Positions 1-64,000 of a stretch of DNA of 64,000 nucleotides are shown here, piece after piece. The notes under the pieces are model-generated. The model worked only from the letters and a program-made list of their open reading frames with translations. It was not told the DNA's origin and did no database searches. The stretch is from Kordiimonas aquimaris (lineage in GTDB: Bacteria > Pseudomonadota > Alphaproteobacteria > Sphingomonadales > Kordiimonadaceae), in NCBI RefSeq assembly GCF_025574485.1, contig NZ_JAOBPO010000004.1, forward strand, positions 62,001 to 126,000, given 5' to 3'. Every line of letters begins with the position of its first letter. Positions within the stretch are counted from its first letter, which is position 1. A program made the translations under genes and the position numbers.

Positions 1-1178
1 TGTCTTGGGACGACCCTATCATCAAACATATTCCTGAATTTCAAATGAAAGACAAATACGTACAAAATAATCTTACTCTTCGAGACGCCTTCAGCCACAA
101 CAGTGGTGTTTCATTCCTGAGTAACGTCAACATGTTCTTGAGTAAGAACCTCGATAGTGCATGGGGTATGATGAGTGCTAACAATCAGCAGGCCAGTTTT
201 CGTCGTGTATGGGATTATAATAACACCATATTTGCATTAAGTGGGCGTGTGGTTGAGCGAGTAACGGGCAAGCCGTTTCATCAATTTGTGCGAGAACGGA
301 TATTCAGACCTCTCGGCATGAATAACAGTCTTCTATTGGATGCTGAAGTTGCAACAGCCAAAAATCGGGCAGAAGCGCATCAGCGAATAAATGGTCAAGA
401 TTATCAAATCATATACCCTTATATAGAATACAGCCAAGCTGCCGGTATGTTGAACTCCACACCAAATGATATGGCGAAATGGATGACCTTTTTAACCGCT
501 GGTGGCGTTTGGGAAGGTGAGCGATTAGTTTCGGAAGCGCATGTGCGAGAAATGATGTCACCGCAAATGTTGTTGAAGCCAGAAAGTATCTATCCTGCTG
601 CGGCAAGTTATACTCACGACTATTATGCATATGGTCTTGCATGGTTTGTTCATGATTATGCAGGTGAAAAGGTTGCAATGCATACGGGCAGTATCAACGG
701 TATGTCTGCGATCCTTGGGTTAATCCCGGACCATAACATTGGTGTTTATGTTTTTATTAACAGTGATCATATCGAGTATCGTCATGCATTGATGTATAAG
801 GTTTTTGATCTTTTCCTTGGAAATGAAGGTAATGATTGGTCGAGCACGCTTTATGATGTTTACCACCCAGAAGCACAATCTGCCCCAACAGGCGGGAAAG
901 TAACTGAACACCCTGATGTAAGCATCGATGCTCTTAAAGGAACATATGACTTGAAAGGTAGCTATCCTCTTATCATCCGTGATAATGGGGGTAAATTAGT
1001 GGCTCACCTTGGTGTTACGCGAACTGATTTAGTGCGTCAGGCTGACAACAGTTATTTGCTTGTCGACCCGGAAAACCCTGACCTTCCAAGTAATAATAAT
1101 TTAGGCATTATTGTGAATGATGAGGGGCGCGTTTCCGCTCTTACCTTGAGTGGGCTTACATTCACCAGGCGTAACTGA
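1..1178 (+). CDS. Serine hydrolase, beta-lactamase class C / PBP4* family (5' truncated)
   Basis: The reading frame is open from base 3 and runs off the left edge, so the ATG at 45 is internal: the residues before it (SWDDPIIKHIPEFQ) match the usual 'W-D-D-P-V-x-x-Y-L-P' stretch of this family. The SxxK nucleophile motif must lie upstream of the window. Visible here are the second active-site motif Y-N-N (in VWDYNNTIFALSG) and a KTG-equivalent H-T-G (MHTGSINGM). The C-terminal ~90 residues resemble the DUF3471-like beta domain often fused to these hydrolases. Family members are esterases, D-aminopeptidases or beta-lactamase-like enzymes, usually exported; the substrate cannot be read from sequence and antibiotic resistance should not be inferred. 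It converges with the flavoprotein gene on the opposite strand. Confidence 0.9.
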   Translation, partial: SWDDPIIKHIPEFQMKDKYVQNNLTLRDAFSHNSGVSFLSNVNMFLSKNLDSAWGMMSANNQQASFRRVWDYNNTIFALSGRVVERVTGKPFHQFVRERIFRPLGMNNSLLLDAEVATAKNRAEAHQRINGQDYQIIYPYIEYSQAAGMLNSTPNDMAKWMTFLTAGGVWEGERLVSEAHVREMMSPQMLLKPESIYPAAASYTHDYYAYGLAWFVHDYAGEKVAMHTGSINGMSAILGLIPDHNIGVYVFINSDHIEYRHALMYKVFDLFLGNEGNDWSSTLYDVYHPEAQSAPTGGKVTEHPDVSIDALKGTYDLKGSYPLIIRDNGGKLVAHLGVTRTDLVRQADNSYLLVDPENPDLPSNNNLGIIVNDEGRVSALTLSGLTFTRRN

Positions 1179-1219
1179 CCTCGTATATTCGCTTTATCAG
1201 GGTTTTGAATGGCACGCTT

Positions 1220-2182
1220 TTATTTGCAGTGATTTTTTATGAGGTTTTCTGCGATTAATCGACCACTCTCGAACGCATGCTCAACGCGTGCACCAAGGCA
1301 CCAATCCCCACCCACAAATAAACTGTTATCGTTGTTGATCAGGAATGGTTCACCGAGCGGATTGAGCGTTTTTGCATAGCGCCAGCGATGAGCAGTTTTA
1401 ATGATGGGGTCTTGGGTCTTTATGCTTATGATCCTAGAAAATGCGGCATAAACAGCTTCGACGGCTTCTTCAGGTTGTAATTCAAGGTTTTCAGCGCTCC
1501 ATTCAGGCGTGGCGTGTACTGTCCAGCTATCTTGGACAAAATCACGACCTGGTTTGCTTGAATTTCGGCCAATCCAGCTAACAATATCGTTCCGGTCTCG
1601 CCAGTAATTCAAATCGGTATGCAATGGGCTGTTGAATACAAGCATTAAAGCCCAACACGGTGCTATCGTAACCGCATTAATCTGCTCAATCAGCTCTGAT
1701 GCGGTCGTTCCGATAATTGCAGGAACTTGCGGTGCCGGAACAGTGCAAACGACGTAGTCGTAGCTGGCATACTGTATGTCGCCGTTACAAAGTGTCCATT
1801 TGTTGCCAACTTTCTCTAGGTGAGTGATGTGAGTAGAGGAGTGTAGTTTTCCTGGCGGGATACCAAATTTCAACGGACTGTTCATGGCGGGAGAACCAAC
1901 GAACTTTTGCTCATTGTTACTCTTGACCCATGACGCGACTAATCCATCAGCAATCCATTCATTTAATGTGTTGGTAAATTCTTGCGATCTGCTGGTAAAA
2001 AACTGAGCGCCGTGATCAGCTGAAATGCCATTTCCCATACGCCTTGTGGCCATTCGTCCACCTGCACCGCGGCTTTTCTCGAAGATACTGACTTTCGCAC
2101 CTGCCGCTTTCAGTGATCTCATACATGCAATGCCAGTCATGCCAGCACCGATAATCGCAACTTTCTTATTCATGAGAGACAT
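1220..2182 (-). CDS. FAD/NAD(P)-dependent amine-oxidase-like flavoprotein (renalase-like)
   Basis: A 320-residue protein with an N-terminal dinucleotide-binding Rossmann motif (VAIIGAGMTGIACMRSL), followed by the E-K-S-R-G-x-G-G-R-M-A-T-R-R sequence typical of renalase-like NAD(P)/FAD-dependent oxidoreductases, and a C-terminal FAD contact (LFVGGDWCLGARVEHAFESG). No signal peptide or membrane segment, so cytoplasmic. Bacterial relatives oxidise aberrant dihydronicotinamide isomers or act on unknown substrates; the reaction here is not determined. Start at 2182 or the ATG three codons later (2173). It is transcribed away from the cco operon, and the shared 180-bp upstream region holds an Fnr-type box, so oxygen-linked control is possible but not shown. 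Confidence 0.82.
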   Translation of the reverse strand: MSLMNKKVAIIGAGMTGIACMRSLKAAGAKVSIFEKSRGAGGRMATRRMGNGISADHGAQFFTSRSQEFTNTLNEWIADGLVASWVKSNNEQKFVGSPAMNSPLKFGIPPGKLHSSTHITHLEKVGNKWTLCNGDIQYASYDYVVCTVPAPQVPAIIGTTASELIEQINAVTIAPCWALMLVFNSPLHTDLNYWRDRNDIVSWIGRNSSKPGRDFVQDSWTVHATPEWSAENLELQPEEAVEAVYAAFSRIISIKTQDPIIKTAHRWRYAKTLNPLGEPFLINNDNSLFVGGDWCLGARVEHAFESGRLIAENLIKNHCK

Positions 2183-2295
2183 TAGGGTCGCTTTCCTTGG
2201 ATAGGTCTAAATACGATAATCAACCGCGGTTAGATTGAGGCCTGTATAGATATTATACTGAAAAATTTGATATTTAGCATTTACTGTTCCTCGTT

Positions 2296-2309
2296 TTGAC
2301 TTTTGTCAA
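2296..2309. promoter_or_regulatory. Fnr/FixK-type box upstream of the cco operon
   Basis: Perfect dyad TTGAC-TTTT-GTCAA centred at 2302.5, about 54 bp before the first gene of the cbb3 operon. It has the length and spacing of the Fnr/FixK consensus TTGAT-N4-ATCAA, with C/G at the inner position of each arm. An identical-arm site lies upstream of ompW and another between hemN and its divergent neighbour. No strong -10 is obvious; TACGTT (2332-2337) sits at the class II distance. Confidence 0.85.
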
Positions 2310-2362
2310 ACGTTCACCGTATCATCCATATTACGTTGCTTCTGAAATGTCATTGAAGGGCA

Positions 2363-3139
2363 ATGGGCGTGGAATATTTAATCTGGCAGTGTCAGGTGGC
2401 TATTGAAAGTAACGGCGGTATTTTACTGTCACTGTTTCTAGCTGGCTTGCTGGGCAGTGTGAACCACTGCGCGGGCATGTGCGGTCCTTTTGTTGTGGCA
2501 CAACTAAACGAACCGCAGCGCCACAGTGGTGAGCAAAGCGGTGGTTCACCGTTTAAGCGTTTAAAGGGCGCAGCTTTACTGCCGTACCATTTGGGCCGTT
2601 TAACAACCTATGTATTGCTCGGCATTGCGGGCGCAAGTTTGTCCCAATACATTGTTGGGTCGCCTGTTCAGCGCGGCATAGCTTTTACTTTACTTTCCGT
2701 GGCTGGATTGCTTTTTTTATGCAGCGCTGTGCCTAGTATAAAAGCCATGTTTACTCCTTTCTTTACACAACACGGTAATGAAAAGGGGCAGTTAAATATT
2801 GTGCGCCTTTTAGGTGAATTTATTGGAAAAGTAGCCCGGCCATTTTTTATGAAAAAGAGTGCAGGGCATCAATATCTACTTGGCACTTTGTTAGGGTTTA
2901 TTCCCTGTGCATTGGTGATTGCAGCTGTGATGGCGGTTGTGGCGACTGGTTCACCCCTTACAGCAGCGATTGGCATGACTATGTTTGGTATAGGCACGAT
3001 ACCAGCACTTGTTATGGTTGGTGCCGGTGCGCGCACAGCTATGGCATACTGGCCTCAGGGCATGCGACAGATTTCTACGGGAATAATGGCAATTAACGGC
3101 GTCGGCTTGATGGTTCTTGCTGGCGGTATGGTTACGTGA
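2363..3139 (+). CDS. TauE/SafE-like (DsbD_2) membrane protein of the cbb3 oxidase locus
   Basis: A 258-residue polytopic membrane protein with about six hydrophobic segments. The first carries the G-S-V-N-H-C-A-G-M-C-G motif (residues ~31-41) that marks the 'sulfite exporter TauE/SafE' or DsbD-transmembrane family repeatedly found beside cytochrome cbb3 assembly genes; a second proline/cysteine turn (LLGFIPCALV) begins the second half. Relatives are thought to move copper or reducing equivalents across the inner membrane for oxidase maturation (inference from family and context). It is separated from ccoN by only 10 bp and is the first gene behind the Fnr-type box. In many genomes the homologue follows ccoS instead, so its lead position here is a variant order. 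Confidence 0.85.
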   Translation: MGVEYLIWQCQVAIESNGGILLSLFLAGLLGSVNHCAGMCGPFVVAQLNEPQRHSGEQSGGSPFKRLKGAALLPYHLGRLTTYVLLGIAGASLSQYIVGSPVQRGIAFTLLSVAGLLFLCSAVPSIKAMFTPFFTQHGNEKGQLNIVRLLGEFIGKVARPFFMKKSAGHQYLLGTLLGFIPCALVIAAVMAVVATGSPLTAAIGMTMFGIGTIPALVMVGAGARTAMAYWPQGMRQISTGIMAINGVGLMVLAGGMVT

Positions 3140-3149
3140 GGGAATGTGA

Positions 3150-4586
3150 ATGAACACGCTCAATGAAAAACCAATTTATAATGATGAAATCGTAAAACTG
3201 TTTACGATTGCAACTGTCTTTTGGGGGATCGTCGGTTTTGCCGTAGGGTTGTTCATCGCGCTTCAAATGGCATTTCCTTCACTGAATATTGGTGAATACC
3301 TGACATTTGGGCGACTAAGGCCGTTGCATACTTCAGCGGTGATTTTCGCTTTTGGTGGCAATGCACTGTTTGCGACCAGTTATTTCTCTGTACAGCGTAC
3401 ATGCCGTGCGCGCTTGTGGGGCGATGGTTGGGCCAAATTTACTTTTTGGGGCTATCAATTTTTCATCGTGCTTGCGGCGATCGGATATGTAACAGGCATA
3501 ACGCAAGCCAAAGAGTATGCAGAACCTGAATGGTATGCGGATCTTTGGTTAACCTTTGTCTGGGTTGCTTATCTCATTGTCTTTTTGATGACCCTAAAAG
3601 ACCGCCGTGAACCTCATATCTATGTCGGCAACTGGTTCTTCCTTGCGTTTATCGTGACAGTTGCCGTGTTGCACCTAGCAAACAATGTCTCCATTCCTGT
3701 GTCATTCTTGGGCGCTAAAAGCTATCCTGCTTGGGGTGGTGTTCAGTCTGCTATGATACAGTGGTGGTATGGCCACAATGCAGTTGGGTTCTTCCTGACA
3801 GCCGGCTTCTTGGGCATAATGTATTATTTCGTACCGAAGCGCACAGGTAGACCGGTTTATAGTTACCGTTTATCTATTTTGCATTTCTGGTCCTTGATTT
3901 TCATTTACATATGGGCCGGTCCACACCACCTGCATTACACGGCCTTACCTGATTGGGCACAGACGCTAGGTGCAACATTCTCTATTATGTTGTGGATGCC
4001 TTCATGGGGCGGGATGATCAATGGCATGATGACCTTATCTGGTGCATGGCATAAACTGCGTGAAGATCCGGTCCTCAGGTTCATGATTATATCTTTGGCC
4101 TTTTATGGCATGAGCACGTTTGAAGGTCCATTGATGTCAATCAAAACGGTAAATGCTCTTAGCCATTATACTGACTGGACGATTGGACACGTGCATTCTG
4201 GTGCTTTGGGGTGGGTTGCCTTCATTAGCTTTGGTGCAATCTACCATCTGGTACCTGTGCTCTGGAAGCGTGACGGTTTGTATTCCATGAAGCTTGTGAA
4301 CATGCATCTGTGGATCGCGACGCTTGGCATTGTTCTCTATATCACAGCCATGTGGGTTTCAGGGATTATGCAAGGCTTGATGTGGCGTTCATACGATTCA
4401 ATGGGCTTCCTTGAGTATAGCTTTGTTGAAACTGTAATGGCGATGCACCCTTTCTATGTCATTCGCGCCCTTGGTGGCAGTTTGTTCCTGATTGGCGCAC
4501 TTATCATGGCTTACAATCTTTATCGGACAGTGCGCGGTGATAAAGCACCTGAAGCCACTCAAGTTGGGGAGACAGCCCATGCTTAA
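3150..4586 (+). CDS. ccoN: Cytochrome cbb3 oxidase subunit I (CcoN/FixN)
   Basis: Catalytic subunit of the high-affinity cbb3-type terminal oxidase of the inner membrane; it binds heme b, the high-spin heme b3 and CuB and reduces oxygen while pumping protons. The 478-residue length is normal. About twelve transmembrane helices are visible, as are His-containing family segments such as [17 protein letters not shown] (low-spin heme region), [18 protein letters not shown] and [18 protein letters not shown] (heme-copper centre), and [15 protein letters not shown] ribosome-binding stretch (GAGGGAATG) precedes the ATG. The 3' end overlaps ccoO by 8 bp, indicating translational coupling. Confidence 0.98.
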
Positions 4587-5316
4587 ACATCATGAAAAGC
4601 TCGAAAAAAACTCGATATTGCTGCTGGTTTGTACCGTAATTGTAATTTCTATTGGTGGTATCATTGAAATATTGCCTCTGTTTCGCATGGAAACAACCAT
4701 TGAGCCAGTGAAAGGTATTCGGCCATACACACCTTTGGAGCTTGCCGGTTACAATGTTTATATCCGTGAAGGGTGTTACAACTGCCATAGTCAGCAAATC
4801 AGGCCACTGCGCGACGAAGTTGAGCGTTATGGACATTATTCTTTAGCTGCTGAAAGCATGTACGATCACCCATTTCAGTGGGGCTCAAAACGTACAGGGC
4901 CGGATCTGGCCCGTGTGGGCGGCAAATACTCTGACGAGTGGCACATTCAGCATATGATTGATCCGCGGGTTTTGGTTCCAGAAAGCATTATGCCTGCATA
5001 CCCACATCTTATGACGCGCGTTGCTAATCTTGGGAATGCAGGTGATGATTTAAGCGCACTGAAAATGGTAGGCGTGCCCTATAGCGATGAGATGATCGGG
5101 AATGCATCACAAGATGGCTATGCCCAAGCGGAAGCTGAAAGCGATTTTCATGACGGCCTTTATGAGCGCTACGGCGACAAAGTAAATGCGCGTAATTTCG
5201 ATGGCCAAAATGTCACGACAGAAATGGATGCGCTCATTGCGTATCTGCAAGTCTTGGGAACGATGGCAGAACTTAAGGATTATAAACCTGCTCCCGCTAC
5301 TGGAGGAACAGAGTAA
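4579..5316 (+). CDS. ccoO: Cytochrome cbb3 oxidase mono-heme subunit II (CcoO/FixO)
   Basis: Membrane-anchored c-type cytochrome that passes electrons from CcoP to CcoN. The start at 4579 gives a 245-residue protein beginning [12 protein letters not shown], the normal CcoO N terminus; the longer open frame from 4492 lies inside ccoN and is rejected. One N-terminal transmembrane helix (residues ~12-34) is followed by the heme-binding C-Y-N-C-H site within [19 protein letters not shown] and a candidate axial methionine in [10 protein letters not shown]. It overlaps ccoN by 8 bp and its stop codon shares a base with the ccoQ start (TAATG). Confidence 0.97.
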
Positions 5317-5468
5317 TGATTGATTGGCTTACAAATAATGCTGGCATGTCGGGGCTGCTTTTTTTCTTCATCGTGTTTCTTTGTATCGCAGGATGGTCAT
5401 ATAGGCCTGGTGCAAAAGAGAATATGGAATCCCACAAATACATTCCTTTAGAAGGGGATGAACAATGA
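5316..5468 (+). CDS. ccoQ: Cytochrome cbb3 oxidase small subunit (CcoQ/FixQ)
   Basis: A 50-residue protein beginning [15 protein letters not shown], with one transmembrane helix (residues ~12-29) followed by a short charged tail (YRPGAKENMESHKYIP). This is the CcoQ/FixQ pattern, and the position between ccoO and ccoP is diagnostic. CcoQ stabilises the complex or its CcoP association in studied organisms. It is joined to both neighbours by overlaps: TAATG with ccoO and ATGA with ccoP. Confidence 0.93.
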   Translation: MIDWLTNNAGMSGLLFFFIVFLCIAGWSYRPGAKENMESHKYIPLEGDEQ

Positions 5469-6331
5469 AAACTGAAAATAGACAAGTTGATGAAATTACT
5501 GGCACTGAAACAACTGGCCATGAATGGGATGGTATCACGGAGCTTGATACACCAATGCCCCGCTGGTGGCTGATTGTTTTCTACGTCACGATAATATGGT
5601 CTATCGGCTATTGGTTTTATTACCCAACCTGGCCAACTTTCTCCGGTGAAGGGGAGCGTGGCGGTACTGTTGGGTCGGCAGAGTGGACGCAGTATAAGCA
5701 GCTGGAAGACCAACAAGCTGAAATTATGGCTGTTCGCGCACAGTATCAACAGCAATTTGAAAGTGCGAGCTTCAGCGACGTACAGTCTGATGAGACACTA
5801 TATGCCTATGCAATTGCTGGGGGTAAGTCGGCGTTCGGTGACAATTGTGCGACCTGTCACGGTACGGGTGGGGCTGGTGCCCCGGGGTATCCAAATCTGA
5901 ATGATGATGATTGGTTATGGGGTGGCAGTGTTGATGATATTTATCAAACACTTCGGTATGGCATTCGTAGTAATCATCCGGAAACACGTTTTGCTGAGAT
6001 GCCTGCTTTTGGTGAAATGTTATCTACTGATGAAGTGAGTTCAATTGCCGCATATCTTGTTGAGGAAGACGCAAGCAATGTATCTGTTGGCGCAACACTT
6101 TACGAAGAAAACTGTGCAGTGTGTCACGGCGATACAGGAATGGGTGGTCAAGACTTTGGCGCACCAAATCTGCGTGATGCCATTTGGTTTTACGGCGGCA
6201 GTAAAGCCGAGATCGAACTACAGATCAAAAAACCAAAACACGGTGTGATGCCTGCATGGGAAGATCGTCTCAGCGAAAGCACATTACGGCAGTTGACCAT
6301 ATATGTGCATTCTCTCGGTGGCGGGCAATAG
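5465..6331 (+). CDS. ccoP: Cytochrome cbb3 oxidase di-heme subunit III (CcoP/FixP)
   Basis: A 288-residue electron-entry subunit of the cbb3 oxidase. It has a cytoplasmic N-terminal segment containing H-E-W-D-G-I-x-E-L-D-T-P-M-P-R-W-W, the family hallmark, one transmembrane helix (~residues 37-58), and a periplasmic part with two cytochrome c domains, each with a heme site: C-A-T-C-H-G (~residue 128) and C-A-V-C-H-G (~residue 217). Candidate axial methionines occur in EMPAFGEML and GVMPAWEDRL. It overlaps ccoQ by four bases and is followed after 15 bp by ccoG. Confidence 0.97.
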   Translation: MKTENRQVDEITGTETTGHEWDGITELDTPMPRWWLIVFYVTIIWSIGYWFYYPTWPTFSGEGERGGTVGSAEWTQYKQLEDQQAEIMAVRAQYQQQFESASFSDVQSDETLYAYAIAGGKSAFGDNCATCHGTGGAGAPGYPNLNDDDWLWGGSVDDIYQTLRYGIRSNHPETRFAEMPAFGEMLSTDEVSSIAAYLVEEDASNVSVGATLYEENCAVCHGDTGMGGQDFGAPNLRDAIWFYGGSKAEIELQIKKPKHGVMPAWEDRLSESTLRQLTIYVHSLGGGQ

Positions 6332-6346
6332 AAAGCGCAAAATCTC

Positions 6347-7762
6347 ATGGATGACGGCCAGCCTCCACTCAAATTATTTGAGAAAAAAGAACGCATTTTC
6401 CCCAAGCGTGTTTGGGGAAAATATCGTCAAATCAAATGGGTTGCGATGGTTGCTTTGCTTGGTATTTATTACCTGGCACCATTTCTTAGATGGGACCGCG
6501 GACTACATGCGCCTGATCAGGCGATACTGATAGATATGTCGTCCAGTCGGGCTTATTTCTTTTTCATAGAGATATGGCCTCAAGAAGTTTACTACCTTAC
6601 CGGTATTCTCATCCTTGCAGCTATCGGGTTATTTTTAGCGACAAGTTTGTTTGGTCGTGTCTGGTGCGGGTATGCATGCCCGCAAACGGTATGGACAGAC
6701 CTTTTCGTTTGGGTTGAACGCATTATACAGGGTGATCGCGCCAAACGCCTTAAGCTTTATAAATCCAAATGGTCGTTTGAAAAGCTTTGGAAACTAACGC
6801 TTACTCATTTTTTGTGGATAGTCATTGGCATGATGACGGGCGGTGCGTGGGTCTTTTATTTCAACGATGCACCAACGCTGCTGGAGCAGATCATCCATTT
6901 TGATGTGCCTTGGTCTGTGCTTGGGTGGATGGTCGCTTTAACAGGCTCAACATATGTGATGGCTGGCTTTGCGCGGGAGCAGGTTTGCACTTACATGTGC
7001 CCTTACGCACGCTTTCAGTCTGCCATGTTTGATAAAGACACGCTTATTATTGGATATGATACCGAGCGTGGTGAAGCGCGCGGTAAGCATAAAAAAGGTG
7101 AAAGTTGGGAAGGGCGAGGGCATTGTGTGGATTGCACTGCCTGCGTTCAAGTTTGCCCAATGGGTATTGATATCCGTGATGGCTTGCAAATGGAATGTAT
7201 TGCCTGCGGTTTGTGCATCGATGCATGTAATGATGTGATGCATAAATTGGAGTTGCCGCCTGATCTCATTCGTTATGATACGACGCACATGCAGGCAACA
7301 CGTAAGCAAGGTATTGAAACCAAGCTCTCGATATTTCGGCCACGTACATTCTATTATGCTGCTATCATCGCAATTGTTGGAGCAGGCATTTTATATGGAT
7401 TGCTAACCAGAAGCGCGGCAGAGTTACATGTTTTGCATGACCGTAATCCATTGTTTGTTCAGTTGTCAGATGGTCGCATAAGAAATGGGTATGATATCAA
7501 GATACTGAATAAAACGTTGGAAGACCGTATATACAGCCTGACAATTGAGGGCATTGAAGGTGCCGAAATCAGAATGCAGGGTGCAGGTCAGCAAGATGCG
7601 ACAGCGCTTCCTGTTTTTGCGGATAGTATTGGGCATTTTCGCGCGTTTGTTACTGCCTCAAAAGAACAACAGAAACGCAAAGAAGTTTATTTTAAACTGA
7701 CGGATGAACAAGGTGAAATTGCTTTGACATATGAAAGTGTGTTCGTGAGCAGCAAGCCTTGA
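6347..7762 (+). CDS. ccoG: Cytochrome cbb3 oxidase accessory protein CcoG (FixG)
   Basis: A 471-residue polytopic membrane protein carrying a 2[4Fe-4S] ferredoxin-like segment (CVDCTACVQVCPMGIDIRDG, then CIACGLCIDACNDVMHK) around residues 262-304. Further cysteine motifs (WCGYACPQTVWTDLF and TYMCPYARFQSAMFD) belong to the NapH/CcoG family. The C-terminal ~110 residues form the periplasmic Ig-like FixG_C domain. CcoG is a cupric reductase in studied proteobacteria, supplying Cu(I) for CuB insertion (family knowledge). It is the first gene of the assembly half-operon ccoGHIS, 15 bp after ccoP, so probably one transcript with ccoNOQP. Confidence 0.96.
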   Translation: MDDGQPPLKLFEKKERIFPKRVWGKYRQIKWVAMVALLGIYYLAPFLRWDRGLHAPDQAILIDMSSSRAYFFFIEIWPQEVYYLTGILILAAIGLFLATSLFGRVWCGYACPQTVWTDLFVWVERIIQGDRAKRLKLYKSKWSFEKLWKLTLTHFLWIVIGMMTGGAWVFYFNDAPTLLEQIIHFDVPWSVLGWMVALTGSTYVMAGFAREQVCTYMCPYARFQSAMFDKDTLIIGYDTERGEARGKHKKGESWEGRGHCVDCTACVQVCPMGIDIRDGLQMECIACGLCIDACNDVMHKLELPPDLIRYDTTHMQATRKQGIETKLSIFRPRTFYYAAIIAIVGAGILYGLLTRSAAELHVLHDRNPLFVQLSDGRIRNGYDIKILNKTLEDRIYSLTIEGIEGAEIRMQGAGQQDATALPVFADSIGHFRAFVTASKEQQKRKEVYFKLTDEQGEIALTYESVFVSSKP

Positions 7763-7773
7763 AGGATTGAATA

Positions 7774-8280
7774 ATGGTGCAGCTTAATCAAGTGACACGC
7801 GATGAGAAAACGACGGGTATGCGCGATTCAGATAAGTGGATTCCGTGGTATTTTGTTGCTTTTTTTGTTGTGCTTGCCATCCTTGATGGGGTGTTTGTAT
7901 ATATCGCGAGCAGTACCCACACTGGTGTGGTAACCGAGAATGCCTATAATGAAGGATTGCGCTATAACCAAACAATAGCCGCAGCTGAAGCGCAAGACCG
8001 GCTCGGTTGGGGCGCCAATGTAAGTTATGAAAGCGATACGTTATCTGTTGCGCTTGTCGATGATAACGATACTGCTATTCAGGGCGCTGTAGTTGAAGCA
8101 CTATTTGTTCGCCCAACGCAAGATGGTGGTGATTTTCGTATATCTGTCGCTGAACAATCGCCGGGAATTTATGAAAAACCAGTCTCTGTGCCAATGGGGC
8201 AATGGGATGTCAGGATTTATGTAACGTGGAAGCAAAAACAGTTTCAATCAGCGAAACGGATTGTTGTTCGGCCGAACTGA
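7774..8280 (+). CDS. ccoH: Cytochrome cbb3 oxidase assembly protein CcoH (FixH)
   Basis: A 168-residue protein with one N-terminal transmembrane helix (residues ~23-45, WIPWYFVAFFVVLAILDGVF) and a periplasmic beta-rich domain, the FixH layout. CcoH is needed for stable assembly of the oxidase and remains associated with it in Rhodobacter-type systems. It lies 11 bp after ccoG, and its 3' end overlaps the 5' end of the ccoI frame. Confidence 0.93.
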   Translation: MVQLNQVTRDEKTTGMRDSDKWIPWYFVAFFVVLAILDGVFVYIASSTHTGVVTENAYNEGLRYNQTIAAAEAQDRLGWGANVSYESDTLSVALVDDNDTAIQGAVVEALFVRPTQDGGDFRISVAEQSPGIYEKPVSVPMGQWDVRIYVTWKQKQFQSAKRIVVRPN

Positions 8281-10538
8281 CCTGTAAGCATTGCGGTGGA
8301 AACTGTGAAAGCGGTGACTATTGTTGCTCTGGTTGTGAGGCTGCCAGTAAAGCGATAGACGTTATGAGCATGACAACAAGCTTTTCATCTTTAGCTCAGC
8401 ATCTTGAAAATGGTGAGTTCCAATTAGAGCTTGCTGTTGAAGGTATTCACTGTGCAGCATGCATACGCCTTATCGAAAATGCATTATCTGCTAATGATGA
8501 AGTGACATATGTTCGCGTGAATATGACAACAGAGCGCCTAAGCTTTCAGTGGCGCGGTGATGCAATTCAGGGTGATGTCCTCGCGGCGCAAGTAACCAAG
8601 CTGGGTTACAAATTGCACGCACCCAATGATGGGCGTGCAGATGAGCGTGTTGAAAATCATGAAAAGCTACTGCTTAAAGCCATTGCTGTCTCTGGGTTTG
8701 CCGCGGGTAATTTGATGCTTCTCTCGATTGGCCTTTGGTCTACATCATCGGAAACGATGGGCTTTGCAACACGGGAATTATTGCACTGGGTATCTGCGCT
8801 TATTGCATTGCCAACGATTGTTTACGCTGGCAGGCCATTCTTCCAATCAGCAATAGCTGTTTTGAAGCAAGGCAAAACTAATATGGACGTGCCCATTTCA
8901 ATTGCGGTTATTTTAGCGTCATTGATGAGTATCTCGGAGGCCATGCGCCAAGGGGAGCATGTCTATTTCGATTCTGCCGTAATGCTTTTGTTTTTCTTGC
9001 TTATTGGCCGCTATCTCGACGCTCGCGCTAAAGGTAAAGCACGCGATTCAGCATCTCGGCTTTTGTCCAAACTAGCTGGTACCGCAGCAGTTTATATTGA
9101 CGGTGTGTTAAAACGGATCCCTATAAAAGAGTTAACGGGAGGCATGACAGTGCTTGTTGCTGCTGGGGAAAGTATCCCTGCAGACGGCCACATTACCAAA
9201 GGCGAAACTGATATTGATCTGTCGCTTATTTCAGGTGAAACGTTACCTCAGCACGCAGCAATAGGAACACAAACATTAGCTGGTACACTGAATATTACTG
9301 CGCCGATAGAAGTACATGTTGAAAAAGCCAGCAATGAAAGCTTGCTGAGTAAAATTGTACGTATGATGGAGGTTGCAGAGCAAGGTGCGGCAAGATATGT
9401 CCGTCTTGCTGATAAGGCGGCCAGTTTATATACACCTGTTGTACACTTGTTTGGTGCGCTTACATTCATTGGCTGGCTTGCGCTGGGTGTTGAATGGCAG
9501 GTTGCACTTCTGAATGCAGTGACGGTTTTGATTATTACATGCCCTTGTGCTCTCGGGCTTGCTGTGCCTGTTGTGCAGGTTCTTGCAAGTGGCGAACTAC
9601 TTAAAAATGGTATCTTACTAAGGTCAGGCGATGCGCTAGAAAGATTAGCCTGCGTTGATACAATTGTTTTTGATAAAACCGGCACGCTGACGGTTGGTAA
9701 GCCATTACTTGTTAGCGGTGAATATACCAGTGAACATAAACAGCTTGCTGCATCATTGGCATCTAATAGTCAGCATCCGTTATCGAAAGCAATTTATGCT
9801 TCCTGGGAAGGAACGGTCGAGAAACTGGATGTGCAAGAGTTGCCAGGTAAAGGATTACAGGCAAATGTGGACGGCAAGCTTGTCCGCCTTGGAAGTAAGG
9901 CCTGGTGCGGCGATAAGGAACATGAAAGTACTTCAGACAATATACTGGAATTATGGCTCTCTATAGATGATAAGCCGCAAGCCTGTTTTGAATTTTCTGA
10001 TGCAATTCGTTCAGATGCGAAGAAAGTTCTAGCATCGCTTCATCAATTAGGAATTGAAACGCATTTACTATCTGGTGATAGAACAGAAATTGCTAATCAG
10101 GTTGCGTTGACGCTTAACATTCAGCATGTTTCGGCTGAAACATCTCCGATTGATAAATGTGCTTATATCGAAAAACTGAAAGAACATGGGCATAATGTGT
10201 TGATGGTTGGTGATGGGCTTAATGATGCGCCAGCACTTGCTGCTGCCCATGTTTCTATGTCGCCTTCATCAGCATTGGATATTACACAAAATACTGCCGA
10301 TATTGTGTTTCAAGGAGAGCAACTTGAGCCGGTTTTCGGTACATTGCTTACGGCCAGACAATCGAATAAGTTAGTAAAACAAAACTTTGGCTTGGCAGTG
10401 GTTTATAATATTTTTGCGATTCCGTTGGCTGTGATGGGTTTTGTGACGCCTATGATTGCGGCTGTGGCTATGTCAGGTTCTTCGCTTGTTGTGATAGCTA
10501 ATGCATTTCGGTTACGATTACAGAAAGCTCGTCCATGA
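8202..10538 (+). CDS. ccoI: Copper-exporting P1B-type ATPase CcoI (FixI) for cbb3 oxidase
   Basis: Inner-membrane copper ATPase supplying the CuB centre. Order of parts: an N-terminal cysteine-rich domain (CKHCGGNCESGDYCCSGCE), an HMA domain with G-I-H-C-A-A-C (~residues 84-90), eight transmembrane helices, the T-G-E-like actuator motif (LISGETLP), the membrane C-P-C-A-L-G copper site, the phosphorylation site D-K-T-G-T-L-T and the hinge GDGLNDAPAL. The length, 778 residues, is normal. The start is uncertain: the ATG at 8202 would overlap ccoH by 79 bp, while a GTG at 8226 has an AGGA 10 bp upstream. It is coupled to ccoS by an ATGA overlap. Confidence 0.96.
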   Translation: MGCQDLCNVEAKTVSISETDCCSAELTCKHCGGNCESGDYCCSGCEAASKAIDVMSMTTSFSSLAQHLENGEFQLELAVEGIHCAACIRLIENALSANDEVTYVRVNMTTERLSFQWRGDAIQGDVLAAQVTKLGYKLHAPNDGRADERVENHEKLLLKAIAVSGFAAGNLMLLSIGLWSTSSETMGFATRELLHWVSALIALPTIVYAGRPFFQSAIAVLKQGKTNMDVPISIAVILASLMSISEAMRQGEHVYFDSAVMLLFFLLIGRYLDARAKGKARDSASRLLSKLAGTAAVYIDGVLKRIPIKELTGGMTVLVAAGESIPADGHITKGETDIDLSLISGETLPQHAAIGTQTLAGTLNITAPIEVHVEKASNESLLSKIVRMMEVAEQGAARYVRLADKAASLYTPVVHLFGALTFIGWLALGVEWQVALLNAVTVLIITCPCALGLAVPVVQVLASGELLKNGILLRSGDALERLACVDTIVFDKTGTLTVGKPLLVSGEYTSEHKQLAASLASNSQHPLSKAIYASWEGTVEKLDVQELPGKGLQANVDGKLVRLGSKAWCGDKEHESTSDNILELWLSIDDKPQACFEFSDAIRSDAKKVLASLHQLGIETHLLSGDRTEIANQVALTLNIQHVSAETSPIDKCAYIEKLKEHGHNVLMVGDGLNDAPALAAAHVSMSPSSALDITQNTADIVFQGEQLEPVFGTLLTARQSNKLVKQNFGLAVVYNIFAIPLAVMGFVTPMIAAVAMSGSSLVVIANAFRLRLQKARP

Positions 10539-10681
10539 GTGTTTTATTATATCTGATCCCGATTGCTTTAATGTTAGGTGTCCTTGGTTTGGGTGCCTTT
10601 CTCTGGGCTATGAAAAATGGCCAATATGATGATTTGGATGGTGCCGCTCACCGCATTTTGCTGGATGATGACGAAGACTAG
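10535..10681 (+). CDS. ccoS: Cytochrome cbb3 oxidase assembly protein CcoS (FixS)
   Basis: A 48-residue protein with one transmembrane helix (residues ~4-25) followed by the family signature W-A-M-K-N-G-Q-Y-D-D-L-D-G-A-A-H-R-I-L and an acidic tail. CcoS is required for cofactor insertion into the catalytic subunit. Its ATG overlaps the ccoI stop codon (ATGA). It is the last gene of the cco operon; no clear hairpin terminator follows before the ompW promoter. Confidence 0.95.
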   Translation: MSVLLYLIPIALMLGVLGLGAFLWAMKNGQYDDLDGAAHRILLDDDED

Positions 10682-10718
10682 CTAAAAATCATTAATATCT
10701 TGAAATAAAAGAAATAAT

Positions 10719-10732
10719 TTGACAGTTGTCAA
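10719..10732. promoter_or_regulatory. Fnr/FixK-type box upstream of ompW
   Basis: Perfect dyad TTGAC-AGTT-GTCAA centred at 10725.5. A -10-like CATATT at 10755-10760 predicts a start near 10767, which puts the box at -41.5, the classic class II activator position for Fnr-family proteins. The ompW ATG follows at 10790. This is the best-positioned of the three boxes in the window. Confidence 0.88.
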
Positions 10733-10789
10733 ATCAACCTTATGCGATTTCCGGCATATTTCTCTCATGAATTATAGAGAGGAAAAAAC

Positions 10790-11419
10790 ATGTCTAAGAA
10801 ATCTGTTCTAGCTTGTCTTTTATGTGCTGCAGCAATGCAGTTTACAGGTGTTGCGGTGTCAGCACAGGACGATAAAAGCCCTTGGCTCGTTCGTTTGCGC
10901 CTGATTGATGTTGCACCAGAAGAATCCAGCACAGTTTCGATTGGAGGACGCGCAACTGCCAGCAATAGTGTGGTGCCAGAACTTGATATCAGTTACTTTT
11001 GGACTGACCATTTTGCTACTGAGTTGATTTTAGCAACCAGCCCTCATGATATGGCAGCACTTGGTACTGCCATTGGTGATGTGGACCTTGGGGAAGTCTG
11101 GGTTTTGCCACCAACATTATTGGCGCAGTATCATTTTAACCCGGACGGTAAATGGCGACCATATATTGGGGCGGGTATCAACTATACGATCTTCCACAGT
11201 GAAGAATCTGGCGCAGTTAATGATATTTCGTATGACAATGGTTTTGGTTATGCGTTCCAGGCTGGAATGGATATTGGTTTGACTGATAAGTGGGCATTCA
11301 ATCTGGATGTGAAGAAGCTGTTCCTGAATACTGATGTTAGTATTAATGGTGGCGGTGTAACTGCAGACGTTGATCTGGATCCATGGGTGTTTGGGGCAGG
11401 CTTTGCTTATCGCTTCTAG
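10790..11419 (+). CDS. ompW: OmpW-family outer membrane protein
   Basis: A 209-residue protein with a Sec signal peptide (residues ~1-25, ending VAVSAQ) and an eight-stranded beta-barrel pattern typical of OmpW: the N-terminal WLVRLRLIDVAP strand, YFWTDHFATEL, YHFNPDGKWRPYIGAGINYT and a terminal aromatic strand ending A-Y-R-F. OmpW forms a small hydrophobic channel, and in several proteobacteria it is induced by Fnr under low oxygen, which agrees with the Fnr-type box at its promoter. A good SD (GAGAGGAAA) precedes the ATG. A hairpin terminator follows. Confidence 0.93.
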   Translation: MSKKSVLACLLCAAAMQFTGVAVSAQDDKSPWLVRLRLIDVAPEESSTVSIGGRATASNSVVPELDISYFWTDHFATELILATSPHDMAALGTAIGDVDLGEVWVLPPTLLAQYHFNPDGKWRPYIGAGINYTIFHSEESGAVNDISYDNGFGYAFQAGMDIGLTDKWAFNLDVKKLFLNTDVSINGGGVTADVDLDPWVFGAGFAYRF

Positions 11420-11445
11420 CCGTACTGAAAATTTAATATATTCCG

Positions 11446-11477
11446 AGGTGCAGGTGTTTTAGATCTGCACCTTTTTT
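11446..11477 (+). terminator. Rho-independent terminator of ompW
   Basis: Stem AGGTGCAG (11446-11453) pairs with CTGCACCT (11465-11472) across an 11-nt loop and is followed by a run of five further T residues (11473-11477). The T tract touches the hemN stop codon on the other strand, so the two genes are packed tail to tail. Confidence 0.85.
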
Positions 11478-12834
11478 ATGCAACCTGTGAGTGCTGTTGA
11501 GAAGTTGGTCTAAGGTATGTGTCAAAGCATGATGCGGCCAATCTTGCGGCTTGCGCAGCGTTTGCGTTAACAGAAATATGTTGGTCATTTACCCTTGCAA
11601 GACCGTCCTCTTCTAAACCGCGAAGCCGGGATATTTCATTCGAAAAGCTATTAGCTGGCATGCTGTATAACTCTTCAATGGCCCTTAAGTTTACACCGCC
11701 AAAACACATAATTCTGGAGATTATATCGCGCCGAATTCTGTCGTCATCTGTTAGTAAAATGCCTTTTTTAACCGCGCTTGCTCCTGATTTAATGTCTTGT
11801 GAGTAGCTGCGTTGATCAGGTGTGTTTTGAGTATAACCTTGGCGAAAGGTACTTATCGCAGACGGACCAAACCCAATGAGGGTTTCTGCGTCGTCTGTTG
11901 TGTAGCCCTGAAAGTTCCGACTTAATTGATTTATTTTCCGAGCTTTTGTGAGCTTATCGGATGGTTTCGCAAAATGATCCAGCCCTATCGCTTTGTATCC
12001 ATGAGATTGAAGAGCGCACCTTGCTGCGTCAAATTGCTGAAGGCGTTCATCGGCGTTTGGAAGGGTTGTTTCGTCAATCAGCCGCATATGTTTTTTCATC
12101 CAGGGCACGTGGGCATATCCAAATAAAGATACGCGGTCAGGGCTGATTGCGGCTGTCAGGTCCACTGTTTCCAGTATTGTTTCTTTGGTTTGATGAGGCA
12201 ATCCATAAAGTAAGTCAAAGCTGATGGCAGTAATGCCGTAGCTTTTTAGTGTTTGTACAGTTTCATAAACACGATGAAACGGCTGCACTCGGTTTATCGC
12301 TTTCTGTACTGTTGTATTGAAATCCTGAACACCTAAGCTTGCACGATTAACACCTGCTTTGGCATAGGCGGCAATTTTGGCTTCTGTTGTTTCACGCGGG
12401 TCTAGTTCAATGGCAAATTCGGCTGTTTTTTCGACGTAAAAACATTGATGTAAATGATCAACCAGCTCTGCAAAGTCGCTTGGAGACAGGTAGCTTGGAG
12501 AGCCGCCACCAAAGTGTATGTGTGAAACACGACATCCTTCTTTCAGGCTTTTTGATACCAGACTTATTTCCTGTTTCAGGTCTATGAGAAATTCTTTGAC
12601 TGGATTGTACTGGCGTGTTGCTTTGGTGTTGCATCCACAATACCAGCACAATTTTTTGCAAAACGGGATGTGGAAATATAGTGATACAGATTTACTGTTG
12701 TCGACTTGTTTGAGCCAGGAAAGTGCTTGATCATTCCCAACAGCACATGTGAAATTTGGTGTTGTTGGATAGCTGGTATAGCGCGGTGTTTGTTGATTGT
12801 GTTTTAATAGCGCGCAGTGAAGGTGCTCTTGCAT
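11476..12834 (-). CDS. hemN: Oxygen-independent coproporphyrinogen III dehydrogenase
   Basis: A radical SAM enzyme of 452 residues catalysing the oxygen-independent conversion of coproporphyrinogen III to protoporphyrinogen IX in heme synthesis. The 4Fe-4S motif C-x3-C-x2-C plus the adjacent conserved cysteine is present (FHIPFCKKLCWYCGCNTKA, ~residues 55-70), as are the SAM-binding HFGGGSPSYL and the N-terminal T-P-R-Y-T-S-Y-P-T motif specific to true HemN rather than HemW. Cytoplasmic. The start faces an Fnr-type box 57 bp upstream, shared with the divergent small gene; this fits heme supply for the cbb3 oxidase at low oxygen. Confidence 0.95.
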   Translation of the reverse strand: MQEHLHCALLKHNQQTPRYTSYPTTPNFTCAVGNDQALSWLKQVDNSKSVSLYFHIPFCKKLCWYCGCNTKATRQYNPVKEFLIDLKQEISLVSKSLKEGCRVSHIHFGGGSPSYLSPSDFAELVDHLHQCFYVEKTAEFAIELDPRETTEAKIAAYAKAGVNRASLGVQDFNTTVQKAINRVQPFHRVYETVQTLKSYGITAISFDLLYGLPHQTKETILETVDLTAAISPDRVSLFGYAHVPWMKKHMRLIDETTLPNADERLQQFDAARCALQSHGYKAIGLDHFAKPSDKLTKARKINQLSRNFQGYTTDDAETLIGFGPSAISTFRQGYTQNTPDQRSYSQDIKSGASAVKKGILLTDDDRIRRDIISRIMCFGGVNLRAIEELYSMPANSFSNEISRLRGLEEDGLARVNDQHISVNANAAQAARLAASCFDTYLRPTSQQHSQVA

Positions 12835-12890
12835 AATATCTTCCCGTATTTCTCCTATTTTCTGATTAACCTCTCAATCATCAAGCGTAT

Positions 12891-12904
12891 TTGACCTTGG
12901 TCAA
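12891..12904. promoter_or_regulatory. Fnr/FixK-type box between hemN and the divergent small gene
   Basis: Perfect dyad TTGAC-CTTG-GTCAA centred at 12897.5, 57 bp from the hemN start and 49 bp from the start of the 129-residue gene. A TTTAAT at 12924-12929 could be the -10 of the rightward gene. One box could serve both directions. Confidence 0.85.
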
Positions 12905-12952
12905 ATACGCCTGTTCCAGGATGTTTAATCTGTCTGAATTACGGAGAGTGTA

Positions 12953-13342
12953 ATGGACGGTAACTACGACAGTTCATCAACAATGATGCTGCAAAATGGT
13001 TTGAGTGACTATATTGGCGTTTGTAATACTATTATGAGTGCCAACACAGAGCGGTTTCCGTTTGCTCATATATGGCAAGCTCTGGAAGAAGAACTGGCAG
13101 GACGATTAATTGAATACCGTGTTACTCAGGACCAAAATCTAGCTTGCTTGACCGCGATATTTATTGATCAGAAAATTAGAATTATCAATCGTCCACAATG
13201 CAACGCTGGTATGCGGATACCCAAAACATTCGATTGGTTGTATATTCAATCTGTTATAGATAAGCCTGCCCGTTACATCGCAAACCCAACGCTGATTGAT
13301 TGGTGTCTGGACACAGATACTAACGTTATCCGTTTGCGTTGA
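12953..13342 (+). CDS. Hypothetical protein in the Fnr-box regulon (129 residues)
   Basis: I do not recognise this family. It is a 129-residue soluble protein without signal peptide or transmembrane segment, with three cysteines in different regions (GVCNTI, LACLTA, RPQCNAG) plus one near the end (DWCLD). The ATG at 12953 is preceded by ACGGAGAG, a good SD. It starts directly behind an Fnr-type box shared with hemN, and its stop lies 9 bp from the stop of the CRP/FNR regulator gene on the opposite strand. The position suggests a role in low-oxygen physiology, heme or redox control; function is otherwise unknown. Confidence 0.8.
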   Translation: MDGNYDSSSTMMLQNGLSDYIGVCNTIMSANTERFPFAHIWQALEEELAGRLIEYRVTQDQNLACLTAIFIDQKIRIINRPQCNAGMRIPKTFDWLYIQSVIDKPARYIANPTLIDWCLDTDTNVIRLR

Positions 13343-13351
13343 GGTGGAGTC

Positions 13352-14107
13352 TCAGTGAAGGTCGTGGCAAGGAAATTCTTGAGAACAATTACTACACGAA
13401 AATGAGGCAAGTTCTGATACATCTGGTATGCCGACGGATGAACCTTTAACGGTAATTGATGTCTCTTTACGTAGTTTGTTGAGTGCCCGCGAAAATGTTT
13501 CACATTGCATGCCAAGACGAGCCGCGATTAACGATTTGTCATAAGGCAATTTAAATTCTGCAGAAGTAACATCGCTTGTTTTACACATGCGCAAAAGGAA
13601 ACATCCAATGCGCTGGGATGTATTTTGTAAGCTCAATTTTTCTATGTCTTGGGTTTGTTGACGCCGCTGCCTTGAAACAGATGCGAGCATACCGAGAGCT
13701 ACTGTATGATTTTTAGTAATGGCATTTTTTAGAATTGTGGCCGGTAACCTAAGTAGCGTAGTTTTTTCTACTACGGCGGCCCCAAGTGTATGTATGCCAC
13801 CATCCAAGATAGCAGCTTCGCCAAAAATATGCCCGGATGTTAAGACATCCAGAACAGCTTCGCCACCGTCAACCGTTTCGCGGAACAGTTTAATCCAGCC
13901 AGAGACAACGAAGTAGAACCATTCTGATGGATCATCTTGCAAAAAAAGCATTTGCCCTTTTTCTGATTCCATTAACTGCGCTGCTGCTGAAAATTCCGCA
14001 AAAATTTCCTCAGGCATGTTGCTAAAGAGAGAATGTCGGGCTAATGCCGTAATGGCATCACTGCGTTTCGTATCACGGTGTTCACTGATATGTAGTAATT
14101 CAGCCAT
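13352..14107 (-). CDS. CRP/FNR-family regulator with C-terminal CX2CX5C cluster
   Basis: A 251-residue regulator: cyclic-nucleotide-like sensor domain (residues ~25-130), long dimerisation helix (~132-160) and winged helix (~163-230). The recognition helix carries C-E-T-F-S-R (E203, S206, R207), the E-x2-S-R signature of Fnr that reads TTGA half-sites, so it is the obvious reader of the TTGAC-N4-GTCAA boxes nearby. There is no N-terminal cysteine cluster as in E. coli FNR. Instead C238, C241 and C247 form CX2CX5C at the extreme C terminus; other cysteines are C169, C175 and C202. Bacillus Fnr holds its [4Fe-4S] cluster with C-terminal cysteines, so an oxygen-sensing cluster is plausible here (inference). 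It converges with the small Fnr-box gene. Confidence 0.92.
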   Translation of the reverse strand: MAELLHISEHRDTKRSDAITALARHSLFSNMPEEIFAEFSAAAQLMESEKGQMLFLQDDPSEWFYFVVSGWIKLFRETVDGGEAVLDVLTSGHIFGEAAILDGGIHTLGAAVVEKTTLLRLPATILKNAITKNHTVALGMLASVSRQRRQQTQDIEKLSLQNTSQRIGCFLLRMCKTSDVTSAEFKLPYDKSLIAARLGMQCETFSRALNKLRKETSITVKGSSVGIPDVSELASFSCSNCSQEFPCHDLH

Positions 14108-14286
14108 GGTATTCTCTTTTTCTGGCGGTATGTATTACAGGTCAATTAATGATAGCTACAATAGTAGAATGTTATTTTTAATTTTACCATGCGCCACCCT
14201 GTCGCATCCAAAAGAAGATGCACGTAAGCATTGAAGCTTAAAAAGTATATTTTGGCAACGGGTAGTCAGCTTAATACATAATAATA

Positions 14287-14658
14287 TTATCTATGCTGAT
14301 CGATCAAAATAGGATTGCCGTCTGGATCGGTTATCATGCAGTTGGCAGGGCCATTTGATTGGCCATCAATTTCATTTTCAACTGTAATGCCAGCCTGAAG
14401 CATGGCTTTTTGAATGTCACGGACATCTGTGAAAGGATTCACTTCGTTTGCATTATTATCCCACCCTGGATTGAAGGTGAGCATATTCTTGTCAAACATG
14501 CCTTGAAACAGGCCAATGACAACGCTTGGGCTTTTCATGATAAGCCAGCCTTGTTCTTCATCACCGTGAAATTTTTCAAACCCTAGTTTCTCATAAAAGT
14601 CCCTAGAGATTTCTATATTTTTTACAGTAAGGCTTAAGGAAAATGCGCCGAGAATCAT
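14287..14658 (-). CDS. VOC-superfamily (glyoxalase/bleomycin-resistance-like) protein
   Basis: A 123-residue single-module vicinal-oxygen-chelate protein: the first beta-alpha-beta-beta-beta unit begins FSLSLTVKNIEISRDFYEKLGF and the second ends D-P-D-G-N-P-I-L-I-D-Q-H. Family members dimerise to bind a metal and act as dioxygenases, isomerases or binding proteins; the substrate cannot be told. Cytoplasmic. It stands alone between the regulator gene and the DUF4199 gene, all on the minus strand. Confidence 0.85.
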   Translation of the reverse strand: MILGAFSLSLTVKNIEISRDFYEKLGFEKFHGDEEQGWLIMKSPSVVIGLFQGMFDKNMLTFNPGWDNNANEVNPFTDVRDIQKAMLQAGITVENEIDGQSNGPANCMITDPDGNPILIDQHR

Positions 14659-14736
14659 GATGAAATCCTTTGTTTAACGGATGACTGTTTTAAGAAGAAT
14701 GCTTCATTGGCACATGTGTTGTTATTCAATGAAGCT

Positions 14737-15261
14737 TTAGTCTGGTAGTACGCGGGGGTTGCGGAGAAGGGCAGCTGATATAAAAGCAATCAGCATGCCG
14801 ACAGGGAATATTTCCAGAAATGTTATCGGTAATCGATAGTAAAACTTTGCATACATCACCTTCATTTCTTCCATGTCGGTAACATGTTGCTGCAACGCTG
14901 TTTCACTTACACCCGCTGCTTTGTATTGCGCTAAGGTGCTTTCTACATATTCATTAATGAAGGCGTGATCTGTAAACGCAAGATACACTTCCCATACGGC
15001 AACATACATGACACTGGCTAGCCCAGCGATTGCGAGCCCCATCCAAAGAGCAGTGGTAAACTGAATTACGCCGCCAAGTTCGTTGTCACGGTATCTTTTA
15101 ATGCCAAAGAAAATCAATGATAGCGAAACGAGCATCGTAAGGTACCCGAAAGCTTCGGAAGAAAATATGCCTTCTTTGTTGGATGCGATCAGACCGATGA
15201 GCATCGTTGTTATAATGATTAAGCCTGCGATCGTGCCGTATACTAAAATTATCTTTCGCAT
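14737..15261 (-). CDS. DUF4199-family membrane protein
   Basis: A 174-residue protein with four predicted transmembrane segments, beginning MRKIILVYGTIAGLIII; the ATG at 15261 is preferred over one three codons upstream. The layout (two helices, the F-G-I-K-R-Y-R-D-N-E-L-G-G-x-I loop, a third helix, a soluble M-E-E-M-K-rich loop, a final helix) is that of the DUF4199 family. Function is unknown. The membrane-anchored LuxR-type gene lies 82 bp upstream on the same strand, a pairing that suggests the two work together (inference). Confidence 0.82.
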   Translation of the reverse strand: MRKIILVYGTIAGLIIITTMLIGLIASNKEGIFSSEAFGYLTMLVSLSLIFFGIKRYRDNELGGVIQFTTALWMGLAIAGLASVMYVAVWEVYLAFTDHAFINEYVESTLAQYKAAGVSETALQQHVTDMEEMKVMYAKFYYRLPITFLEIFPVGMLIAFISAALLRNPRVLPD

Positions 15262-15352
15262 GATTTGCACCCTTGTTGACCATGCAAATGTAACGAAACT
15301 TGATTGCTTTTCATATCACCCACATGGGTGATATTGGCGAATATATTGTGAT

Positions 15353-15766
15353 TTAAGGAATAATTTTGAGAAATCGCGCCTGATTTATGGCTTCAACGCG
15401 ACCATTAACTTCGAGTTTTTCAAACAAGTTGGCCGCGTGGGTTTTAACTGTATTAGGTGATACGGATAAATGCTTTGCAATTTCCTTGTTAGACTGTCCA
15501 ACGGCCATTAACTCCAGCACTGCTTGTTCACGCCTGGTCAGGCCAATTGTTTTTACTGCGGCTTCATTGTGGGTAAAAGTTATGTCTTGTTGTTTGCCAG
15601 TCAGGCGTTTGCCTGCCCATACACCAAGTGCGGTAAAAATAATTGCTAGAAGAACGATATACATTTCGGTTGTTAAAACACGAGTGATATACTTGTATTC
15701 TATCCATTCCAGTATGAATACAGCCAAGCATAAAGTGCCTGCATAAAGTATAATTGTTCTTTTCAT
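15353..15766 (-). CDS. Membrane-anchored LuxR-type HTH transcriptional regulator
   Basis: A 137-residue protein with two N-terminal transmembrane segments (residues ~4-23 and ~36-52) and a C-terminal LuxR/FixJ-type helix-turn-helix (residues ~75-135: L-T-R-R-E-Q-A-V-L-E-L, then NKEIAKHLSVSPNTVKTHAA). There is no receiver or autoinducer domain, so any signal must come through the membrane segments or a partner. It lies just upstream of the DUF4199 gene on the same strand. Targets are unknown. Confidence 0.85.
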   Translation of the reverse strand: MKRTIILYAGTLCLAVFILEWIEYKYITRVLTTEMYIVLLAIIFTALGVWAGKRLTGKQQDITFTHNEAAVKTIGLTRREQAVLELMAVGQSNKEIAKHLSVSPNTVKTHAANLFEKLEVNGRVEAINQARFLKIIP

Positions 15767-15907
15767 TTGTTGCTCTGTAAAATCTGACAGGCGTCGATTA
15801 TTCTTATGCCAAAGTTAATGCACAATAGAAATTAGGCTTTTTTGATTGTATGTGCATTTCGCCTCTTAAATCATCAATCTTATCGCATGCAAAATGTATT
15901 TGTCTTG

Positions 15908-16804
15908 TTAAATGGTCAATTGGGCAATGCCATGCAAGAAAGCGTGTTCGCCGGTCACTTGCACTGTATGGATTTTCTCCATTTCTAGGGCTGATGCATA
16001 TCGATGAATGAGGCTATCGTTACCGACTAATATAACTGTTTCGATATTTTCTAATGTATCAACCACTGCCTTGATTTCAGTTCCGATAAATATACCGGAC
16101 AAATATGAAGCCATGCAGGTGCACTGAGGTTCATCCAATAATGTTCTTGCTCTGATTGAGAATAGCTTGTTGAGTAAACTGGCATCAGAACGGCTCGCTT
16201 TTATACCGGTAATAAAGCTCGAGTGATCGAAAGCTTCACCAGTTACCAAAGGCCCAATAGAACTGTTGGTGCGGGTTAGTGCAAATAATTCGCCAGTCAT
16301 AAAGGTTGTGAGTGAGTGGATTTGATGGTTTTTAATTACACACCATTTGCTATGGGTGCCAGGCAAGCAAATTAAGGCATCTTTAATGTCTAAAACGCTT
16401 AATGCGCCAAAAGCCTGTATCTCTTCACCGCGCATGACGTCTGGTTCGTGAAATAGATTTTCACCGCGTACACCAGGCACTATATGTATAGTGGATGCAT
16501 GATTTGGAACTGGTATCAAGGCATTTTTTAGGTCGATGATAGATGCTGGGCATGACAGATATTCAGTTTCGATCCAGCCATTACGGCTACCAATCATACC
16601 ACTCATAATCACGGGTATTACACCATGTTGTTCTTGCCAAGGGCCACACATCTTGTTCAAGGTTTGATCGAAAGGCTTAGGGTTAGATTGGAGGATGCCG
16701 TCATTACTGCTTATGCGATCAATGACATTACCTGATCCATCAAGCAAAAAAGCGCGAAACGAGCTAGATCCCCAGTCTATTGCTATTAAAGAAGCTGCAC
16801 CCAT
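15908..16804 (-). CDS. dgoK: 2-dehydro-3-deoxygalactonokinase
   Basis: A 298-residue sugar-acid kinase of the DgoK family: the phosphate-binding N terminus I-A-I-D-W-G-S-S-S-F-R-A, the GMIGSRNGW segment, and the L-I-C-L-P-G-T-H-S-K-W and TGELFALTR motifs. It phosphorylates 2-keto-3-deoxygalactonate at O-6 in the DeLey-Doudoroff pathway. Cytoplasmic. Its ATG overlaps the stop of the upstream dehydrogenase gene by one base (TAATG), so the two are translationally coupled. Confidence 0.92.
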   Translation of the reverse strand: MGAASLIAIDWGSSSFRAFLLDGSGNVIDRISSNDGILQSNPKPFDQTLNKMCGPWQEQHGVIPVIMSGMIGSRNGWIETEYLSCPASIIDLKNALIPVPNHASTIHIVPGVRGENLFHEPDVMRGEEIQAFGALSVLDIKDALICLPGTHSKWCVIKNHQIHSLTTFMTGELFALTRTNSSIGPLVTGEAFDHSSFITGIKASRSDASLLNKLFSIRARTLLDEPQCTCMASYLSGIFIGTEIKAVVDTLENIETVILVGNDSLIHRYASALEMEKIHTVQVTGEHAFLHGIAQLTI

Positions 16805-17565
16805 TAGACCCGACCGCCATCAACAATTAATGATTGGCCTGTAACCATAGCTGAGGCATTGGAAGCCAAAAACAGTGCAGCGTTTGAAACGTCGTCTTCG
16901 GTTATTGTTTTCTTCAGGCTTTGCTGGCTTAAGCATTCTTTTACCGTTTCGGGGGTTGCCCAAAGTTCCTTTTGGCGCTCAGTGAGTACCCATCCGGGTA
17001 TGAGGGCATTAACTCTAATGTTGCTGGGACCAAGTTCTCGCGCGAGTGCTTTGGTCAGGCCAATGATACCTGCCTTGGCAGTCACATAGGATGCATATCC
17101 CGCCAAGCCTAATATTGCAGAATTTGACCCTAAATTAATGATGCTGCCACCGTTCTTTTGCATATCATTCAGGCAAGCTTGTGCCGTAAAAAAATGCGGG
17201 CGCAGGTTTGTGTCCATCGCGCTATCCCACGCGTCAGCCGTATAGTTCTCAACGCTATGTCGATCATCTCGTGCAGCGTTGTTAATCAGTATGTCAATCG
17301 GCCCAAATGCATCACGGGCTTGGTTAATAGCTGCTTGCAATGCATTGATGTTGCGAATGTCGCATTGAATATATAATGGCCGATGGCCTGTGTTGTTTTC
17401 AACTGTATCGCAAACCAACTCTGCAGGGTCAGTTGACAGAGAAACAAAAGCAACCTGTGCGCCTTGCTGTGCAAATGCAGACACAAAAGAGGCACCAATG
17501 CCAGAACCACCGCCGGTAATAAAAACTGTTTTTCCATTAAGGTCATTATAAATTGGATACGTCAT
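16804..17565 (-). CDS. SDR-family dehydrogenase, probable D-galactose 1-dehydrogenase
   Basis: A classical short-chain dehydrogenase of 253 residues from the ATG at 17565 (weaker upstream starts exist at 17574 and a GTG at 17595). It has the cofactor motif T-G-G-G-S-G-I-G, the N-N-A motif, the catalytic Ser and Y-x3-K (YASYVTAKAG) and a C terminus ending V-D-G-G-R-V. Placement in a two-gene operon with dgoK, beside a lactonase, makes oxidation of galactose to galactonolactone the likely reaction; S. meliloti uses an SDR enzyme for this step. Related SDRs oxidise L-fucose or L-arabinose, so specificity is inferred from context. Confidence 0.82.
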   Translation of the reverse strand: MTYPIYNDLNGKTVFITGGGSGIGASFVSAFAQQGAQVAFVSLSTDPAELVCDTVENNTGHRPLYIQCDIRNINALQAAINQARDAFGPIDILINNAARDDRHSVENYTADAWDSAMDTNLRPHFFTAQACLNDMQKNGGSIINLGSNSAILGLAGYASYVTAKAGIIGLTKALARELGPSNIRVNALIPGWVLTERQKELWATPETVKECLSQQSLKKTITEDDVSNAALFLASNASAMVTGQSLIVDGGRV

Positions 17566-17619
17566 ATTACACATGCCTGTCTGGGGTGGTCGCACCGTTT
17601 GCGGGTATAATTTTGCTTT

Positions 17620-17653
17620 GTATTTAAATCATATATATCATAATTATAAATAC
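17620..17653. promoter_or_regulatory. Candidate GntR operator between dehydrogenase and lactonase
   Basis: An A/T-rich dyad with outer arms GTATTTA (17620-17626) and TAAATAC (17647-17653) enclosing TCATATATATCATAAT (17629-17644). The core matches the elements before the beta-galactosidase (TCATATAAATAATATT) and the aldolase gene (TCATATAAATGATATT, minus strand) at most positions. It sits in the divergent promoter region of the dgoK-dehydrogenase and lactonase-gntR operons. Confidence 0.55.
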
Positions 17654-17719
17654 AAATAAGGCTTATTCGGTGCTGGCTTTTCTGGCCTCTTGGCAGCATC
17701 TGCCATGGGAGAGGCACAG

Positions 17720-18625
17720 GTGGTCATTCAAACAAAATTAATAGAAGAACTACCGGTTTCGAATGAATTAGGCGAAGGAATTCAGTGGCGAGGTTCTGAT
17801 CAGACTGTTTGGTGGACTGATATTCTAGGCTGCACACTTTATCGGTTAGAGTGGCCAACAAAAAAGCTGACATCATATGAAATGCCGGAACCTTTAGGTT
17901 CTTTTGCATTTACGGATAGTCATGAGGTTATTATTGCAGGTTTTGCTACTGGGTTTGCATTTTATGATCTTGAAAAACGAGCTTTGCAGTGGCTTCATCG
18001 GCTCAAGTTTTTGACCGGTGAGGGGCGCTTGAATGATGGCCGGGCTGATCGACAAGGTCGCTTTTGGTGTGGCTCGATGATGGCTAGACCTGATGTTGAA
18101 ACGCATGCTTCTGGGCGACTTTTTAGCGTAGATAGTGAGCTAATACTAACATCACATTTGGAAGGTATTAATATTTCAAACGGCTTGTGTTGGAGCCCTG
18201 ATGGCCAAATTATGTATTTCGCAGATTCTTTGCCAGGTAAGATTTATCAGTTTGATTTTAATACCGCAGATGGATCACTTGCTAACAAGCGGATATTTGC
18301 GGAAGCTCTCGAAGGTGGGTCACCAGACGGTGCAACAGTTGATGCGGCAGGCAATGTCTGGTCAGCGCATTGGGGCCTCGGGAAAGTGATTTGTTTCGAT
18401 ATAATGGGCGATATCGTTGCAGAAGTTTCCATACCCACTAGTCAGCCAAGTTGTGTAGCCTTTGGCGGTAAAAATCTGGATTTATTATTTGTAACGTCTG
18501 CGAAAGAAGGAATGTTAGAAAAGCAACTGGCTGATGAGCCTTCAGCAGGCAATGTGTTTGTATATGAAACTAGTGTAACCGGGCTCATTGAGCCACGGTA
18601 TTGTACTAGCCAGCGTGTGAGATGA
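17720..18625 (+). CDS. SMP-30/gluconolactonase-family lactonase (galactonolactonase)
   Basis: A six-bladed beta-propeller of the SMP-30 family, about 301 residues. Conserved metal-site segments are visible: N-E-L-G-E-G near the N terminus (Glu ligand), GRLNDGRADRQGRFWCGSM, and ISNGLCWSPDG / YFADSLPGKIYQFD. It hydrolyses aldonolactones, most likely D-galactono-1,4-lactone in this pathway. I choose the GTG at 17720 because GGGAGAGG (17707-17714) lies 5 bp before it; an ATG at 17705 and a TTG at 17690 are alternatives. No signal peptide. It is followed by the gntR gene after 10 bp. Confidence 0.88.
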   Translation: MVIQTKLIEELPVSNELGEGIQWRGSDQTVWWTDILGCTLYRLEWPTKKLTSYEMPEPLGSFAFTDSHEVIIAGFATGFAFYDLEKRALQWLHRLKFLTGEGRLNDGRADRQGRFWCGSMMARPDVETHASGRLFSVDSELILTSHLEGINISNGLCWSPDGQIMYFADSLPGKIYQFDFNTADGSLANKRIFAEALEGGSPDGATVDAAGNVWSAHWGLGKVICFDIMGDIVAEVSIPTSQPSCVAFGGKNLDLLFVTSAKEGMLEKQLADEPSAGNVFVYETSVTGLIEPRYCTSQRVR

Positions 18626-18635
18626 GGATAACGGG

Positions 18636-19367
18636 ATGATAGTGTCAACGCAAAGCCTGACGCAGCAAATTGTCAATGAGTTAGGTCTTGAGATTGTGCG
18701 CGGAAAATATGGCGGCGAAAATGTGTTTCCTATCGAAGCCTCTTTATGTGAGCAATTTGGTGTTAGTCGTAGTGTGCTGCGTGAGGCTGTTAAGATGCTA
18801 ACCTCCAAGGGGTTACTGCGGGCCCGCCCGCGCCAGGGTACGTGGGTGCAGCCCGAAGAGTCGTGGAATTTACTGGACCCAGACGTACTGCGCTGGTTAC
18901 TTGAACGAAAGTTTTCCATTGATTTGCTAAGTGATTTTACAGAGATTCGCATGGCTATAGAACCTCAAGCCGCAGCCTTTGCGGCAATGCGAGCAACCGA
19001 GAAGGAGAAAAGCCAGATATTGGACGCACTGGAGCGTATGCAGGCAGCAGAATTGGGTGATGATGATCCTTTGTTGTCCGATATAGCTTTTCATGTGGCC
19101 ATATTGGAAGCGAGTGGCAATAGGTTTTTTAGTCAGTTGAAAGACTTGGTTGATACAGCGCTGCGTATCAGTATTCGTTTAACAAATCAGTATAAAGGAG
19201 TTGCGTTGGCGAGTGTGGCTGATCATCGAAAAATATATGATGCCATTGCAGCAGGAGATGCGCCCAATGCACACCAGGCCAGCCTTTCTCTCATAAAAGA
19301 AGCCGATGAATTAATAAAATTGGCGCGTGAACGTATTAAGACTGCTGCAGACGAGGCGGCTAACTAA
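18636..19367 (+). CDS. GntR-family (FadR subfamily) transcriptional regulator
   Basis: A 243-residue protein: an N-terminal winged helix (QQIVNELGLEIVRGKYGGEN, then CEQFGVSRSVLREAVKMLTS) and a C-terminal all-helical FCD effector domain with metal-ligand-type residues (DIAFHVAILEASGN, VADHRKIYDAI). FadR-subfamily regulators of this size control sugar-acid pathways (DgoR, UxuR types), usually as repressors released by the substrate or an intermediate. It lies directly after the lactonase gene and overlaps the convergent alpha-galactosidase gene by 8 bp. It is the natural candidate to bind the shared element at 17.6, 21.6 and 26.7 kb. Confidence 0.9.
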   Translation: MIVSTQSLTQQIVNELGLEIVRGKYGGENVFPIEASLCEQFGVSRSVLREAVKMLTSKGLLRARPRQGTWVQPEESWNLLDPDVLRWLLERKFSIDLLSDFTEIRMAIEPQAAAFAAMRATEKEKSQILDALERMQAAELGDDDPLLSDIAFHVAILEASGNRFFSQLKDLVDTALRISIRLTNQYKGVALASVADHRKIYDAIAAGDAPNAHQASLSLIKEADELIKLARERIKTAADEAAN

Positions 19368-21492
19368 TCGTAGCTTTTAAGCCAAAAACCAGAGTGGTAG
19401 CAGGATGCATGTGCGGCAATTGCAAACCTATCTTCATCAGTGCTTCACCTGTAAAGGTGTGCCCATCGAGGTAATCAAGCTGGCTGGTTGTTTTCTTGTC
19501 AAAATCAAGTGGCCAAAGCAGGTCCAGTTTATAGGTCCGTAGCGGCGCCAGCTTGGCAAAATAAAGAACTTCTGGTGTTGTAACATCGCGCGTTTTTGTC
19601 TGTGTGTATGAAAATAGTGCTTCATCACCATTCTCGGAAACAATGCCAAATGTGCTTGCATGATCTTCACTGTCTAAGCGTACTAGGTTTCCATGGTGTA
19701 TAAGATGTCTGTGCTTTTTGTGAAATGTGATAGCTGCGGTCAATACTTTGGTTTCATCGTCTGTTAGCTCGTTTAAATCAAGCTCCATGCCCATGTGGCC
19801 GAACAGTGCTGTTGCAGCACGAAGGTCCGCAGGTAAAACGCGCCGCGTAATGTGACAATCTCTTGGGCCAACATGGGCACCCATAACATTGCTGGGAAAA
19901 AAGAATGAAAGGCCGCGCTGAATATTCAGGCGATCGAGTGCGTCGTTACTATCAGAAGTCCATAGGCGGTCTGTACGCGACAGAATGCCATAGTCGATGC
20001 GCGCGCCGCCAGAAGCGCAGCTTTCAATTTCTACATCCGGGTGTTTTAGACGCAGTTTATCCAGAAGCCCATATAGGGCGCGCACTTGCAAGCCTGTTAC
20101 CGCGTATCCATTGCTGCCGGGGTGGTAAATATCACGGTTCATGTCCCACTTTAGGTATGAAGTATGATATTCTGTCAGTAGGCTATCCAGCCTTTCAAAA
20201 AGATAATCGCGTACTTCCTGTTTGGTGAGATCAAGCACTAATTGATTTCTGAACGGTATTTGTGGTGCAGTTTCCGCTTTCAATACCCAATCGGGGTGCT
20301 TGCGGTACAAGTCACTATCGGGGTTAACCATTTCAGGTTCGACCCACAGGCCAAATTCCATCCCGGCATTCAGAACATGGTTCACTAATGGGTGTAAGCC
20401 ATCAGGGTATATGGCGGTATCAACGTACCAGTCTCCAAGTCCTGCCGTGTCATCTCGCCTTCCCTTGAACCAGCCATCGTCCAAGACAAACCGCTCGGCA
20501 CCAATTGCTTTGGCCTTGTTTGCAAGCGTTATTAGGGTGTTTACATCATGATTGAAATAGACGGCTTCCCATGTGTTGTAATGAACCGGGCGTGGTCTCG
20601 CTTTAACTGTATCCCTTAGTATTTCACTGCGGACAAAGCGGTGGAAGTTTTGCGATAAACCAGAAAAACCAGCGGCAGAATATGAAGCATAAAGATTTGG
20701 CGACTGATACCGTTCTCCTTCTTGCAAGATAACTTCGGCTGCCAGTAGTTTCTCGCCCATTTGAACAAATGATCTGCCGTCAAACATACGTTCTGACACA
20801 GTACGGTGGTTGCCACTCCATCCCAAATGGAAGCCATAGGCATGGCCGTCCAACTCTGTCGTATATTTTGTGTGAGCCAGAAGACCCGGGAAATTGTCAT
20901 GTGACGTGCGTCCGCGCACATTCTCCCGCACATATGCGCCTGTGAATTGATCAATCTTTTGAGTTTGAAATTCGTTTGCCCACCTACCGTGAAATCCAGT
21001 GATTTGATTAATGCGTGAGGGCAGTTGTATCGTAGCGGCGCAGCACCAATCAATAGTAAGAGGTGCGCTAATCCCATTAGTAACAGAGGTTGCAATGCTT
21101 AAGACATTACTATCGTGGTCGAGTATAATTTTATGTGCGAGTGACACGCTGGCGCTTTTGTCGGATGACAGGATTTCTATTGTATTTTTAGTGTGTTTGA
21201 CAATTTCAGCACCGATGAAATGGCTATCCCAATTTCGCCCATTACGGTGCAGTTGAATGCCGTCAAGCCCTGTGAAGCCAGAGCCACGTGTCGGGCAGAG
21301 TGATATACTCGCTTCCTTTGAGGCAACACCGTGGCTTGTTTGGCGTGTTAACAGGGTGGCGGTCATGGCAATAGTTGAAGCGCTTAACTTTTCGCCCCAA
21401 TACAAAACACAGGGACCATCTGCGGTCATGTTAAGAACAAAGTTTGTGTCCTTACTCTCAAGAACGATAAGGTTACCTTGGCTTATGGTCAT
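19360..21492 (-). CDS. Alpha-galactosidase, glycoside hydrolase family 36
   Basis: A 710-residue GH36 enzyme: N-terminal beta-sandwich (residues ~1-290), then a TIM barrel with VLDDGWFKGRRDD, the nucleophile motif Y-L-K-W-D-M-N-R and the acid/base segment W-T-S-D-S-N-D-A-L-D-R, with S-C-A-S-G-G-A-R-I-D-Y-G between them. A C-terminal sandwich follows. No signal peptide, so it probably acts in the cytoplasm on imported alpha-galactosides (melibiose- or floridoside-like, or the outer galactose of digalactosylglycerol). Its start faces the divergent beta-galactosidase gene across a 207-bp region holding the shared operator-like element. Confidence 0.95.
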   Translation of the reverse strand: MTISQGNLIVLESKDTNFVLNMTADGPCVLYWGEKLSASTIAMTATLLTRQTSHGVASKEASISLCPTRGSGFTGLDGIQLHRNGRNWDSHFIGAEIVKHTKNTIEILSSDKSASVSLAHKIILDHDSNVLSIATSVTNGISAPLTIDWCCAATIQLPSRINQITGFHGRWANEFQTQKIDQFTGAYVRENVRGRTSHDNFPGLLAHTKYTTELDGHAYGFHLGWSGNHRTVSERMFDGRSFVQMGEKLLAAEVILQEGERYQSPNLYASYSAAGFSGLSQNFHRFVRSEILRDTVKARPRPVHYNTWEAVYFNHDVNTLITLANKAKAIGAERFVLDDGWFKGRRDDTAGLGDWYVDTAIYPDGLHPLVNHVLNAGMEFGLWVEPEMVNPDSDLYRKHPDWVLKAETAPQIPFRNQLVLDLTKQEVRDYLFERLDSLLTEYHTSYLKWDMNRDIYHPGSNGYAVTGLQVRALYGLLDKLRLKHPDVEIESCASGGARIDYGILSRTDRLWTSDSNDALDRLNIQRGLSFFFPSNVMGAHVGPRDCHITRRVLPADLRAATALFGHMGMELDLNELTDDETKVLTAAITFHKKHRHLIHHGNLVRLDSEDHASTFGIVSENGDEALFSYTQTKTRDVTTPEVLYFAKLAPLRTYKLDLLWPLDFDKKTTSQLDYLDGHTFTGEALMKIGLQLPHMHPATTLVFGLKATIS

Positions 21493-21629
21493 ATGAACGA
21501 TCCTGTATCAAACAGTTGTCAATTTCGTATTATACTTTGTAAATTGAACCTTCAGTGGTTGTTATGTCTGCATAAGCTAATCTGACTGGTCCTATTGACG
21601 GGTGCAAGTGATCATACTAACTTCAGGGT

Positions 21630-21657
21630 GCTATATATTAGTCATATAAATAATATT
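21630..21657. promoter_or_regulatory. Candidate GntR operator upstream of the beta-galactosidase
   Basis: The element TCATATAAATAATATT (21642-21657) differs by one base from the element before the aldolase gene (read on the minus strand). A second, weaker copy-like stretch GCTATATATTAGTC (21630-21643) abuts it, resembling GCTATATAAATAGC in the 26.7-kb region. It lies 40-70 bp before the beta-galactosidase start. Confidence 0.55.
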
Positions 21658-21699
21658 TTTAGATGACAAAGAAAAGCACATACAAGAAAAGGGGGAGTG

Positions 21700-23670
21700 A
21701 TGTTAGGGGTTTGTTACTATCCCGAACATTGGTCGCAAGACTTGTGGCACAGTGATGCCGTTGATATGAAATCGCTGGGTCTTGATTATGTCAGGATCGG
21801 TGAATTTTGCTGGTCTCGCATTGAATTGCATCGTGATCAATTCGATTTCCTGTGGCTGGATAAGGTAATTGATATCTTGTCCAGTGTTGGTTTGAAGATT
21901 GTCTTTGGCACACCGACAGCAACACCGCCCAAGTGGCTGATTGATGAATTCCCAGAGATTTTACCAATTGATCCTGTGTCAGGTAAGACACGCGGTTTTG
22001 GCTCAAGGCGACACTATGATTTCTCGAGTGAAGTATACCGGCGTGAAGCGGCACGGATTACTGAAGTTTTGGCAAAGCGCTATGGGTCTCATGATGCAAT
22101 TGTAGGATGGCAAACTGACAATGAGTTGTGCTGTCATGATACAACATTAAGCGGATCTGAGAGTGCGAAACATGGTTTCCGGCAATGGTGTAAAAAACGT
22201 TATAGCGATATCAATAATTTGAATGCTGCGTGGGGTACCGTTTTTTGGTCGATGGAATATAACTCTTTCGATGAAATTGAATTACCAATCGGAACAGTTA
22301 CAGAGGCTAACCCGGCACACCAACTTGCATACAGGCGGTATTCGTCTGACCAGGTTATCGCTTTCCATGATGAGATGGTGGCCATCATCCGGAGATTTGC
22401 ACCGGGAAAATGGATTACCCATAACTTTATTCCAAAAGAAGATATGTCGGTGGACACATATGCTCTGGGTGCACCATTAGATTTCGCTTCTTATGATAAT
22501 TACCCACTAGGCCGCACAGATATGGCTTTTGCTGATGCATCTGCCGAGAAAGCCAGCAAATACATGCGCACGGGTCATCCGGACCTGGCTAGTTTCTATC
22601 ATGATACGACGCGTAGCTTTTCTGCGGGTGTTTTTTGGGTAATGGAGCAGCAACCGGGGCCTGTTAACTGGGCGCCACACAACCCGTATCCATTACCTGG
22701 GATGGTTCGGTTGTGGTCACTTGAAGCGTTTGCTCACGGCGCTGCATGCGTTAGCTACTTTCGTTGGAGGCAAGTGCCGTTTGCTCAAGAGCAAATGCAT
22801 GCTGGATTGAAATTACCAAATAATGGCAAAGCGCAGGTTTGGCCAGAAATTGAAGCGGTACGCCGCGAAATTGATGCACTCAATATTACACAAGAGTCTA
22901 AACTTAAATCGCCTGTAGCATTTGTCACCGATGTGCAATCCCTCTGGGTTTCCGATATTGAGCGTCAAGGTGCTGGCTATGATTTCAAGGCAGTCGAGTT
23001 TGCATACTATAGCGCGTTCAGGCAATTGGGTGTCGATGTTGATTTCGTATCACCTGATGCAGATATCAAAGGGTATAAGCTGATAATAGTGCCGTGCCTG
23101 CCGGTGTGTAACAATACATTCGTTGAACGCTGCAAGGCTGCTAATCTGCCTATTGTTTTTGGGCCTCGATCAGGTAGTAAAACGACAGAGTTCAGTATAC
23201 CGCATGATTTGGCACCTGGCCCCTTGCAAGATATCATTCCTGTTAAGGTTTCGTCTGTGGAAACGCTGCGACCGGATTGTCGGGAAAAGCTTCATTGGAA
23301 TGATCAAACCTATGTCGCGCACAGTTGGTGCGAGCAATTGGATGTCGCGAAAGTTCAGGATGTCATTGCAACATATAAGGATGGTAATCCAGCGATTTTG
23401 CAGTCTGAAAATACGACATACATCGGAACGCTCACGTGTGATGCATTTTTGCGAGACTTTTTCCACTCATTATGTGCAGCGACAGATATTAAAACATACG
23501 ATTTACCCAAGGACTTGAGGGTTTGTCATCGAGGCCAGCTTGCGTTTGCATTTAATTACGGTGACCAAGTTTGCCACGTACCTGCGCCGGAAAATGCTGT
23601 TTTTCAACTCGGGGAACGTTTGCTGTCACCCCAAGGTGTTGCGGTTTGGCGCCTGCCTGAAGCTAGCTAA
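21700..23670 (+). CDS. Beta-galactosidase, glycoside hydrolase family 42
   Basis: A 656-residue GH42 enzyme beginning MLGVCYYPEHW, the family's opening strand; a GTG one codon earlier is possible, and GGGGGAG lies just upstream. Catalytic residues are the acid/base in T-D-N-E-L-C-C-H-D and the nucleophile in F-W-V-M-E-Q-Q-P-G-P-V-N-W. A trimerisation domain (flavodoxin-like, residues ~400-600) and a C-terminal beta domain follow. No signal peptide. GH42 enzymes take small beta-galactosides from plant or algal material rather than milk lactose. It is followed after 15 bp by the symporter gene. Confidence 0.95.
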   Translation: MLGVCYYPEHWSQDLWHSDAVDMKSLGLDYVRIGEFCWSRIELHRDQFDFLWLDKVIDILSSVGLKIVFGTPTATPPKWLIDEFPEILPIDPVSGKTRGFGSRRHYDFSSEVYRREAARITEVLAKRYGSHDAIVGWQTDNELCCHDTTLSGSESAKHGFRQWCKKRYSDINNLNAAWGTVFWSMEYNSFDEIELPIGTVTEANPAHQLAYRRYSSDQVIAFHDEMVAIIRRFAPGKWITHNFIPKEDMSVDTYALGAPLDFASYDNYPLGRTDMAFADASAEKASKYMRTGHPDLASFYHDTTRSFSAGVFWVMEQQPGPVNWAPHNPYPLPGMVRLWSLEAFAHGAACVSYFRWRQVPFAQEQMHAGLKLPNNGKAQVWPEIEAVRREIDALNITQESKLKSPVAFVTDVQSLWVSDIERQGAGYDFKAVEFAYYSAFRQLGVDVDFVSPDADIKGYKLIIVPCLPVCNNTFVERCKAANLPIVFGPRSGSKTTEFSIPHDLAPGPLQDIIPVKVSSVETLRPDCREKLHWNDQTYVAHSWCEQLDVAKVQDVIATYKDGNPAILQSENTTYIGTLTCDAFLRDFFHSLCAATDIKTYDLPKDLRVCHRGQLAFAFNYGDQVCHVPAPENAVFQLGERLLSPQGVAVWRLPEAS

Positions 23671-23685
23671 ATACGGAGGTACTTT

Positions 23686-25110
23686 ATGTCACTTCAAACA
23701 ATACAGGTTGCTGTGTTCTTTTTATTCACAGCAGCCATTGCGCTAGCCACATATTTGAAGTGTCGCGGTGCCAGAGCAGCTGTAGATTCAAATAAAGAGT
23801 ATTTTCTTGCAGGCGGTGGCCTTTCATGGGTGTTTGTGGCGGGGTCTATAACACTTACCAACCTCAGTACAGACCAGCTTGTGGGTATGAACGGCAATCA
23901 GATGGCATTGCTTGCATGGTGGGAATTTGCAGCAGTATGCGGTCTGATTATTTTAGCTAAGGTTTTTTTGCCAGTTTATTACCGCAACAACTGCACGACT
24001 ACGACTGAATTGTTAGAGAAGCGTTATAATAACAAGCATATACGCGCAACAATCTCCATAATGTTCTTGCTTGGTAACATCTTCATTTTTATTCCTACCA
24101 TTCTGTATGGTGGGTCGCTGTTTATGCAGTCAATGTTCGGCGTCGATCTGCATATAATGGTTCTCTCTGTTGCCTTTGCTGTGGTCGGCGCATGTTATGC
24201 TGTCTTTGGTGGCCTGCGTGCGGTTGCGATCTCGGATACATACAGCGGCGTAATGTTGCTGGGTATGGGCGTTTTGGTTGTGGTTCTCGCTTTAATAGCC
24301 ATTGATTTTGATTTTAGCGGCATACCGACAGAGCGCCTTACGTTAATTGGTGACAATAATAGCCCCATTCCGTGGCACACACTTTTGACCGGCATGATCT
24401 TCATTCAGATTTTTTATTGGAGTACCAACCAAACCATTACGCAGCGCGCTATGGCATCCCCAACGATAAAAGAAGCACAAAAAGGAGTTCTGGCCGCTGC
24501 GGCTATTCGTTTCGTTATTATTCCGCCAATGATCGTGTTGCCGGGCATTGTTTCATACAAGCTATACGGTGATGTTGGTGATGCTGCATATGGCCGGATC
24601 GTGGGCGACGTATTACCGGTTTGGTTATCTGGCGCTTTTGCTGCTGCTATCGCCGCAGCAGTTCTGACAACCTTCAACAGTATTTTGAACTCTTCAACAG
24701 CACTTTATGTGTGTGATATCCACGAAAAATATATTTCGGCAGAACCCAACGTTAAAGTTCTTAGCGCATGGGTTACTGGTGTGTTTGTAATTGTTGGTTT
24801 GGCTTTGGTGCCACTTTATGCACAAGCAGACAGTATTATTAATACGGTGCAGCAATTATATGGGCTGCTAAGCATGCCAATATTATCAACTTTTCTGGTA
24901 GGGTTGTTGTTCAACAATGTTGATGCGCGTGCCATGATATTTGCAGTTATCTCAGGCACAACTTTATATGCCATATTTTCGTTTGCGTGGTCGCCGTTCC
25001 ACTACATACATTCGATGTTCCTGACATTGATTTTCTGTATGGTTGTGGCGCTGGCTGCGAACAAGTTTGTTTTTGGCCGTAAAGCAAGCTTCGTTGATAA
25101 ACTGGCATAG
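23686..25110 (+). CDS. Sodium:solute symporter (SSS/SLC5 family), probable galactose(-ide) importer
   Basis: A 474-residue membrane protein with about 13 transmembrane helices. SSS family segments are visible: KEYFLAGGGLSWVFVAGSIT and the STDQLVGMNG region near helix 1-2, GACYAVFGGLRAVAISDTYS, and a C-terminal A-A-V-L-T-T-F-N-S-I-L-N-S-S motif forming the sodium site. It resembles the vSGLT branch. SD ACGGAGG lies 8 bp before the ATG. Linked to the GH42 gene in one operon, it most likely imports galactose or short galactosides with Na+. It converges with glpD with a 19-bp gap. Confidence 0.9.
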   Translation: MSLQTIQVAVFFLFTAAIALATYLKCRGARAAVDSNKEYFLAGGGLSWVFVAGSITLTNLSTDQLVGMNGNQMALLAWWEFAAVCGLIILAKVFLPVYYRNNCTTTTELLEKRYNNKHIRATISIMFLLGNIFIFIPTILYGGSLFMQSMFGVDLHIMVLSVAFAVVGACYAVFGGLRAVAISDTYSGVMLLGMGVLVVVLALIAIDFDFSGIPTERLTLIGDNNSPIPWHTLLTGMIFIQIFYWSTNQTITQRAMASPTIKEAQKGVLAAAAIRFVIIPPMIVLPGIVSYKLYGDVGDAAYGRIVGDVLPVWLSGAFAAAIAAAVLTTFNSILNSSTALYVCDIHEKYISAEPNVKVLSAWVTGVFVIVGLALVPLYAQADSIINTVQQLYGLLSMPILSTFLVGLLFNNVDARAMIFAVISGTTLYAIFSFAWSPFHYIHSMFLTLIFCMVVALAANKFVFGRKASFVDKLA

Positions 25111-25129
25111 TCTTAGCGACTGATAGAGA

Positions 25130-26647
25130 TTAAGTTTGAGATTGCTGCTGGATATGCGCGGCAACTGTTTCACGCTCTTGCTCTGACATATGCAGGCCTA
25201 GTTTTGTTCTCCGCCATAAAATGTCTTCAGCGGTTTTCGCCCATTCTTCGTTTATAAGGTAATTTATTTCCTTGGCGTATAAGCCTGCGCCGAAGTGCTG
25301 TCCCATGTCGTTCAGCGATGATACGCCTATCATCATTTTCTCAAGGCGCGTGCCATAAGCGCAAGCCATGCGTATGCAAGTGGCCTGATCAAGCCAGGGG
25401 TAATCTTCTACAATTTTTTCAATATAGCTGTTGAGTGCTTTAGCTGGGTCTTGGCGCCCAGGAAGGTCTCCCCCTGGTAAAGCAGTATCAGCGGTCCAGG
25501 AGTCTTTTTCCAAATCAATATAAGGGCTTACTTTCTCGAGAGCTTCTTCGGCGAGGCAGCGGTATGTTGTCACTTTCCCGCCGTATATATTAAGCAGGGG
25601 CGCTTTGCTTTGTTCACCTATTAGGTCAAGTACATAATCGCGTGTTGCTTTGGAGGCATTTTTAGCACCGTCATCGTAAAGCGGTCTGACACCGGAATAA
25701 GTCCACACGACATCACTTGGAATTATCGTTTTCTTGAAATACTCAGACGCGATTTCACATAAATACTTTATTTCATCACTGTCAGCTTTAACGTTCCGTG
25801 GGTCAGCTTCAAAAGGTGTGTCCGTTGTGCCGATAAGTGTGTATTTTTTTTGATATGGGATTGCAAAAACTACCCGCCCGTCAGCATGCTGAAATGTCAA
25901 AGCCCGATTATCATCATGAAGCTTTGGAACAATGATGTGGCTGCCTTTGATCAAGCGTACGGTTGGGGTGTTTTTCTGGCCTATATTGCAAGCGTTGAGG
26001 GACTTATCGACCCAAGGGCCAGATGCGTTTATAAGCACTTTTGCGGTATAGTTCTTTATACTTCCATCAGGTGTTTTAACATCAATATTCCACAGGCCAT
26101 TCTTTTGCACTGCGCCGAGGAATGTATGCCGCGTTAATATTTTTGCGCCCATTTCTGCTGCGCTTAACGCATTAAGAACAACAAGGCGAGCATCATCGAC
26201 CCAACAATCGGAATATTCGAAGCCAATAGTCAGGTCGTCGCGCAAGCATGTGCCGATGTTATCTTTTAGAAGATTTAGGCGCTTTGTCGGAGGCAGCAAC
26301 TTGCGACCACCGATATAGTCATAAAGAAAAAGGCCTAATCTCAAGATAAAAGCAGGTCTTAATCCTTTGTGATGAGGTAATATAAAACGAAGTGGTGTTA
26401 TGAGATGTGGTGCAATTTTCCATAGCGTCTCGCGTTCCAGTAGCGATTCTCGCACGAGACGAAACTCATAGTTCTCAAGGTAACGCAATCCACCATGAAT
26501 AAGTTTTGAGCTAGCAGATGATGTTGCGCCGCCAAGATCTGTTTGTTCGACTAATGCTACCTTTTGTCCACGACCTGCAGCATCTCTTGCAATGCCAGCG
26601 CCGTTGATGCCGCCACCTATAATGAAAATATCTGTGGTTTCGCTCAT
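25130..26647 (-). CDS. glpD: Aerobic glycerol-3-phosphate dehydrogenase
   Basis: A 505-residue FAD enzyme oxidising sn-glycerol-3-phosphate to dihydroxyacetone phosphate and passing electrons to the quinone pool at the inner membrane. The FAD motif I-I-G-G-G-I-N-G-A-G-I-A-R-D-A-A-G-R-G is followed by the S-S-K-L-I-H-G-G-L-R-Y-L-E motif and the substrate-site segments TFQHADGRVVFAIPY and TYSGVRPLYDD; the C-terminal DAO_C helical domain is complete. It stands inside the galactose cluster and apart from the glycerol transporter at 44-50 kb, sharing a divergent promoter region with the aldolase operon. Confidence 0.95.
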   Translation of the reverse strand: MSETTDIFIIGGGINGAGIARDAAGRGQKVALVEQTDLGGATSSASSKLIHGGLRYLENYEFRLVRESLLERETLWKIAPHLITPLRFILPHHKGLRPAFILRLGLFLYDYIGGRKLLPPTKRLNLLKDNIGTCLRDDLTIGFEYSDCWVDDARLVVLNALSAAEMGAKILTRHTFLGAVQKNGLWNIDVKTPDGSIKNYTAKVLINASGPWVDKSLNACNIGQKNTPTVRLIKGSHIIVPKLHDDNRALTFQHADGRVVFAIPYQKKYTLIGTTDTPFEADPRNVKADSDEIKYLCEIASEYFKKTIIPSDVVWTYSGVRPLYDDGAKNASKATRDYVLDLIGEQSKAPLLNIYGGKVTTYRCLAEEALEKVSPYIDLEKDSWTADTALPGGDLPGRQDPAKALNSYIEKIVEDYPWLDQATCIRMACAYGTRLEKMMIGVSSLNDMGQHFGAGLYAKEINYLINEEWAKTAEDILWRRTKLGLHMSEQERETVAAHIQQQSQT

Positions 26648-26695
26648 GAACTACCCAGTGTTAAAGGTGAATTGCGAACAATGATTGTTTCTTAC

Positions 26696-26745
26696 GCTAT
26701 TTATATAGCATTTCTATGATGTTTTTTTAATATCATTTATATGAT
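26696..26745. promoter_or_regulatory. Two tandem dyads (candidate GntR operators) between glpD and dgoA
   Basis: Two inverted repeats with the same TTAT spacer: GCTAT-TTAT-ATAGC (26696-26709) and ATCAT-TTAT-ATGAT (26732-26745), centres 36 bp apart. Read on the minus strand, the second contains TCATATAAATGATATT, matching the element before the beta-galactosidase at 15 of 16 bases. The position between divergent glpD and dgoA operons suggests co-regulation with the galactoside genes. Confidence 0.58.
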
Positions 26746-26797
26746 AAATAGAAATACACACATGATTTACTGCGTTAGTTAGCGTGAGGGCGCGTAC

Positions 26798-27421
26798 ATG
26801 AGCCAGCAACAACAGTTGAGTGCCAAGATTATAGCGATCATTCGAGGCGTTAAAGCTACAGAAGTGATTGACGTTGCCCGTGTTCTTGTTGAAGCAGGCA
26901 TTCACTCCATTGAAGTGCCATTAAATTCCCCTGATCCTTTTGTATCTATTCGGAAGCTCGCTGATGAATATGGTCGCGATATATTTATAGGTGCAGGTAC
27001 AGTTTTGACCGTTTCTGATGTGGAGAAAGTGCATGCTGCTGGTGGGCGTTTGGTCGTGTCGCCGAATACAAACGTTGATGTTATCAGCAAAACTAAAGCG
27101 TTAGGCATGATCTCATTGCCGGGTTTCATGACTCCAACGGAGGCATTTGCGGCTATTCATGCTGGCGCAGATGGACTGAAGCTTTTCCCTGCTGGCCCTA
27201 ACGGTGTTGAATTGCTCAGTGCTTTAAAGGCAGTTTTGCCAAGTCATATTCCGGTATACCCAGTAGGCGGTGTTGGACCGGGCAATATGAGTGCCTTTGT
27301 ACAAGCTGGTGCTGCCGGTTTTGGTCTCGGTAGTAATTTGTATAAACCGGGCATGACCCTTCAGCAAGTATCTACTAATGCGCAGGATGCCATGGCTGCC
27401 TGTGCTAAAGCGTTTAAGTGA
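26798..27421 (+). CDS. dgoA: 2-dehydro-3-deoxy-6-phosphogalactonate aldolase
   Basis: A class I KDPG/KDPGal aldolase of 207 residues. The N-terminal A-I-I-R-G-V, the catalytic Glu in S-I-E-V-P-L-N-S-P-D-P, the G-A-G-T-V-L segment and the Schiff-base lysine in D-G-L-K-L-F-P-A are present; 'NSP' is characteristic of the DgoA branch rather than of Eda. It cleaves KDPGal to pyruvate and glyceraldehyde-3-phosphate, the last step of the DeLey-Doudoroff route. It is followed by the dehydratase gene after 9 bp. Confidence 0.92.
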   Translation: MSQQQQLSAKIIAIIRGVKATEVIDVARVLVEAGIHSIEVPLNSPDPFVSIRKLADEYGRDIFIGAGTVLTVSDVEKVHAAGGRLVVSPNTNVDVISKTKALGMISLPGFMTPTEAFAAIHAGADGLKLFPAGPNGVELLSALKAVLPSHIPVYPVGGVGPGNMSAFVQAGAAGFGLGSNLYKPGMTLQQVSTNAQDAMAACAKAFK

Positions 27422-27430
27422 AAAATATCA

Positions 27431-29206
27431 ATGAAAAAAAATAAAGATACGCTTCGTAGTCGCCAATGGTTTGATAATCCTGATGATCCGGGAATGACAG
27501 CACTTTATCTGGAGCGATATCTGAACTTTGGTTTTACCGCCGAGGAGTTGCAATCTGGCCGCCCTATAATCGGTATTGCGCAAACCGGTTCAGATTTGTC
27601 ACCGTGTAACCGCCATCATATTATTTTGGCTGATCGTGTATCTGACGGTATTCGCGATGCTGGTGGCATTCCAATCGAGTTTCCTGTTCATCCCATACAA
27701 GAAACAGGTAGGCGGCCTACTGCGGCTCTTGATCGTAATCTTCAGTGTATATCATTAACTGAAGTATTGCATGGGTACCCCATTGACGGCGTTGTCTTAA
27801 CCACGGGGTGCGATAAAACTACACCTGCGATGCTGATGGGTGCCGCGAGTGTCAATATGCCCTCTATTGCACTGTCTGTCGGGCCTATGTTGAACGGGAA
27901 TTATCTTGGGCGCTGTGTAGGGGCTGGTACCATTATATGGGAAGCTCGGCGCAAATATGCACAAGGTGAAATTGATTATGCCGAATTTATGGATATGGCG
28001 GCGGGTTCTGCACCATCAGCTGGACACTGCAATACCATGGGTACCGCGTTAACGATGAACAGCTTGGTTGAGGCTCTTGGTATGATGTTGCCGGGAACAG
28101 CCTCTATTCCGGCACCTTACCGTGAACGTCAGCAAGCAGCATATAAAACCGGAAAACGCATCGTTGACATGGTCTGGGAAAACTTGAAGCCAACAGACAT
28201 CATGACAAAAGCAGCCTTTGAGAATGCGATTAAGGTTACAGCCGCTATTGGTGGATCAACAAACGCGCCTATTCATATAAATGCGATCGCCGCTCATGCA
28301 GGTGTTGATGTGTCTATGGATGATTGGCGACGGGCGGGTGCGGATGTACCTCAGATTGTTAATTGCCAGCCGGTTGGTGAATATTTGTCTGAAGAATATC
28401 ACCGTGCAGGCGGCGTACCAGCTGTTATGGCAGCTCTATTGACGGCGGGTATTATAGAAGGTGATGCACAGACCGTTAGTGGCAGTTGCGTGCGAAAGAA
28501 CCTTGAAAATGTTAGCACACAAGATGAACGGGTGATCAGGCCAGTTACCAACCCTGTAGCCGAGCGTGCAGGCTTCATCGTTATGTCTGGTAATTTCTTT
28601 GATAGTGCGATTATGAAAGCTTCAGCAATAACAGACACATTCCGAGCGCGGTATTTGCAGAACCCTGACAAACCAGATGTTTTTGAAGCCAAAGTAGTGA
28701 TTTTTGAAGGTCCTGAAGATTATCATCACCGTATAGACGATCCATCTCTTGGAATTGATGCCAATACAATTCTCGTAATGCGTGGTGTTGGGCCAAAGGG
28801 TTACCCTGGTTCAGCTGAGGTGGTGAATATGCAGCCGCCGAGCCAATTGATGAACCTGGGTATAACCGAGTTGCCGACAATGGGTGATGGTCGACAAAGT
28901 GGTACCTCTGGTGCGCCGTCTATATTGAATATGTCACCTGAATCTGCTTCAGGCGGTGGTCTTGCGTTGATACAAAATGGAGATGTTTTGCAGATCGATT
29001 TGCGCGCTTGTCGCATTGACCTGCTAGTGAGTGATGATGACTTGGCGCAACGCAAAGTCACAGCAGTCAGCGATATGCCAGCACCGCAAACATACTGGCA
29101 GGCACTTTATCAGCAAGAGGTTACAGAGCTGAGTGAAGGGGCTACTTTTAAAACGATGCCAAGCTTTTCTAATCTGGTTAGCAAAACGCCACGTAACTCT
29201 CATTAA
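27431..29206 (+). CDS. IlvD/Edd-family sugar-acid dehydratase, probable D-galactonate dehydratase
   Basis: A 591-residue Fe-S dehydratase of the pentonate/hexonate branch of the IlvD/Edd family (N terminus R-S-R-Q-W-F-D-N-P-D-D-P-G-M-T-A-L-Y). Cluster cysteines appear in G-S-D-L-S-P-C-N-R-H, T-T-G-C-D-K-T-T-P-A and G-H-C-N-T-M-G-T-A. Relatives act on L-arabinonate, D-xylonate or L-fuconate; the operon with dgoA points to D-galactonate, giving 2-keto-3-deoxygalactonate. The enolase-type DgoD is not in this window, so this gene would fill that step. Confidence 0.88.
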   Translation: MKKNKDTLRSRQWFDNPDDPGMTALYLERYLNFGFTAEELQSGRPIIGIAQTGSDLSPCNRHHIILADRVSDGIRDAGGIPIEFPVHPIQETGRRPTAALDRNLQCISLTEVLHGYPIDGVVLTTGCDKTTPAMLMGAASVNMPSIALSVGPMLNGNYLGRCVGAGTIIWEARRKYAQGEIDYAEFMDMAAGSAPSAGHCNTMGTALTMNSLVEALGMMLPGTASIPAPYRERQQAAYKTGKRIVDMVWENLKPTDIMTKAAFENAIKVTAAIGGSTNAPIHINAIAAHAGVDVSMDDWRRAGADVPQIVNCQPVGEYLSEEYHRAGGVPAVMAALLTAGIIEGDAQTVSGSCVRKNLENVSTQDERVIRPVTNPVAERAGFIVMSGNFFDSAIMKASAITDTFRARYLQNPDKPDVFEAKVVIFEGPEDYHHRIDDPSLGIDANTILVMRGVGPKGYPGSAEVVNMQPPSQLMNLGITELPTMGDGRQSGTSGAPSILNMSPESASGGGLALIQNGDVLQIDLRACRIDLLVSDDDLAQRKVTAVSDMPAPQTYWQALYQQEVTELSEGATFKTMPSFSNLVSKTPRNSH

Positions 29207-29293
29207 ACGGACCAGTTTTCCTGTTTTAAGCGCTGATCAGTTCTCGGTTACTGAGATGTGTTCGTGGAAGAATCCTGGCTTTTTAATCTTGTT

Positions 29294-29330
29294 GACACTT
29301 AATTCGTGTCATACCTCTTTGTTAAAAGAG
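29294..29330. other. Weak hairpins in the 274-bp gap before the export operon
   Basis: The gap 29207-29480 holds two small inverted repeats: GACAC-N7-GTGTC (29294-29310) and CTCTTT-GTTA-AAAGAG (29315-29330), the latter followed by TGATAGTTTTTA. They could end the dgoA-dehydratase transcript, but the stems are short and A/T-rich. I see no gene in the gap. Confidence 0.3.
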
Positions 29331-29480
29331 TGATAGTTTTTATCTATATTTAAATATAATCATTGAAAGTTTTTATAAAATGATTATTTCGACTGCAGAG
29401 TATTAGTTACTCTTTTTTGCTAGCGCGGCTTTTGTTGTGTTAACGTGTCTGTAATTATAGAAAAAGGTTGGTTTCGTCTT

Positions 29481-31157
29481 ATGAAAACCGCTAGTCACTT
29501 CCCGCATAAAGATGCTTTCAGGCATATATTCCGGAGCATCCTTTCACCAGAGACGCCCTATTATAGACTTGCTATATTGCTAAGTGCTTTCATAAGCTTG
29601 CTAACACTTGCTGTGCCAATTTCAATTCAGATGTTGATAGACCAGGTAGCAAACACGGCTCTGTTGCAGCCTGTCATCATACTATCGGTAACTTTGTTTT
29701 CTTTACTTGCGCTCGCAGGAATATTTTACGCAGCACGTGAGTATGTTTTGGAGTTGTTTGAGCGTCGCGTTTTCTCGCGTCTTGCATCTGAGATTGCGCT
29801 CAAGATTGTAAATTCACCAACGTCCTTTTTTGACCAGCGTCGGCGGGACGATCTTATTAATAGATATTTCGATATTATGACGGTCAAAAAGGCTTTGCCG
29901 TCCTTGTTGATTGGTTTGTTTTCTTTTCTTTTTCAGGCTCTTATCGGTTTTACCGTTACAAGTTTGTACCATCCGATCTTTTTATTGTTCAACGCTGTTC
30001 TAATCTCGCTACTTTATGCCGTCTGGAAGCTTTGGGGCTGGCGCGCAACAGAAAATGCGTTCCATATGAGTGAAGCCAAATACGACGCAGCTAGCTGGAT
30101 TGAAGCGTTATCTCACAATGCGGATTTCTTTAAAGCCGGTCCTAATGGTGACGATGCTATTCGCAAAACTAATAATGTTATTCAGCATCATGTTGACATG
30201 ATGAAAGAATACTTCCGGATTACTTTCAGGCAGCTCATTACCTTATTATTGTTATATGCAATTGCGAGCGCCGCACTGCTTGGCCTTGGTGGTTGGTTGG
30301 TTATTCTTGGTGAGCTATCGCTGGGGCAATTAGTGGCCGCCGAATTGATTTTGTCAGCCATCTTTAGCGGTTTTGCGCTGTTAGGCCACTATATGAAAGA
30401 ATATTATAGCCTGTGCGCCGCAGCCGAAGAATTAAACCGTATTCGTGCCATTCCCTCGCGGTTGCCAGCACGTGCTGATATGACACCCGCTGGCGGCGGC
30501 AAGGTTAATATCAGAAGCGCGAGAATTATTGATTCTGGATATGATGTAACAATTAGCTTTGCTATGGATGCTGGTGCGTCCGTTCGTATTGCTGATTGTT
30601 CTCCGTTTCAGCGGCGTGCTTTAGCAAGAGTACTAAAGGGCCATATAACAGTTGCGTCTGGGCAGGTGGAAATCGACGGGGTTGATGTTCAAGATTGGCA
30701 CCATCAAACGTTGAATGGTGAGGTACGTGTTCTTGATCGACCAACCTTGCCACAGATGGAGTTACTTTCTTATGTACAGCACGGTCATCCTGAAATTGAC
30801 CGAGCACAGATACATGCGGCCATTGAGGCTGTCGGCCTTGGTGATCGTGTAAACTCTCTGCCACAGGGTATTGATACCATTATTGCACCAAGTGGCTGGC
30901 CTCTTGCCATTGAGGAAGCATTAAGACTTAAGCTTGCGGCAGCAATAGTTGATGCACCGCGCCTATTGTTGCTGACTGATGTATATGATTTGGTCGCTCC
31001 GGAATATATCAACGCTGCGGTTAAAGCATTGCGACAAAAACGTCAGATCAGTGTTGTTATTATCAGAAAGCTAGATGACCTCGATGAGTTTTCAACACAA
31101 GAATTGTTGGCTAATGAGCAATTGCATGAAGCTGGTTCAAATGAGGTGCAGTCATGA
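29481..31157 (+). CDS. ABC exporter subunit with fully degenerate ATPase domain
   Basis: From the ATG at 29481 (a GTG at 29445 is an alternative) this is a 558-residue fusion: a type I exporter membrane domain with about six helices (residues ~25-310, including FFDQRRRDDLINRYFDI) and an NBD-like domain (~335-550). Aligned by eye with HlyB/LapB-type exporters, each ATPase motif is changed. Walker A becomes ADCSPFQRRA (30591-30620), the LSGGQ signature becomes LAIEE, the Walker B D-E becomes T-D (LLLLTDVYD), and the switch His becomes Arg (VVIIRKLDD). The frame is intact and the domain full length, so this is a conserved non-ATPase protein rather than a pseudogene. It overlaps the adaptor gene by four bases (ATGA). 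Confidence 0.85.
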   Translation: MKTASHFPHKDAFRHIFRSILSPETPYYRLAILLSAFISLLTLAVPISIQMLIDQVANTALLQPVIILSVTLFSLLALAGIFYAAREYVLELFERRVFSRLASEIALKIVNSPTSFFDQRRRDDLINRYFDIMTVKKALPSLLIGLFSFLFQALIGFTVTSLYHPIFLLFNAVLISLLYAVWKLWGWRATENAFHMSEAKYDAASWIEALSHNADFFKAGPNGDDAIRKTNNVIQHHVDMMKEYFRITFRQLITLLLLYAIASAALLGLGGWLVILGELSLGQLVAAELILSAIFSGFALLGHYMKEYYSLCAAAEELNRIRAIPSRLPARADMTPAGGGKVNIRSARIIDSGYDVTISFAMDAGASVRIADCSPFQRRALARVLKGHITVASGQVEIDGVDVQDWHHQTLNGEVRVLDRPTLPQMELLSYVQHGHPEIDRAQIHAAIEAVGLGDRVNSLPQGIDTIIAPSGWPLAIEEALRLKLAAAIVDAPRLLLLTDVYDLVAPEYINAAVKALRQKRQISVVIIRKLDDLDEFSTQELLANEQLHEAGSNEVQS

Positions 31158-32218
31158 AAAGCTATTCGTTCGAAGATAAGTATGACGAACGCCAACTGCA
31201 CATGTTGTCGGTGCTGAAAAAGCATCGAATACCATCAGCAATGCGGGTTTTTGCTATTATCAGTAGTTTGATTGCTGTGTGTATCGTGTTGTTCATCACG
31301 TTTGTGCCTTGGGTTCAAACCATTCAAGGGGCAGGAAAGATTGTCGCGTTGGATCCTTCTGACCGCGAGCAAGCGATTAGTGCGCTTGTTCCTGGTCGTA
31401 TCGCGAAGTGGTACGTTAGAGAAGGTAGCCGTGTGCAAGCAAGAGATCCGATTGCACTGATTGTTGATAACGACCCGCGGTTGGTTGAACGTCTCAACAC
31501 GCAATTGAGCCTGGCACGTGAGCGGCTTGCAAGCGCGCAAACAGCACTGCGAACAGCGCAGTTGGATGCGACACGTAAAGAAAAATTACTTGCAGATGGT
31601 TTGGTTTCTCGGTTGGAGATGGAGCAAGCACAAATAGCGCTCGCAAATTTTGAAGTGCGTGCTCAAGGTGCAGCTGATGACCTGAACCGCGCTGAACTGG
31701 CCTTGTCGCGTGAAGGCAGCCAGGAGTTGCTAGCGCCGCGTGCAGGTGTGATTACAAGAGTAATGTCTGGCGGCACATCTACCTTTGTGAAGGCTGGTGA
31801 TAGGTTGGCGCAGTTCGTTCCAGATAATATCGAGAGCGCTGTTGAAATATACGTAGACGGACGTGATGCGAGCCTAGTGTCTATTGGTAAGCCCGCGCGC
31901 CTTCAATTTGAGGGATGGCCCGTTGTGCAATTTAGTGGATGGCCATCTGTAGCTGTTGGAACCTTTTCTGGTGAAGTGTCCTATGTTGACCCTATTGCAG
32001 CGCCCAACGGTTTGTTTCGTGTTGTTGTTAAGCGGTCAAGTGACGGACCTGCATGGCCACCGAATAATATTCTCCGCGTTGGCACAAATGTGCGTGGATG
32101 GGTATTGCTTGATGAGGTGTCTGTTGCTTACGAACTGTGGCGTCAGTTGAATAACTTCCCGCCCGAGTTTCCTGCTAATATAGCGCAGCCTGACTCTGGC
32201 ACGAGTGGGGCGTACTAG
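31154..32218 (+). CDS. HlyD-family periplasmic adaptor (membrane fusion protein)
   Basis: A 354-residue type I secretion/efflux adaptor: cytoplasmic N terminus, one transmembrane helix (residues ~35-55, VFAIISSLIAVCIVLFITFV), a biotinyl-lipoyl half-motif (VPGRIAKWYVREGSRVQARD), an alpha-hairpin coiled coil (~95-185), a second lipoyl half (LLAPRAGVITRVMSGG) and a beta-barrel domain. It bridges the inner-membrane component and the TolC channel. Its ATG overlaps the upstream stop, and the TolC gene follows after 2 bp, so the three make one export unit. Confidence 0.92.
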   Translation: MKSYSFEDKYDERQLHMLSVLKKHRIPSAMRVFAIISSLIAVCIVLFITFVPWVQTIQGAGKIVALDPSDREQAISALVPGRIAKWYVREGSRVQARDPIALIVDNDPRLVERLNTQLSLARERLASAQTALRTAQLDATRKEKLLADGLVSRLEMEQAQIALANFEVRAQGAADDLNRAELALSREGSQELLAPRAGVITRVMSGGTSTFVKAGDRLAQFVPDNIESAVEIYVDGRDASLVSIGKPARLQFEGWPVVQFSGWPSVAVGTFSGEVSYVDPIAAPNGLFRVVVKRSSDGPAWPPNNILRVGTNVRGWVLLDEVSVAYELWRQLNNFPPEFPANIAQPDSGTSGAY

Positions 32219-32220
32219 CG

Positions 32221-33729
32221 ATGAAATTTTCATTTAAGCTTCTAATTGGTTTAGCCACGATAATGGGTACGCCCCTGACAGCAATTGGTCAGTCAAGCTC
32301 ATTAGAAGACGAGCCGCTCTCATTAGTGCCTGTAGTTGAGGAAACATATCAGGCGCCAGCTGCCTCAAAAAAGCTGATGTTTTCTATGTTGCGGGCAAAC
32401 GGAATTGGCACAACCTTAGAAGATGTTTTGCACTCAGTAGATGTTCACGCGCCTCAGATAATCCAGTTACAAAGTGATATTATTATTGCTGAAGCAAATG
32501 AACTTTCAGCATCTAGTGGTTTTGATCCGGTCATTGCTGCCAGATACAGTGGCCGTTTAACTGGTTTTTACGGTGGTCAGGTTGGAGACGTTGAAGTACA
32601 GCAACGTTTATCTGGTCTCAACGCGGAAGTTTATGGTGGCTACAGCATATCACAAGGTCGATTGCCTGTTTATGAGGACCAGTATCTTACAAATAATGAC
32701 GGTGAATTCAGAGCAGGGGCCAGTATCGAACTGCTCCGCGGCCGAACAATTGACCCTGTAAGGCTACGATTAAGCAATGCGCGTTTAAAAGTAAATGAGG
32801 TAGTCCAGTCTGCTCAGTCAGAGACGATTAATATTAAATCAGATGCGGCTACAGCGTTTGTAAACTGGCTGTATGCAGAGCAAATTAGAGATGTTTATTT
32901 CGAGCTTTTCAGAATTGCAGAGATGCGTGTCGAAGATATTGAGAAATCAATTGCTGCGGGACAACTCGCTGAAATAACGCGAGATGAAAATCAGCAATTG
33001 TTGCTTACGCGTCAAAGTCAGCTTTTGAAAGCTGAACAAATCGTATTAGAGCAAAAAGCGCGTTTGGGCTTTTTCCTGCGCGATGATGATGGGGCAACTA
33101 AAATGCCAGTTGTTGGCGCAAATTCCATGGTGCCTCAGAACGACCCATACCACAGTGTTCCTGTAGCTGAGCTTGTGCAACGCATTCATGAAAGCCGGCC
33201 TGATATTGTAGCGCTGCAGTTGGATATGCAACAATTGCTTGCTGAGCAGCGATTAGCTGAAAATGATCAGCAACCGGACCTTACATTTAACTATGAAGTA
33301 AGGCGTGATTTTGGTCGAGGAGACGAAATCCGCGCGGGGACGGATCATAAGGTTGGTTTGGCGCTCCGGGTGCCATTGCAGTTTGCGCAAGCCCGTGGTC
33401 AAATTGCGGCGGCGCGTGCCAAGATAAAAGCTCTGAAAGCTGAAATTCGTATTAGAGAAGAACGTGCTGAACTTGCGCTTCATGCTAATCAGCAGGCGTT
33501 GACGATAACCGAGCAGCAACTTGTTATTGGTGCATCGGAAATTAAAGTGGCTGAAACATTACAGGTGGCTGAACAGTCGCGGTATTTGCAGGGAGCAAGT
33601 GACGTTTTTCGGCTTAATGCGCAAGAAACAGCGCTGGCAAACAGTAAGTTTCGTTTGCTGCAAGCGCAACGAGATCATGATACGTTATTGATTGAATATT
33701 ATCGTATAACTGGGCAGTTTTGGTTCTAA
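32221..33729 (+). CDS. TolC-family outer membrane channel protein
   Basis: A 502-residue outer membrane efflux protein with a signal peptide (residues ~1-23, ending LTAIGQ), two OEP-type repeats rich in long amphipathic helices (residues ~190-290 and ~400-490) and a conserved proline-bearing segment IHESRPDIVALQLDMQQLLAEQ. It forms the exit duct for the adaptor/ABC pair upstream. No hairpin terminator is evident after the stop. Confidence 0.92.
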   Translation: MKFSFKLLIGLATIMGTPLTAIGQSSSLEDEPLSLVPVVEETYQAPAASKKLMFSMLRANGIGTTLEDVLHSVDVHAPQIIQLQSDIIIAEANELSASSGFDPVIAARYSGRLTGFYGGQVGDVEVQQRLSGLNAEVYGGYSISQGRLPVYEDQYLTNNDGEFRAGASIELLRGRTIDPVRLRLSNARLKVNEVVQSAQSETINIKSDAATAFVNWLYAEQIRDVYFELFRIAEMRVEDIEKSIAAGQLAEITRDENQQLLLTRQSQLLKAEQIVLEQKARLGFFLRDDDGATKMPVVGANSMVPQNDPYHSVPVAELVQRIHESRPDIVALQLDMQQLLAEQRLAENDQQPDLTFNYEVRRDFGRGDEIRAGTDHKVGLALRVPLQFAQARGQIAAARAKIKALKAEIRIREERAELALHANQQALTITEQQLVIGASEIKVAETLQVAEQSRYLQGASDVFRLNAQETALANSKFRLLQAQRDHDTLLIEYYRITGQFWF

Positions 33730-33835
33730 GTTGGTGGTTTCTCATTATTTTCTTTAAATGCTAAAATATTATGACCTAATGCATAGTCTGCTTCGTATTT
33801 ATTATTGTTCTTCGCTAATAAATACTTAGGTCAAT

Positions 33836-34051
33836 ATGAAAACCAAAGAAATCAGTGAAATTATCGACCTTGCTTGGGACGATCAGGCTTCTTTCGAAAC
33901 GATCCTGAAACAGACAGGTATTACTGAAGCCGGTGTGATAAGAATCATGAGGCAAAACCTAAAACCAGCGAGTTTTCGTTTATGGCGCAAGCGAGTGAGT
34001 GGCCGAAAAACTAAACATGAAAAACTATTGAGGCCACTTAAGAGTATATAG
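33836..34051 (+). CDS. TIGR03643/DUF2805-type small basic protein
   Basis: A 71-residue basic protein with the TIGR03643/DUF2805 layout: an acidic first part (EISEIIDLAWDDQASFETIL), a turn G-I-T-E-A-G-V-I-R-I-M-R, and K-P-A-S-F-R-L-W-R-K-R-V-S-G-R. The middle looks like a helix-turn-helix-type fold, but no function is established for the family. It stands 107 bp after the TolC gene with its own start context (TAGGTCAAT before ATG, a weak SD). Confidence 0.82.
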   Translation: MKTKEISEIIDLAWDDQASFETILKQTGITEAGVIRIMRQNLKPASFRLWRKRVSGRKTKHEKLLRPLKSI

Positions 34052-34146
34052 GTTGATCTTATACGTATTTGTTCGAATGAACCAAACGGAATGCACCACG
34101 TAGAAAATAAAGTGGGTACTAATAAAGGTAATGGTGAGTACATTTA

Positions 34147-34869
34147 ATGAGAAATTATCGACTTTTTTCAGTAATTTTACTGCTTATCACTGTTCATGTT
34201 TCCCCTGTTTTAGCATTAGAACCTACAATCATTGACCCAGAGCCAACATGCAGTGTTGCCGAAGGAGTAAATGAGTACGAAATTTTCCGTAAAGGAAAAG
34301 AAATCGGTACTCACCGTGTTTGTTTTGCAAAAATAAATGGCGAGTTTCACGTGATTGCTGAAACAAAAATGAAGGTGAAATTCCTGTTCATTACCGCGTA
34401 TCGGTATTGGTATGTTTCAAAGGAAATATACCGTGACGGCGAACTAAAGAGCCTTAAAGCTTACATTGATGATAATGGCAAAAAATGGTCCACTGCGGCA
34501 GTGCGTAATGCTGGCGGATTCCATATCGAAACTGATGAGATTGAAAATCATATAACCCAGGAGCTTTTTACTACAAATCACTGGGATAAAAATGTGATTA
34601 ATCATGAGCTTTTGTACAACACATTAACTGGTGAATTAAACGAGGTTTCGATCAATCCTTACATTGTTCCTGAAGGTGAGAACACCATTACACCCAGGAA
34701 ACTCCAGTATGATGACGCTAACATATACAACGTGCGCGGTGAGCTGGACATTAATTCAATATACGGCACAGATGGCAATTGGCTTGGTATGTATTTTACT
34801 CATAAAGACGGAAGTCTTATTGAGTTCAGGTGTAAGGATTGCCGCAATACACCGCCATCAATATCATAG
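34147..34869 (+). CDS. Secreted DUF6134-type protein
   Basis: A 240-residue protein with a signal peptide (residues ~1-24, ending SPVLA) and a beta-rich domain opening Y-E-I-F-R-K-G-K-E-I-G-T-H-R-V-C-F, typical of the DUF6134/DUF3108-like group of periplasmic proteins; later segments (MKVKFLFITAYRYWYVSKEI) repeat the strand pattern. Cysteines: one shortly after the cleavage site, one in HRVCF, and a terminal C-K-D-C pair. Function is unknown. It is downstream of the export genes on the same strand but 95 bp from its neighbour, so operon membership is uncertain. Confidence 0.75.
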   Translation: MRNYRLFSVILLLITVHVSPVLALEPTIIDPEPTCSVAEGVNEYEIFRKGKEIGTHRVCFAKINGEFHVIAETKMKVKFLFITAYRYWYVSKEIYRDGELKSLKAYIDDNGKKWSTAAVRNAGGFHIETDEIENHITQELFTTNHWDKNVINHELLYNTLTGELNEVSINPYIVPEGENTITPRKLQYDDANIYNVRGELDINSIYGTDGNWLGMYFTHKDGSLIEFRCKDCRNTPPSIS

Positions 34870-34928
34870 AAGTTTAAGCACTTAAGTAATACCTGAGATC
34901 GTTGGTCGGGTGTTACAAATGTGTTGTC

Positions 34929-35966
34929 TTATGCTTTGCGTTGCTTATGTGCCTCTGCGATCAGGCAAAATTCTTCAAATAGTAACTGAGCGCCTAATTG
35001 CGCGGTATTGCTTGTTGGGTCATACATAGGTGCAACCTCAACAACGTCGGCACCAATGACGTTCATGCCCATTAAGCCTCTTAAAAAATCAATGCCTTCG
35101 CGTGGTAGCAAGCCACCAACCTCCGGCGTTCCAGTGCCGGGTGCATAGGCCGGATCAAATCCGTCGACATCAATGGATACATACACTGGCATATCGCCGA
35201 TTAGGTCACGGGTTTTGTCAATTAATGCAGGTACGCCCATTTTCATAAAGTCTTCAATATGAACAACCGTCATACCGGACTCGTATGAAAATTCCCAAAT
35301 CACCTCACTTGCGCCGCGAATACCGATCTGAATTGTTTTTTCGGGGTCAAGTACACCGTCCAACACTGCCATGCGGAATGGACCACCGTGATGAAATTTC
35401 GAACCATCGAAAACGCCGCCTGTATCACAGTGTGCATCGATATGGATGAGTGCAACAGGTTCCTCAGCGCCTAATGCTTTGAGAATTGGGTAGGTGACCG
35501 AATGATCACCACCAACAGATAAGGGTATTATGCCTTTTGCTTTGATGTCTTTGTAGTAAGCCTCGATATCTTCCATGCTTTGATCAAGACTAAAGCGTGA
35601 GCGAAAGGGTACGTCGCCCACATCGGCAGCACGGCACATGGCTGATGGGATAACATCTGTTTGATGGTTATAAGGACCAATACGTTCTATATCACGCACA
35701 GCGCGTGGCCCTAAGCGGGCGCCTGGACGATTGGATACAGCGAGGTCCATTGGTATGCCAATTACAGCAACATCAAGGTTATCCATTGATTGTTGTTCAG
35801 GCAGGTCCATAAATGTGGAGATGCCGCTGTATGGTTTTGGTCGCGAGCCATCATGTTCATCGCCAGCAATCTGTTGGGCAATATCTTTGTATTTTTCGCT
35901 TTGATTATCGAAAACGCCTTTGCCATCATATTTTGCGCGCAAGCGATCGAGTTTGCTGCTGGTCAT
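34929..35966 (-). CDS. Agmatinase/ureohydrolase-family protein
   Basis: A 345-residue arginase-fold hydrolase with the full binuclear manganese set: G-G-D-H-S, H-I-D-A-H-C-D-T-G and S-I-D-V-D-G-F-D-P-A-Y-A-P-G-T-G-T-P-E. The N-terminal ~45 residues form an extension common in agmatinase-like enzymes of alphaproteobacteria. It releases urea from a guanidino compound, probably agmatine, but guanidinobutyrate or guanidinopropionate hydrolases look the same at this level. It lies 110 bp downstream of ribBX on the same strand. Confidence 0.88.
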   Translation of the reverse strand: MTSSKLDRLRAKYDGKGVFDNQSEKYKDIAQQIAGDEHDGSRPKPYSGISTFMDLPEQQSMDNLDVAVIGIPMDLAVSNRPGARLGPRAVRDIERIGPYNHQTDVIPSAMCRAADVGDVPFRSRFSLDQSMEDIEAYYKDIKAKGIIPLSVGGDHSVTYPILKALGAEEPVALIHIDAHCDTGGVFDGSKFHHGGPFRMAVLDGVLDPEKTIQIGIRGASEVIWEFSYESGMTVVHIEDFMKMGVPALIDKTRDLIGDMPVYVSIDVDGFDPAYAPGTGTPEVGGLLPREGIDFLRGLMGMNVIGADVVEVAPMYDPTSNTAQLGAQLLFEEFCLIAEAHKQRKA

Positions 35967-36076
35967 GATGCTGGTCTCCTGATTTTATGTATTAAAGCTT
36001 TCTCGCGTATAATGGCGTCAATATCATCACATAGCCGGTTGACGCAGGCAAATGTATTGTTGTCAGTACATGCTTA

Positions 36077-37228
36077 TCAGGCTTCAACGAGAGGAATTTG
36101 ATCAACAATCTCGAGGCCGAAGCTGTGAACGCCTGTGTAAACATATTCACTGCTTGCCAGAATACGCAATTTGCGTGCACCCAAATCCCGAATGATTTGT
36201 GAACCAATGCCGGTTTCGCGCCATGATTTGGTTGTACCGCCCTCAGAGGCTTTCTTGCGATGGTTTGCCACATCTTCTTTGGAAGGAAACACGCTTTGCG
36301 TGGCTTCATAATCCATCTGATTGCTAAGCATAACCAGAATGCCACACTCGGCTTCCATGATTGCCTGCATTGCCAGATCGAAACTATCTAATACTATGTC
36401 TGACTTGTACCCAATCAGATCAAGAATACCACGTAAACGGTGTACTCTTACCAATGTTGGTTTTTCCCTGTCTGGTGCACCTTTTACAAATGCCATATGC
36501 CGTGTGCCATCAATCGGCGAAATATATTGGACTGCGCGTAGTTTACCGTAACGCGTCTCTACGATGTCATCAGCGATGCGTTCGACAAGCTTGTCGCGTG
36601 CACGGCGGTATTCGATTAATTGGCCGATAGTGATAAATGGAATATTATGATCTTTGGAAAACTGAGCCAGTTCAGGCGTTTTCATCATAACGCCTTTATC
36701 ATTCATCATTTCGCAAATTGCCGCGGCAGGCTTTATGCCTGACAATAATGATAGATCGACCGCAGCTTCGGTGTGACCCGCACGCATTAGTACACCACCA
36801 GGGCGTGCCATCAGCGGGAATATATGCCCAGGACGTAGAAAGTCCTCACCGGTCAGTGTTTCGTCTGCAAGTGCGCGAATTGTTGCTGCCCGGTCAGCTG
36901 CGGATACGCCAGTTGTGGTACCTGCTTTTGCATCAACTGTTACGGTAAACGCAGTGCCATGTGCATCGGTGTTTTTTTGCACCATTTGCTCTAATTCAAG
37001 CGCTTCGAGACGCTCTCCTTGCATAGGCACGCAAACAATACCTGTACTATGGCGCAGCAGGAATGCGATGTTTTCTTCAGTGGCAAATTCAGCGCCAATG
37101 ATCAGATCGCCTTCGTTTTCGCGGTCTTCATTATCTGTTACAATAACAAAGCTACCCTTGGAAAACGCTTCTAACGCAGCATTGATGGATGCATATTCTA
37201 CGTCTGTCGTTTTTGAAATATCTGTCAT
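36077..37228 (-). CDS. ribB: 3,4-dihydroxy-2-butanone-4-phosphate synthase with degenerate RibA-like half (RibBX)
   Basis: A 383-residue protein. Residues ~10-210 are a complete RibB domain (D-R-E-N-E-G-D-L, H-S-T-G-I-V-C-V-P, GHIFPLMARPGGVLMRAGHTEA), which makes the four-carbon riboflavin precursor from ribulose-5-phosphate. The C-terminal half is RibA-like but lacks the zinc cysteines and G-S-R-R-C-D-C-G segment of GTP cyclohydrolase II, reading RVHRLRGILDLIGYKSDIV instead. This is the RibBX form known in rhizobia, where the second half has no cyclohydrolase activity. I saw no FMN riboswitch upstream, only a CGTCAA-N6-TTGACG dyad. Confidence 0.92.
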   Translation of the reverse strand: MTDISKTTDVEYASINAALEAFSKGSFVIVTDNEDRENEGDLIIGAEFATEENIAFLLRHSTGIVCVPMQGERLEALELEQMVQKNTDAHGTAFTVTVDAKAGTTTGVSAADRAATIRALADETLTGEDFLRPGHIFPLMARPGGVLMRAGHTEAAVDLSLLSGIKPAAAICEMMNDKGVMMKTPELAQFSKDHNIPFITIGQLIEYRRARDKLVERIADDIVETRYGKLRAVQYISPIDGTRHMAFVKGAPDREKPTLVRVHRLRGILDLIGYKSDIVLDSFDLAMQAIMEAECGILVMLSNQMDYEATQSVFPSKEDVANHRKKASEGGTTKSWRETGIGSQIIRDLGARKLRILASSEYVYTGVHSFGLEIVDQIPLVEA

Positions 37229-37318
37229 GGCTTACTCTTCCAGCGAATAATGCGATCTGATTATGCAGCCAGTATGGTTGGCGGCTATACTTGAAGCATG
37301 TGGTTCGATTTAGCGTTA

Positions 37319-37336
37319 CGTCAAGCACAGTTGACG
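37319..37336. promoter_or_regulatory. Inverted repeat upstream of ribBX
   Basis: Dyad CGTCAA-GCACAG-TTGACG in the 190-bp gap between ribBX and the PfkB kinase, both on the minus strand. The arm polarity is opposite to the Fnr boxes and the spacer is 6 bp, so it belongs to some other regulator if functional. Confidence 0.35.
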
Positions 37337-37418
37337 CTATGTTTTCGCATGCTTTAACCACGCAAATGAATAGCCCGCAAGGTTCTTTTGCTATGCTACC
37401 AATCATTGGATGCTGTCT

Positions 37419-38516
37419 TTATTTAACCGGCCACATCTGGATATCCTGGCAGACATCAATATCTTCGATATCTTTTCTATGCATCAGCCCTGTCATTGTA
37501 TCTGTTTCAGTGACAACAGAGGCTGCGTTGGTATTGGCGCGTGTTAATGCTTTTTCAGGAGAAATCCCTGTGGCTAATTGCGCCGCAAGCGTGGATGCGA
37601 AAGCATCCCCAGCGCCTGCTGTGCCTTTCAGTTTCACTTTTCGAGGCGGTACATGATAGATGGTTTCACTGTTCATCAGATAGGCGCCGTCTGCGCCGTC
37701 TGTAACTGCAACATATGTAACGCCAGCACTTAAAATAGCATTTATTGTATCAACAAGGGATGCGGAAAGTGCGCCAACTTTTAACCCGGTTTTGAGAAGA
37801 TTAGGTAAAGGTTTGTCACCGCTAGTAGCTGCGTGCGAGGTATGTTTGGTGATTTTATCGGCCAAATAAGGAAATAGCGCCAGTAGTTCCACTTTGTTGA
37901 GCGTAAGCAAGTTAACGTCGTTAATGACGCGCATGAAGTCTTCCGGCCGTGAGCTTAGCTGCCGAATACCTGGATTAGTGGCAATGAAAGAGCCTGCTAA
38001 CCTTGCTTTTGATACAATTGAAGGGAAACAGTCTGCGCTGTCGTCTGAAAGTGGGGCAATATAAACAAGATCGCTGCCATTAAACGGTGCGTCGATAAGT
38101 ATTTGCTCATTTAAACGCGTATTAGCCCCCCGATGTGTAAAGATTGCTGCATTATGGTCGTGTGCAGAAATCAATACCCCAATACCTGTATCATATCCGT
38201 CAATTGAGATTAATGTATTGGTGTTTACATTTTCTTCCAGCAAGCGCTCTTTGATCTTCTTGGCATTTAAGTCGCGCCCGGTAAGAGACAGTATGCGTGC
38301 AGAAACACCTTGCCGTGCCATTGAAACACTGACATTTGCAGCGCCACCACCAATGAATGTGCTGATTTTATCAGCTTCTATTTTACGGCCTTGCTCCAGC
38401 ATCAAAAATGATGTTGTCGCGTTTTGCATGGTGACACGCTCGATTGCCTGGGATGCAATTGAAGTGATGATATCAATAGTTACACTGCCGAAAACAAGAG
38501 CGTTCAATGGTTTCAC
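37419..38516 (-). CDS. PfkB-family carbohydrate/nucleoside kinase
   Basis: A 365-residue ribokinase-fold kinase: the first signature (FIGGGAANVSVSMARQGVSA) and the second signature with catalytic Asp and anion hole (K-G-T-A-G-A-G-D-A-F-A-S-T) are intact. An insertion of about 30 residues (LADKITKHTSHAATSGDKPL region) is unusual. The substrate could be a sugar, pseudouridine or another nucleoside; I cannot decide. It is divergent from a PLP dehydratase gene, with a 20-bp near-perfect palindrome in the shared 120-bp region. Confidence 0.85.
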   Translation of the reverse strand: MKPLNALVFGSVTIDIITSIASQAIERVTMQNATTSFLMLEQGRKIEADKISTFIGGGAANVSVSMARQGVSARILSLTGRDLNAKKIKERLLEENVNTNTLISIDGYDTGIGVLISAHDHNAAIFTHRGANTRLNEQILIDAPFNGSDLVYIAPLSDDSADCFPSIVSKARLAGSFIATNPGIRQLSSRPEDFMRVINDVNLLTLNKVELLALFPYLADKITKHTSHAATSGDKPLPNLLKTGLKVGALSASLVDTINAILSAGVTYVAVTDGADGAYLMNSETIYHVPPRKVKLKGTAGAGDAFASTLAAQLATGISPEKALTRANTNAASVVTETDTMTGLMHRKDIEDIDVCQDIQMWPVK

Positions 38517-38566
38517 AGCTGTATTCCGATCTGGTTGGAGTGTTGCAATAAGCGAAAAGCTAGTTG

Positions 38567-38586
38567 CTTTTTAAGCGCTTTAAAAG
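38567..38586. promoter_or_regulatory. 20-bp near-perfect palindrome between kinase and dehydratase genes
   Basis: CTTTTTAAGCGCTTTAAAAG has only one mismatched base pair between its two 10-bp halves. The centre AAGCGCTT resembles LacI-family operator cores. It lies 51 bp from the kinase start and 51 bp from the dehydratase start, the expected place for a shared operator. Confidence 0.5.
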
Positions 38587-38636
38587 CCATTCTGTTGCAA
38601 GGTAGTGCAAAGTGTACAACGCGAAAAGGGTAAGCA

Positions 38637-39629
38637 ATGAAAAATACTGCCAATGGCCACAGCGCGGGCAAGCTTGTGTCAGATTCTGCAGTGCGGTCAG
38701 AAGCTGCACGTACAAGGATTAAGCCCTACATATATGAAACCCCTTTGTTACCTTCCCAGCAAAACTCTGCTGGCTGCAAAGGTGGTTTACATTTCAAGGC
38801 TGAAAATTTCCAGTTAACTGGCTCATTTAAAATTCGTGGCGCAACGTCAAAAATGACGTCCTTATCAGATAAGCAGCCTATCATTACTGCTTCGTCAGGT
38901 AACCACGGTATTGCTTGTGCCCGCGCAGCTACCGCTATTGGACAAGAGCTCACAATTGTGCTGCCGGAAACCGTTGCACGGGCAAAACTTGAAGCTATTC
39001 AGTCCATGGGCACAAACGTTGTGCTTTTTGGTGCAGAGTCAGGGCAGGCAGAGCTACATGCCCGAGCACTGGCGGAAGAAAAAGGCCATATCTATGTCTC
39101 GCCCTATAACGACAATGAAATTATTGCCGGGCAAGGTACCATTGGCCTTGAGCTGTTAGAGCAAGCCGATCATATCGATAATATCTTTATCTCCCTTGGC
39201 GGTGGTGGGCTCGTTAGTGGTATAGGTGCTGTTCTTAAGACGCACTCCCCTAAAACAAGAGTAATAGGGGTCGCTGCAGATCATTCTTGTGCTCTTGCTG
39301 CGTCAATCGCAGCTGGTAAAGTTGTTGAAACTGAACATAAACAAACCCTCGCTGATGGTGTGGCTGGCGGTGTTGACGAGGGCAGCCTGACATTGCCTCT
39401 GGCAATGTCTGTAATTGACCGTGTGGTTCATTGTTCGGAAGACCAGATTGCAAGTGCTGTAGGTGTGATGGCCAATTTAGAAAATCAACTTGTAGAAGGT
39501 GCGGCGGCTTTAGCATTAGCAGGTCTTACAGCTATACAGGAAGAATGTGAGGGTCAGGTAAATGTGGTGTTGCTATGTGGTGCAAATTACGACCATGATA
39601 CAATATTGCCGCTGATAAACAAGAAATAA
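38637..39629 (+). CDS. Threonine/serine dehydratase-family PLP enzyme
   Basis: A 330-residue fold-type II PLP enzyme. The lysine motif G-S-F-K-I-R-G-A, the substrate loop A-S-S-G-N-H-G-I-A and the phosphate-binding loop S-L-G-G-G-G-L-V-S-G-I-G are all present. Length and the missing C-terminal ACT domain match catabolic threonine/serine dehydratases or the EutB-type hydroxyectoine dehydratase. It probably deaminates a hydroxy-amino acid to a keto acid. It is followed after 8 bp by the CadC-like regulator gene, which is likely co-transcribed. Confidence 0.85.
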   Translation: MKNTANGHSAGKLVSDSAVRSEAARTRIKPYIYETPLLPSQQNSAGCKGGLHFKAENFQLTGSFKIRGATSKMTSLSDKQPIITASSGNHGIACARAATAIGQELTIVLPETVARAKLEAIQSMGTNVVLFGAESGQAELHARALAEEKGHIYVSPYNDNEIIAGQGTIGLELLEQADHIDNIFISLGGGGLVSGIGAVLKTHSPKTRVIGVAADHSCALAASIAAGKVVETEHKQTLADGVAGGVDEGSLTLPLAMSVIDRVVHCSEDQIASAVGVMANLENQLVEGAAALALAGLTAIQEECEGQVNVVLLCGANYDHDTILPLINKK

Positions 39630-39637
39630 AAGTTAGA

Positions 39638-41464
39638 ATGGGCATGGGAAAACGCATAATATTTGGTGACTTTTGTTTCGATAAAGAGAAGCTTGAGCTA
39701 TGGCGAAACGGTGAAAGTGTGCCGCTTAAACTTCAACCTGCACGCTTGTTGTTGGTTCTGCTTGAAAATGCACCGAAGACAGTCTCCCGGCAGGATATAC
39801 AAGACCGGATATGGGATAATGGTACAACGGTTGAGTTTGAGCATGGCCTGAACGCTTGTGTTAACCAACTACGTGCCGCACTTGGTGATACAGCCCGTGA
39901 CCCCAAGTTCATTAAAACATTACCTAAACGCGGGTATCAATTTGTTGCTGATGTAACAATAGATGGCTCTAAGAAATCGGATGTATTTAATCATGGATAC
40001 ACGGCACTTGTTGCATGTGGGCTGCTGGTGATTGCTGGTTTATTTTATTGGATGCAGGATACACCGAAGCTTACGCGTATTTATGTTGCACCTGTGGTGA
40101 TTGAGGGAGATGCACACCGCGAACTGGATAGTATCGTTCAATATGCTCTGCGGTTAGGGACTGTTGACCGGCTTGCAAGTGAAAACCTTGAGATTATACA
40201 AACATTAAATGGTGTCAGTTTATGGAAAGATCTCGACCCAAGCATGTCGCAGTTAAACATTGATTATAGCTTGTTTATCAGTGTTTCGCCCCAGCCTTCA
40301 GGGTCATATCAGTTAGACGCAAATGTGATCAATGCAAAAGCAGGCACCATATTTGATCATCAAATCTTTCGCGCCGATACGCTGGATGTGAAAAGCTTGT
40401 CTGATCTGTCTGATCAGATTGCACGGTGGTCTGCGAAGTTGTTTGGCTCTAATGCTACTCAGATGCCGCAGCCCTATGAAGAACATTTGCCTGCCTATTA
40501 TGATGCGATGGTGCGTGCGCAGCGTGCATTTCAAATTGGTGACCCTGAAACACTTAAAGATAGTCTGAAGTGGTTTGATACGGCATTAAGCCTGAGTGCT
40601 AATTCTGTTGATGCCAAAGGAGGCAAGGCATTAACACTGGCATTGCTTGCTGGGCGGGAAGGGTTTCCTGTTGCTGATACATATACGCAAGCATTAACTT
40701 TGACGGAAGAGATCAGGATAGCAGCTGGCCCAACGGTGCATTCTGAATTAGTGCGTGGATTTATTTTCCTTTATCATGACTGGGATATTGAACGTTCGAA
40801 GCGTGCATTTGATATTGCGGTGGAATTAGCACCGGGTAACGCTGTTGTTCATTCCTGGCGTGCTGCCACATTAGCTGCTGCTGGTGATGCAACTGCTGCA
40901 GCAAGTGCAGCAGATATTGCGGTACAGCTTGACCCGCTATCTATGTCGATAACGTCAGATCGATGTTGGTATCTGGGTGCTGCAAAGCGAAATACAGAAG
41001 CTGTAACAGCGTGTAACTGGGTGCTGGAGTTATCGCCAGGGCATAATTGGGCGCAGATTGGTTTGGTTGCTGCGCTGGAAAGGTTAGGGCGACACGGCGA
41101 AGCTCTTGATATACTTATGTCTATTCTACCGAGTATGACCGAGCACAAAAAAGAAGCGGATACTGATAAATTAGACATTGATGCGTACACTGATAATAAA
41201 GCTGCTTACCGAGCTATTTTTTGTGAGATAGCAGAGAGATTGAAACCTCGTGTTGAAGCTGGCCAGTTTCCGTCTGCGCAAATGGCGGCATTTATGGCCC
41301 AATGCGGGCAATATGACCAGACTGCACATTTTCTAGAACAAGCAATGCGTGGTGGAGAGTCCGGTGTGCTTTTTTATCAGGTTGACCCAAGGTTTGATGA
41401 ATTTAGGGAAGATCCAATATCAAAGAATGTCGATATGACGATCAAAAAACGAGGTATTCTTTGA
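39638..41464 (+). CDS. CadC/ToxR-like membrane transcriptional regulator with periplasmic TPR domain
   Basis: A 608-residue one-component regulator: an OmpR-type winged helix in the cytoplasm (residues ~8-105, ending KTLPKRGYQFVADV), a single transmembrane helix (~122-142, YTALVACGLLVIAGLFYWMQ) and a large periplasmic part. The latter holds an alpha/beta domain followed by TPR-like helical repeats (~300-560). Such proteins sense a periplasmic or membrane signal and bind DNA directly. Translation could start at codon 1 or 3 (MGMGKR). Genes downstream encode secreted proteins that may be its targets (inference). Confidence 0.87.
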   Translation: MGMGKRIIFGDFCFDKEKLELWRNGESVPLKLQPARLLLVLLENAPKTVSRQDIQDRIWDNGTTVEFEHGLNACVNQLRAALGDTARDPKFIKTLPKRGYQFVADVTIDGSKKSDVFNHGYTALVACGLLVIAGLFYWMQDTPKLTRIYVAPVVIEGDAHRELDSIVQYALRLGTVDRLASENLEIIQTLNGVSLWKDLDPSMSQLNIDYSLFISVSPQPSGSYQLDANVINAKAGTIFDHQIFRADTLDVKSLSDLSDQIARWSAKLFGSNATQMPQPYEEHLPAYYDAMVRAQRAFQIGDPETLKDSLKWFDTALSLSANSVDAKGGKALTLALLAGREGFPVADTYTQALTLTEEIRIAAGPTVHSELVRGFIFLYHDWDIERSKRAFDIAVELAPGNAVVHSWRAATLAAAGDATAAASAADIAVQLDPLSMSITSDRCWYLGAAKRNTEAVTACNWVLELSPGHNWAQIGLVAALERLGRHGEALDILMSILPSMTEHKKEADTDKLDIDAYTDNKAAYRAIFCEIAERLKPRVEAGQFPSAQMAAFMAQCGQYDQTAHFLEQAMRGGESGVLFYQVDPRFDEFREDPISKNVDMTIKKRGIL

Positions 41465-41587
41465 TTTTTGATTATTTGTTCAAGCATTAAATGTTTTTTT
41501 GAGGTTTTTTGAGAACGAATGACTTCGTTTATATAGTCATGTAAGTCAGCATTTCTGTGGATCTAATACACCACGGAAAGAACTCTT

Positions 41588-42457
41588 ATGATCTCAAGTC
41601 AGGCAACCTCACGTATTACTGTTTTTAGTTTTATGCTTAGTCTAGTGCTTTGTACAAGTTTCAATGCTCAGACCTTGGCTGTTGTGCAATACCCTGAAAA
41701 CCATAAGGATGTCTGTTATCAAACACAGGCTTGCTATAGCGTTCCTGTCGGTTCGAGCGATGTCAATTCTGATCGTCTAAAGCCTTATTCAGCAAAATGG
41801 ACACAATTAGTAAGAGACGAGGGTCAATTCGTCAGCACGCCAGTGGTTTTTGAAGAAACATTATCACTGGATGAAGACGGCAATTGGTTGCATACGCAAA
41901 CGGTGACAACAGGCGGCGTACTGAATGGTAGTGGTATACGTACCTTGGATAGGCAAACATTAGAAGTTCTAAGCTTAGAGTTGTTGTTCCAAAACCCGGC
42001 AGAAGGTCAGCCATCAAAAGTGTACTACGATCTTACTGAAACGGAGTTTGCGGCTGACGTAACATTTGCTGACGGGCGGAAGCAAAAAGGCCAAAGTCGC
42101 TTCAAAGCTATTCCAATGTTTGATGGTCAAATCGCGGGCGTAACAATTGCAGCACTACCATTAAAGCAGGGCTATTCAGCGACGCTACCGATGATTATTC
42201 CTAATTTAGGTGTTTACTGGATTGAGGTAACCGTTGTTAGCAGGCGGAAGATAGCTGCTGGGCAACGTAGTGATATTGATGTCTGGGAAGTGGAAGCTCA
42301 TTGGTTGAATCTGACGGACGGCGATATATACCCTTCCGGTCGTGATGGGTCGGGCGGTGTGTATTATATTGCCGCAATTCCTGAGCCTGGCATGCCGCAT
42401 GTAATTGAATATGCAAACGACACAAGTGTTATTTCTTGGGACGGTATTATTCGCTGA
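41588..42457 (+). CDS. Secreted hypothetical protein (289 residues)
   Basis: A signal peptide (residues ~1-28, ending SFNAQT) precedes a beta-rich domain of ~260 residues with two cysteines near the N terminus (DVCYQTQACYS), likely a disulfide. Segments such as SGIRTLDRQTLEVLSLELLF and SRFKAIPMFDGQIAGVTIAALP recall DUF3108-like periplasmic proteins, which often read out a 'true product' of hydrolysis or binding; I cannot assign the family. It precedes a second secreted gene of the same length by 62 bp, and the pair may be distant paralogues. Confidence 0.72.
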   Translation: MISSQATSRITVFSFMLSLVLCTSFNAQTLAVVQYPENHKDVCYQTQACYSVPVGSSDVNSDRLKPYSAKWTQLVRDEGQFVSTPVVFEETLSLDEDGNWLHTQTVTTGGVLNGSGIRTLDRQTLEVLSLELLFQNPAEGQPSKVYYDLTETEFAADVTFADGRKQKGQSRFKAIPMFDGQIAGVTIAALPLKQGYSATLPMIIPNLGVYWIEVTVVSRRKIAAGQRSDIDVWEVEAHWLNLTDGDIYPSGRDGSGGVYYIAAIPEPGMPHVIEYANDTSVISWDGIIR

Positions 42458-42519
42458 TTCAAGCTGATGCCTCCAAGTTACGTTCCATTGATTTTCGTTC
42501 ATAAATAAGGACTATTTCT

Positions 42520-43386
42520 ATGAGATTAGAATTTTTCCATACTTTCAGAAATGCAGTATTCATGTCTTGGATTGTTGTTTGTGGGGTAGGTAACGTTGCA
42601 TCGGCGCAAACGCGGCTTTCAATAGAAAACTTCGCCAACGCAGAAGAATGGCCAGTGTATTCTGCAGGTGAGATTAAGTTGAACAACGACAAGATCGGAA
42701 ACTTTCGCGTTGCTTATGATGGCATTTTTCAGTCGCCTGAAGGGCCACTCAAACTTGCTACATATATTGATGTATCGGATGTAATGTACAAAGGCATTCC
42801 GGCACAATGGATGCAGTGGTCGTTTACGAGCGAAGAAGAAGGCGGAGATGGTGTACCCAATCTGGATTTGCTGATCATGGACAAGAAAACAGGTGGTTTA
42901 CGGTTTCGCATGTTACCAGCAGGTCAAGGCAGTGACGAATGGGACCATTTATACAACTTTATCGGCGTTAGCTCGGAAGCGATGAAAAGAACGGTATTCC
43001 TGGAAGATGGTTCTGCACAAACAGAAAAGGTAAAAATTGATAATTCAGTCTTTGATTTTGGAGGATTGCCTTTTGTGCTGCCCTTTATGGATTTGAAGCC
43101 GGGTCAAGGTATGCGCCTCAATGCGTATCAGCAATCGGGTGCGGGTGGTATTCAATTTTTGGATGTTAAAGTTATTGGGCCTGCAGAAGTTGTCGATACA
43201 AAAGGCGCCCGCTATAATGTACTGGAAGTGCAAACCGCAGCACCCAGCCGCACTTCCATAATCAGCTTCTATGTTTCCGATAAGGCTCCATATTTTTATG
43301 GATGGGATTACCGTAAGGTTGAAGATGGTACATCGCTTTTTAAGATGATTTACCGTGGATATGTGCGAACAGAGATCGCCAGTTAA
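42520..43386 (+). CDS. Secreted hypothetical protein (288 residues)
   Basis: A long signal peptide (residues ~1-32, ending NVASAQ) and a beta-rich mature domain with W-P-V-Y-S-A-G-E-I-K and SRTSIISFYVSDKAPYFYGW segments. Length and general build match the preceding gene (both contain a 'hydrolysed substrate'-type DUF3108-like pattern of alternating strands), but sequence identity by eye is low. No catalytic motif is recognised and function is unknown. Confidence 0.7.
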   Translation: MRLEFFHTFRNAVFMSWIVVCGVGNVASAQTRLSIENFANAEEWPVYSAGEIKLNNDKIGNFRVAYDGIFQSPEGPLKLATYIDVSDVMYKGIPAQWMQWSFTSEEEGGDGVPNLDLLIMDKKTGGLRFRMLPAGQGSDEWDHLYNFIGVSSEAMKRTVFLEDGSAQTEKVKIDNSVFDFGGLPFVLPFMDLKPGQGMRLNAYQQSGAGGIQFLDVKVIGPAEVVDTKGARYNVLEVQTAAPSRTSIISFYVSDKAPYFYGWDYRKVEDGTSLFKMIYRGYVRTEIAS

Positions 43387-43525
43387 ACTTGTTTTGGTTG
43401 TTGAGCCCTTCCTTACTATTTGAAAGTAAAAAAGAATTTATTTTTTATATTTTCATGATGCCTGTTTCTATCTTTGTCGGTGATATATTTCTAGTAGATG
43501 GAAAATATATTAGGAAGGCTCTTTC

Positions 43526-44107
43526 ATGCCCTTAAAGAATACGGCTGCTTTTATAACATTATTGACATTAGGTTTTGCCGATGCAGCATTCGGTATCGCG
43601 AAAGCTGGTCCGTATGACCCTAGTGAAAATCATCCGTATGGCCGACCTAATCCTGAACAAAAGGATGCAGAAGCGCGAGTGTTTGATCAGTTTATCGGGA
43701 CATACAATTGCACGCAAAAACGCACTAATCCGCAAACAAAGCAGATTACAGAATCTGAGGCTACATGGACTTGGGAATACGATATGAACGGATACGCTGT
43801 CCGTGATAAATTCAGATACGGCGAAGCAGCGCCTGTCAGCCAGCGGTTTTATAACCCTTCAACCAAACAATGGCATGTATGGTATTTTCTTGGGCAGCAG
43901 TTCTATTATGCAGGTGAGTGGATTGGCGGTGGAAAAGATGATCGTTTGATATTCGAACAAAAATATAAGGACGCCGATGGTGAAGAAACTCTTAGTCGCC
44001 TTGAGTTTTTTAACATAACAGACACAAGTTATAACTGGCACAGTACCAACATTATTGAAAAAACAGGCGAAATATCTATCGATTGGGAAATTGCGTGTAA
44101 ACGATAA
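43526..44107 (+). CDS. Secreted hypothetical protein, DUF1579-like lipocalin/THAP4-type fold
   Basis: A 193-residue protein with a signal peptide (residues ~1-24) and a compact domain: F-D-Q-F-I-G-T-Y-N-C, a T-W-T-W-E-Y-D-M-N-G-Y-A-V-R-D strand pair, then W-H-V-W-Y-F-L-G-Q-Q-F-Y-Y-A-G-E-W. This resembles the DUF1579 type of small beta-barrel proteins. Two cysteines (one in YNCTQ, one at the end) could pair. SD AGGAAGG lies upstream. Function unknown; it is last in the secreted-protein set before the glycerol transporter. Confidence 0.7.
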   Translation: MPLKNTAAFITLLTLGFADAAFGIAKAGPYDPSENHPYGRPNPEQKDAEARVFDQFIGTYNCTQKRTNPQTKQITESEATWTWEYDMNGYAVRDKFRYGEAAPVSQRFYNPSTKQWHVWYFLGQQFYYAGEWIGGGKDDRLIFEQKYKDADGEETLSRLEFFNITDTSYNWHSTNIIEKTGEISIDWEIACKR

Positions 44108-44136
44108 CCGATTGATCCTTGCCTCAAACCCTTCTA

Positions 44137-44157
44137 GCGTTAGCTTATAGCTAACGC
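44137..44157. promoter_or_regulatory. Perfect 9-bp-arm palindrome upstream of glpS
   Basis: GCGTTAGCT-TAT-AGCTAACGC lies 40 bp before the glpS start. There is no T tract after it, so it reads better as an operator or a 5'-UTR hairpin than as a terminator of the upstream gene. Confidence 0.55.
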
Positions 44158-44196
44158 AGTATTCTGCAAAAGCAGGTAGAGAGAAGGGGAGACCTT

Positions 44197-45267
44197 GTGG
44201 CGCTTGAACTATCAGATATCAATGTTCAGGTAGGTAATGAAATGCATCTCTCTGATGTATCTGCCACTTTTGATATTGGTTCGTTTAATGTTCTTCTTGG
44301 TCCTACTGCGTCAGGCAAAACGACATTAATGCGCATTATGGCAGGCCTGGATGTACCAACCTCGGGTAGCATCGTTATTAATGGTTCCGACCTTACCGGT
44401 ATTCCTGTGCGAAAGCGCAGTGTTGCCTTTGTTTATCAGCAATTCATTAACTATCCCGGTATGACGGTTTTTGATAACATTGCCTCGCCTCTAAAGGTTG
44501 CCGGCGTGTCGCGCTCAGATATTGCGGCTCGCGTTGAAAAGATAGCAAGCTTAATGGGATTGATGCCAATGTTGTCACGTAAGCCGCTTGAGCTTTCAGG
44601 TGGTCAGCAACAGCGTGTTGCGCTTGCTCGCGCGTTGGTTCGTGAAGCCGAGTTGGTGTTGTTGGATGAACCGCTGGCAAATCTTGACTATAAGCTGCGT
44701 GAAGAATTGCGCGCTGAGTTGCCTAAGCTTTTCAAGGAAACAGGCTCTATTGTTGTTTATGCGACAACTGAGCCCGAGGAAGCGCTTATGCTAGGCGGGC
44801 AAACTATACTGTTGCATGAGGGGAGATTGCTGCAAGTCGGCACAACGCCCGAGGTATATCGCACACCAAGAACAATACAGGCCGCACAAACTTTTTCCGA
44901 CCCTCCGTTAAATACGGCTTGGGTGAAACGTTCCGGGTTCGTATCGAAAATAGATGATATTGATACTACGTACGAAAGTGCCGATGTGTTGGCTGACGGC
45001 ACATACCAGATTGGTTTTCGTGCACACCACCTTATGCTGCAAAAACCGCATGATAATGCGTTAAAGATAAAGGCTGTTGTTGTTACAACCGAGATAACAG
45101 GCTCTGAGACATTTCTGCATATCAATGCATCCGGTTTGCAGTGGACTGCGCTTGTGCACGGTGTGCATCATTATAGTGCCGGTGATAGTGTTTCCGTGTA
45201 TGTGGACCCAAGGAATTTTCTGACTTTTGATGCGTCGGGTGAAGCCTGTATGATAGAGGCGGCATAA
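44197..45267 (+). CDS. glpS: Glycerol ABC transporter ATPase GlpS
   Basis: One of two ATPases of the rhizobial-type glycerol importer GlpSTPQV. 356 residues: NBD (~1-235) with Walker A G-P-T-A-S-G-K-T-T, intact signature L-S-G-G-Q-Q-Q-R, Walker B L-V-L-L-D-E-P and a C-terminal regulatory beta domain of the MalK type. The switch-region His is replaced: the segment reads V-V-Y-A-T-T-E-P-E-E-A where V-T-H-D is usual. The start is GTG at 44197, with AAGGGGAG upstream. Its stop abuts the glpT start. Confidence 0.92.
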   Translation: MALELSDINVQVGNEMHLSDVSATFDIGSFNVLLGPTASGKTTLMRIMAGLDVPTSGSIVINGSDLTGIPVRKRSVAFVYQQFINYPGMTVFDNIASPLKVAGVSRSDIAARVEKIASLMGLMPMLSRKPLELSGGQQQRVALARALVREAELVLLDEPLANLDYKLREELRAELPKLFKETGSIVVYATTEPEEALMLGGQTILLHEGRLLQVGTTPEVYRTPRTIQAAQTFSDPPLNTAWVKRSGFVSKIDDIDTTYESADVLADGTYQIGFRAHHLMLQKPHDNALKIKAVVVTTEITGSETFLHINASGLQWTALVHGVHHYSAGDSVSVYVDPRNFLTFDASGEACMIEAA

Positions 45268-46347
45268 ATGGCAGCAATACACCTTAAAAATGTTGCTCAC
45301 TCTTATATTGAGTCGCCAAAGAGCCAGGCGGATTTTGCTCTTAAACAACTGGACCATGTTTGGGAGGACGGCGGAGCGTACGCGCTTTTGGGACCATCAG
45401 GGTGTGGTAAGACAACACTTCTCAATATTATTTCTGGTCTTCTAAAGCCAAGCGAAGGGTGTGTACTTTTCGGTGAAGAGGACGTTACAGAAACTGACAC
45501 GTCGCAGCGTAATATTGCACAGGTTTTTCAGTTTCCGGTTATCTATGACACGATGACTGTGCGTGAAAACCTTGCGTTTCCTCTGCGAAATCGTGGTGTA
45601 CCTGTAAAAGAGATTATCAAACGCGTTGACGAAGTCGCGGGTATGCTCGGCCTTGGTGATCAGCTCGATAATCGTGCTTCTGGGCTCTCCGCTGATATGA
45701 AACAAATCATTTCTCTGGGTCGAGGCCTTGTGCGGTCTGATGTGAACGCTATTTTGTTTGATGAACCGCTAACAGTTATTGACCCTCATATGAAATGGGT
45801 ACTTCGAACCAAGCTAAAGGAATTACACCGGCAGTTTGGGTTCACCATGGTTTATGTCACGCATGACCAGACTGAAGCGCTTACGTTCGCTGACAAAGTT
45901 GTTGTTATGCATGATGGCGAAGTTGTGCAAATAGGGACACCTGAAGAACTGTTTGCCAAGCCTGCACATACGTTTGTCGGTTATTTTATAGGATCGCCAG
46001 GTATGAATGTTTTACCTGCAAAAGTGGACGGTAATGATGCAGTTATAGACACTATGACAATCAAGCTTACTCAAAGTTATGGTGCGCTTAGCGGGGATGT
46101 TGAAATTGGTATCCGACCAGAGTTTTTGAAGCTTGTACCGGCCGACAAAAGTGACATACATGTGCACATCAACTCTATTGAAGATGTCGGGCGACATAAA
46201 ATTGCCCGATGTCAACTCGGTGAGCAAACTCTTGCTGTCGTTGTTCCTGAAAATGAACATGTGCCTATTGGTACTATGGGCATCAAGTTTGATCCGGCGC
46301 ATACGCATGTATATCAAAATAGCCGATTGATTGAGGGAGTCAGCTAA
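45268..46347 (+). CDS. glpT: Glycerol ABC transporter ATPase GlpT
   Basis: The second ATPase of the glycerol importer (not the unrelated MFS GlpT). 359 residues: Walker A G-P-S-G-C-G-K-T-T, Walker B I-L-F-D-E-P and switch His (Y-V-T-H-D-Q-T-E-A) are intact, but the LSGGQ signature reads L-S-A-D-M-K-Q. A C-terminal MalK-like domain follows. It begins directly at the glpS stop, and its own stop overlaps the glpP start (TAATG). The defects of GlpS and GlpT are complementary (see findings). Confidence 0.92.
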   Translation: MAAIHLKNVAHSYIESPKSQADFALKQLDHVWEDGGAYALLGPSGCGKTTLLNIISGLLKPSEGCVLFGEEDVTETDTSQRNIAQVFQFPVIYDTMTVRENLAFPLRNRGVPVKEIIKRVDEVAGMLGLGDQLDNRASGLSADMKQIISLGRGLVRSDVNAILFDEPLTVIDPHMKWVLRTKLKELHRQFGFTMVYVTHDQTEALTFADKVVVMHDGEVVQIGTPEELFAKPAHTFVGYFIGSPGMNVLPAKVDGNDAVIDTMTIKLTQSYGALSGDVEIGIRPEFLKLVPADKSDIHVHINSIEDVGRHKIARCQLGEQTLAVVVPENEHVPIGTMGIKFDPAHTHVYQNSRLIEGVS

Positions 46348-47216
46348 TGCAGCGCAAGGTCAATCAAAAAGCATGGTTTTTAGTACTTCCGGTGTTTCTT
46401 CTTGTTGCATTTTCGGCTGTTATTCCATTGATGACTGTAGTGAACTATTCGGTACAAGACAGCTTTGGCAACAATGAATTTTTCTGGGTTGGCAGTGAGT
46501 GGTTTGTTGAAATTCTGAACTCTGATCGTTTTCATGATGCATTAGGTAGACAGCTGTTATTCTCGGGCATTATTCTTGCCATAGAAATTCCGCTTGGTAT
46601 TTGGGTGGCACTATCGATGCCGCGGCGTGGTTGGGGCGCTTCTGTGTGCCTTGTTTTGATGGCTTTGCCGCTACTTATTCCCTGGAATGTGGTGGGTACC
46701 ATATGGCAGATTTTTGCCCGTGCAGATATTGGTCTTCTTGGCCATACACTGGCGGCGATGGGTATTGATTATAATTATACACAATCATCTTTGTCTGCCT
46801 GGATTACCGTCATTGTGATGGATGTTTGGCACTGGACCAGTTTGGTCGTATTGCTTTGCTATGCAGGCCTGTGTTCTATACCGGACGCCTACTATCAGGC
46901 GGCTAAAATTGATGGCGCATCGCGCTGGGCTGTGTTCCGGTACATACAGTTGCCAAAAATGCAGCGGGTGCTGTTGATTGCGGTCTTGTTGCGCTTTATG
47001 GACAGCTTCATGATTTATACCGAGCCATTTGTGGTAACAGGTGGCGGTCCTGGTAATGCGACTACATTCCTGTCGATTGATCTGGTCAAGATGGCGATTG
47101 GTCAATTTGACCTCGGACCGGCAGCGGCTTTCTCGTTGGTATACTTCCTTATAGTTTTGTTGCTGAGTTGGGTGTTTTATACGGTTATGACAGCGCGTGA
47201 CGGAGCTGAAGCATGA
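46347..47216 (+). CDS. glpP: Glycerol ABC transporter permease GlpP
   Basis: A 289-residue MalF-type inner-membrane permease with six transmembrane helices and the EAA cytoplasmic loop (YYQAAKIDGASRWAVFRYIQ, residues ~183-203) that docks onto the ATPases. The N-terminal helix begins after Q-R-K-V-N-Q-K-A-W. It overlaps glpT by one base and glpQ by four (ATGA), so all transporter genes are translationally coupled. Confidence 0.93.
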   Translation: MQRKVNQKAWFLVLPVFLLVAFSAVIPLMTVVNYSVQDSFGNNEFFWVGSEWFVEILNSDRFHDALGRQLLFSGIILAIEIPLGIWVALSMPRRGWGASVCLVLMALPLLIPWNVVGTIWQIFARADIGLLGHTLAAMGIDYNYTQSSLSAWITVIVMDVWHWTSLVVLLCYAGLCSIPDAYYQAAKIDGASRWAVFRYIQLPKMQRVLLIAVLLRFMDSFMIYTEPFVVTGGGPGNATTFLSIDLVKMAIGQFDLGPAAAFSLVYFLIVLLLSWVFYTVMTARDGAEA

Positions 47217-48013
47217 TTAAGAGTATTCGCATAACACCCATGCTTTACATCATCTTCCTGATGCTACCATTGTATTGGTTGCTGACGATGGCGCTGAAAA
47301 CTAACACTGAAATACTAAGCGGATTTTCCTTGTGGCCCAAGGAGCCGACGCTTGCCAATTTCAAAACTATATTAACCGATGCAAGCTGGTATTCAGGGTA
47401 CATCAACTCCACGATTTATGTGGTCTTGAACACTATCATTTCTATCTCGGTTGCACTGCCAGCCGCTTACGCTTTTTCTCGCTACCGGTTTATGGGCGAC
47501 AAACATCTGTTCTTCTGGTTACTCAGTAATCGCATGGCACCGCCTGCGGTGTTTGTGCTGCCTTTCTTCCAGCTTTATAGTTCCATTGGCTTATTCGACA
47601 CGCACATTGCTGTGGCGTTGGCGCATTGCTTGTTCAACGTACCACTTGCTGTATGGATACTTGAGGGCTTCATGTCGGGTGTGCCGAAGGAAATTGACGA
47701 AACCGCACAAATTGATGGTTACAGTTTTGGTTCATTTTTTGTGCGTATCTTTATGCCGCTTATTGGTTCAGGTATCGGCGTGGCAGCCTTCTTTTGCTTT
47801 ATGTTCAGTTGGGTTGAGCTACTGATTGCGCGCACACTCACAAGCGTGGACGCAAAACCTATCGCGGCTGTGATGACACGCACGGTTTCTGCATCTGGCC
47901 TGGATTGGGGTGTTCTGGCTGCCGCAGGTGTGCTCACGATCGTGCCTGGCGCTATCGTTATTTGGTTTGTTCGAAATCATATCGCCAAGGGTTTTGCCCT
48001 TGGGCGAGTATAG
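47213..48013 (+). CDS. glpQ: Glycerol ABC transporter permease GlpQ
   Basis: A 266-residue MalG-type permease with six transmembrane helices and the EAA loop (V-P-K-E-I-D-E-T-A-Q-I-D-G-Y-S, residues ~159-173). It pairs with GlpP to form the channel. This GlpQ is a permease, not the glycerophosphodiester phosphodiesterase of the same name in enterobacteria. The next gene begins 9 bp later. Confidence 0.93.
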   Translation: MIKSIRITPMLYIIFLMLPLYWLLTMALKTNTEILSGFSLWPKEPTLANFKTILTDASWYSGYINSTIYVVLNTIISISVALPAAYAFSRYRFMGDKHLFFWLLSNRMAPPAVFVLPFFQLYSSIGLFDTHIAVALAHCLFNVPLAVWILEGFMSGVPKEIDETAQIDGYSFGSFFVRIFMPLIGSGIGVAAFFCFMFSWVELLIARTLTSVDAKPIAAVMTRTVSASGLDWGVLAAAGVLTIVPGAIVIWFVRNHIAKGFALGRV

Positions 48014-48022
48014 GAGCCAGAT

Positions 48023-48304
48023 ATGGATTTAGCGTGGATGGGATGGACACCTTTTACTGCTACATTCTTCAGCGTCATCGCATGCCTTTTAGTTGTCATG
48101 ATGGTTTGGGAAAAGTTGTCGCCGGGTGGTGCACCGCGGTTTGGTATGCTCAGGTTTGAGACAACACGCGGTGATCGTTTGTTTGTAACTCTGCTAAGCA
48201 GTGCCTTCATCCATTTAGGTTGGTTGTTCTTCGGCGGTACAGACCTGTGGTGGGCGCTGGGACTGTCAGTGCTTTATGCCCTTGCAGTTTTTCGCTGGGT
48301 TTAG
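48023..48304 (+). CDS. glpU: DUF2160-family small membrane protein of the glycerol transporter operon
   Basis: A 93-residue protein with about three transmembrane segments (MDLAWMGWTPFTATFFSVIA at the start, then residues ~50-68 and ~72-90) and a conserved loop with S-P-G-G-A-P-R-F-G. It belongs to the DUF2160 family, found between permease and binding-protein genes of GlpSTPQV operons and called GlpU in Rhizobium. Its role in transport is not established. Confidence 0.88.
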   Translation: MDLAWMGWTPFTATFFSVIACLLVVMMVWEKLSPGGAPRFGMLRFETTRGDRLFVTLLSSAFIHLGWLFFGGTDLWWALGLSVLYALAVFRWV

Positions 48305-48364
48305 CTACACTTGGCACTAAGTCATCTATTGTATTTGTTTTGGGTAAATTCTGGGGAGAGACCA

Positions 48365-50083
48365 TTGAAAGCGTTACTTAAAGCCACTGTTTCCGCGCTA
48401 GTGTTGTTATTGGCAACGCCCTCAACAGCAGATGAAGCTGCAGTAAAGAAGTGGGCTGCTGAAGAATTTCAACCTTCAACGCTGTCCAACACCGAGCAAA
48501 TGGCTGAACTTGCGTGGTTTATCAAAGCTGCAGAGCCATTTCGGGGCATGGAAATCAATGTAGTTTCTGAAACGCTGACAACCCACGAATATGAAGCCAA
48601 AGTGTTGGCGCAGGCTTTCTTTGAAATCACCGGTATTAAGGTTAATCATGATCTTATCGGTGAGGGAGATGTAGTTGAGAAACTGCAAACCCAAATGCAA
48701 TCTGGCCGTAACATATATGATGCCTATATCAATGATAGCGATCTGATTGGCACGCACACACGTTACCAGCAGGTGCGCAACCTGACGGATTGGATGGTTG
48801 GCGAAGGTGCGTCCGTTACGTCGCCTACTTTGGACATTGAAGATTTTATTGGCAGATCTTTCACAACCGGTTCTGACGGCAAGCTATACCAACTGCCTGA
48901 TCAGCAGTTCGCCAATCTTTATTGGTTCCGGTATGACTGGTTCACAAATCCTGACCTTAAAGTGCAGTTTAAAGCCAAGTATGGTTACGACCTCGGTGTG
49001 CCAGTCAATTGGTCTGCGTACGAAGATATTGCTAATTTCTTTACCAATGATGTGAAAGAAATCGACGGTGAGACTGTATACGGTCACATGGATTACGGGA
49101 AAAAAGACCCATCACTTGGCTGGCGTTTCACTGATGCGTGGCTTTCAATGGCAGGCGCAGGCGATAAGGGCTTGCCAAACGGTACACCTGTGGACGAGTG
49201 GGGTATTCGTGTTGACGGTTGTAGCCCTGTTGGTTCAAGCGTTGCGCGTGGTGGTGCCACAAACGGGCCAGCTGCTGTTTATTCTGTTGAAAAATACATT
49301 GATTGGCTGAAGAAGTATGCGCCGCCTACTGCAGGCGGTATGACCTTTAGCGAAGCTGGCCCAGTACCGGCACAAGGAGCGATTGCACAGCAAATATTCT
49401 GGTACACGGCGTTTACAGCAGACATGGTTAAGCCGGGCATTGCTGTGATGGACGGTGAAAAGCCCAAGTGGCGCATGGCACCATCTCCGCGCGGTGCTTA
49501 TTACGAAGAAGGCATGAAGCTAGGTTATCAGGACACAGGTGCATGGACGTTGATGAAGTCTACACCAACCAAACGCGCTCAGGCGGCTTGGCTTTATGCA
49601 CAGTTTACGGTATCAAAAACCGTGTCTTTGAAGAAAAGCCATGTGGGGCTCACGTTCATTCGCGAGAGCGATATATGGGATGACAGCATGACAGAACGTG
49701 CTGCATCTCTTGGTGGCCTTGTGGAATTTTATCGTTCTAATTCTCGGGTGTTGTGGACGCCGACAGGTAATAATGTACCGGATTACCCGAGGCTTGCGCA
49801 GTTGTGGTGGCAAGATATCGGCGATGCAATTTCTGGAGAGAAAACACCGCAAGCGGCGATGGACAGTCTTGCAAATGCGCAGGATCGTATCTTGCGCCGG
49901 CTTGAACGCGCAGGTGTGCAGGATGTTTGTGGACCCAAGCTTAATCAACCGCGTGACCCGGAATACTGGCTTAATCAACCAGGTTCTCCGAAACCCAAGC
50001 TTTCTAATGAGAAACCTCAAGGTGTCACTGTTGATTATGATGAGCTTATTAAGGAATGGGCTGCGATACCACGCCCTGAGTAG
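48365..50083 (+). CDS. glpV: Glycerol ABC transporter substrate-binding protein GlpV
   Basis: A 572-residue periplasmic solute-binding protein, the usual large size for GlpV. I choose the TTG at 48365: GGGGAGAG (48353-48360) lies four bases before it and it gives a clean signal peptide (MKALLKATVSALVLLLATPS, then TADEA). The frame is open further upstream to 48311 without a signal-like start. Binding-protein features include the QSGRNIYDAYINDSDLIGTH segment and tryptophan-rich cleft regions (LYWFRYDWF, LAQLWWQDIGD). It is the last gene of the operon, closed by a strong hairpin. Confidence 0.92.
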   Translation: MKALLKATVSALVLLLATPSTADEAAVKKWAAEEFQPSTLSNTEQMAELAWFIKAAEPFRGMEINVVSETLTTHEYEAKVLAQAFFEITGIKVNHDLIGEGDVVEKLQTQMQSGRNIYDAYINDSDLIGTHTRYQQVRNLTDWMVGEGASVTSPTLDIEDFIGRSFTTGSDGKLYQLPDQQFANLYWFRYDWFTNPDLKVQFKAKYGYDLGVPVNWSAYEDIANFFTNDVKEIDGETVYGHMDYGKKDPSLGWRFTDAWLSMAGAGDKGLPNGTPVDEWGIRVDGCSPVGSSVARGGATNGPAAVYSVEKYIDWLKKYAPPTAGGMTFSEAGPVPAQGAIAQQIFWYTAFTADMVKPGIAVMDGEKPKWRMAPSPRGAYYEEGMKLGYQDTGAWTLMKSTPTKRAQAAWLYAQFTVSKTVSLKKSHVGLTFIRESDIWDDSMTERAASLGGLVEFYRSNSRVLWTPTGNNVPDYPRLAQLWWQDIGDAISGEKTPQAAMDSLANAQDRILRRLERAGVQDVCGPKLNQPRDPEYWLNQPGSPKPKLSNEKPQGVTVDYDELIKEWAAIPRPE

Positions 50084-50112
50084 GCGCGGTTTGCACATTC
50101 AATGAACAATCT

Positions 50113-50145
50113 AAAAGGCTGTGCTTCACGAAAGTACAGCCTTTT
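50113..50145. terminator. Bidirectional terminator between glpV and the HupE/UreJ gene
   Basis: Perfect 10-bp stem AAAAGGCTGT (50113-50122) / ACAGCCTTTT (50136-50145) with a 13-nt loop; the A run on one side and T run on the other allow termination in both directions. The two flanking genes are convergent. Confidence 0.88.
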
Positions 50146-50146
50146 A

Positions 50147-51151
50147 TTATGCCCAGATGCCAATAACGCGCTCAACAGTCCAGTAACCAGCCATAAGACC
50201 TGCGGGGTAAATCGCAAGTCGCCCTAGCGTTTCAAGAGAAGGCGCTGTCTGAACTGTATTCAACACGGGTCGTGCAATCGCATAAAGCGCAAACAGCACA
50301 AGCACAAAAAGCGCCTGACCAAGTTCAACACCGATATTGAAAAATGCCAGCGCCTGTAACTGCAAAGTTTGCGGTAATCCTACTTCTGCCAGTGCGCCGC
50401 CAAAGCCAAATCCATGCAGTAGGCCAAAGCCAGTTGCGATTACGGTCGGGTGTCGGTGTGTTAAGGTTTGCTTGTTACCTGACGCTTTCTCTGTCGCGAG
50501 GATTAGCACACTGAACGCAATTAGTGGTTCCACAAAAGTTGGCGGCAATGACCACTGTGCCAGTGCTGACATGCCCAGTGTGATCGAATGTCCTAAGGTG
50601 AAGCCGGTTATGGCAATCAAGGTGCGTTTGAATTGTCCAACAAGCAAAACGAGGCAGAATACGAACAGCAGATGATCATAACCTTCAAGGATATGTTCAA
50701 ACCCGGATGACGTATATTGTCCTGCAATCCGCGCAAACGTTTCGTTTTCAGGTAAAGTGATAAGCCTATCTTCGGGGCCAGCCATAATGCTGTATTCACT
50801 ACCATTCGCGCGACGATAGAGAACGAGCGTCGATAAAACGGGATTGATGCCTTTGTAAGATAGCGAGATTTTTAGAGCATCGTTGTTTTGCTGGCAATTA
50901 TATATCTTTGAACCGCTAAGCGTGGGCCTTTCTAATCCGGCTATTTGCTGACACGCCTGATTAGCTATAGCAATTGTCGGTTCATTTCCCGAGACTAAGA
51001 CTGGTGGAATTTTCCATCTGATAGATTGCGTGCCGTCATTACTCTCCGTTACTTCAACATAGATAGGGCGCCCCTCATGCGTGAAAGCTTCAGATGATAG
51101 TGCAGCCAAGAATAGCAATGCGGTCAAAGTTTTTGTCAGAATATGCATCAT
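50147..51151 (-). CDS. HupE/UreJ-family membrane protein
   Basis: A 334-residue protein: signal peptide (residues ~1-23), a periplasmic beta domain of ~130 residues, then about six transmembrane helices with family motifs: H-I-L-E-G-Y-D-H-L-L-F-V, G-F-T-L-G-H-S-I-T-L and LLHGFGFGGALAEVGLP. The histidines and aspartates in these helices are those of the HupE/UreJ group, some of which move nickel or cobalt; this longer subtype is of unproven function. It ends the minus-strand set DUF3604 - parvulin - HupE with a 2-bp gap to the parvulin gene. Confidence 0.87.
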   Translation of the reverse strand: MMHILTKTLTALLFLAALSSEAFTHEGRPIYVEVTESNDGTQSIRWKIPPVLVSGNEPTIAIANQACQQIAGLERPTLSGSKIYNCQQNNDALKISLSYKGINPVLSTLVLYRRANGSEYSIMAGPEDRLITLPENETFARIAGQYTSSGFEHILEGYDHLLFVFCLVLLVGQFKRTLIAITGFTLGHSITLGMSALAQWSLPPTFVEPLIAFSVLILATEKASGNKQTLTHRHPTVIATGFGLLHGFGFGGALAEVGLPQTLQLQALAFFNIGVELGQALFVLVLFALYAIARPVLNTVQTAPSLETLGRLAIYPAGLMAGYWTVERVIGIWA

Positions 51152-51153
51152 TA

Positions 51154-52032
51154 CTATTTATCCGTAGCGTATTGTACGGTGTATTTTTGTGCCACTTTCT
51201 CAAATGCTGCGCGCCGAACAGCATCGCGGCGTTCTCTTAGCAAGTCACTTTGCACTTGATCTGTAATTTCCGAGAGTTCTGGAATTTGAGCAGCTTTAAC
51301 GCCGCGCACCATTATGAGGTGTAACCCATATTCAGATTGCAGAGGTCCAAGCCATGTATCAAAAGCTTTTGGGTTAAATATCTCAGCAGCTGTGGTTTCA
51401 CCAAAATGGGTTTTGATCATGCGTTCCGGTCGATTGACATAATTTTTAAGAAAGTAAAATCGATCACCGTATTTGCCTGCATCTTCAAAGGGCACATTGT
51501 TGGTTTGTAATGTTTCTAATGCTTTTGTGGCTTTTGTTGTGGCTTCTGCAAGCGTTTGCTCATTCGTGTTGAAAAAGACATGGGTAAATGTAGCTTCGGC
51601 ATCTGTGGTGTAAGTTACTTTGTTAGCATCAAAATAGGCTGCCAGTTCCATTTCTGAAATAGATTGATCTGGCTCAGCAAAGCCCTGAAAGATAAAGTCC
51701 ATCTTTTGAATAAGGCGTTGATCAATTACATCGTCGTTTTGATCCAGGCCAAGCGCAAGTGCCTCGCGCACCATGATCTCATCGCGAATGTATTCGTTTT
51801 CCAGTTGCTGTCTTGTCTTTTCATTGAGGCCATCAAGGATACGGCGCGCTTGATCTGTATCAAACGCTTTATCTTGATATTGCAGGTATGTGAGTAAGCG
51901 CCCCTCATCAAGATAGATAAAGAGCGGATCATCTTCGGCGCCTTCGTCGGGTGCGAATAATGATAGTGCTGCATACAGCAATGCGCCGCCCAGCACGAAT
52001 TGCAAAAGAGGTTCTTTAAAGAGTTTAGTCAT
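51154..52032 (-). CDS. Parvulin-type (PpiC-like) peptidyl-prolyl isomerase, membrane anchored
   Basis: A 292-residue protein from the ATG at 52032 (MTKLFKEPLLQFVLGGALLY); the frame stays open to 52221 inside the DUF3604 gene, and I reject that extension. One N-terminal transmembrane helix is followed by an SurA-like helical region (YIRDEIMVREALALGLDQND) and a PpiC domain (residues ~150-260) with F-L-K-N-Y-V and W-L-G-P-L-Q-S-E-Y-G-L-H-L-I-M-V. It probably folds periplasmic or outer-membrane proteins. The spacing to the DUF3604 gene (28 bp) and the HupE gene (2 bp) indicates one operon. Confidence 0.88.
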   Translation of the reverse strand: MTKLFKEPLLQFVLGGALLYAALSLFAPDEGAEDDPLFIYLDEGRLLTYLQYQDKAFDTDQARRILDGLNEKTRQQLENEYIRDEIMVREALALGLDQNDDVIDQRLIQKMDFIFQGFAEPDQSISEMELAAYFDANKVTYTTDAEATFTHVFFNTNEQTLAEATTKATKALETLQTNNVPFEDAGKYGDRFYFLKNYVNRPERMIKTHFGETTAAEIFNPKAFDTWLGPLQSEYGLHLIMVRGVKAAQIPELSEITDQVQSDLLRERRDAVRRAAFEKVAQKYTVQYATDK

Positions 52033-52060
52033 CGTTTTGCCTGCTATTTGTAACCTACCG

Positions 52061-53935
52061 TTAGGGCGTATACCAAATTGCAGATGTATATGCACGCTCC
52101 TGTTGCACAGGTGGGCCTTCTTTTGGTGGCTCTTCTTGTAGAGCGATGGAATCCAGCAGCGAATGCCGGGCAGTCGGCACTTGTAGTACACGCACATAAT
52201 AGAAGGCGCGTTGGTCTGCATTAAATTCAGGGTCCTGCCATAAGCTGATCAGTTCGGGTGCCCCTACGTCTTGTGTTAAGCGGCCCGTTTTGCGGTCAAC
52301 GACATCAGCAACAGGTCCCAAAGTACCATCTTCGCCGATGCTCCGATCAGACGACCAGGCCACATCATAGATTTTCTCGTGGTTTATTCCGTCCGCGTCT
52401 AACCAACCTTTGATGACTTGTACGCGGTCAAGATTTGCACCCATCGGATCTTTGACCGCGTGGATCAGGAATTGAGGTATGGCATCGGGGTTTGTTGGGC
52501 GAACGATATCGCCGCCCATTGGCACGCCGTCACGGTAACCAATTTCAGCAAGGTTTGTTCTTTGTTCGTTTAGTGTGCTGAAGTCCCACCCTGCAAAAAA
52601 ACGTACGCGCATACGTGGTCCGGTGGTTGCGTATACTTCGCGGCGTTTGAACGCGTTAAATATGGCAGTTCGGTTATTTTCTTCCGCCCACACGGCTGCC
52701 AAACCTTGTGCCGCCATGTTCCAGCCATTAACAGTGCGACCAATACCAAAAGAGCCTTTGTTTTCTGGAATGCTATCGCGTGCCATCTTTCCCCAAAAGT
52801 TGTCTTCATCCGCAGAAGCAATGCCACTGTGACTGTCTGTTGAGCCAATAACACCGAACTTGAACGGATTAACACCGATGTTTTCTTCAATTTTCAGGCC
52901 TGTGCCGAGAGCGGGCCTTACAAAGTCTGCTTTGGTCGCTGTATATTCGTTGCCGCCACTTTTCTGGATGTAGAAACTATATTGTTCAAAGTCGGCGAAT
53001 TCGTCATTTGGAGAAAGGGATGGATGTGTTTCGCTGTCCCCCTTAATCTGTGTGATTTCTACTACTGGTTCCCAGCGTAGGCGTGTCTCAGCGTATGCAG
53101 GTGTCATGGGTTCACCCTTCAGGTTAGTTTCCTGAAACATGTACCCTTTGGAAATGTTTGAATTATGCGGGATTGAAACGAAATCCGCCCCGGTGCGTGT
53201 TGACGTATCATCGAGCCATTGCCACAGATCTTGAGGATATTGGCTATCATCTGAACCATATGGTTGAAACATTTTGGCGGTTTTGCCGTTTGTTGGCGAG
53301 AAGACAATACGGTGCAAGTTGGCCCCTGTTGGCAGCGAACTCCATTCCCACCCTATGAAACTCGTGAATGTACCGGGTTTATTGTGCCTTTCTGCAGCGT
53401 CAACGATTTCGTCCCACGCAATTTTTTCCATGGCGTTTGTATCGCCGAATGCACGGCCTGGTAAAGCGTTGTTGGGGTCTTGTACAGGGTCGCCGCCCGG
53501 GTTTTTTGCAGCATCAGGTAGCAATGTTAGAAAGACTTCTCCTGCGGTGCCGTCTTCAATTTTTGAGTTGAGAACGCGGACGGTAAACCATCTTTTTATA
53601 CTGTCCCAAACGCTCATCTCCGGCAGTTCTGCTGTGCCAGCGTTAATGGAACGGATAACGCCCATTAGCTCTGCGTGGTCAGCCACAACAAGGAAATCCA
53701 GCGGGCGTGCTAGCTGTACCCGTGCCCGGTTGTAAGGATGAATAACGGGCTGCCCTTTGGCCCAACGATAAGCAGTGTCCGGGTCGGCAGTTTTGTTGCC
53801 GTTCATGAAAGCATCAAATGAATAAGATGTATGTAGGTGGGTGTCGCCCCAATATACATTAGTTGGTTCGTCTTGAGCGAATGCTGTAGTGGCGCTGGCA
53901 AAAACGACGGACACTAAAAGACTACGCTTCATCAT
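52061..53935 (-). CDS. Secreted DUF3604-family (PHP-like) metal-dependent protein
   Basis: A 624-residue protein with a signal peptide (residues ~1-20, ending TTAFAQ). DUF3604 is related to PHP-domain phosphoesterases, and the metal motifs are visible in order: W-G-D-T-H-L-H-T-S-Y-S (H-x-H), V-V-A-D-H-A-E-L (D-H), S-I-P-H-N-S-N and I-G-S-T-D-S-H-S-G (D-x-H). The mature enzyme is expected in the periplasm; the substrate is unknown. It is the first gene of the three-gene minus-strand operon, with an ATTAATG-N5-CATTAAT dyad in its promoter region. Confidence 0.88.
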   Translation of the reverse strand: MMKRSLLVSVVFASATTAFAQDEPTNVYWGDTHLHTSYSFDAFMNGNKTADPDTAYRWAKGQPVIHPYNRARVQLARPLDFLVVADHAELMGVIRSINAGTAELPEMSVWDSIKRWFTVRVLNSKIEDGTAGEVFLTLLPDAAKNPGGDPVQDPNNALPGRAFGDTNAMEKIAWDEIVDAAERHNKPGTFTSFIGWEWSSLPTGANLHRIVFSPTNGKTAKMFQPYGSDDSQYPQDLWQWLDDTSTRTGADFVSIPHNSNISKGYMFQETNLKGEPMTPAYAETRLRWEPVVEITQIKGDSETHPSLSPNDEFADFEQYSFYIQKSGGNEYTATKADFVRPALGTGLKIEENIGVNPFKFGVIGSTDSHSGIASADEDNFWGKMARDSIPENKGSFGIGRTVNGWNMAAQGLAAVWAEENNRTAIFNAFKRREVYATTGPRMRVRFFAGWDFSTLNEQRTNLAEIGYRDGVPMGGDIVRPTNPDAIPQFLIHAVKDPMGANLDRVQVIKGWLDADGINHEKIYDVAWSSDRSIGEDGTLGPVADVVDRKTGRLTQDVGAPELISLWQDPEFNADQRAFYYVRVLQVPTARHSLLDSIALQEEPPKEGPPVQQERAYTSAIWYTP

Positions 53936-53999
53936 TGTACTTTCCCCATTTATTCACCCTCTATGAATATCGGTAAATACCAAATATTTTCCAATAAAC

Positions 54000-54018
54000 A
54001 TTAATGATGAACATTAAT
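54000..54018. promoter_or_regulatory. Perfect inverted repeat upstream of the DUF3604 operon
   Basis: ATTAATG-ATGAA-CATTAAT, 7-bp perfect arms with a 5-bp spacer, 65-83 bp before the DUF3604 start in the region shared with the divergent peptidase gene. It is a candidate operator; no regulator gene is adjacent. Confidence 0.45.
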
Positions 54019-54214
54019 TCAGGTGTTTCTCTTTGTGTCAAGATATCTGCGCCTATCAGGCGTTGTTGGGTGTAGTTATTAACGAAATGCGTTTTGAACG
54101 TTTCGACGTGCGCTATTGGGAATTCGTCGCATTTTCTTTTCACGGTTGCCAAACAATCAATAGAAACCAATAGTGCGTGATAAAAGGGCATTAGTTTACA
54201 TTAGGGAGGTTTCT

Positions 54215-56386
54215 ATGACTCATGGTTTCATGAAAACGGTTAGTATGGTGGCATTGCTAATAACAGCAGCGTGTTCAGAAGATAACGCGACAAATACATC
54301 AACAAACGAAACACCGGCCATTACTGATGCAGGAACGACAGACAACGTTCTGCTAACTGAATGGCAAGGCCCCTACGGCGGTGTTCCTGCATTTGATAAA
54401 ATGAATATTGCTGACCTTAAAGGCGCCCTTGAAGCAGGGATGGAAAAGAACCTGTCTGAAATTGAAGCAATTGCTAACAATCCTGCTGCTCCGACGTTTG
54501 ATAATACAATTGCTGCTATGGAAAAAGCAGGAAGCGATCTTGGGCGGGTTTTCACATACTGGGGTATTTGGCGTTCAAATAAATCTTCCCCGGAATTTCG
54601 TGCTGTTCAACAGGAAATGGCGCCAAAAATCTCGGCATTTAGCTCAAAAATTACCCAAAATGACAAATTATTTGCGCGTATTAAGGCGATATATGAAGGC
54701 AGTGAGATGCAATCATTGTCACCAGAACAGCAGCGACTTGTTTGGTTAACCTATGACGGTTTCGCAAGTTTTGGCGCAACGCTGACAGGTGAAGCCAAGG
54801 AGCGCTATGCGGCGATCAATCAGGAACTAGCCGGTTTACACACTCAATTTGCCAACAACGTACTGCATGATGAAGAAGAGTACGCAATTTACTTCGATGA
54901 TGCAGAAGCCAGCGGTTTATCTGAAACCTTCTTAGCCGCAGCGGCTGCTGCCGCAGAAGCCAAGCCCGGCCCGGGTAAATACGCTGTTCGAAATACACGT
55001 TCGGCCATGGATCCATTTCTGACATACTCGGATAACCGTGAACTGAGGTTTCATGTTTGGGATATGTATTATAGTCGCGGCGATCACGGCGATGAGTATG
55101 ACAATAATGCAATTATTGCCAAAATTCTAAAGCTGCGCCACGAGCGTGTGCAATTACTCGGGTATGAAAACTATGCAGCGTGGCGGCTGCAGAACCGTAT
55201 GGCGAAAACACCGGACCAGGCGATTGGCCTGATGGAAGCTGTTTGGCCTTCTGCTGTGGCACGTGTAGCACAAGAAGTTGCTGATATGCAGGCGATTGCG
55301 GATAGTGAAGGCGCAGATATCAAAATTGAGCCTTGGGATTATCGCTATTATGCAGAGAAAGTGCGTAAGGCGAAATATGATCTGAACTCCGATGAAGTTA
55401 AGCAATATCTTGAGCTTAATAAACTCACTGAGGCCATGTTCTTTGTCGCTGGCGAGTTATTTAATTTTAATTTCACGCCTGTGCCCGAAGGCACTGTTCC
55501 GGTTTTTCATGAAGATGTGAAAGTTTGGGAAGTTACAGATAAAACGTCAGGCGCTCATATCGGTCTTTGGTATCTTGATCCATTTGCCCGGCAAGGTAAG
55601 CGTTCTGGTGCATGGGCAACTGCATATCGCAGCCATGAAACATTTGATGGTAAAGCCACGGTTCTTTCTTCGAACAATTCAAACTTTGTGAAACCTGCCG
55701 AAGGGCAGCCGTTGTTAGTGTCTTGGGATGATGCCAGCACTTTCTTCCACGAGTTTGGACATGCATTGCACGCGTTATCATCGAACGTTGAATATCCAAC
55801 CTTAAACAGCGGTGTACGTGACTATACCGAATTTCAATCACAGCTTTTAGAACGTTGGCTCTCTACTGATGCGGTGATCGACAGCTATTTGCTGCATCAC
55901 GAAACTGGTGAGCCAATGCCTGCTGAACTGATTGCCAAGATTAAAGCGGCCGATACCTTTAACCAAGGGTTTGCAACTACGGAGTATTTAGCATCAGCGT
56001 TAGTTGATATGAGGTTTCACACGACAGACCCGGAAGGCATAGACCCTGACGCGTTTGAGCGTGAAACACTGGCCGACCTTGGTATGCCGTCTGAGCTTGT
56101 TATGCGTCACCGTTCCCCTCATTTTGGGCATATCTTCTCCGGTGAAGGATACTCAGCTGGATATTACAGTTATATGTGGGCTGATGTACTGACGTCTGAT
56201 GCAGCTGAAGCATTTGCTGAAGCGCCAGGCGGTTTCTATGACAAAGCAGTTGCCAAGAAGCTGGTTGATAACCTGTTTGCAATTCGTAATGCCAAGGATC
56301 CTGCCGATGCATATCGTGCTTTCAGAGGGCGTGATGTGCGTATCGAGGCATTAATGAGAGATCGTGGTTTTGCCAGCGAAGACTAG
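54215..56386 (+). CDS. dcp: M3-family peptidyl-dipeptidase (Dcp-like), lipoprotein
   Basis: A 723-residue zinc metallopeptidase of the M3/thimet oligopeptidase family that removes C-terminal dipeptides. The zinc motif H-E-F-G-H (TFFHEFGHALHAL, ~residue 515) with the downstream Glu region (YTEFQSQLLERWL) is intact. The ATG at 54215, with TTAGGGAGG upstream, gives a signal peptide with a lipobox (LLITAAC) so the protein is probably lipid-anchored in the periplasm, as in many marine Dcp homologues; an upstream frame to 54173 is rejected. It is divergent from the DUF3604 operon. Confidence 0.93.
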   Translation: MTHGFMKTVSMVALLITAACSEDNATNTSTNETPAITDAGTTDNVLLTEWQGPYGGVPAFDKMNIADLKGALEAGMEKNLSEIEAIANNPAAPTFDNTIAAMEKAGSDLGRVFTYWGIWRSNKSSPEFRAVQQEMAPKISAFSSKITQNDKLFARIKAIYEGSEMQSLSPEQQRLVWLTYDGFASFGATLTGEAKERYAAINQELAGLHTQFANNVLHDEEEYAIYFDDAEASGLSETFLAAAAAAAEAKPGPGKYAVRNTRSAMDPFLTYSDNRELRFHVWDMYYSRGDHGDEYDNNAIIAKILKLRHERVQLLGYENYAAWRLQNRMAKTPDQAIGLMEAVWPSAVARVAQEVADMQAIADSEGADIKIEPWDYRYYAEKVRKAKYDLNSDEVKQYLELNKLTEAMFFVAGELFNFNFTPVPEGTVPVFHEDVKVWEVTDKTSGAHIGLWYLDPFARQGKRSGAWATAYRSHETFDGKATVLSSNNSNFVKPAEGQPLLVSWDDASTFFHEFGHALHALSSNVEYPTLNSGVRDYTEFQSQLLERWLSTDAVIDSYLLHHETGEPMPAELIAKIKAADTFNQGFATTEYLASALVDMRFHTTDPEGIDPDAFERETLADLGMPSELVMRHRSPHFGHIFSGEGYSAGYYSYMWADVLTSDAAEAFAEAPGGFYDKAVAKKLVDNLFAIRNAKDPADAYRAFRGRDVRIEALMRDRGFASED

Positions 56387-56406
56387 AATTTGATCGCAGA
56401 AATCAT

Positions 56407-56440
56407 AAGGCTGACCTGCCTTCATTGGTGGGTTAGCTTT
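56407..56440 (+). terminator. Probable terminator after the M3 peptidase gene
   Basis: AAGGCTGACC (56407-56416) pairs with GGTTAGCTTT (56431-56440) over 10 bp with two G-U pairs and a 14-nt loop, followed by the T-rich ATAGTTTCTTCTTTT. It lies 21 bp after the stop. Confidence 0.5.
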
Positions 56441-56529
56441 ATAGTTTCTTCTTTTGCTCAATGTACTGACCCTTGACGCGGTTGCCGCTGAAGACCATCC
56501 TGCCAAACTGGAATTGGGAAGGTTAGCGT

Positions 56530-58245
56530 ATGCGTAATGTTGGATTGTCTGCATTAATTGGGATTTGCATTCTTTTTTTTGTGTCTTTTGCTCCTGCCGC
56601 TAATGAACCACTAACCATCTATACAGCCAAGTCAGTAATAACAATGAATCCCTCACAGCCACGCGCGACAGCTGTTGCTGTAACCGAAGGCCGTATTGTG
56701 GCTGTGGGTAGCCTGGAGACGCTGCAATCATGGATGGATGCGCGTTCGCACATTATCGATAATCGTTTTGCTGATAAAATTATTATGCCGGGGTTAATTG
56801 ATAACCATCTGCACCCTTTTCTGGCGGCGATTGTATTAAACACAGAATGGATTACGCCGCAGCCCTGGAATTTGCTCGGTCGTGAAACGGCACCGGTAAG
56901 AACTGAAGGTGCATATAAAGCAGCTCTGAGTAATGCAGTGGACAGTATGCCAGCGGGTGATGGTCCTTTCATTACGTGGGGATATCATGAGTTATGGCAC
57001 GGTAAGGTAAGGCGTGTTGACCTTGATGCAATATCTTCAACACGACCAATCATTATCATGCAGCGTTCCTTCCATGAGATTGTTGCTAATACTGCAGGTC
57101 TCAGATGGATGGGCTTTGATCCTGGTGAAGAAGCGGATCATCAGGATGTTGACCTTAAAACTGGTTTCTTTTCCGAGATGGGGCTCGATCTCGCTCTTGG
57201 TCGCATGGTGCCATATTTCTTTGAGCCAACTCGTTTGACAAGAGGTCTTAATCAGCTACGTGCGTTTGTTCATTATGGTGGCATTACTACAATCGGTGAT
57301 ATGGGAGTTGGCGGTTATCTTGGCTTGGAAAAAGAGGCCGGATTGTACAATCAGATGTTTGGCAATGAACAAACGCCGTTTCGCATGTTGCTGGTTCCTG
57401 CGCCAGGTTTGATGGCTAACCCGCCAACTATTCAGGATGTGGATATATTTTCTGGCGCGTCAACACAGCAAATACGTGTAGGTCGACATGTAAAGTTTCT
57501 GGCAGACGGAGGTTTCTTTGCCCAAAATATGCGGATGAATTTTCCGGGCTATACGGACGGACATGAAGGCAAATGGATGACAGAACCGTCAAAGCTTTAT
57601 GAAGCGATTAAGCCTTATTGGAACAGTGGTTATCAGGTTCATGTACATGTCAACGGTGATGAAGGGATGGATGCAGTACTGAATATATTGGCGCGACTGC
57701 TTGATGAAAAACCGCGATTTGATCACCGTTTTACATTGCATCATGTCGGGTTTGCGACAAATGAACAAATTACACGTGCAGCAAGACTGGGTGTGTTGAT
57801 TTCTGCGCAGCCCAATTATTTGTGGGCGCTTGGTGATATGTATGCACGCCATGGAATGGGGACTGACCGTGCTGCGCAAATGTCCAGATTAGGAGCAATG
57901 GTCAGGGCAGGTATACCGACATCGTTGCATTCAGACTTTACCATGGCACCTGCTGCACCGCTTACATTGGCATGGATTGCTGCAAACCGCATAACAGCAG
58001 AAGGTACGTTGATGGCGCCGGAAGAGCGCTTATCTGTGCATCAGGCGTTAAAGGCAGTAACCATTGATGCTGCATTTGCCATGCAGATGGAAGATGAGGT
58101 TGGCAGTATTGCTGCAGGTAAGCGAGCTGACTTTACCGTTTTGGAACAAGACCCGTTTGTTATGCCTGCGTCTAACCTGAAGGAAATTGCTATTTGGGGT
58201 ACTGTGTTTGAAGGTCGGATTTACCCGCTTCAGGGGCAAAAGTAG
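56530..58245 (+). CDS. Exported YtcJ-like amidohydrolase
   Basis: A 571-residue metal-dependent hydrolase of the amidohydrolase_3 (YtcJ) type with a signal peptide (residues ~1-24, ending FAPAA). Motifs: M-P-G-L-I-D-N-H-L-H-P (first metal pair), V-H-V-H-V-N-G-D-E (later histidine), H-H-V-G-F-A and the terminal Asp in S-L-H-S-D-F-T-M-A. It probably cleaves an amide or ester bond in the periplasm; the substrate is not known. SD TGGGAAGG lies upstream, and a strong hairpin follows the gene. Confidence 0.9.
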   Translation: MRNVGLSALIGICILFFVSFAPAANEPLTIYTAKSVITMNPSQPRATAVAVTEGRIVAVGSLETLQSWMDARSHIIDNRFADKIIMPGLIDNHLHPFLAAIVLNTEWITPQPWNLLGRETAPVRTEGAYKAALSNAVDSMPAGDGPFITWGYHELWHGKVRRVDLDAISSTRPIIIMQRSFHEIVANTAGLRWMGFDPGEEADHQDVDLKTGFFSEMGLDLALGRMVPYFFEPTRLTRGLNQLRAFVHYGGITTIGDMGVGGYLGLEKEAGLYNQMFGNEQTPFRMLLVPAPGLMANPPTIQDVDIFSGASTQQIRVGRHVKFLADGGFFAQNMRMNFPGYTDGHEGKWMTEPSKLYEAIKPYWNSGYQVHVHVNGDEGMDAVLNILARLLDEKPRFDHRFTLHHVGFATNEQITRAARLGVLISAQPNYLWALGDMYARHGMGTDRAAQMSRLGAMVRAGIPTSLHSDFTMAPAAPLTLAWIAANRITAEGTLMAPEERLSVHQALKAVTIDAAFAMQMEDEVGSIAAGKRADFTVLEQDPFVMPASNLKEIAIWGTVFEGRIYPLQGQK

Positions 58246-58258
58246 CTTTAATAAAATT

Positions 58259-58303
58259 AATCAGTGAGCAGCCTGCTCGGGAAAGAGGGGCCGCTCACTG
58301 ATT
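58259..58303 (+). terminator. Hairpin terminator after the YtcJ-like gene
   Basis: Perfect 11-bp stem AATCAGTGAGC (58259-58269) / GCTCACTGATT (58293-58303) with a 23-nt loop, ending in TTTT. The T run is short, so partial termination or an mRNA-stabilising role is possible. Confidence 0.75.
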
Positions 58304-58618
58304 TTGGGTGGTCGTTCCGTTTGCGACTTGCCTTGGGGCCAATCGCTTAAATTCTGTGTGCCTCTCGGCTACAAAATGGTTATCGCTCAAAGTTGCGTTG
58401 ATGTCGTGTAATGCTTTGTCATAAAATGTATCAAATTGTATCAAGTGGAAATTAGGCAGTTATATCTGGTTTCATTTGTAACAAAACTTGAGTGACACAC
58501 GTGCTTTACAAAGTGTTGCTACACGGCATAAAGTCAGCTGGCTTGTGGGGGCAGGGGCTGGCGAACTATATGTCGATAATGTCCTCACAATTGAAGAATG
58601 CCTATTGGGGGGCATTCT
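58304..58618. other. Intergenic region upstream of the amidase gene
   Basis: About 315 bp without a convincing gene. It holds a tandem direct repeat TGTATCAA at 58427-58434 and 58437-58444 (10-bp period, same DNA face), about 180 bp before the amidase start, which could bind a regulator. No small RNA or promoter can be called with confidence. Confidence 0.35.
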
Positions 58619-60289
58619 GTGAAAAAGAAATTTGCAAAGGGTTGCCTCGTGAAACGTTTAATGATTGCTGCTTGGGCTGCGGTTCCACTGATTGCCTGTT
58701 CACCACAGTCTAATAATAATGATTCTGCTACAACACAGACAGAACAAGTCGCTGAAACACCAAACTATGTGCCGCATGGTTGGTTAGCTAAAACGCTTCC
58801 TGAAATTGCTGCAGGCATTAAAGCGGGTGAAGTAACATCCGAGGAGTTGGTGCAATCTTATATCGCACGTATCAACCGTGTTGATTGGGATGGTCCGACG
58901 CTGCAATCCGTTTTGTCGCTTAATCCAAATGCGCTTGCTGATGCCCGTGCGGCTGATGCAAAACGTGTGAGAGGCGAAACTCTTGGCTTATTGCACGGCG
59001 TTCCTATCCTGCTTAAAGACAACATCGAATCTAAAGACCTTGTGGCCACAACGGCTGGTGCTCTTGCACTCAAAGACAATATTACCGGTCGTGACAGTCC
59101 ATTAGTGGCAGGTTTGCGTGATGCTGGTGCAATCATTCTGGGTAAGGCTAATCTAAGCCAGTGGGCTAACTTTCGCTCAAACGATTCGATGAGTGGCTGG
59201 ACTGCGCTTGGTGGTCAGGTACGTAATCCGCATATGCTTGACCGTAACCCTTGTGGTTCCAGTTCTGGTTCTGGGGCCGGGGCTGCGGCATCAATGGCGG
59301 CGGGGACTGTTGGCACTGAAACCAATGGTTCTGTGATCTGCCCATCGAATGCGAATGGTATTGTTGGCTTCAAGCCAACTGTTGGTTTGGTTTCGCAGCA
59401 ATATATTGTGCCGATTTCGTCGTCGCAAGACACGGCTGGTCCGATGACAAAATCTGTGACTGGTGCGGCGATGATGCTGAATGCGATGGCAACTGGTGAT
59501 GCAAAAACAGATTATGTCGCTGCACTTGATGTAGACATGTTGCGTGGTAAGCGCGTTGGTGTGCTGCGTTATTCGCAAGGCCGAAATAACGATGTGATCG
59601 AGAAATTTAATGCTGCACTGAAAGTTCTTGAAGATGCAGGCGCCGTATTGGTGGAAATTGATGAGCGTCCAGAGTTCCCAAGTGATTTTGGTACGTCAGC
59701 ACTCAATGTTTTGTATTACGAGTTTAAATCAACACTTAATGAGTATCTGGCAGACACGCCTGATACGGTTAAGACACGCACACTGTCGGACGTTATTGCG
59801 TTTAATCTTGATAATGCCGATGTTGAGCTTGCTCTCTATGATCAAAGTATTTTCGATGCCTCAGAAGAAACGACTGATCTGAATGATCCGGTTTACACTA
59901 AGGCGCGCGATAGTATTCAGGCGGCAACGCGTGCTGGCGGCATAGACAAGCTGCTGGCAGATAATAACGTTGATATTCTCGTGGCACCAACAGGCGCCCC
60001 GTCATCGCGTATTGACCCTATCAACGGTGATGTTTGGCCGCCTTTCCCGGGCGCGGGCTCAATGGCTGCAATTGCGGGTTATCCACATATCACTGTACCT
60101 GCCGGCACCATTCATAACCTGTCAGTTGGTTTCTCTTTCATTGGCGCTAAAGACGAAGATGCCAAGGTTCTGTCATATGGTTATGCTTATGAACAACTAA
60201 CAAACCTTAGGGCGGAACCACAATATCTGAATAGTGCTGAAGACCTTCCTGATGTCGCTGCTGCGATGCGAAGGAAAAACTTTGATTAA
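58619..60289 (+). CDS. Amidase-signature hydrolase, putative lipoprotein
   Basis: An amidase-signature family enzyme of 556 residues from the GTG at 58619 (a run of G lies upstream; an ATG at 58598 and a GTG at 58649 are alternatives). The catalytic Ser-cisSer-Lys set is present: Lys in P-I-L-L-K-D-N-I, and the G-S-S-S-G-S-G-A-G-A-A-A-S motif with downstream T-E-T-N-G-S-V-I-C. The N terminus ends in a lipobox (VPLIACS), so it is probably anchored in the periplasm. The fold hydrolyses amides or short peptide amides. The next gene starts inside its 3' end. Confidence 0.92.
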   Translation: MKKKFAKGCLVKRLMIAAWAAVPLIACSPQSNNNDSATTQTEQVAETPNYVPHGWLAKTLPEIAAGIKAGEVTSEELVQSYIARINRVDWDGPTLQSVLSLNPNALADARAADAKRVRGETLGLLHGVPILLKDNIESKDLVATTAGALALKDNITGRDSPLVAGLRDAGAIILGKANLSQWANFRSNDSMSGWTALGGQVRNPHMLDRNPCGSSSGSGAGAAASMAAGTVGTETNGSVICPSNANGIVGFKPTVGLVSQQYIVPISSSQDTAGPMTKSVTGAAMMLNAMATGDAKTDYVAALDVDMLRGKRVGVLRYSQGRNNDVIEKFNAALKVLEDAGAVLVEIDERPEFPSDFGTSALNVLYYEFKSTLNEYLADTPDTVKTRTLSDVIAFNLDNADVELALYDQSIFDASEETTDLNDPVYTKARDSIQAATRAGGIDKLLADNNVDILVAPTGAPSSRIDPINGDVWPPFPGAGSMAAIAGYPHITVPAGTIHNLSVGFSFIGAKDEDAKVLSYGYAYEQLTNLRAEPQYLNSAEDLPDVAAAMRRKNFD

Positions 60290-61376
60290 TACAGCAATCG
60301 GAAGCGCTGGTTTGCTAGCTCTCTCAAAAGTAATGGTGCTGGCTTATGCCGGCACCATGTCTGTGTCTGCTGATGAGCAGATTGATACGTGCGAGGATGA
60401 AGGTGCAGTAACTTATATCTGCGATGTGCGTAACGTTGAAGATCTTATCAGGATAGAAGGTACTGATTGGATACTTGCGGGAAGCTTGCCAGAACGAGGA
60501 CAAACCGCTGGCGGATTTTATCTGATTAATAGCAAAGATAGTTCTTTTTCAACGATAGTTCCTGAATGGAATAATGCGCCATCTAATAGGTATGCTGCGT
60601 GTCCTTCTTCGCCTGATCCGGCACAGTTTCTAGTGCACGGTATTAACATTCGTTATGGCAATGACGGTGTTCATCAACTGTATGTGGTTAATCACGGTGA
60701 ACGCGAATCTATTGAAATGTTTGACCTTGATGCGACCACTATAAAACCAACATTAACATGGTCGGGTTGCGTGATTGCACCTGAAGATGCTTCATTGAAT
60801 TCGGTTGCTTATTTGCCTGCTGGTGGTTTTGCCACAACCAGCATCACAACACGTACTGACCCAGATAGTTTTAAAAAACTGATCGCGGGGAAGCCTAGTG
60901 GTTTCGTTTTGGAATGGCAGCCTGCTGAAGGTTGGAAACGCCTGCCCAATAGTGAGTTTTCCGGTAACAACGGCATTGAAGTATCAAAGGACGGGCGGTT
61001 TCTATACATCGCTGGTTGGGCGGATAATACACTGCGGGTATTGACGCGGGATACGTATGACGTTCGCACAATAGACTTGGGCAACTTACAGCCAGACAAT
61101 ATTCGTTATGCACCTGACGGTGATCTGTTGATTGCAGGGCAGGTTGTTGAGAGCAAGCAGGCTATTTTTGACTGCATTCGCTCCGAAGTTGAGGTTTGCT
61201 CGTTTGATTATCAGGTAGCAAAATTTAACCCTCGGACACTAGAGATAAAAACGGTTGTCGATGAGGAAGCCTCGGATTTGTTTGGTGGTGCAACGACAGC
61301 TATTCAGATTGGTGACACGGCGTGGATAGGCACGTTTCGCGGCACCAGAATTGCTAAGGCGCGCATGATAAAGTGA
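60282..61376 (+). CDS. Exported paraoxonase/SMP-30-like beta-propeller protein
   Basis: A 364-residue protein from a TTG at 60282, chosen because AAGGA (60271-60275) lies six bases upstream; it overlaps the amidase stop by 8 bp, so the two are coupled. A signal peptide ends near VSADEQ. The mature part is a six-bladed propeller with the arylesterase/paraoxonase pattern F-L-V-H-G-I-N-I-R-Y-G and L-Y-V-V-N-H-G-E-R-E-S-I-E-M-F, plus N-G-I-E-V-S-K-D-G. It may hydrolyse lactones or esters in the periplasm. Other propeller functions cannot be excluded. Confidence 0.78.
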   Translation: MINTAIGSAGLLALSKVMVLAYAGTMSVSADEQIDTCEDEGAVTYICDVRNVEDLIRIEGTDWILAGSLPERGQTAGGFYLINSKDSSFSTIVPEWNNAPSNRYAACPSSPDPAQFLVHGINIRYGNDGVHQLYVVNHGERESIEMFDLDATTIKPTLTWSGCVIAPEDASLNSVAYLPAGGFATTSITTRTDPDSFKKLIAGKPSGFVLEWQPAEGWKRLPNSEFSGNNGIEVSKDGRFLYIAGWADNTLRVLTRDTYDVRTIDLGNLQPDNIRYAPDGDLLIAGQVVESKQAIFDCIRSEVEVCSFDYQVAKFNPRTLEIKTVVDEEASDLFGGATTAIQIGDTAWIGTFRGTRIAKARMIK

Positions 61377-61409
61377 AGCAAATTTATTAATCAAATTGGT
61401 AATATACAA

Positions 61410-62564
61410 TCATTCGAAAACTGAATTAAGCGCCTGATTTAGGTCAGATATCAGGTCACTTGCGTCTTCGATACCGACAGAGATACGTAACAGGTTTTCC
61501 GGAATGCCGGTGTGTGGTTCTATAGTATGTCTATGTTCCACAAGGCTCTCAACACCCCCGAGTGATGTGGCCCGATGAAACAAATGCAGATTTCCGGCAA
61601 CTTTAAGAGCATCGTCAGGGGAACCATTTACCAGAAATGACATCAAACAGCCGTATCCACCGGTCATTTGCGAGGAAGCCAATTTATATCCTTCATGACT
61701 AGGCAAACCCGGGTACAACACACGGGAAATATGTGGATGTTTCTCAAGATATTCTGCGACTTTTTGCGCATTACTGCACATGCGCTCCATTCTTAGCGGA
61801 AGTGTGCGCATGCCGCGCACTAGAAGCCATGCGTCGAATGCACTCAGTACAGCGCCAGCATCGTGGCGGTCTGTTTTGATTTCTTCCCAAACGAGAGTAT
61901 CAACAGCGTTCGTGGAAAGCACACCTGCCAACACGTCAGAATGACCATTTATCGCTTTTGTTGCGGACTGCATTACAATGTCTGCCCCGAGGTCGAGCGC
62001 CTTTGTGAGAATAGGGGTGGCGGCTGTGCCGTCCACAAGAAGAAGGGCACCTACTGATTTTGCACACTTGGATGCAAATACAATATCGGTTGTTTTTAAC
62101 CATGGATTTGACGGTGTTTCGATGAGAACTAAAGCGGGCTTGTAGTTTTCACAGGCGTTTTTGAGTTGGCTATTGTCAGGCGTATCCAATTCGTGAAGCT
62201 CAATTTCACGGCGCGCGCAGAAAGCTTGAATCCATTTAAGAGTACCCCAATAGATATTTGTTTGCACAACAACGCATGACTTATTGGGTATTGTTCTGAA
62301 AACTGCGGCAGTGGCAGCCATGCCGGATGGAAAGAGCAGGCTTTCTTTTGCGTTTTCAAGTTTTGCAAGAATGGTTTCCGCCAGTCGGATGTTGTCTCGG
62401 TCGTCTCGCCCATAAGCATTATCTGGATTTATCAGCGCATATTCGCTGTTGCGTGCATATGTGGTGGATAGCTGAATAGATGGAACGACACCGCCAGATG
62501 TTTGATCAATAGCACCTGCCGCTCGTGCTGCAATAGTAGCTGGTTTAAGTGTTTTTTTTGTCAT
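61410..62564 (-). CDS. Trans-sulfuration family PLP enzyme (cystathionine gamma-synthase-like)
   Basis: A 384-residue Cys/Met-metabolism PLP enzyme starting at 62564 (MTKKTLKPATIAARA); the frame open to 62612 would overlap the upstream gene. The PLP lysine lies in M-Q-S-A-T-K-A-I-N-G-H-S-D-V-L-A-G, with S-G-M-A-A-T-A and SLGGVESLVEHR segments. MetB, MetC, MetZ and methionine gamma-lyase share these motifs; cystathionine gamma-synthase or a beta/gamma-lyase is likely. It lies 22 bp downstream of the amidohydrolase gene, probably co-transcribed. Confidence 0.88.
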   Translation of the reverse strand: MTKKTLKPATIAARAAGAIDQTSGGVVPSIQLSTTYARNSEYALINPDNAYGRDDRDNIRLAETILAKLENAKESLLFPSGMAATAAVFRTIPNKSCVVVQTNIYWGTLKWIQAFCARREIELHELDTPDNSQLKNACENYKPALVLIETPSNPWLKTTDIVFASKCAKSVGALLLVDGTAATPILTKALDLGADIVMQSATKAINGHSDVLAGVLSTNAVDTLVWEEIKTDRHDAGAVLSAFDAWLLVRGMRTLPLRMERMCSNAQKVAEYLEKHPHISRVLYPGLPSHEGYKLASSQMTGGYGCLMSFLVNGSPDDALKVAGNLHLFHRATSLGGVESLVEHRHTIEPHTGIPENLLRISVGIEDASDLISDLNQALNSVFE

Positions 62565-62586
62565 AGTTATCTCAGTTTGTTGTTGG

Positions 62587-63816
62587 TTATTTAGTCCAGC
62601 GAATTTCACCATTAATCATTACAACATCCACATTATTGAGCGCTTCAATGTCTTGATGAGGGTTGCCTTTGATGGCTATTAAATCAGCCAAGTAACCAGG
62701 GGCGATTGTACCAATCTGATCGCCCATGTTGAGCGAAGTGGCGGCTAATGAGGTTGCAGACACGAGAGCATCCATTGCAGGCTGCCCGCCAACATTAACG
62801 CGGTAAATCAGCTCTTCCATATTGCGGCCATGTGCCCCAGCTACTGCATCTGTTCCAAACAAGATATTCAAGTTTGGTACTGTAAGTGCAGCTTTGAATG
62901 CTTCTAATGATTTGGGAATAGCCGCTTGCAAACCTTCAAAGCCAGCCTCATTAAAATTGCCAATGCCTGAGTAACGGTCTTGATTGTCGAAGTAATTTTG
63001 GAAAATCAGATGTGTATGCGGCGCATAGTAGGTACCGTTCTCTGCAAGGCTAACCAAAGTTTTTCGGTCAAGTAGGGCGCCGTGTTCGACAGCATTGCAT
63101 CCTGCTCTGCTGGCTCGCAGCGCCGCTTCAGGGCCGTGAGCATGAACGACAGCACGCAACCCTTGTTGCTTGGCTTCGCCGCAAGCTGCATCAAGTTGTT
63201 CTTGTGATAAGTTTGGTGCGCCACCTGTGCGAATGCTCTCGGAGCCAAATATTTTGATTACGTCAGCACCTTCGGCTTTTAATTCGCGTACCCTCTCGCG
63301 CATGGCATCAGGGTCTCCAGTGCGCTCGAACAGTGCGCCCATTGAGGTGAGTACACGCGGTCCTGGCACTAAGCCGCGGTTAAGCATGTCACGTACCGGA
63401 CCGTCTTCGGGGCCACCCAGTGATTGTACAGTTGTTACGCCTGCTTTCATCATGCTGTATGCGTTTTCAGTTGCATAAAGAACATGATCTTTCGGTTTTG
63501 CATCAATGTCCCAGCGGCCATCAGGGCCAAAGTGCCAACCAAGATGGACATGCGTATCAATAATGCCTGGCATTACAGTATACTCAGACCAATCCAGAAC
63601 ACGACTACCTTCGCCTTTGCCTGCTTCAACTATGTCAATAATCTTGCCATCGCGTACGATGATGTCACGCGCCGCCACCGACTGACCAAGACCATCTAGT
63701 ATAAGCCCGGCTTTGATAACTATGGTTTCAGCGGTATTATTCTGCGCCTGTAATCCTATTGATCCTGCTATTATTGTAACTACAGCAATAATAACCTTGA
63801 ACGTGAAGCCAGCCAT
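62587..63816 (-). CDS. Exported amidohydrolase (imidazolonepropionase/Xaa-Pro dipeptidase-like)
   Basis: A 409-residue amidohydrolase from the ATG at 63816, preceded by AAAGGGGAT; the signal peptide (residues ~1-25) ends SIGLQAQ. Motifs: M-P-G-I-I-D-T-H-V-H (H-x-H), a carboxylated-lysine candidate in A-D-V-I-K-I-F, V-V-H-A-H-G, A-V-E-H-G and the Asp in L-F-G-T-D-A-V-A-G. It matches the Sgx9260-type group that includes prolidases hydrolysing Xaa-Pro or Xaa-Arg dipeptides. Together with the nearby amidase and M3 peptidase it suggests periplasmic peptide breakdown. Confidence 0.9.
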   Translation of the reverse strand: MAGFTFKVIIAVVTIIAGSIGLQAQNNTAETIVIKAGLILDGLGQSVAARDIIVRDGKIIDIVEAGKGEGSRVLDWSEYTVMPGIIDTHVHLGWHFGPDGRWDIDAKPKDHVLYATENAYSMMKAGVTTVQSLGGPEDGPVRDMLNRGLVPGPRVLTSMGALFERTGDPDAMRERVRELKAEGADVIKIFGSESIRTGGAPNLSQEQLDAACGEAKQQGLRAVVHAHGPEAALRASRAGCNAVEHGALLDRKTLVSLAENGTYYAPHTHLIFQNYFDNQDRYSGIGNFNEAGFEGLQAAIPKSLEAFKAALTVPNLNILFGTDAVAGAHGRNMEELIYRVNVGGQPAMDALVSATSLAATSLNMGDQIGTIAPGYLADLIAIKGNPHQDIEALNNVDVVMINGEIRWTK

Positions 63817-63943
63817 GGCAAATCCCCTTTGTGCGTCAAACCCATACCAACAGTAACGCAATCACTCAGAATCCCAAACCGTTTCATAGTAGTGTTTTTT
63901 GTTTGCAATGCGCTACATTGAGGTTCTTATCGAAGGAGGCCTG

Positions 63944-64000
63944 ATGTCTGATTTGCTGATTATAGATGCGCCTAGTGTGCGTAAGCTTTTGACCATGCCG
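63944..64000 (+). CDS. Start of a probable ornithine cyclodeaminase-family gene (3' truncated)
   Basis: An ATG at 63944 follows a strong SD (GAAGGAGG, 63931-63938). Nineteen codons are visible before the window ends, reading MSDLLIIDAPSVRKLLTMP. 'L-I-I-D-A-x-x-V-R-x-L-L-x-M' is the usual opening of ornithine cyclodeaminase/mu-crystallin proteins, which act on imino or amino acids such as ornithine or proline derivatives. The call rests on this short stretch only. Confidence 0.55.
   Translation, partial: MSDLLIIDAPSVRKLLTMP

Follow-up and report, generated by a model that had tools for sequence, protein, structure and literature searches.

A widespread family of ABC/HlyD/TolC operons whose exporter-fold subunit lacks ATPase motifs

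ABC exporters are defined by ATP-driven transport. In the tripartite pumps EmrAB-TolC (MFS) and AcrAB-TolC (RND), the inner-membrane subunit works without ATP hydrolysis, and in CFTR the ABC exporter fold works as a channel that binds ATP and is gated by it. Degenerate sites are found in heterodimeric ABC exporters (PMC7756269), and in the portions of two sources available to us they are treated under heterodimers and paired sites (PMC7756269, PMC8277102). The same portions of both sources make no mention of a family lacking all ATPase motifs. Among the matches listed from the open-access literature, as far as their text was available and with most subscription papers outside this scope, there is likewise no account of a motif-less ABC/HlyD/TolC family. 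Here we describe a broad, apparently old family under selection in which the exporter fold and the complete tripartite apparatus are retained and the ATPase has been discarded.

The locus lies in the window, a 64,000-nucleotide stretch of the 3.8-Mb genome of Kordiimonas aquimaris (G000). Its three genes follow one another in the same direction on the plus strand with no frame breaks, joined by a 4-bp overlap (ATGA) between ABC and HlyD and a 2-bp gap between HlyD and TolC (Table 1); the ORF coordinates thus confirm the intact frame and tight junctions reported in a preliminary description of this DNA. The ABC gene starts at the ATG at 29481, and its open frame continues upstream to a GTG at 29445. 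Its product passes the Pfam model ABC_membrane (PF00664; 47.5 bits against a cut-off of 28, E = 2.5e-12). The profile search proposed earlier for its nucleotide-binding domain (NBD) gave a match to ABC_tran (PF00005) under the gathering score, at 20.7 bits against 25. The other two products match HlyD_3 (E = 2.1e-13) and OEP (E = 1.1e-29). PADLOC gave no defense-system match for the three operon proteins or for a neighboring DUF6134 protein, Rfam gave no match at gathering score within 28900-34300, and a promoter and terminator scan gave no signal above that of shuffled sequences.

Table 1. Features of the operon, in positions of the window.
Feature	Position	Strand	Basis
ABC-exporter-fold subunit, ATPase motifs lost, 558 aa	29481..31157	+	ORF, Pfam, alignment
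Transmembrane domain (TMD), approximately residues 1-320, more conserved part	29481..30440	+	Pfam ABC_membrane (residues 30-295), alignment
E288 codon, in the stretch LGQLVAAE aligned with TM6	30342..30344	+	Alignment
Degenerate NBD, approximately residues 335-553, wholly missing in the G008 relative	30483..31139	+	Pfam, alignment
Former Walker A, ADCSPFQRRA, residues 371-380	30591..30620	+	Alignment
Former signature, LAIEE (common family form PLSxxExMxL)	30903..30917	+	Alignment
Former Walker B, PRLLLLTD	30957..30980	+	Alignment
Former switch histidine, now Arg530	31068..31070	+	Alignment
HlyD-type periplasmic adaptor, 354 aa	31154..32218	+	Pfam, NCBIfam, genus/family alignment
TolC-type outer membrane channel (OEP), 502 aa	32221..33729	+	ORF list, Pfam

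The gene order and the three component classes are those of the type I secretion systems (HlyB/PrtD-HlyD-TolC), and PrtD and HlyB are the two best NCBIfam models for the ABC subunit, which passes neither type I model (TIGR01842, 113 against 510 bits; TIGR01846, 95 against 726). The arrangement is shared by the family: in a neighborhood set of 102 loci, from which known duplicates had been removed, the HlyD start lies no more than 200 bp from the ABC end in 97 of the 100 loci with room and no more than 260 bp away in the other three, and a TolC ORF then follows in all 94 loci with more room. Unlike a type I system, however, the window operon lacks the ATPase motifs and has a short adaptor of the efflux type. 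Its hairpin measures about 85 aa between the lipoyl halves (by eye), and it scores higher on RND_mfp (72.3 bits, cut-off 94.9) than on type_I_hlyD (TIGR01843; 42.9 bits, cut-off 208.7), with both scores below cut-off. The hairpin is also short in the seven motif-less proteobacterial members aligned and longer in L141, Persicobacter, Riemerella, and Aureibacter; the adaptor motifs FEGWPxxQFSGWP and WRQLNNFPPEF are common to the genus and family alignment. No ORF of at least 80 aa with at least three GGxGx(D/N) repeats occurs in the stretches of the 102 loci, and an RTX cargo may be encoded elsewhere. The initial label of type I secretion therefore holds for gene order and otherwise serves as an analogy only, given an adaptor closer to the RND type and the absence of an RTX-like ORF from these flanks.

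To place the ATPase motifs, we aligned the protein with canonical exporters from its own genome (L002-L005, with a second alignment to L002, L003, and L005). The motifs that had been read by eye fall in register with these exporters. The Q-loop region reads VLDRP and the signature region GWPLAIEE; Walker A, Q-loop, signature, Walker B, and switch histidine are all lost, leaving none of the features that a functional NBD requires (Walker A, signature, Walker B glutamate, and switch histidine). Nor did we see an intact ATPase motif at any other place in the window protein, an outcome that would have overturned the earlier reading.

The motif-less family is widespread. The gene is present in 11 of 29 genomes of the family Kordiimonadaceae and in 86 of the 397 genomes sampled from the window's order, and an even sample of the window's class gave four positives among 387 genomes at E = 1e-50, the window's own genome included. 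A scan of genome contigs found 201 relatives, and the best 80 of these 201 loci, which were kept, come from Sphingomonadales, Parvularcula, Caulobacterales, Methyloceanibacter, Halieaceae, and others. Novosphingobium aromaticivorans DSM 12444, a laboratory strain, also carries the three genes (SARO_RS19820-19810). Outside the window's class, distant members occur in two further orders of the phylum (4/150 and 56/121 genomes) and on Bacteroidota plasmids of Persicobacter, Aureibacter, and Riemerella. An adaptor profile search of 397 genomes of the phylum gave 17 matches, and in all 14 whose surroundings were examined a degenerate ABC gene adjoins the adaptor. Five of 15 listed plasmid-borne copies are annotated as "ABC transporter ATP-binding protein," a name that is misleading for this family; three are called "ABC transporter transmembrane domain-containing protein," and the rest carry no annotation.

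Neither a canonical Walker A nor a canonical signature is present in any of the 79 NBD-bearing relatives among the best 80 of the 201 loci, L087 being the one without an NBD. We extended the survey to 131 distinct sequences from Alphaproteobacteria, Gammaproteobacteria, and Bacteroidota, counting the window protein and leaving out the NBD-less relative G008. Motifs were read in retrieved sequences, which cover the best 80 of the 201 scan relatives and 30 loci from the order with 56 positives among 121 genomes, and which do not extend to the new matches among the 86 of 397. The signature SGG is kept in none of the 131, the Walker A pattern in four (L141, L147, Persicobacter, and Riemerella), and a histidine in the switch column in five. 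Glutamate occupies the catalytic column in five sequences, and aspartate the position directly before it, that of Walker B, in 30. No homologue examined carries the canonical set that would have marked the window copy as merely decaying. The loss noted in the preliminary description is real, but it is not special to this copy; it is an old family trait that was apparently acquired stepwise, with Walker A still present in four of 131.

The ABC gene is under purifying selection. Over 133 close pairs (75-97% identical, dS below 1.5), dN/dS has a median of 0.077 in the membrane domain and of 0.136 in the NBD, where it reaches at most 0.385. The NBD exceeds the membrane domain in 127 of the 133 pairs, which share ancestry and so do not amount to 133 independent tests. 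In all 33 family sequences aligned, the TMD is more similar to that of the window protein than the NBD is. In 30 of these, the membrane domain is 41-49% and the NBD 18-33% identical to the window protein, and the remaining three (TMD/NBD) are the same-genus L016 (73/59%), L141 (30/22%), and L140 (27/14%). The NBD is thus held more loosely than the membrane domain, yet it is not free. Because it evolves under purifying selection and is kept in all examined relatives but one, it must serve some role. Together, the survey and the dN/dS values support the central claim of the preliminary description, that the motifs were lost under continued selection, which pointed to a role other than that of an ATPase.

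In a 48-row tree, the family splits from the four canonical exporters included with support of 100/100, and the Walker A keepers fall outside the main motif-less group (38 rows; modest support, 87/79). The Walker A state requires at least three changes on this tree, whose rooting is unsure since the program warns of long branches meeting. With the signature absent from all 131 sequences and Walker A kept in four, those on deep branches, the loss looks old and stepwise. The four deep Walker A keepers may bind ATP.

One relative has dispensed with the NBD altogether. In G008, a Kordiimonadaceae metagenome-assembled genome (MAG; loci L022/L087), the ABC gene encodes 333 aa and ends just beyond the domain linker. 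The protein is 58% identical to the window membrane domain and retains E288 and K200. An in-frame loss has taken the entire NBD, the ATGA overlap between the ABC stop and the HlyD start is retained, and the HlyD and TolC ORFs are open. A tblastn search found no NBD remnant near the ABC gene (best E = 4.6), and elsewhere in this genome the NBD query matched two 663-aa PF00664 exporter frames (27 and 22% identity) and two fragments with E above 0.1. The gene is cleanly NBD-less, and the domain appears to be dispensable in this single MAG, which is 93% complete, so that a detached NBD could lie in the missing part. Of the order's 86 positives, G008 alone has this short form; one further member (G1298) matches from model position 99 only.

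The strongest conservation of the subunit lies in its TMD, including E288, K200, and R128. Both E288 and K200 are present in all 131 family sequences, and W206, Q283, Y163, and H164 in 98-99% of them. In 24 canonical exporters, four of them references and 20 hand-picked from the PF00664 match list, the position of E288 is occupied by I, N, Q, S, M, T, or A, in no case by glutamate; all 24 have Walker A, and 19 of the 20 hand-picked ones have a recognized signature. From the alignment, E288 is predicted to sit within the membrane, in TM6, and to contribute to function there.

Because the ATPase parts are lost family-wide and the NBD is missing in one relative, the exporter probably works by some means other than splitting ATP itself. 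The best reading of these data, to which we give roughly an even chance, is that the operon encodes a conduit or exchanger that has the ABC-exporter fold, works independently of ATP, and is docked to a HlyD-TolC duct. The inner-membrane subunit would have retained the exporter membrane fold and lost the means of ATP hydrolysis, and its membrane domains would pair into a homodimeric gate or exchanger onto which the HlyD adaptor and the TolC duct dock. The substrate, probably a small molecule, would either follow its own gradient outward or be coupled to an ion gradient, and the invariant glutamate in TM6 is the candidate residue for gating or coupling. In members that still have an NBD remnant, this would only stabilize or regulate the dimer. 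The NBD-less relative favors the gated channel or otherwise powered export route suggested in the first account and does not tell the two apart. More tentatively, and with a lower probability, the TM6 glutamate may have turned the fold into an ion-coupled exporter or gated pore that operates the HlyD-TolC duct independently of any nucleotide, with later deletion of the NBD in at least one lineage. The operon would thereby resemble the MFS and RND tripartite pumps in its class of adaptor and channel and in an often local regulator, but with an inner-membrane subunit of ABC-exporter fold; it would resemble CFTR as a channel-like exporter fold but, unlike CFTR, has lost its nucleotide motifs. Such a family would allow a direct test of what the exporter membrane fold does alone and of how a single fold can shift among the roles of pump, channel, and secondary carrier.

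The main rival, which we consider unlikely, is that the subunit is half of a heterodimer, or a membrane platform, energized by an active ABC protein whose gene lies at another place in the genome. It has precedent in heterodimeric exporters, where degenerate sites are known (PMC7756269), and TM287/288, TmrAB, and BmrCD resemble the family in having a degenerate NBD in an exporter-fold half-transporter. They differ from it in that no partner gene was found beside the family operon and one family member has no NBD. We scanned 1.34 Mb of sequence around 111 loci (for the most part about 6 kb on each side, with some places included twice) for ORFs that match a canonical NBD profile and contain a Walker A as well as an SGG(Q/E/M) pattern, a filter run with no separate positive control that an exporter with an odd signature would escape. 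The matches comprised nine UvrA-like ORFs, one of 422 aa and the other eight of 977-1054 aa, and one 310-aa stand-alone ATPase (L135), with no canonical exporter among them. This does not support the heterodimer alternative in the form of a neighboring partner. The motifs themselves also speak against a partner supplied in trans: degenerate halves of heterodimeric exporters normally keep Walker A, whereas most of the family lacks Walker A and Walker B besides the signature and switch, and the window TMD is only 14-17% identical to the four canonical exporters.

Candidates for a more distant partner do exist, since each of the 29 Kordiimonadaceae genomes has at least one match to an ABC exporter of another type. 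A C39-peptidase exporter co-occurs with the operon there, in nine of 11 positive and three of 18 negative genomes (Fisher p = 0.0013, ignoring kinship). In a second order, however, the C39 probe PF03412 matched 37 of 56 positive and 34 of 65 negative genomes (p = 0.14), leaving 19 of 56 operon-positive genomes with no C39 match; since the association was not repeated, we do not treat the C39 exporter as the dedicated partner. A PrtD-like exporter is present in 25 of the 29 Kordiimonadaceae genomes, 10 of the 11 positive and 15 of the 18 negative.

Less probable still is that the dead subunit does no more than anchor or regulate the HlyD-TolC duct, or open the duct to a periplasmic substrate, with no passage through it across the inner membrane. 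The near-constant presence of the adaptor and channel genes and the dispensable NBD of G008 fit such a scaffold, but the concentration of conservation in the TMD, at E288, K200, and R128, is more than an anchor would need. We regard a divergent but working ATPase that uses noncanonical residues as very improbable: scattered Walker A, Walker B aspartate, catalytic glutamate, and switch histidine residues persist at the frequencies given above, but most members have no P-loop Gly-Lys-Ser/Thr, signature, catalytic glutamate, or switch histidine, and one has no NBD. Decay of the window copy of an ordinary type I secretion operon would account for the loss of every motif in this copy, but we reject it as having negligible likelihood, because the frames are intact, dN/dS is well below 1, and the losses are conserved among the relatives examined in a family found in 86 of 397 genomes of the order.

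The ATP-independent conduit or exchanger favored here would probably carry a small molecule because LysR-type genes often lie beside the operon. One occurs within 600 bp upstream in 36 of the 102 loci (97 with room) and just downstream of TolC in eight, counted over loci that are not independent and with no background rate; LysR genes being common, adjacency is weak evidence for small-molecule export. Among the LysR proteins scanned, the best model was OxyR in three cases and NhaR and LrhA in one case each, with every score under the equivalog cut-off. Four Kordiimonas loci have an upstream TetR-like gene, about 1 kb away in three of them and 4.1 kb away in the fourth. DabA, a component of the inorganic-carbon transporter, is encoded near the operon in eight of the 102 loci, seven from Sphingomonas/Sphingobium and one from the second order (that of G716). 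No LysR, TetR-like, or DabA gene was seen beside the window copy, whose identified neighbors are a dehydratase (IlvD/Edd), a TIGR03643 protein, and the DUF6134 protein (34147-34869).

Downstream of the operon encoding the motif-less ABC subunit lie several further genes (table below). Searches of Pfam and NCBIfam at E 0.01 matched neither the 289- nor the 288-residue protein; by eye, both look like secreted proteins.

Genes 3' of the operon in the window
Feature	Position	Context	Basis
TIGR03643/DUF2805 small ORF	33836-34051	downstream of TolC-type channel gene	family match
DUF6134 protein	34147-34869	after TIGR03643/DUF2805 small ORF	family match
Trans_reg_C-TPR regulator	39638-41464	upstream of 289-aa and 288-aa pair	
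Two neighbouring proteins, 289 and 288 aa	41588-43386	downstream of Trans_reg_C-TPR regulator	

The K. aquimaris genome carries a C39-peptidase exporter locus (L204, G000:C25, 4586-12100), and further such loci are L205, L208-L210, and L213. At these loci we observed small ORFs resembling GG-leader peptides, along with CvaA-like adaptors, and no TolC-like ORF was noticed adjoining the exporters. By eye, the loci are microcin-like, and L204 and L205 also have an apparent M16 peptidase gene.

Among relatives of the motif-less subunit, a 776-residue ORF (L149, 1429-3756) has a long N-terminal extension and a half-lost Walker A reading SGRGSST. At eight loci (L140, L102, L105, L143, L073, L079, L086, and L090), the operon lies close to the inorganic carbon transporter gene dabA and is also accompanied by LysR-type genes; the hosts are Sphingomonas/Sphingobium, plus one genome from another class.
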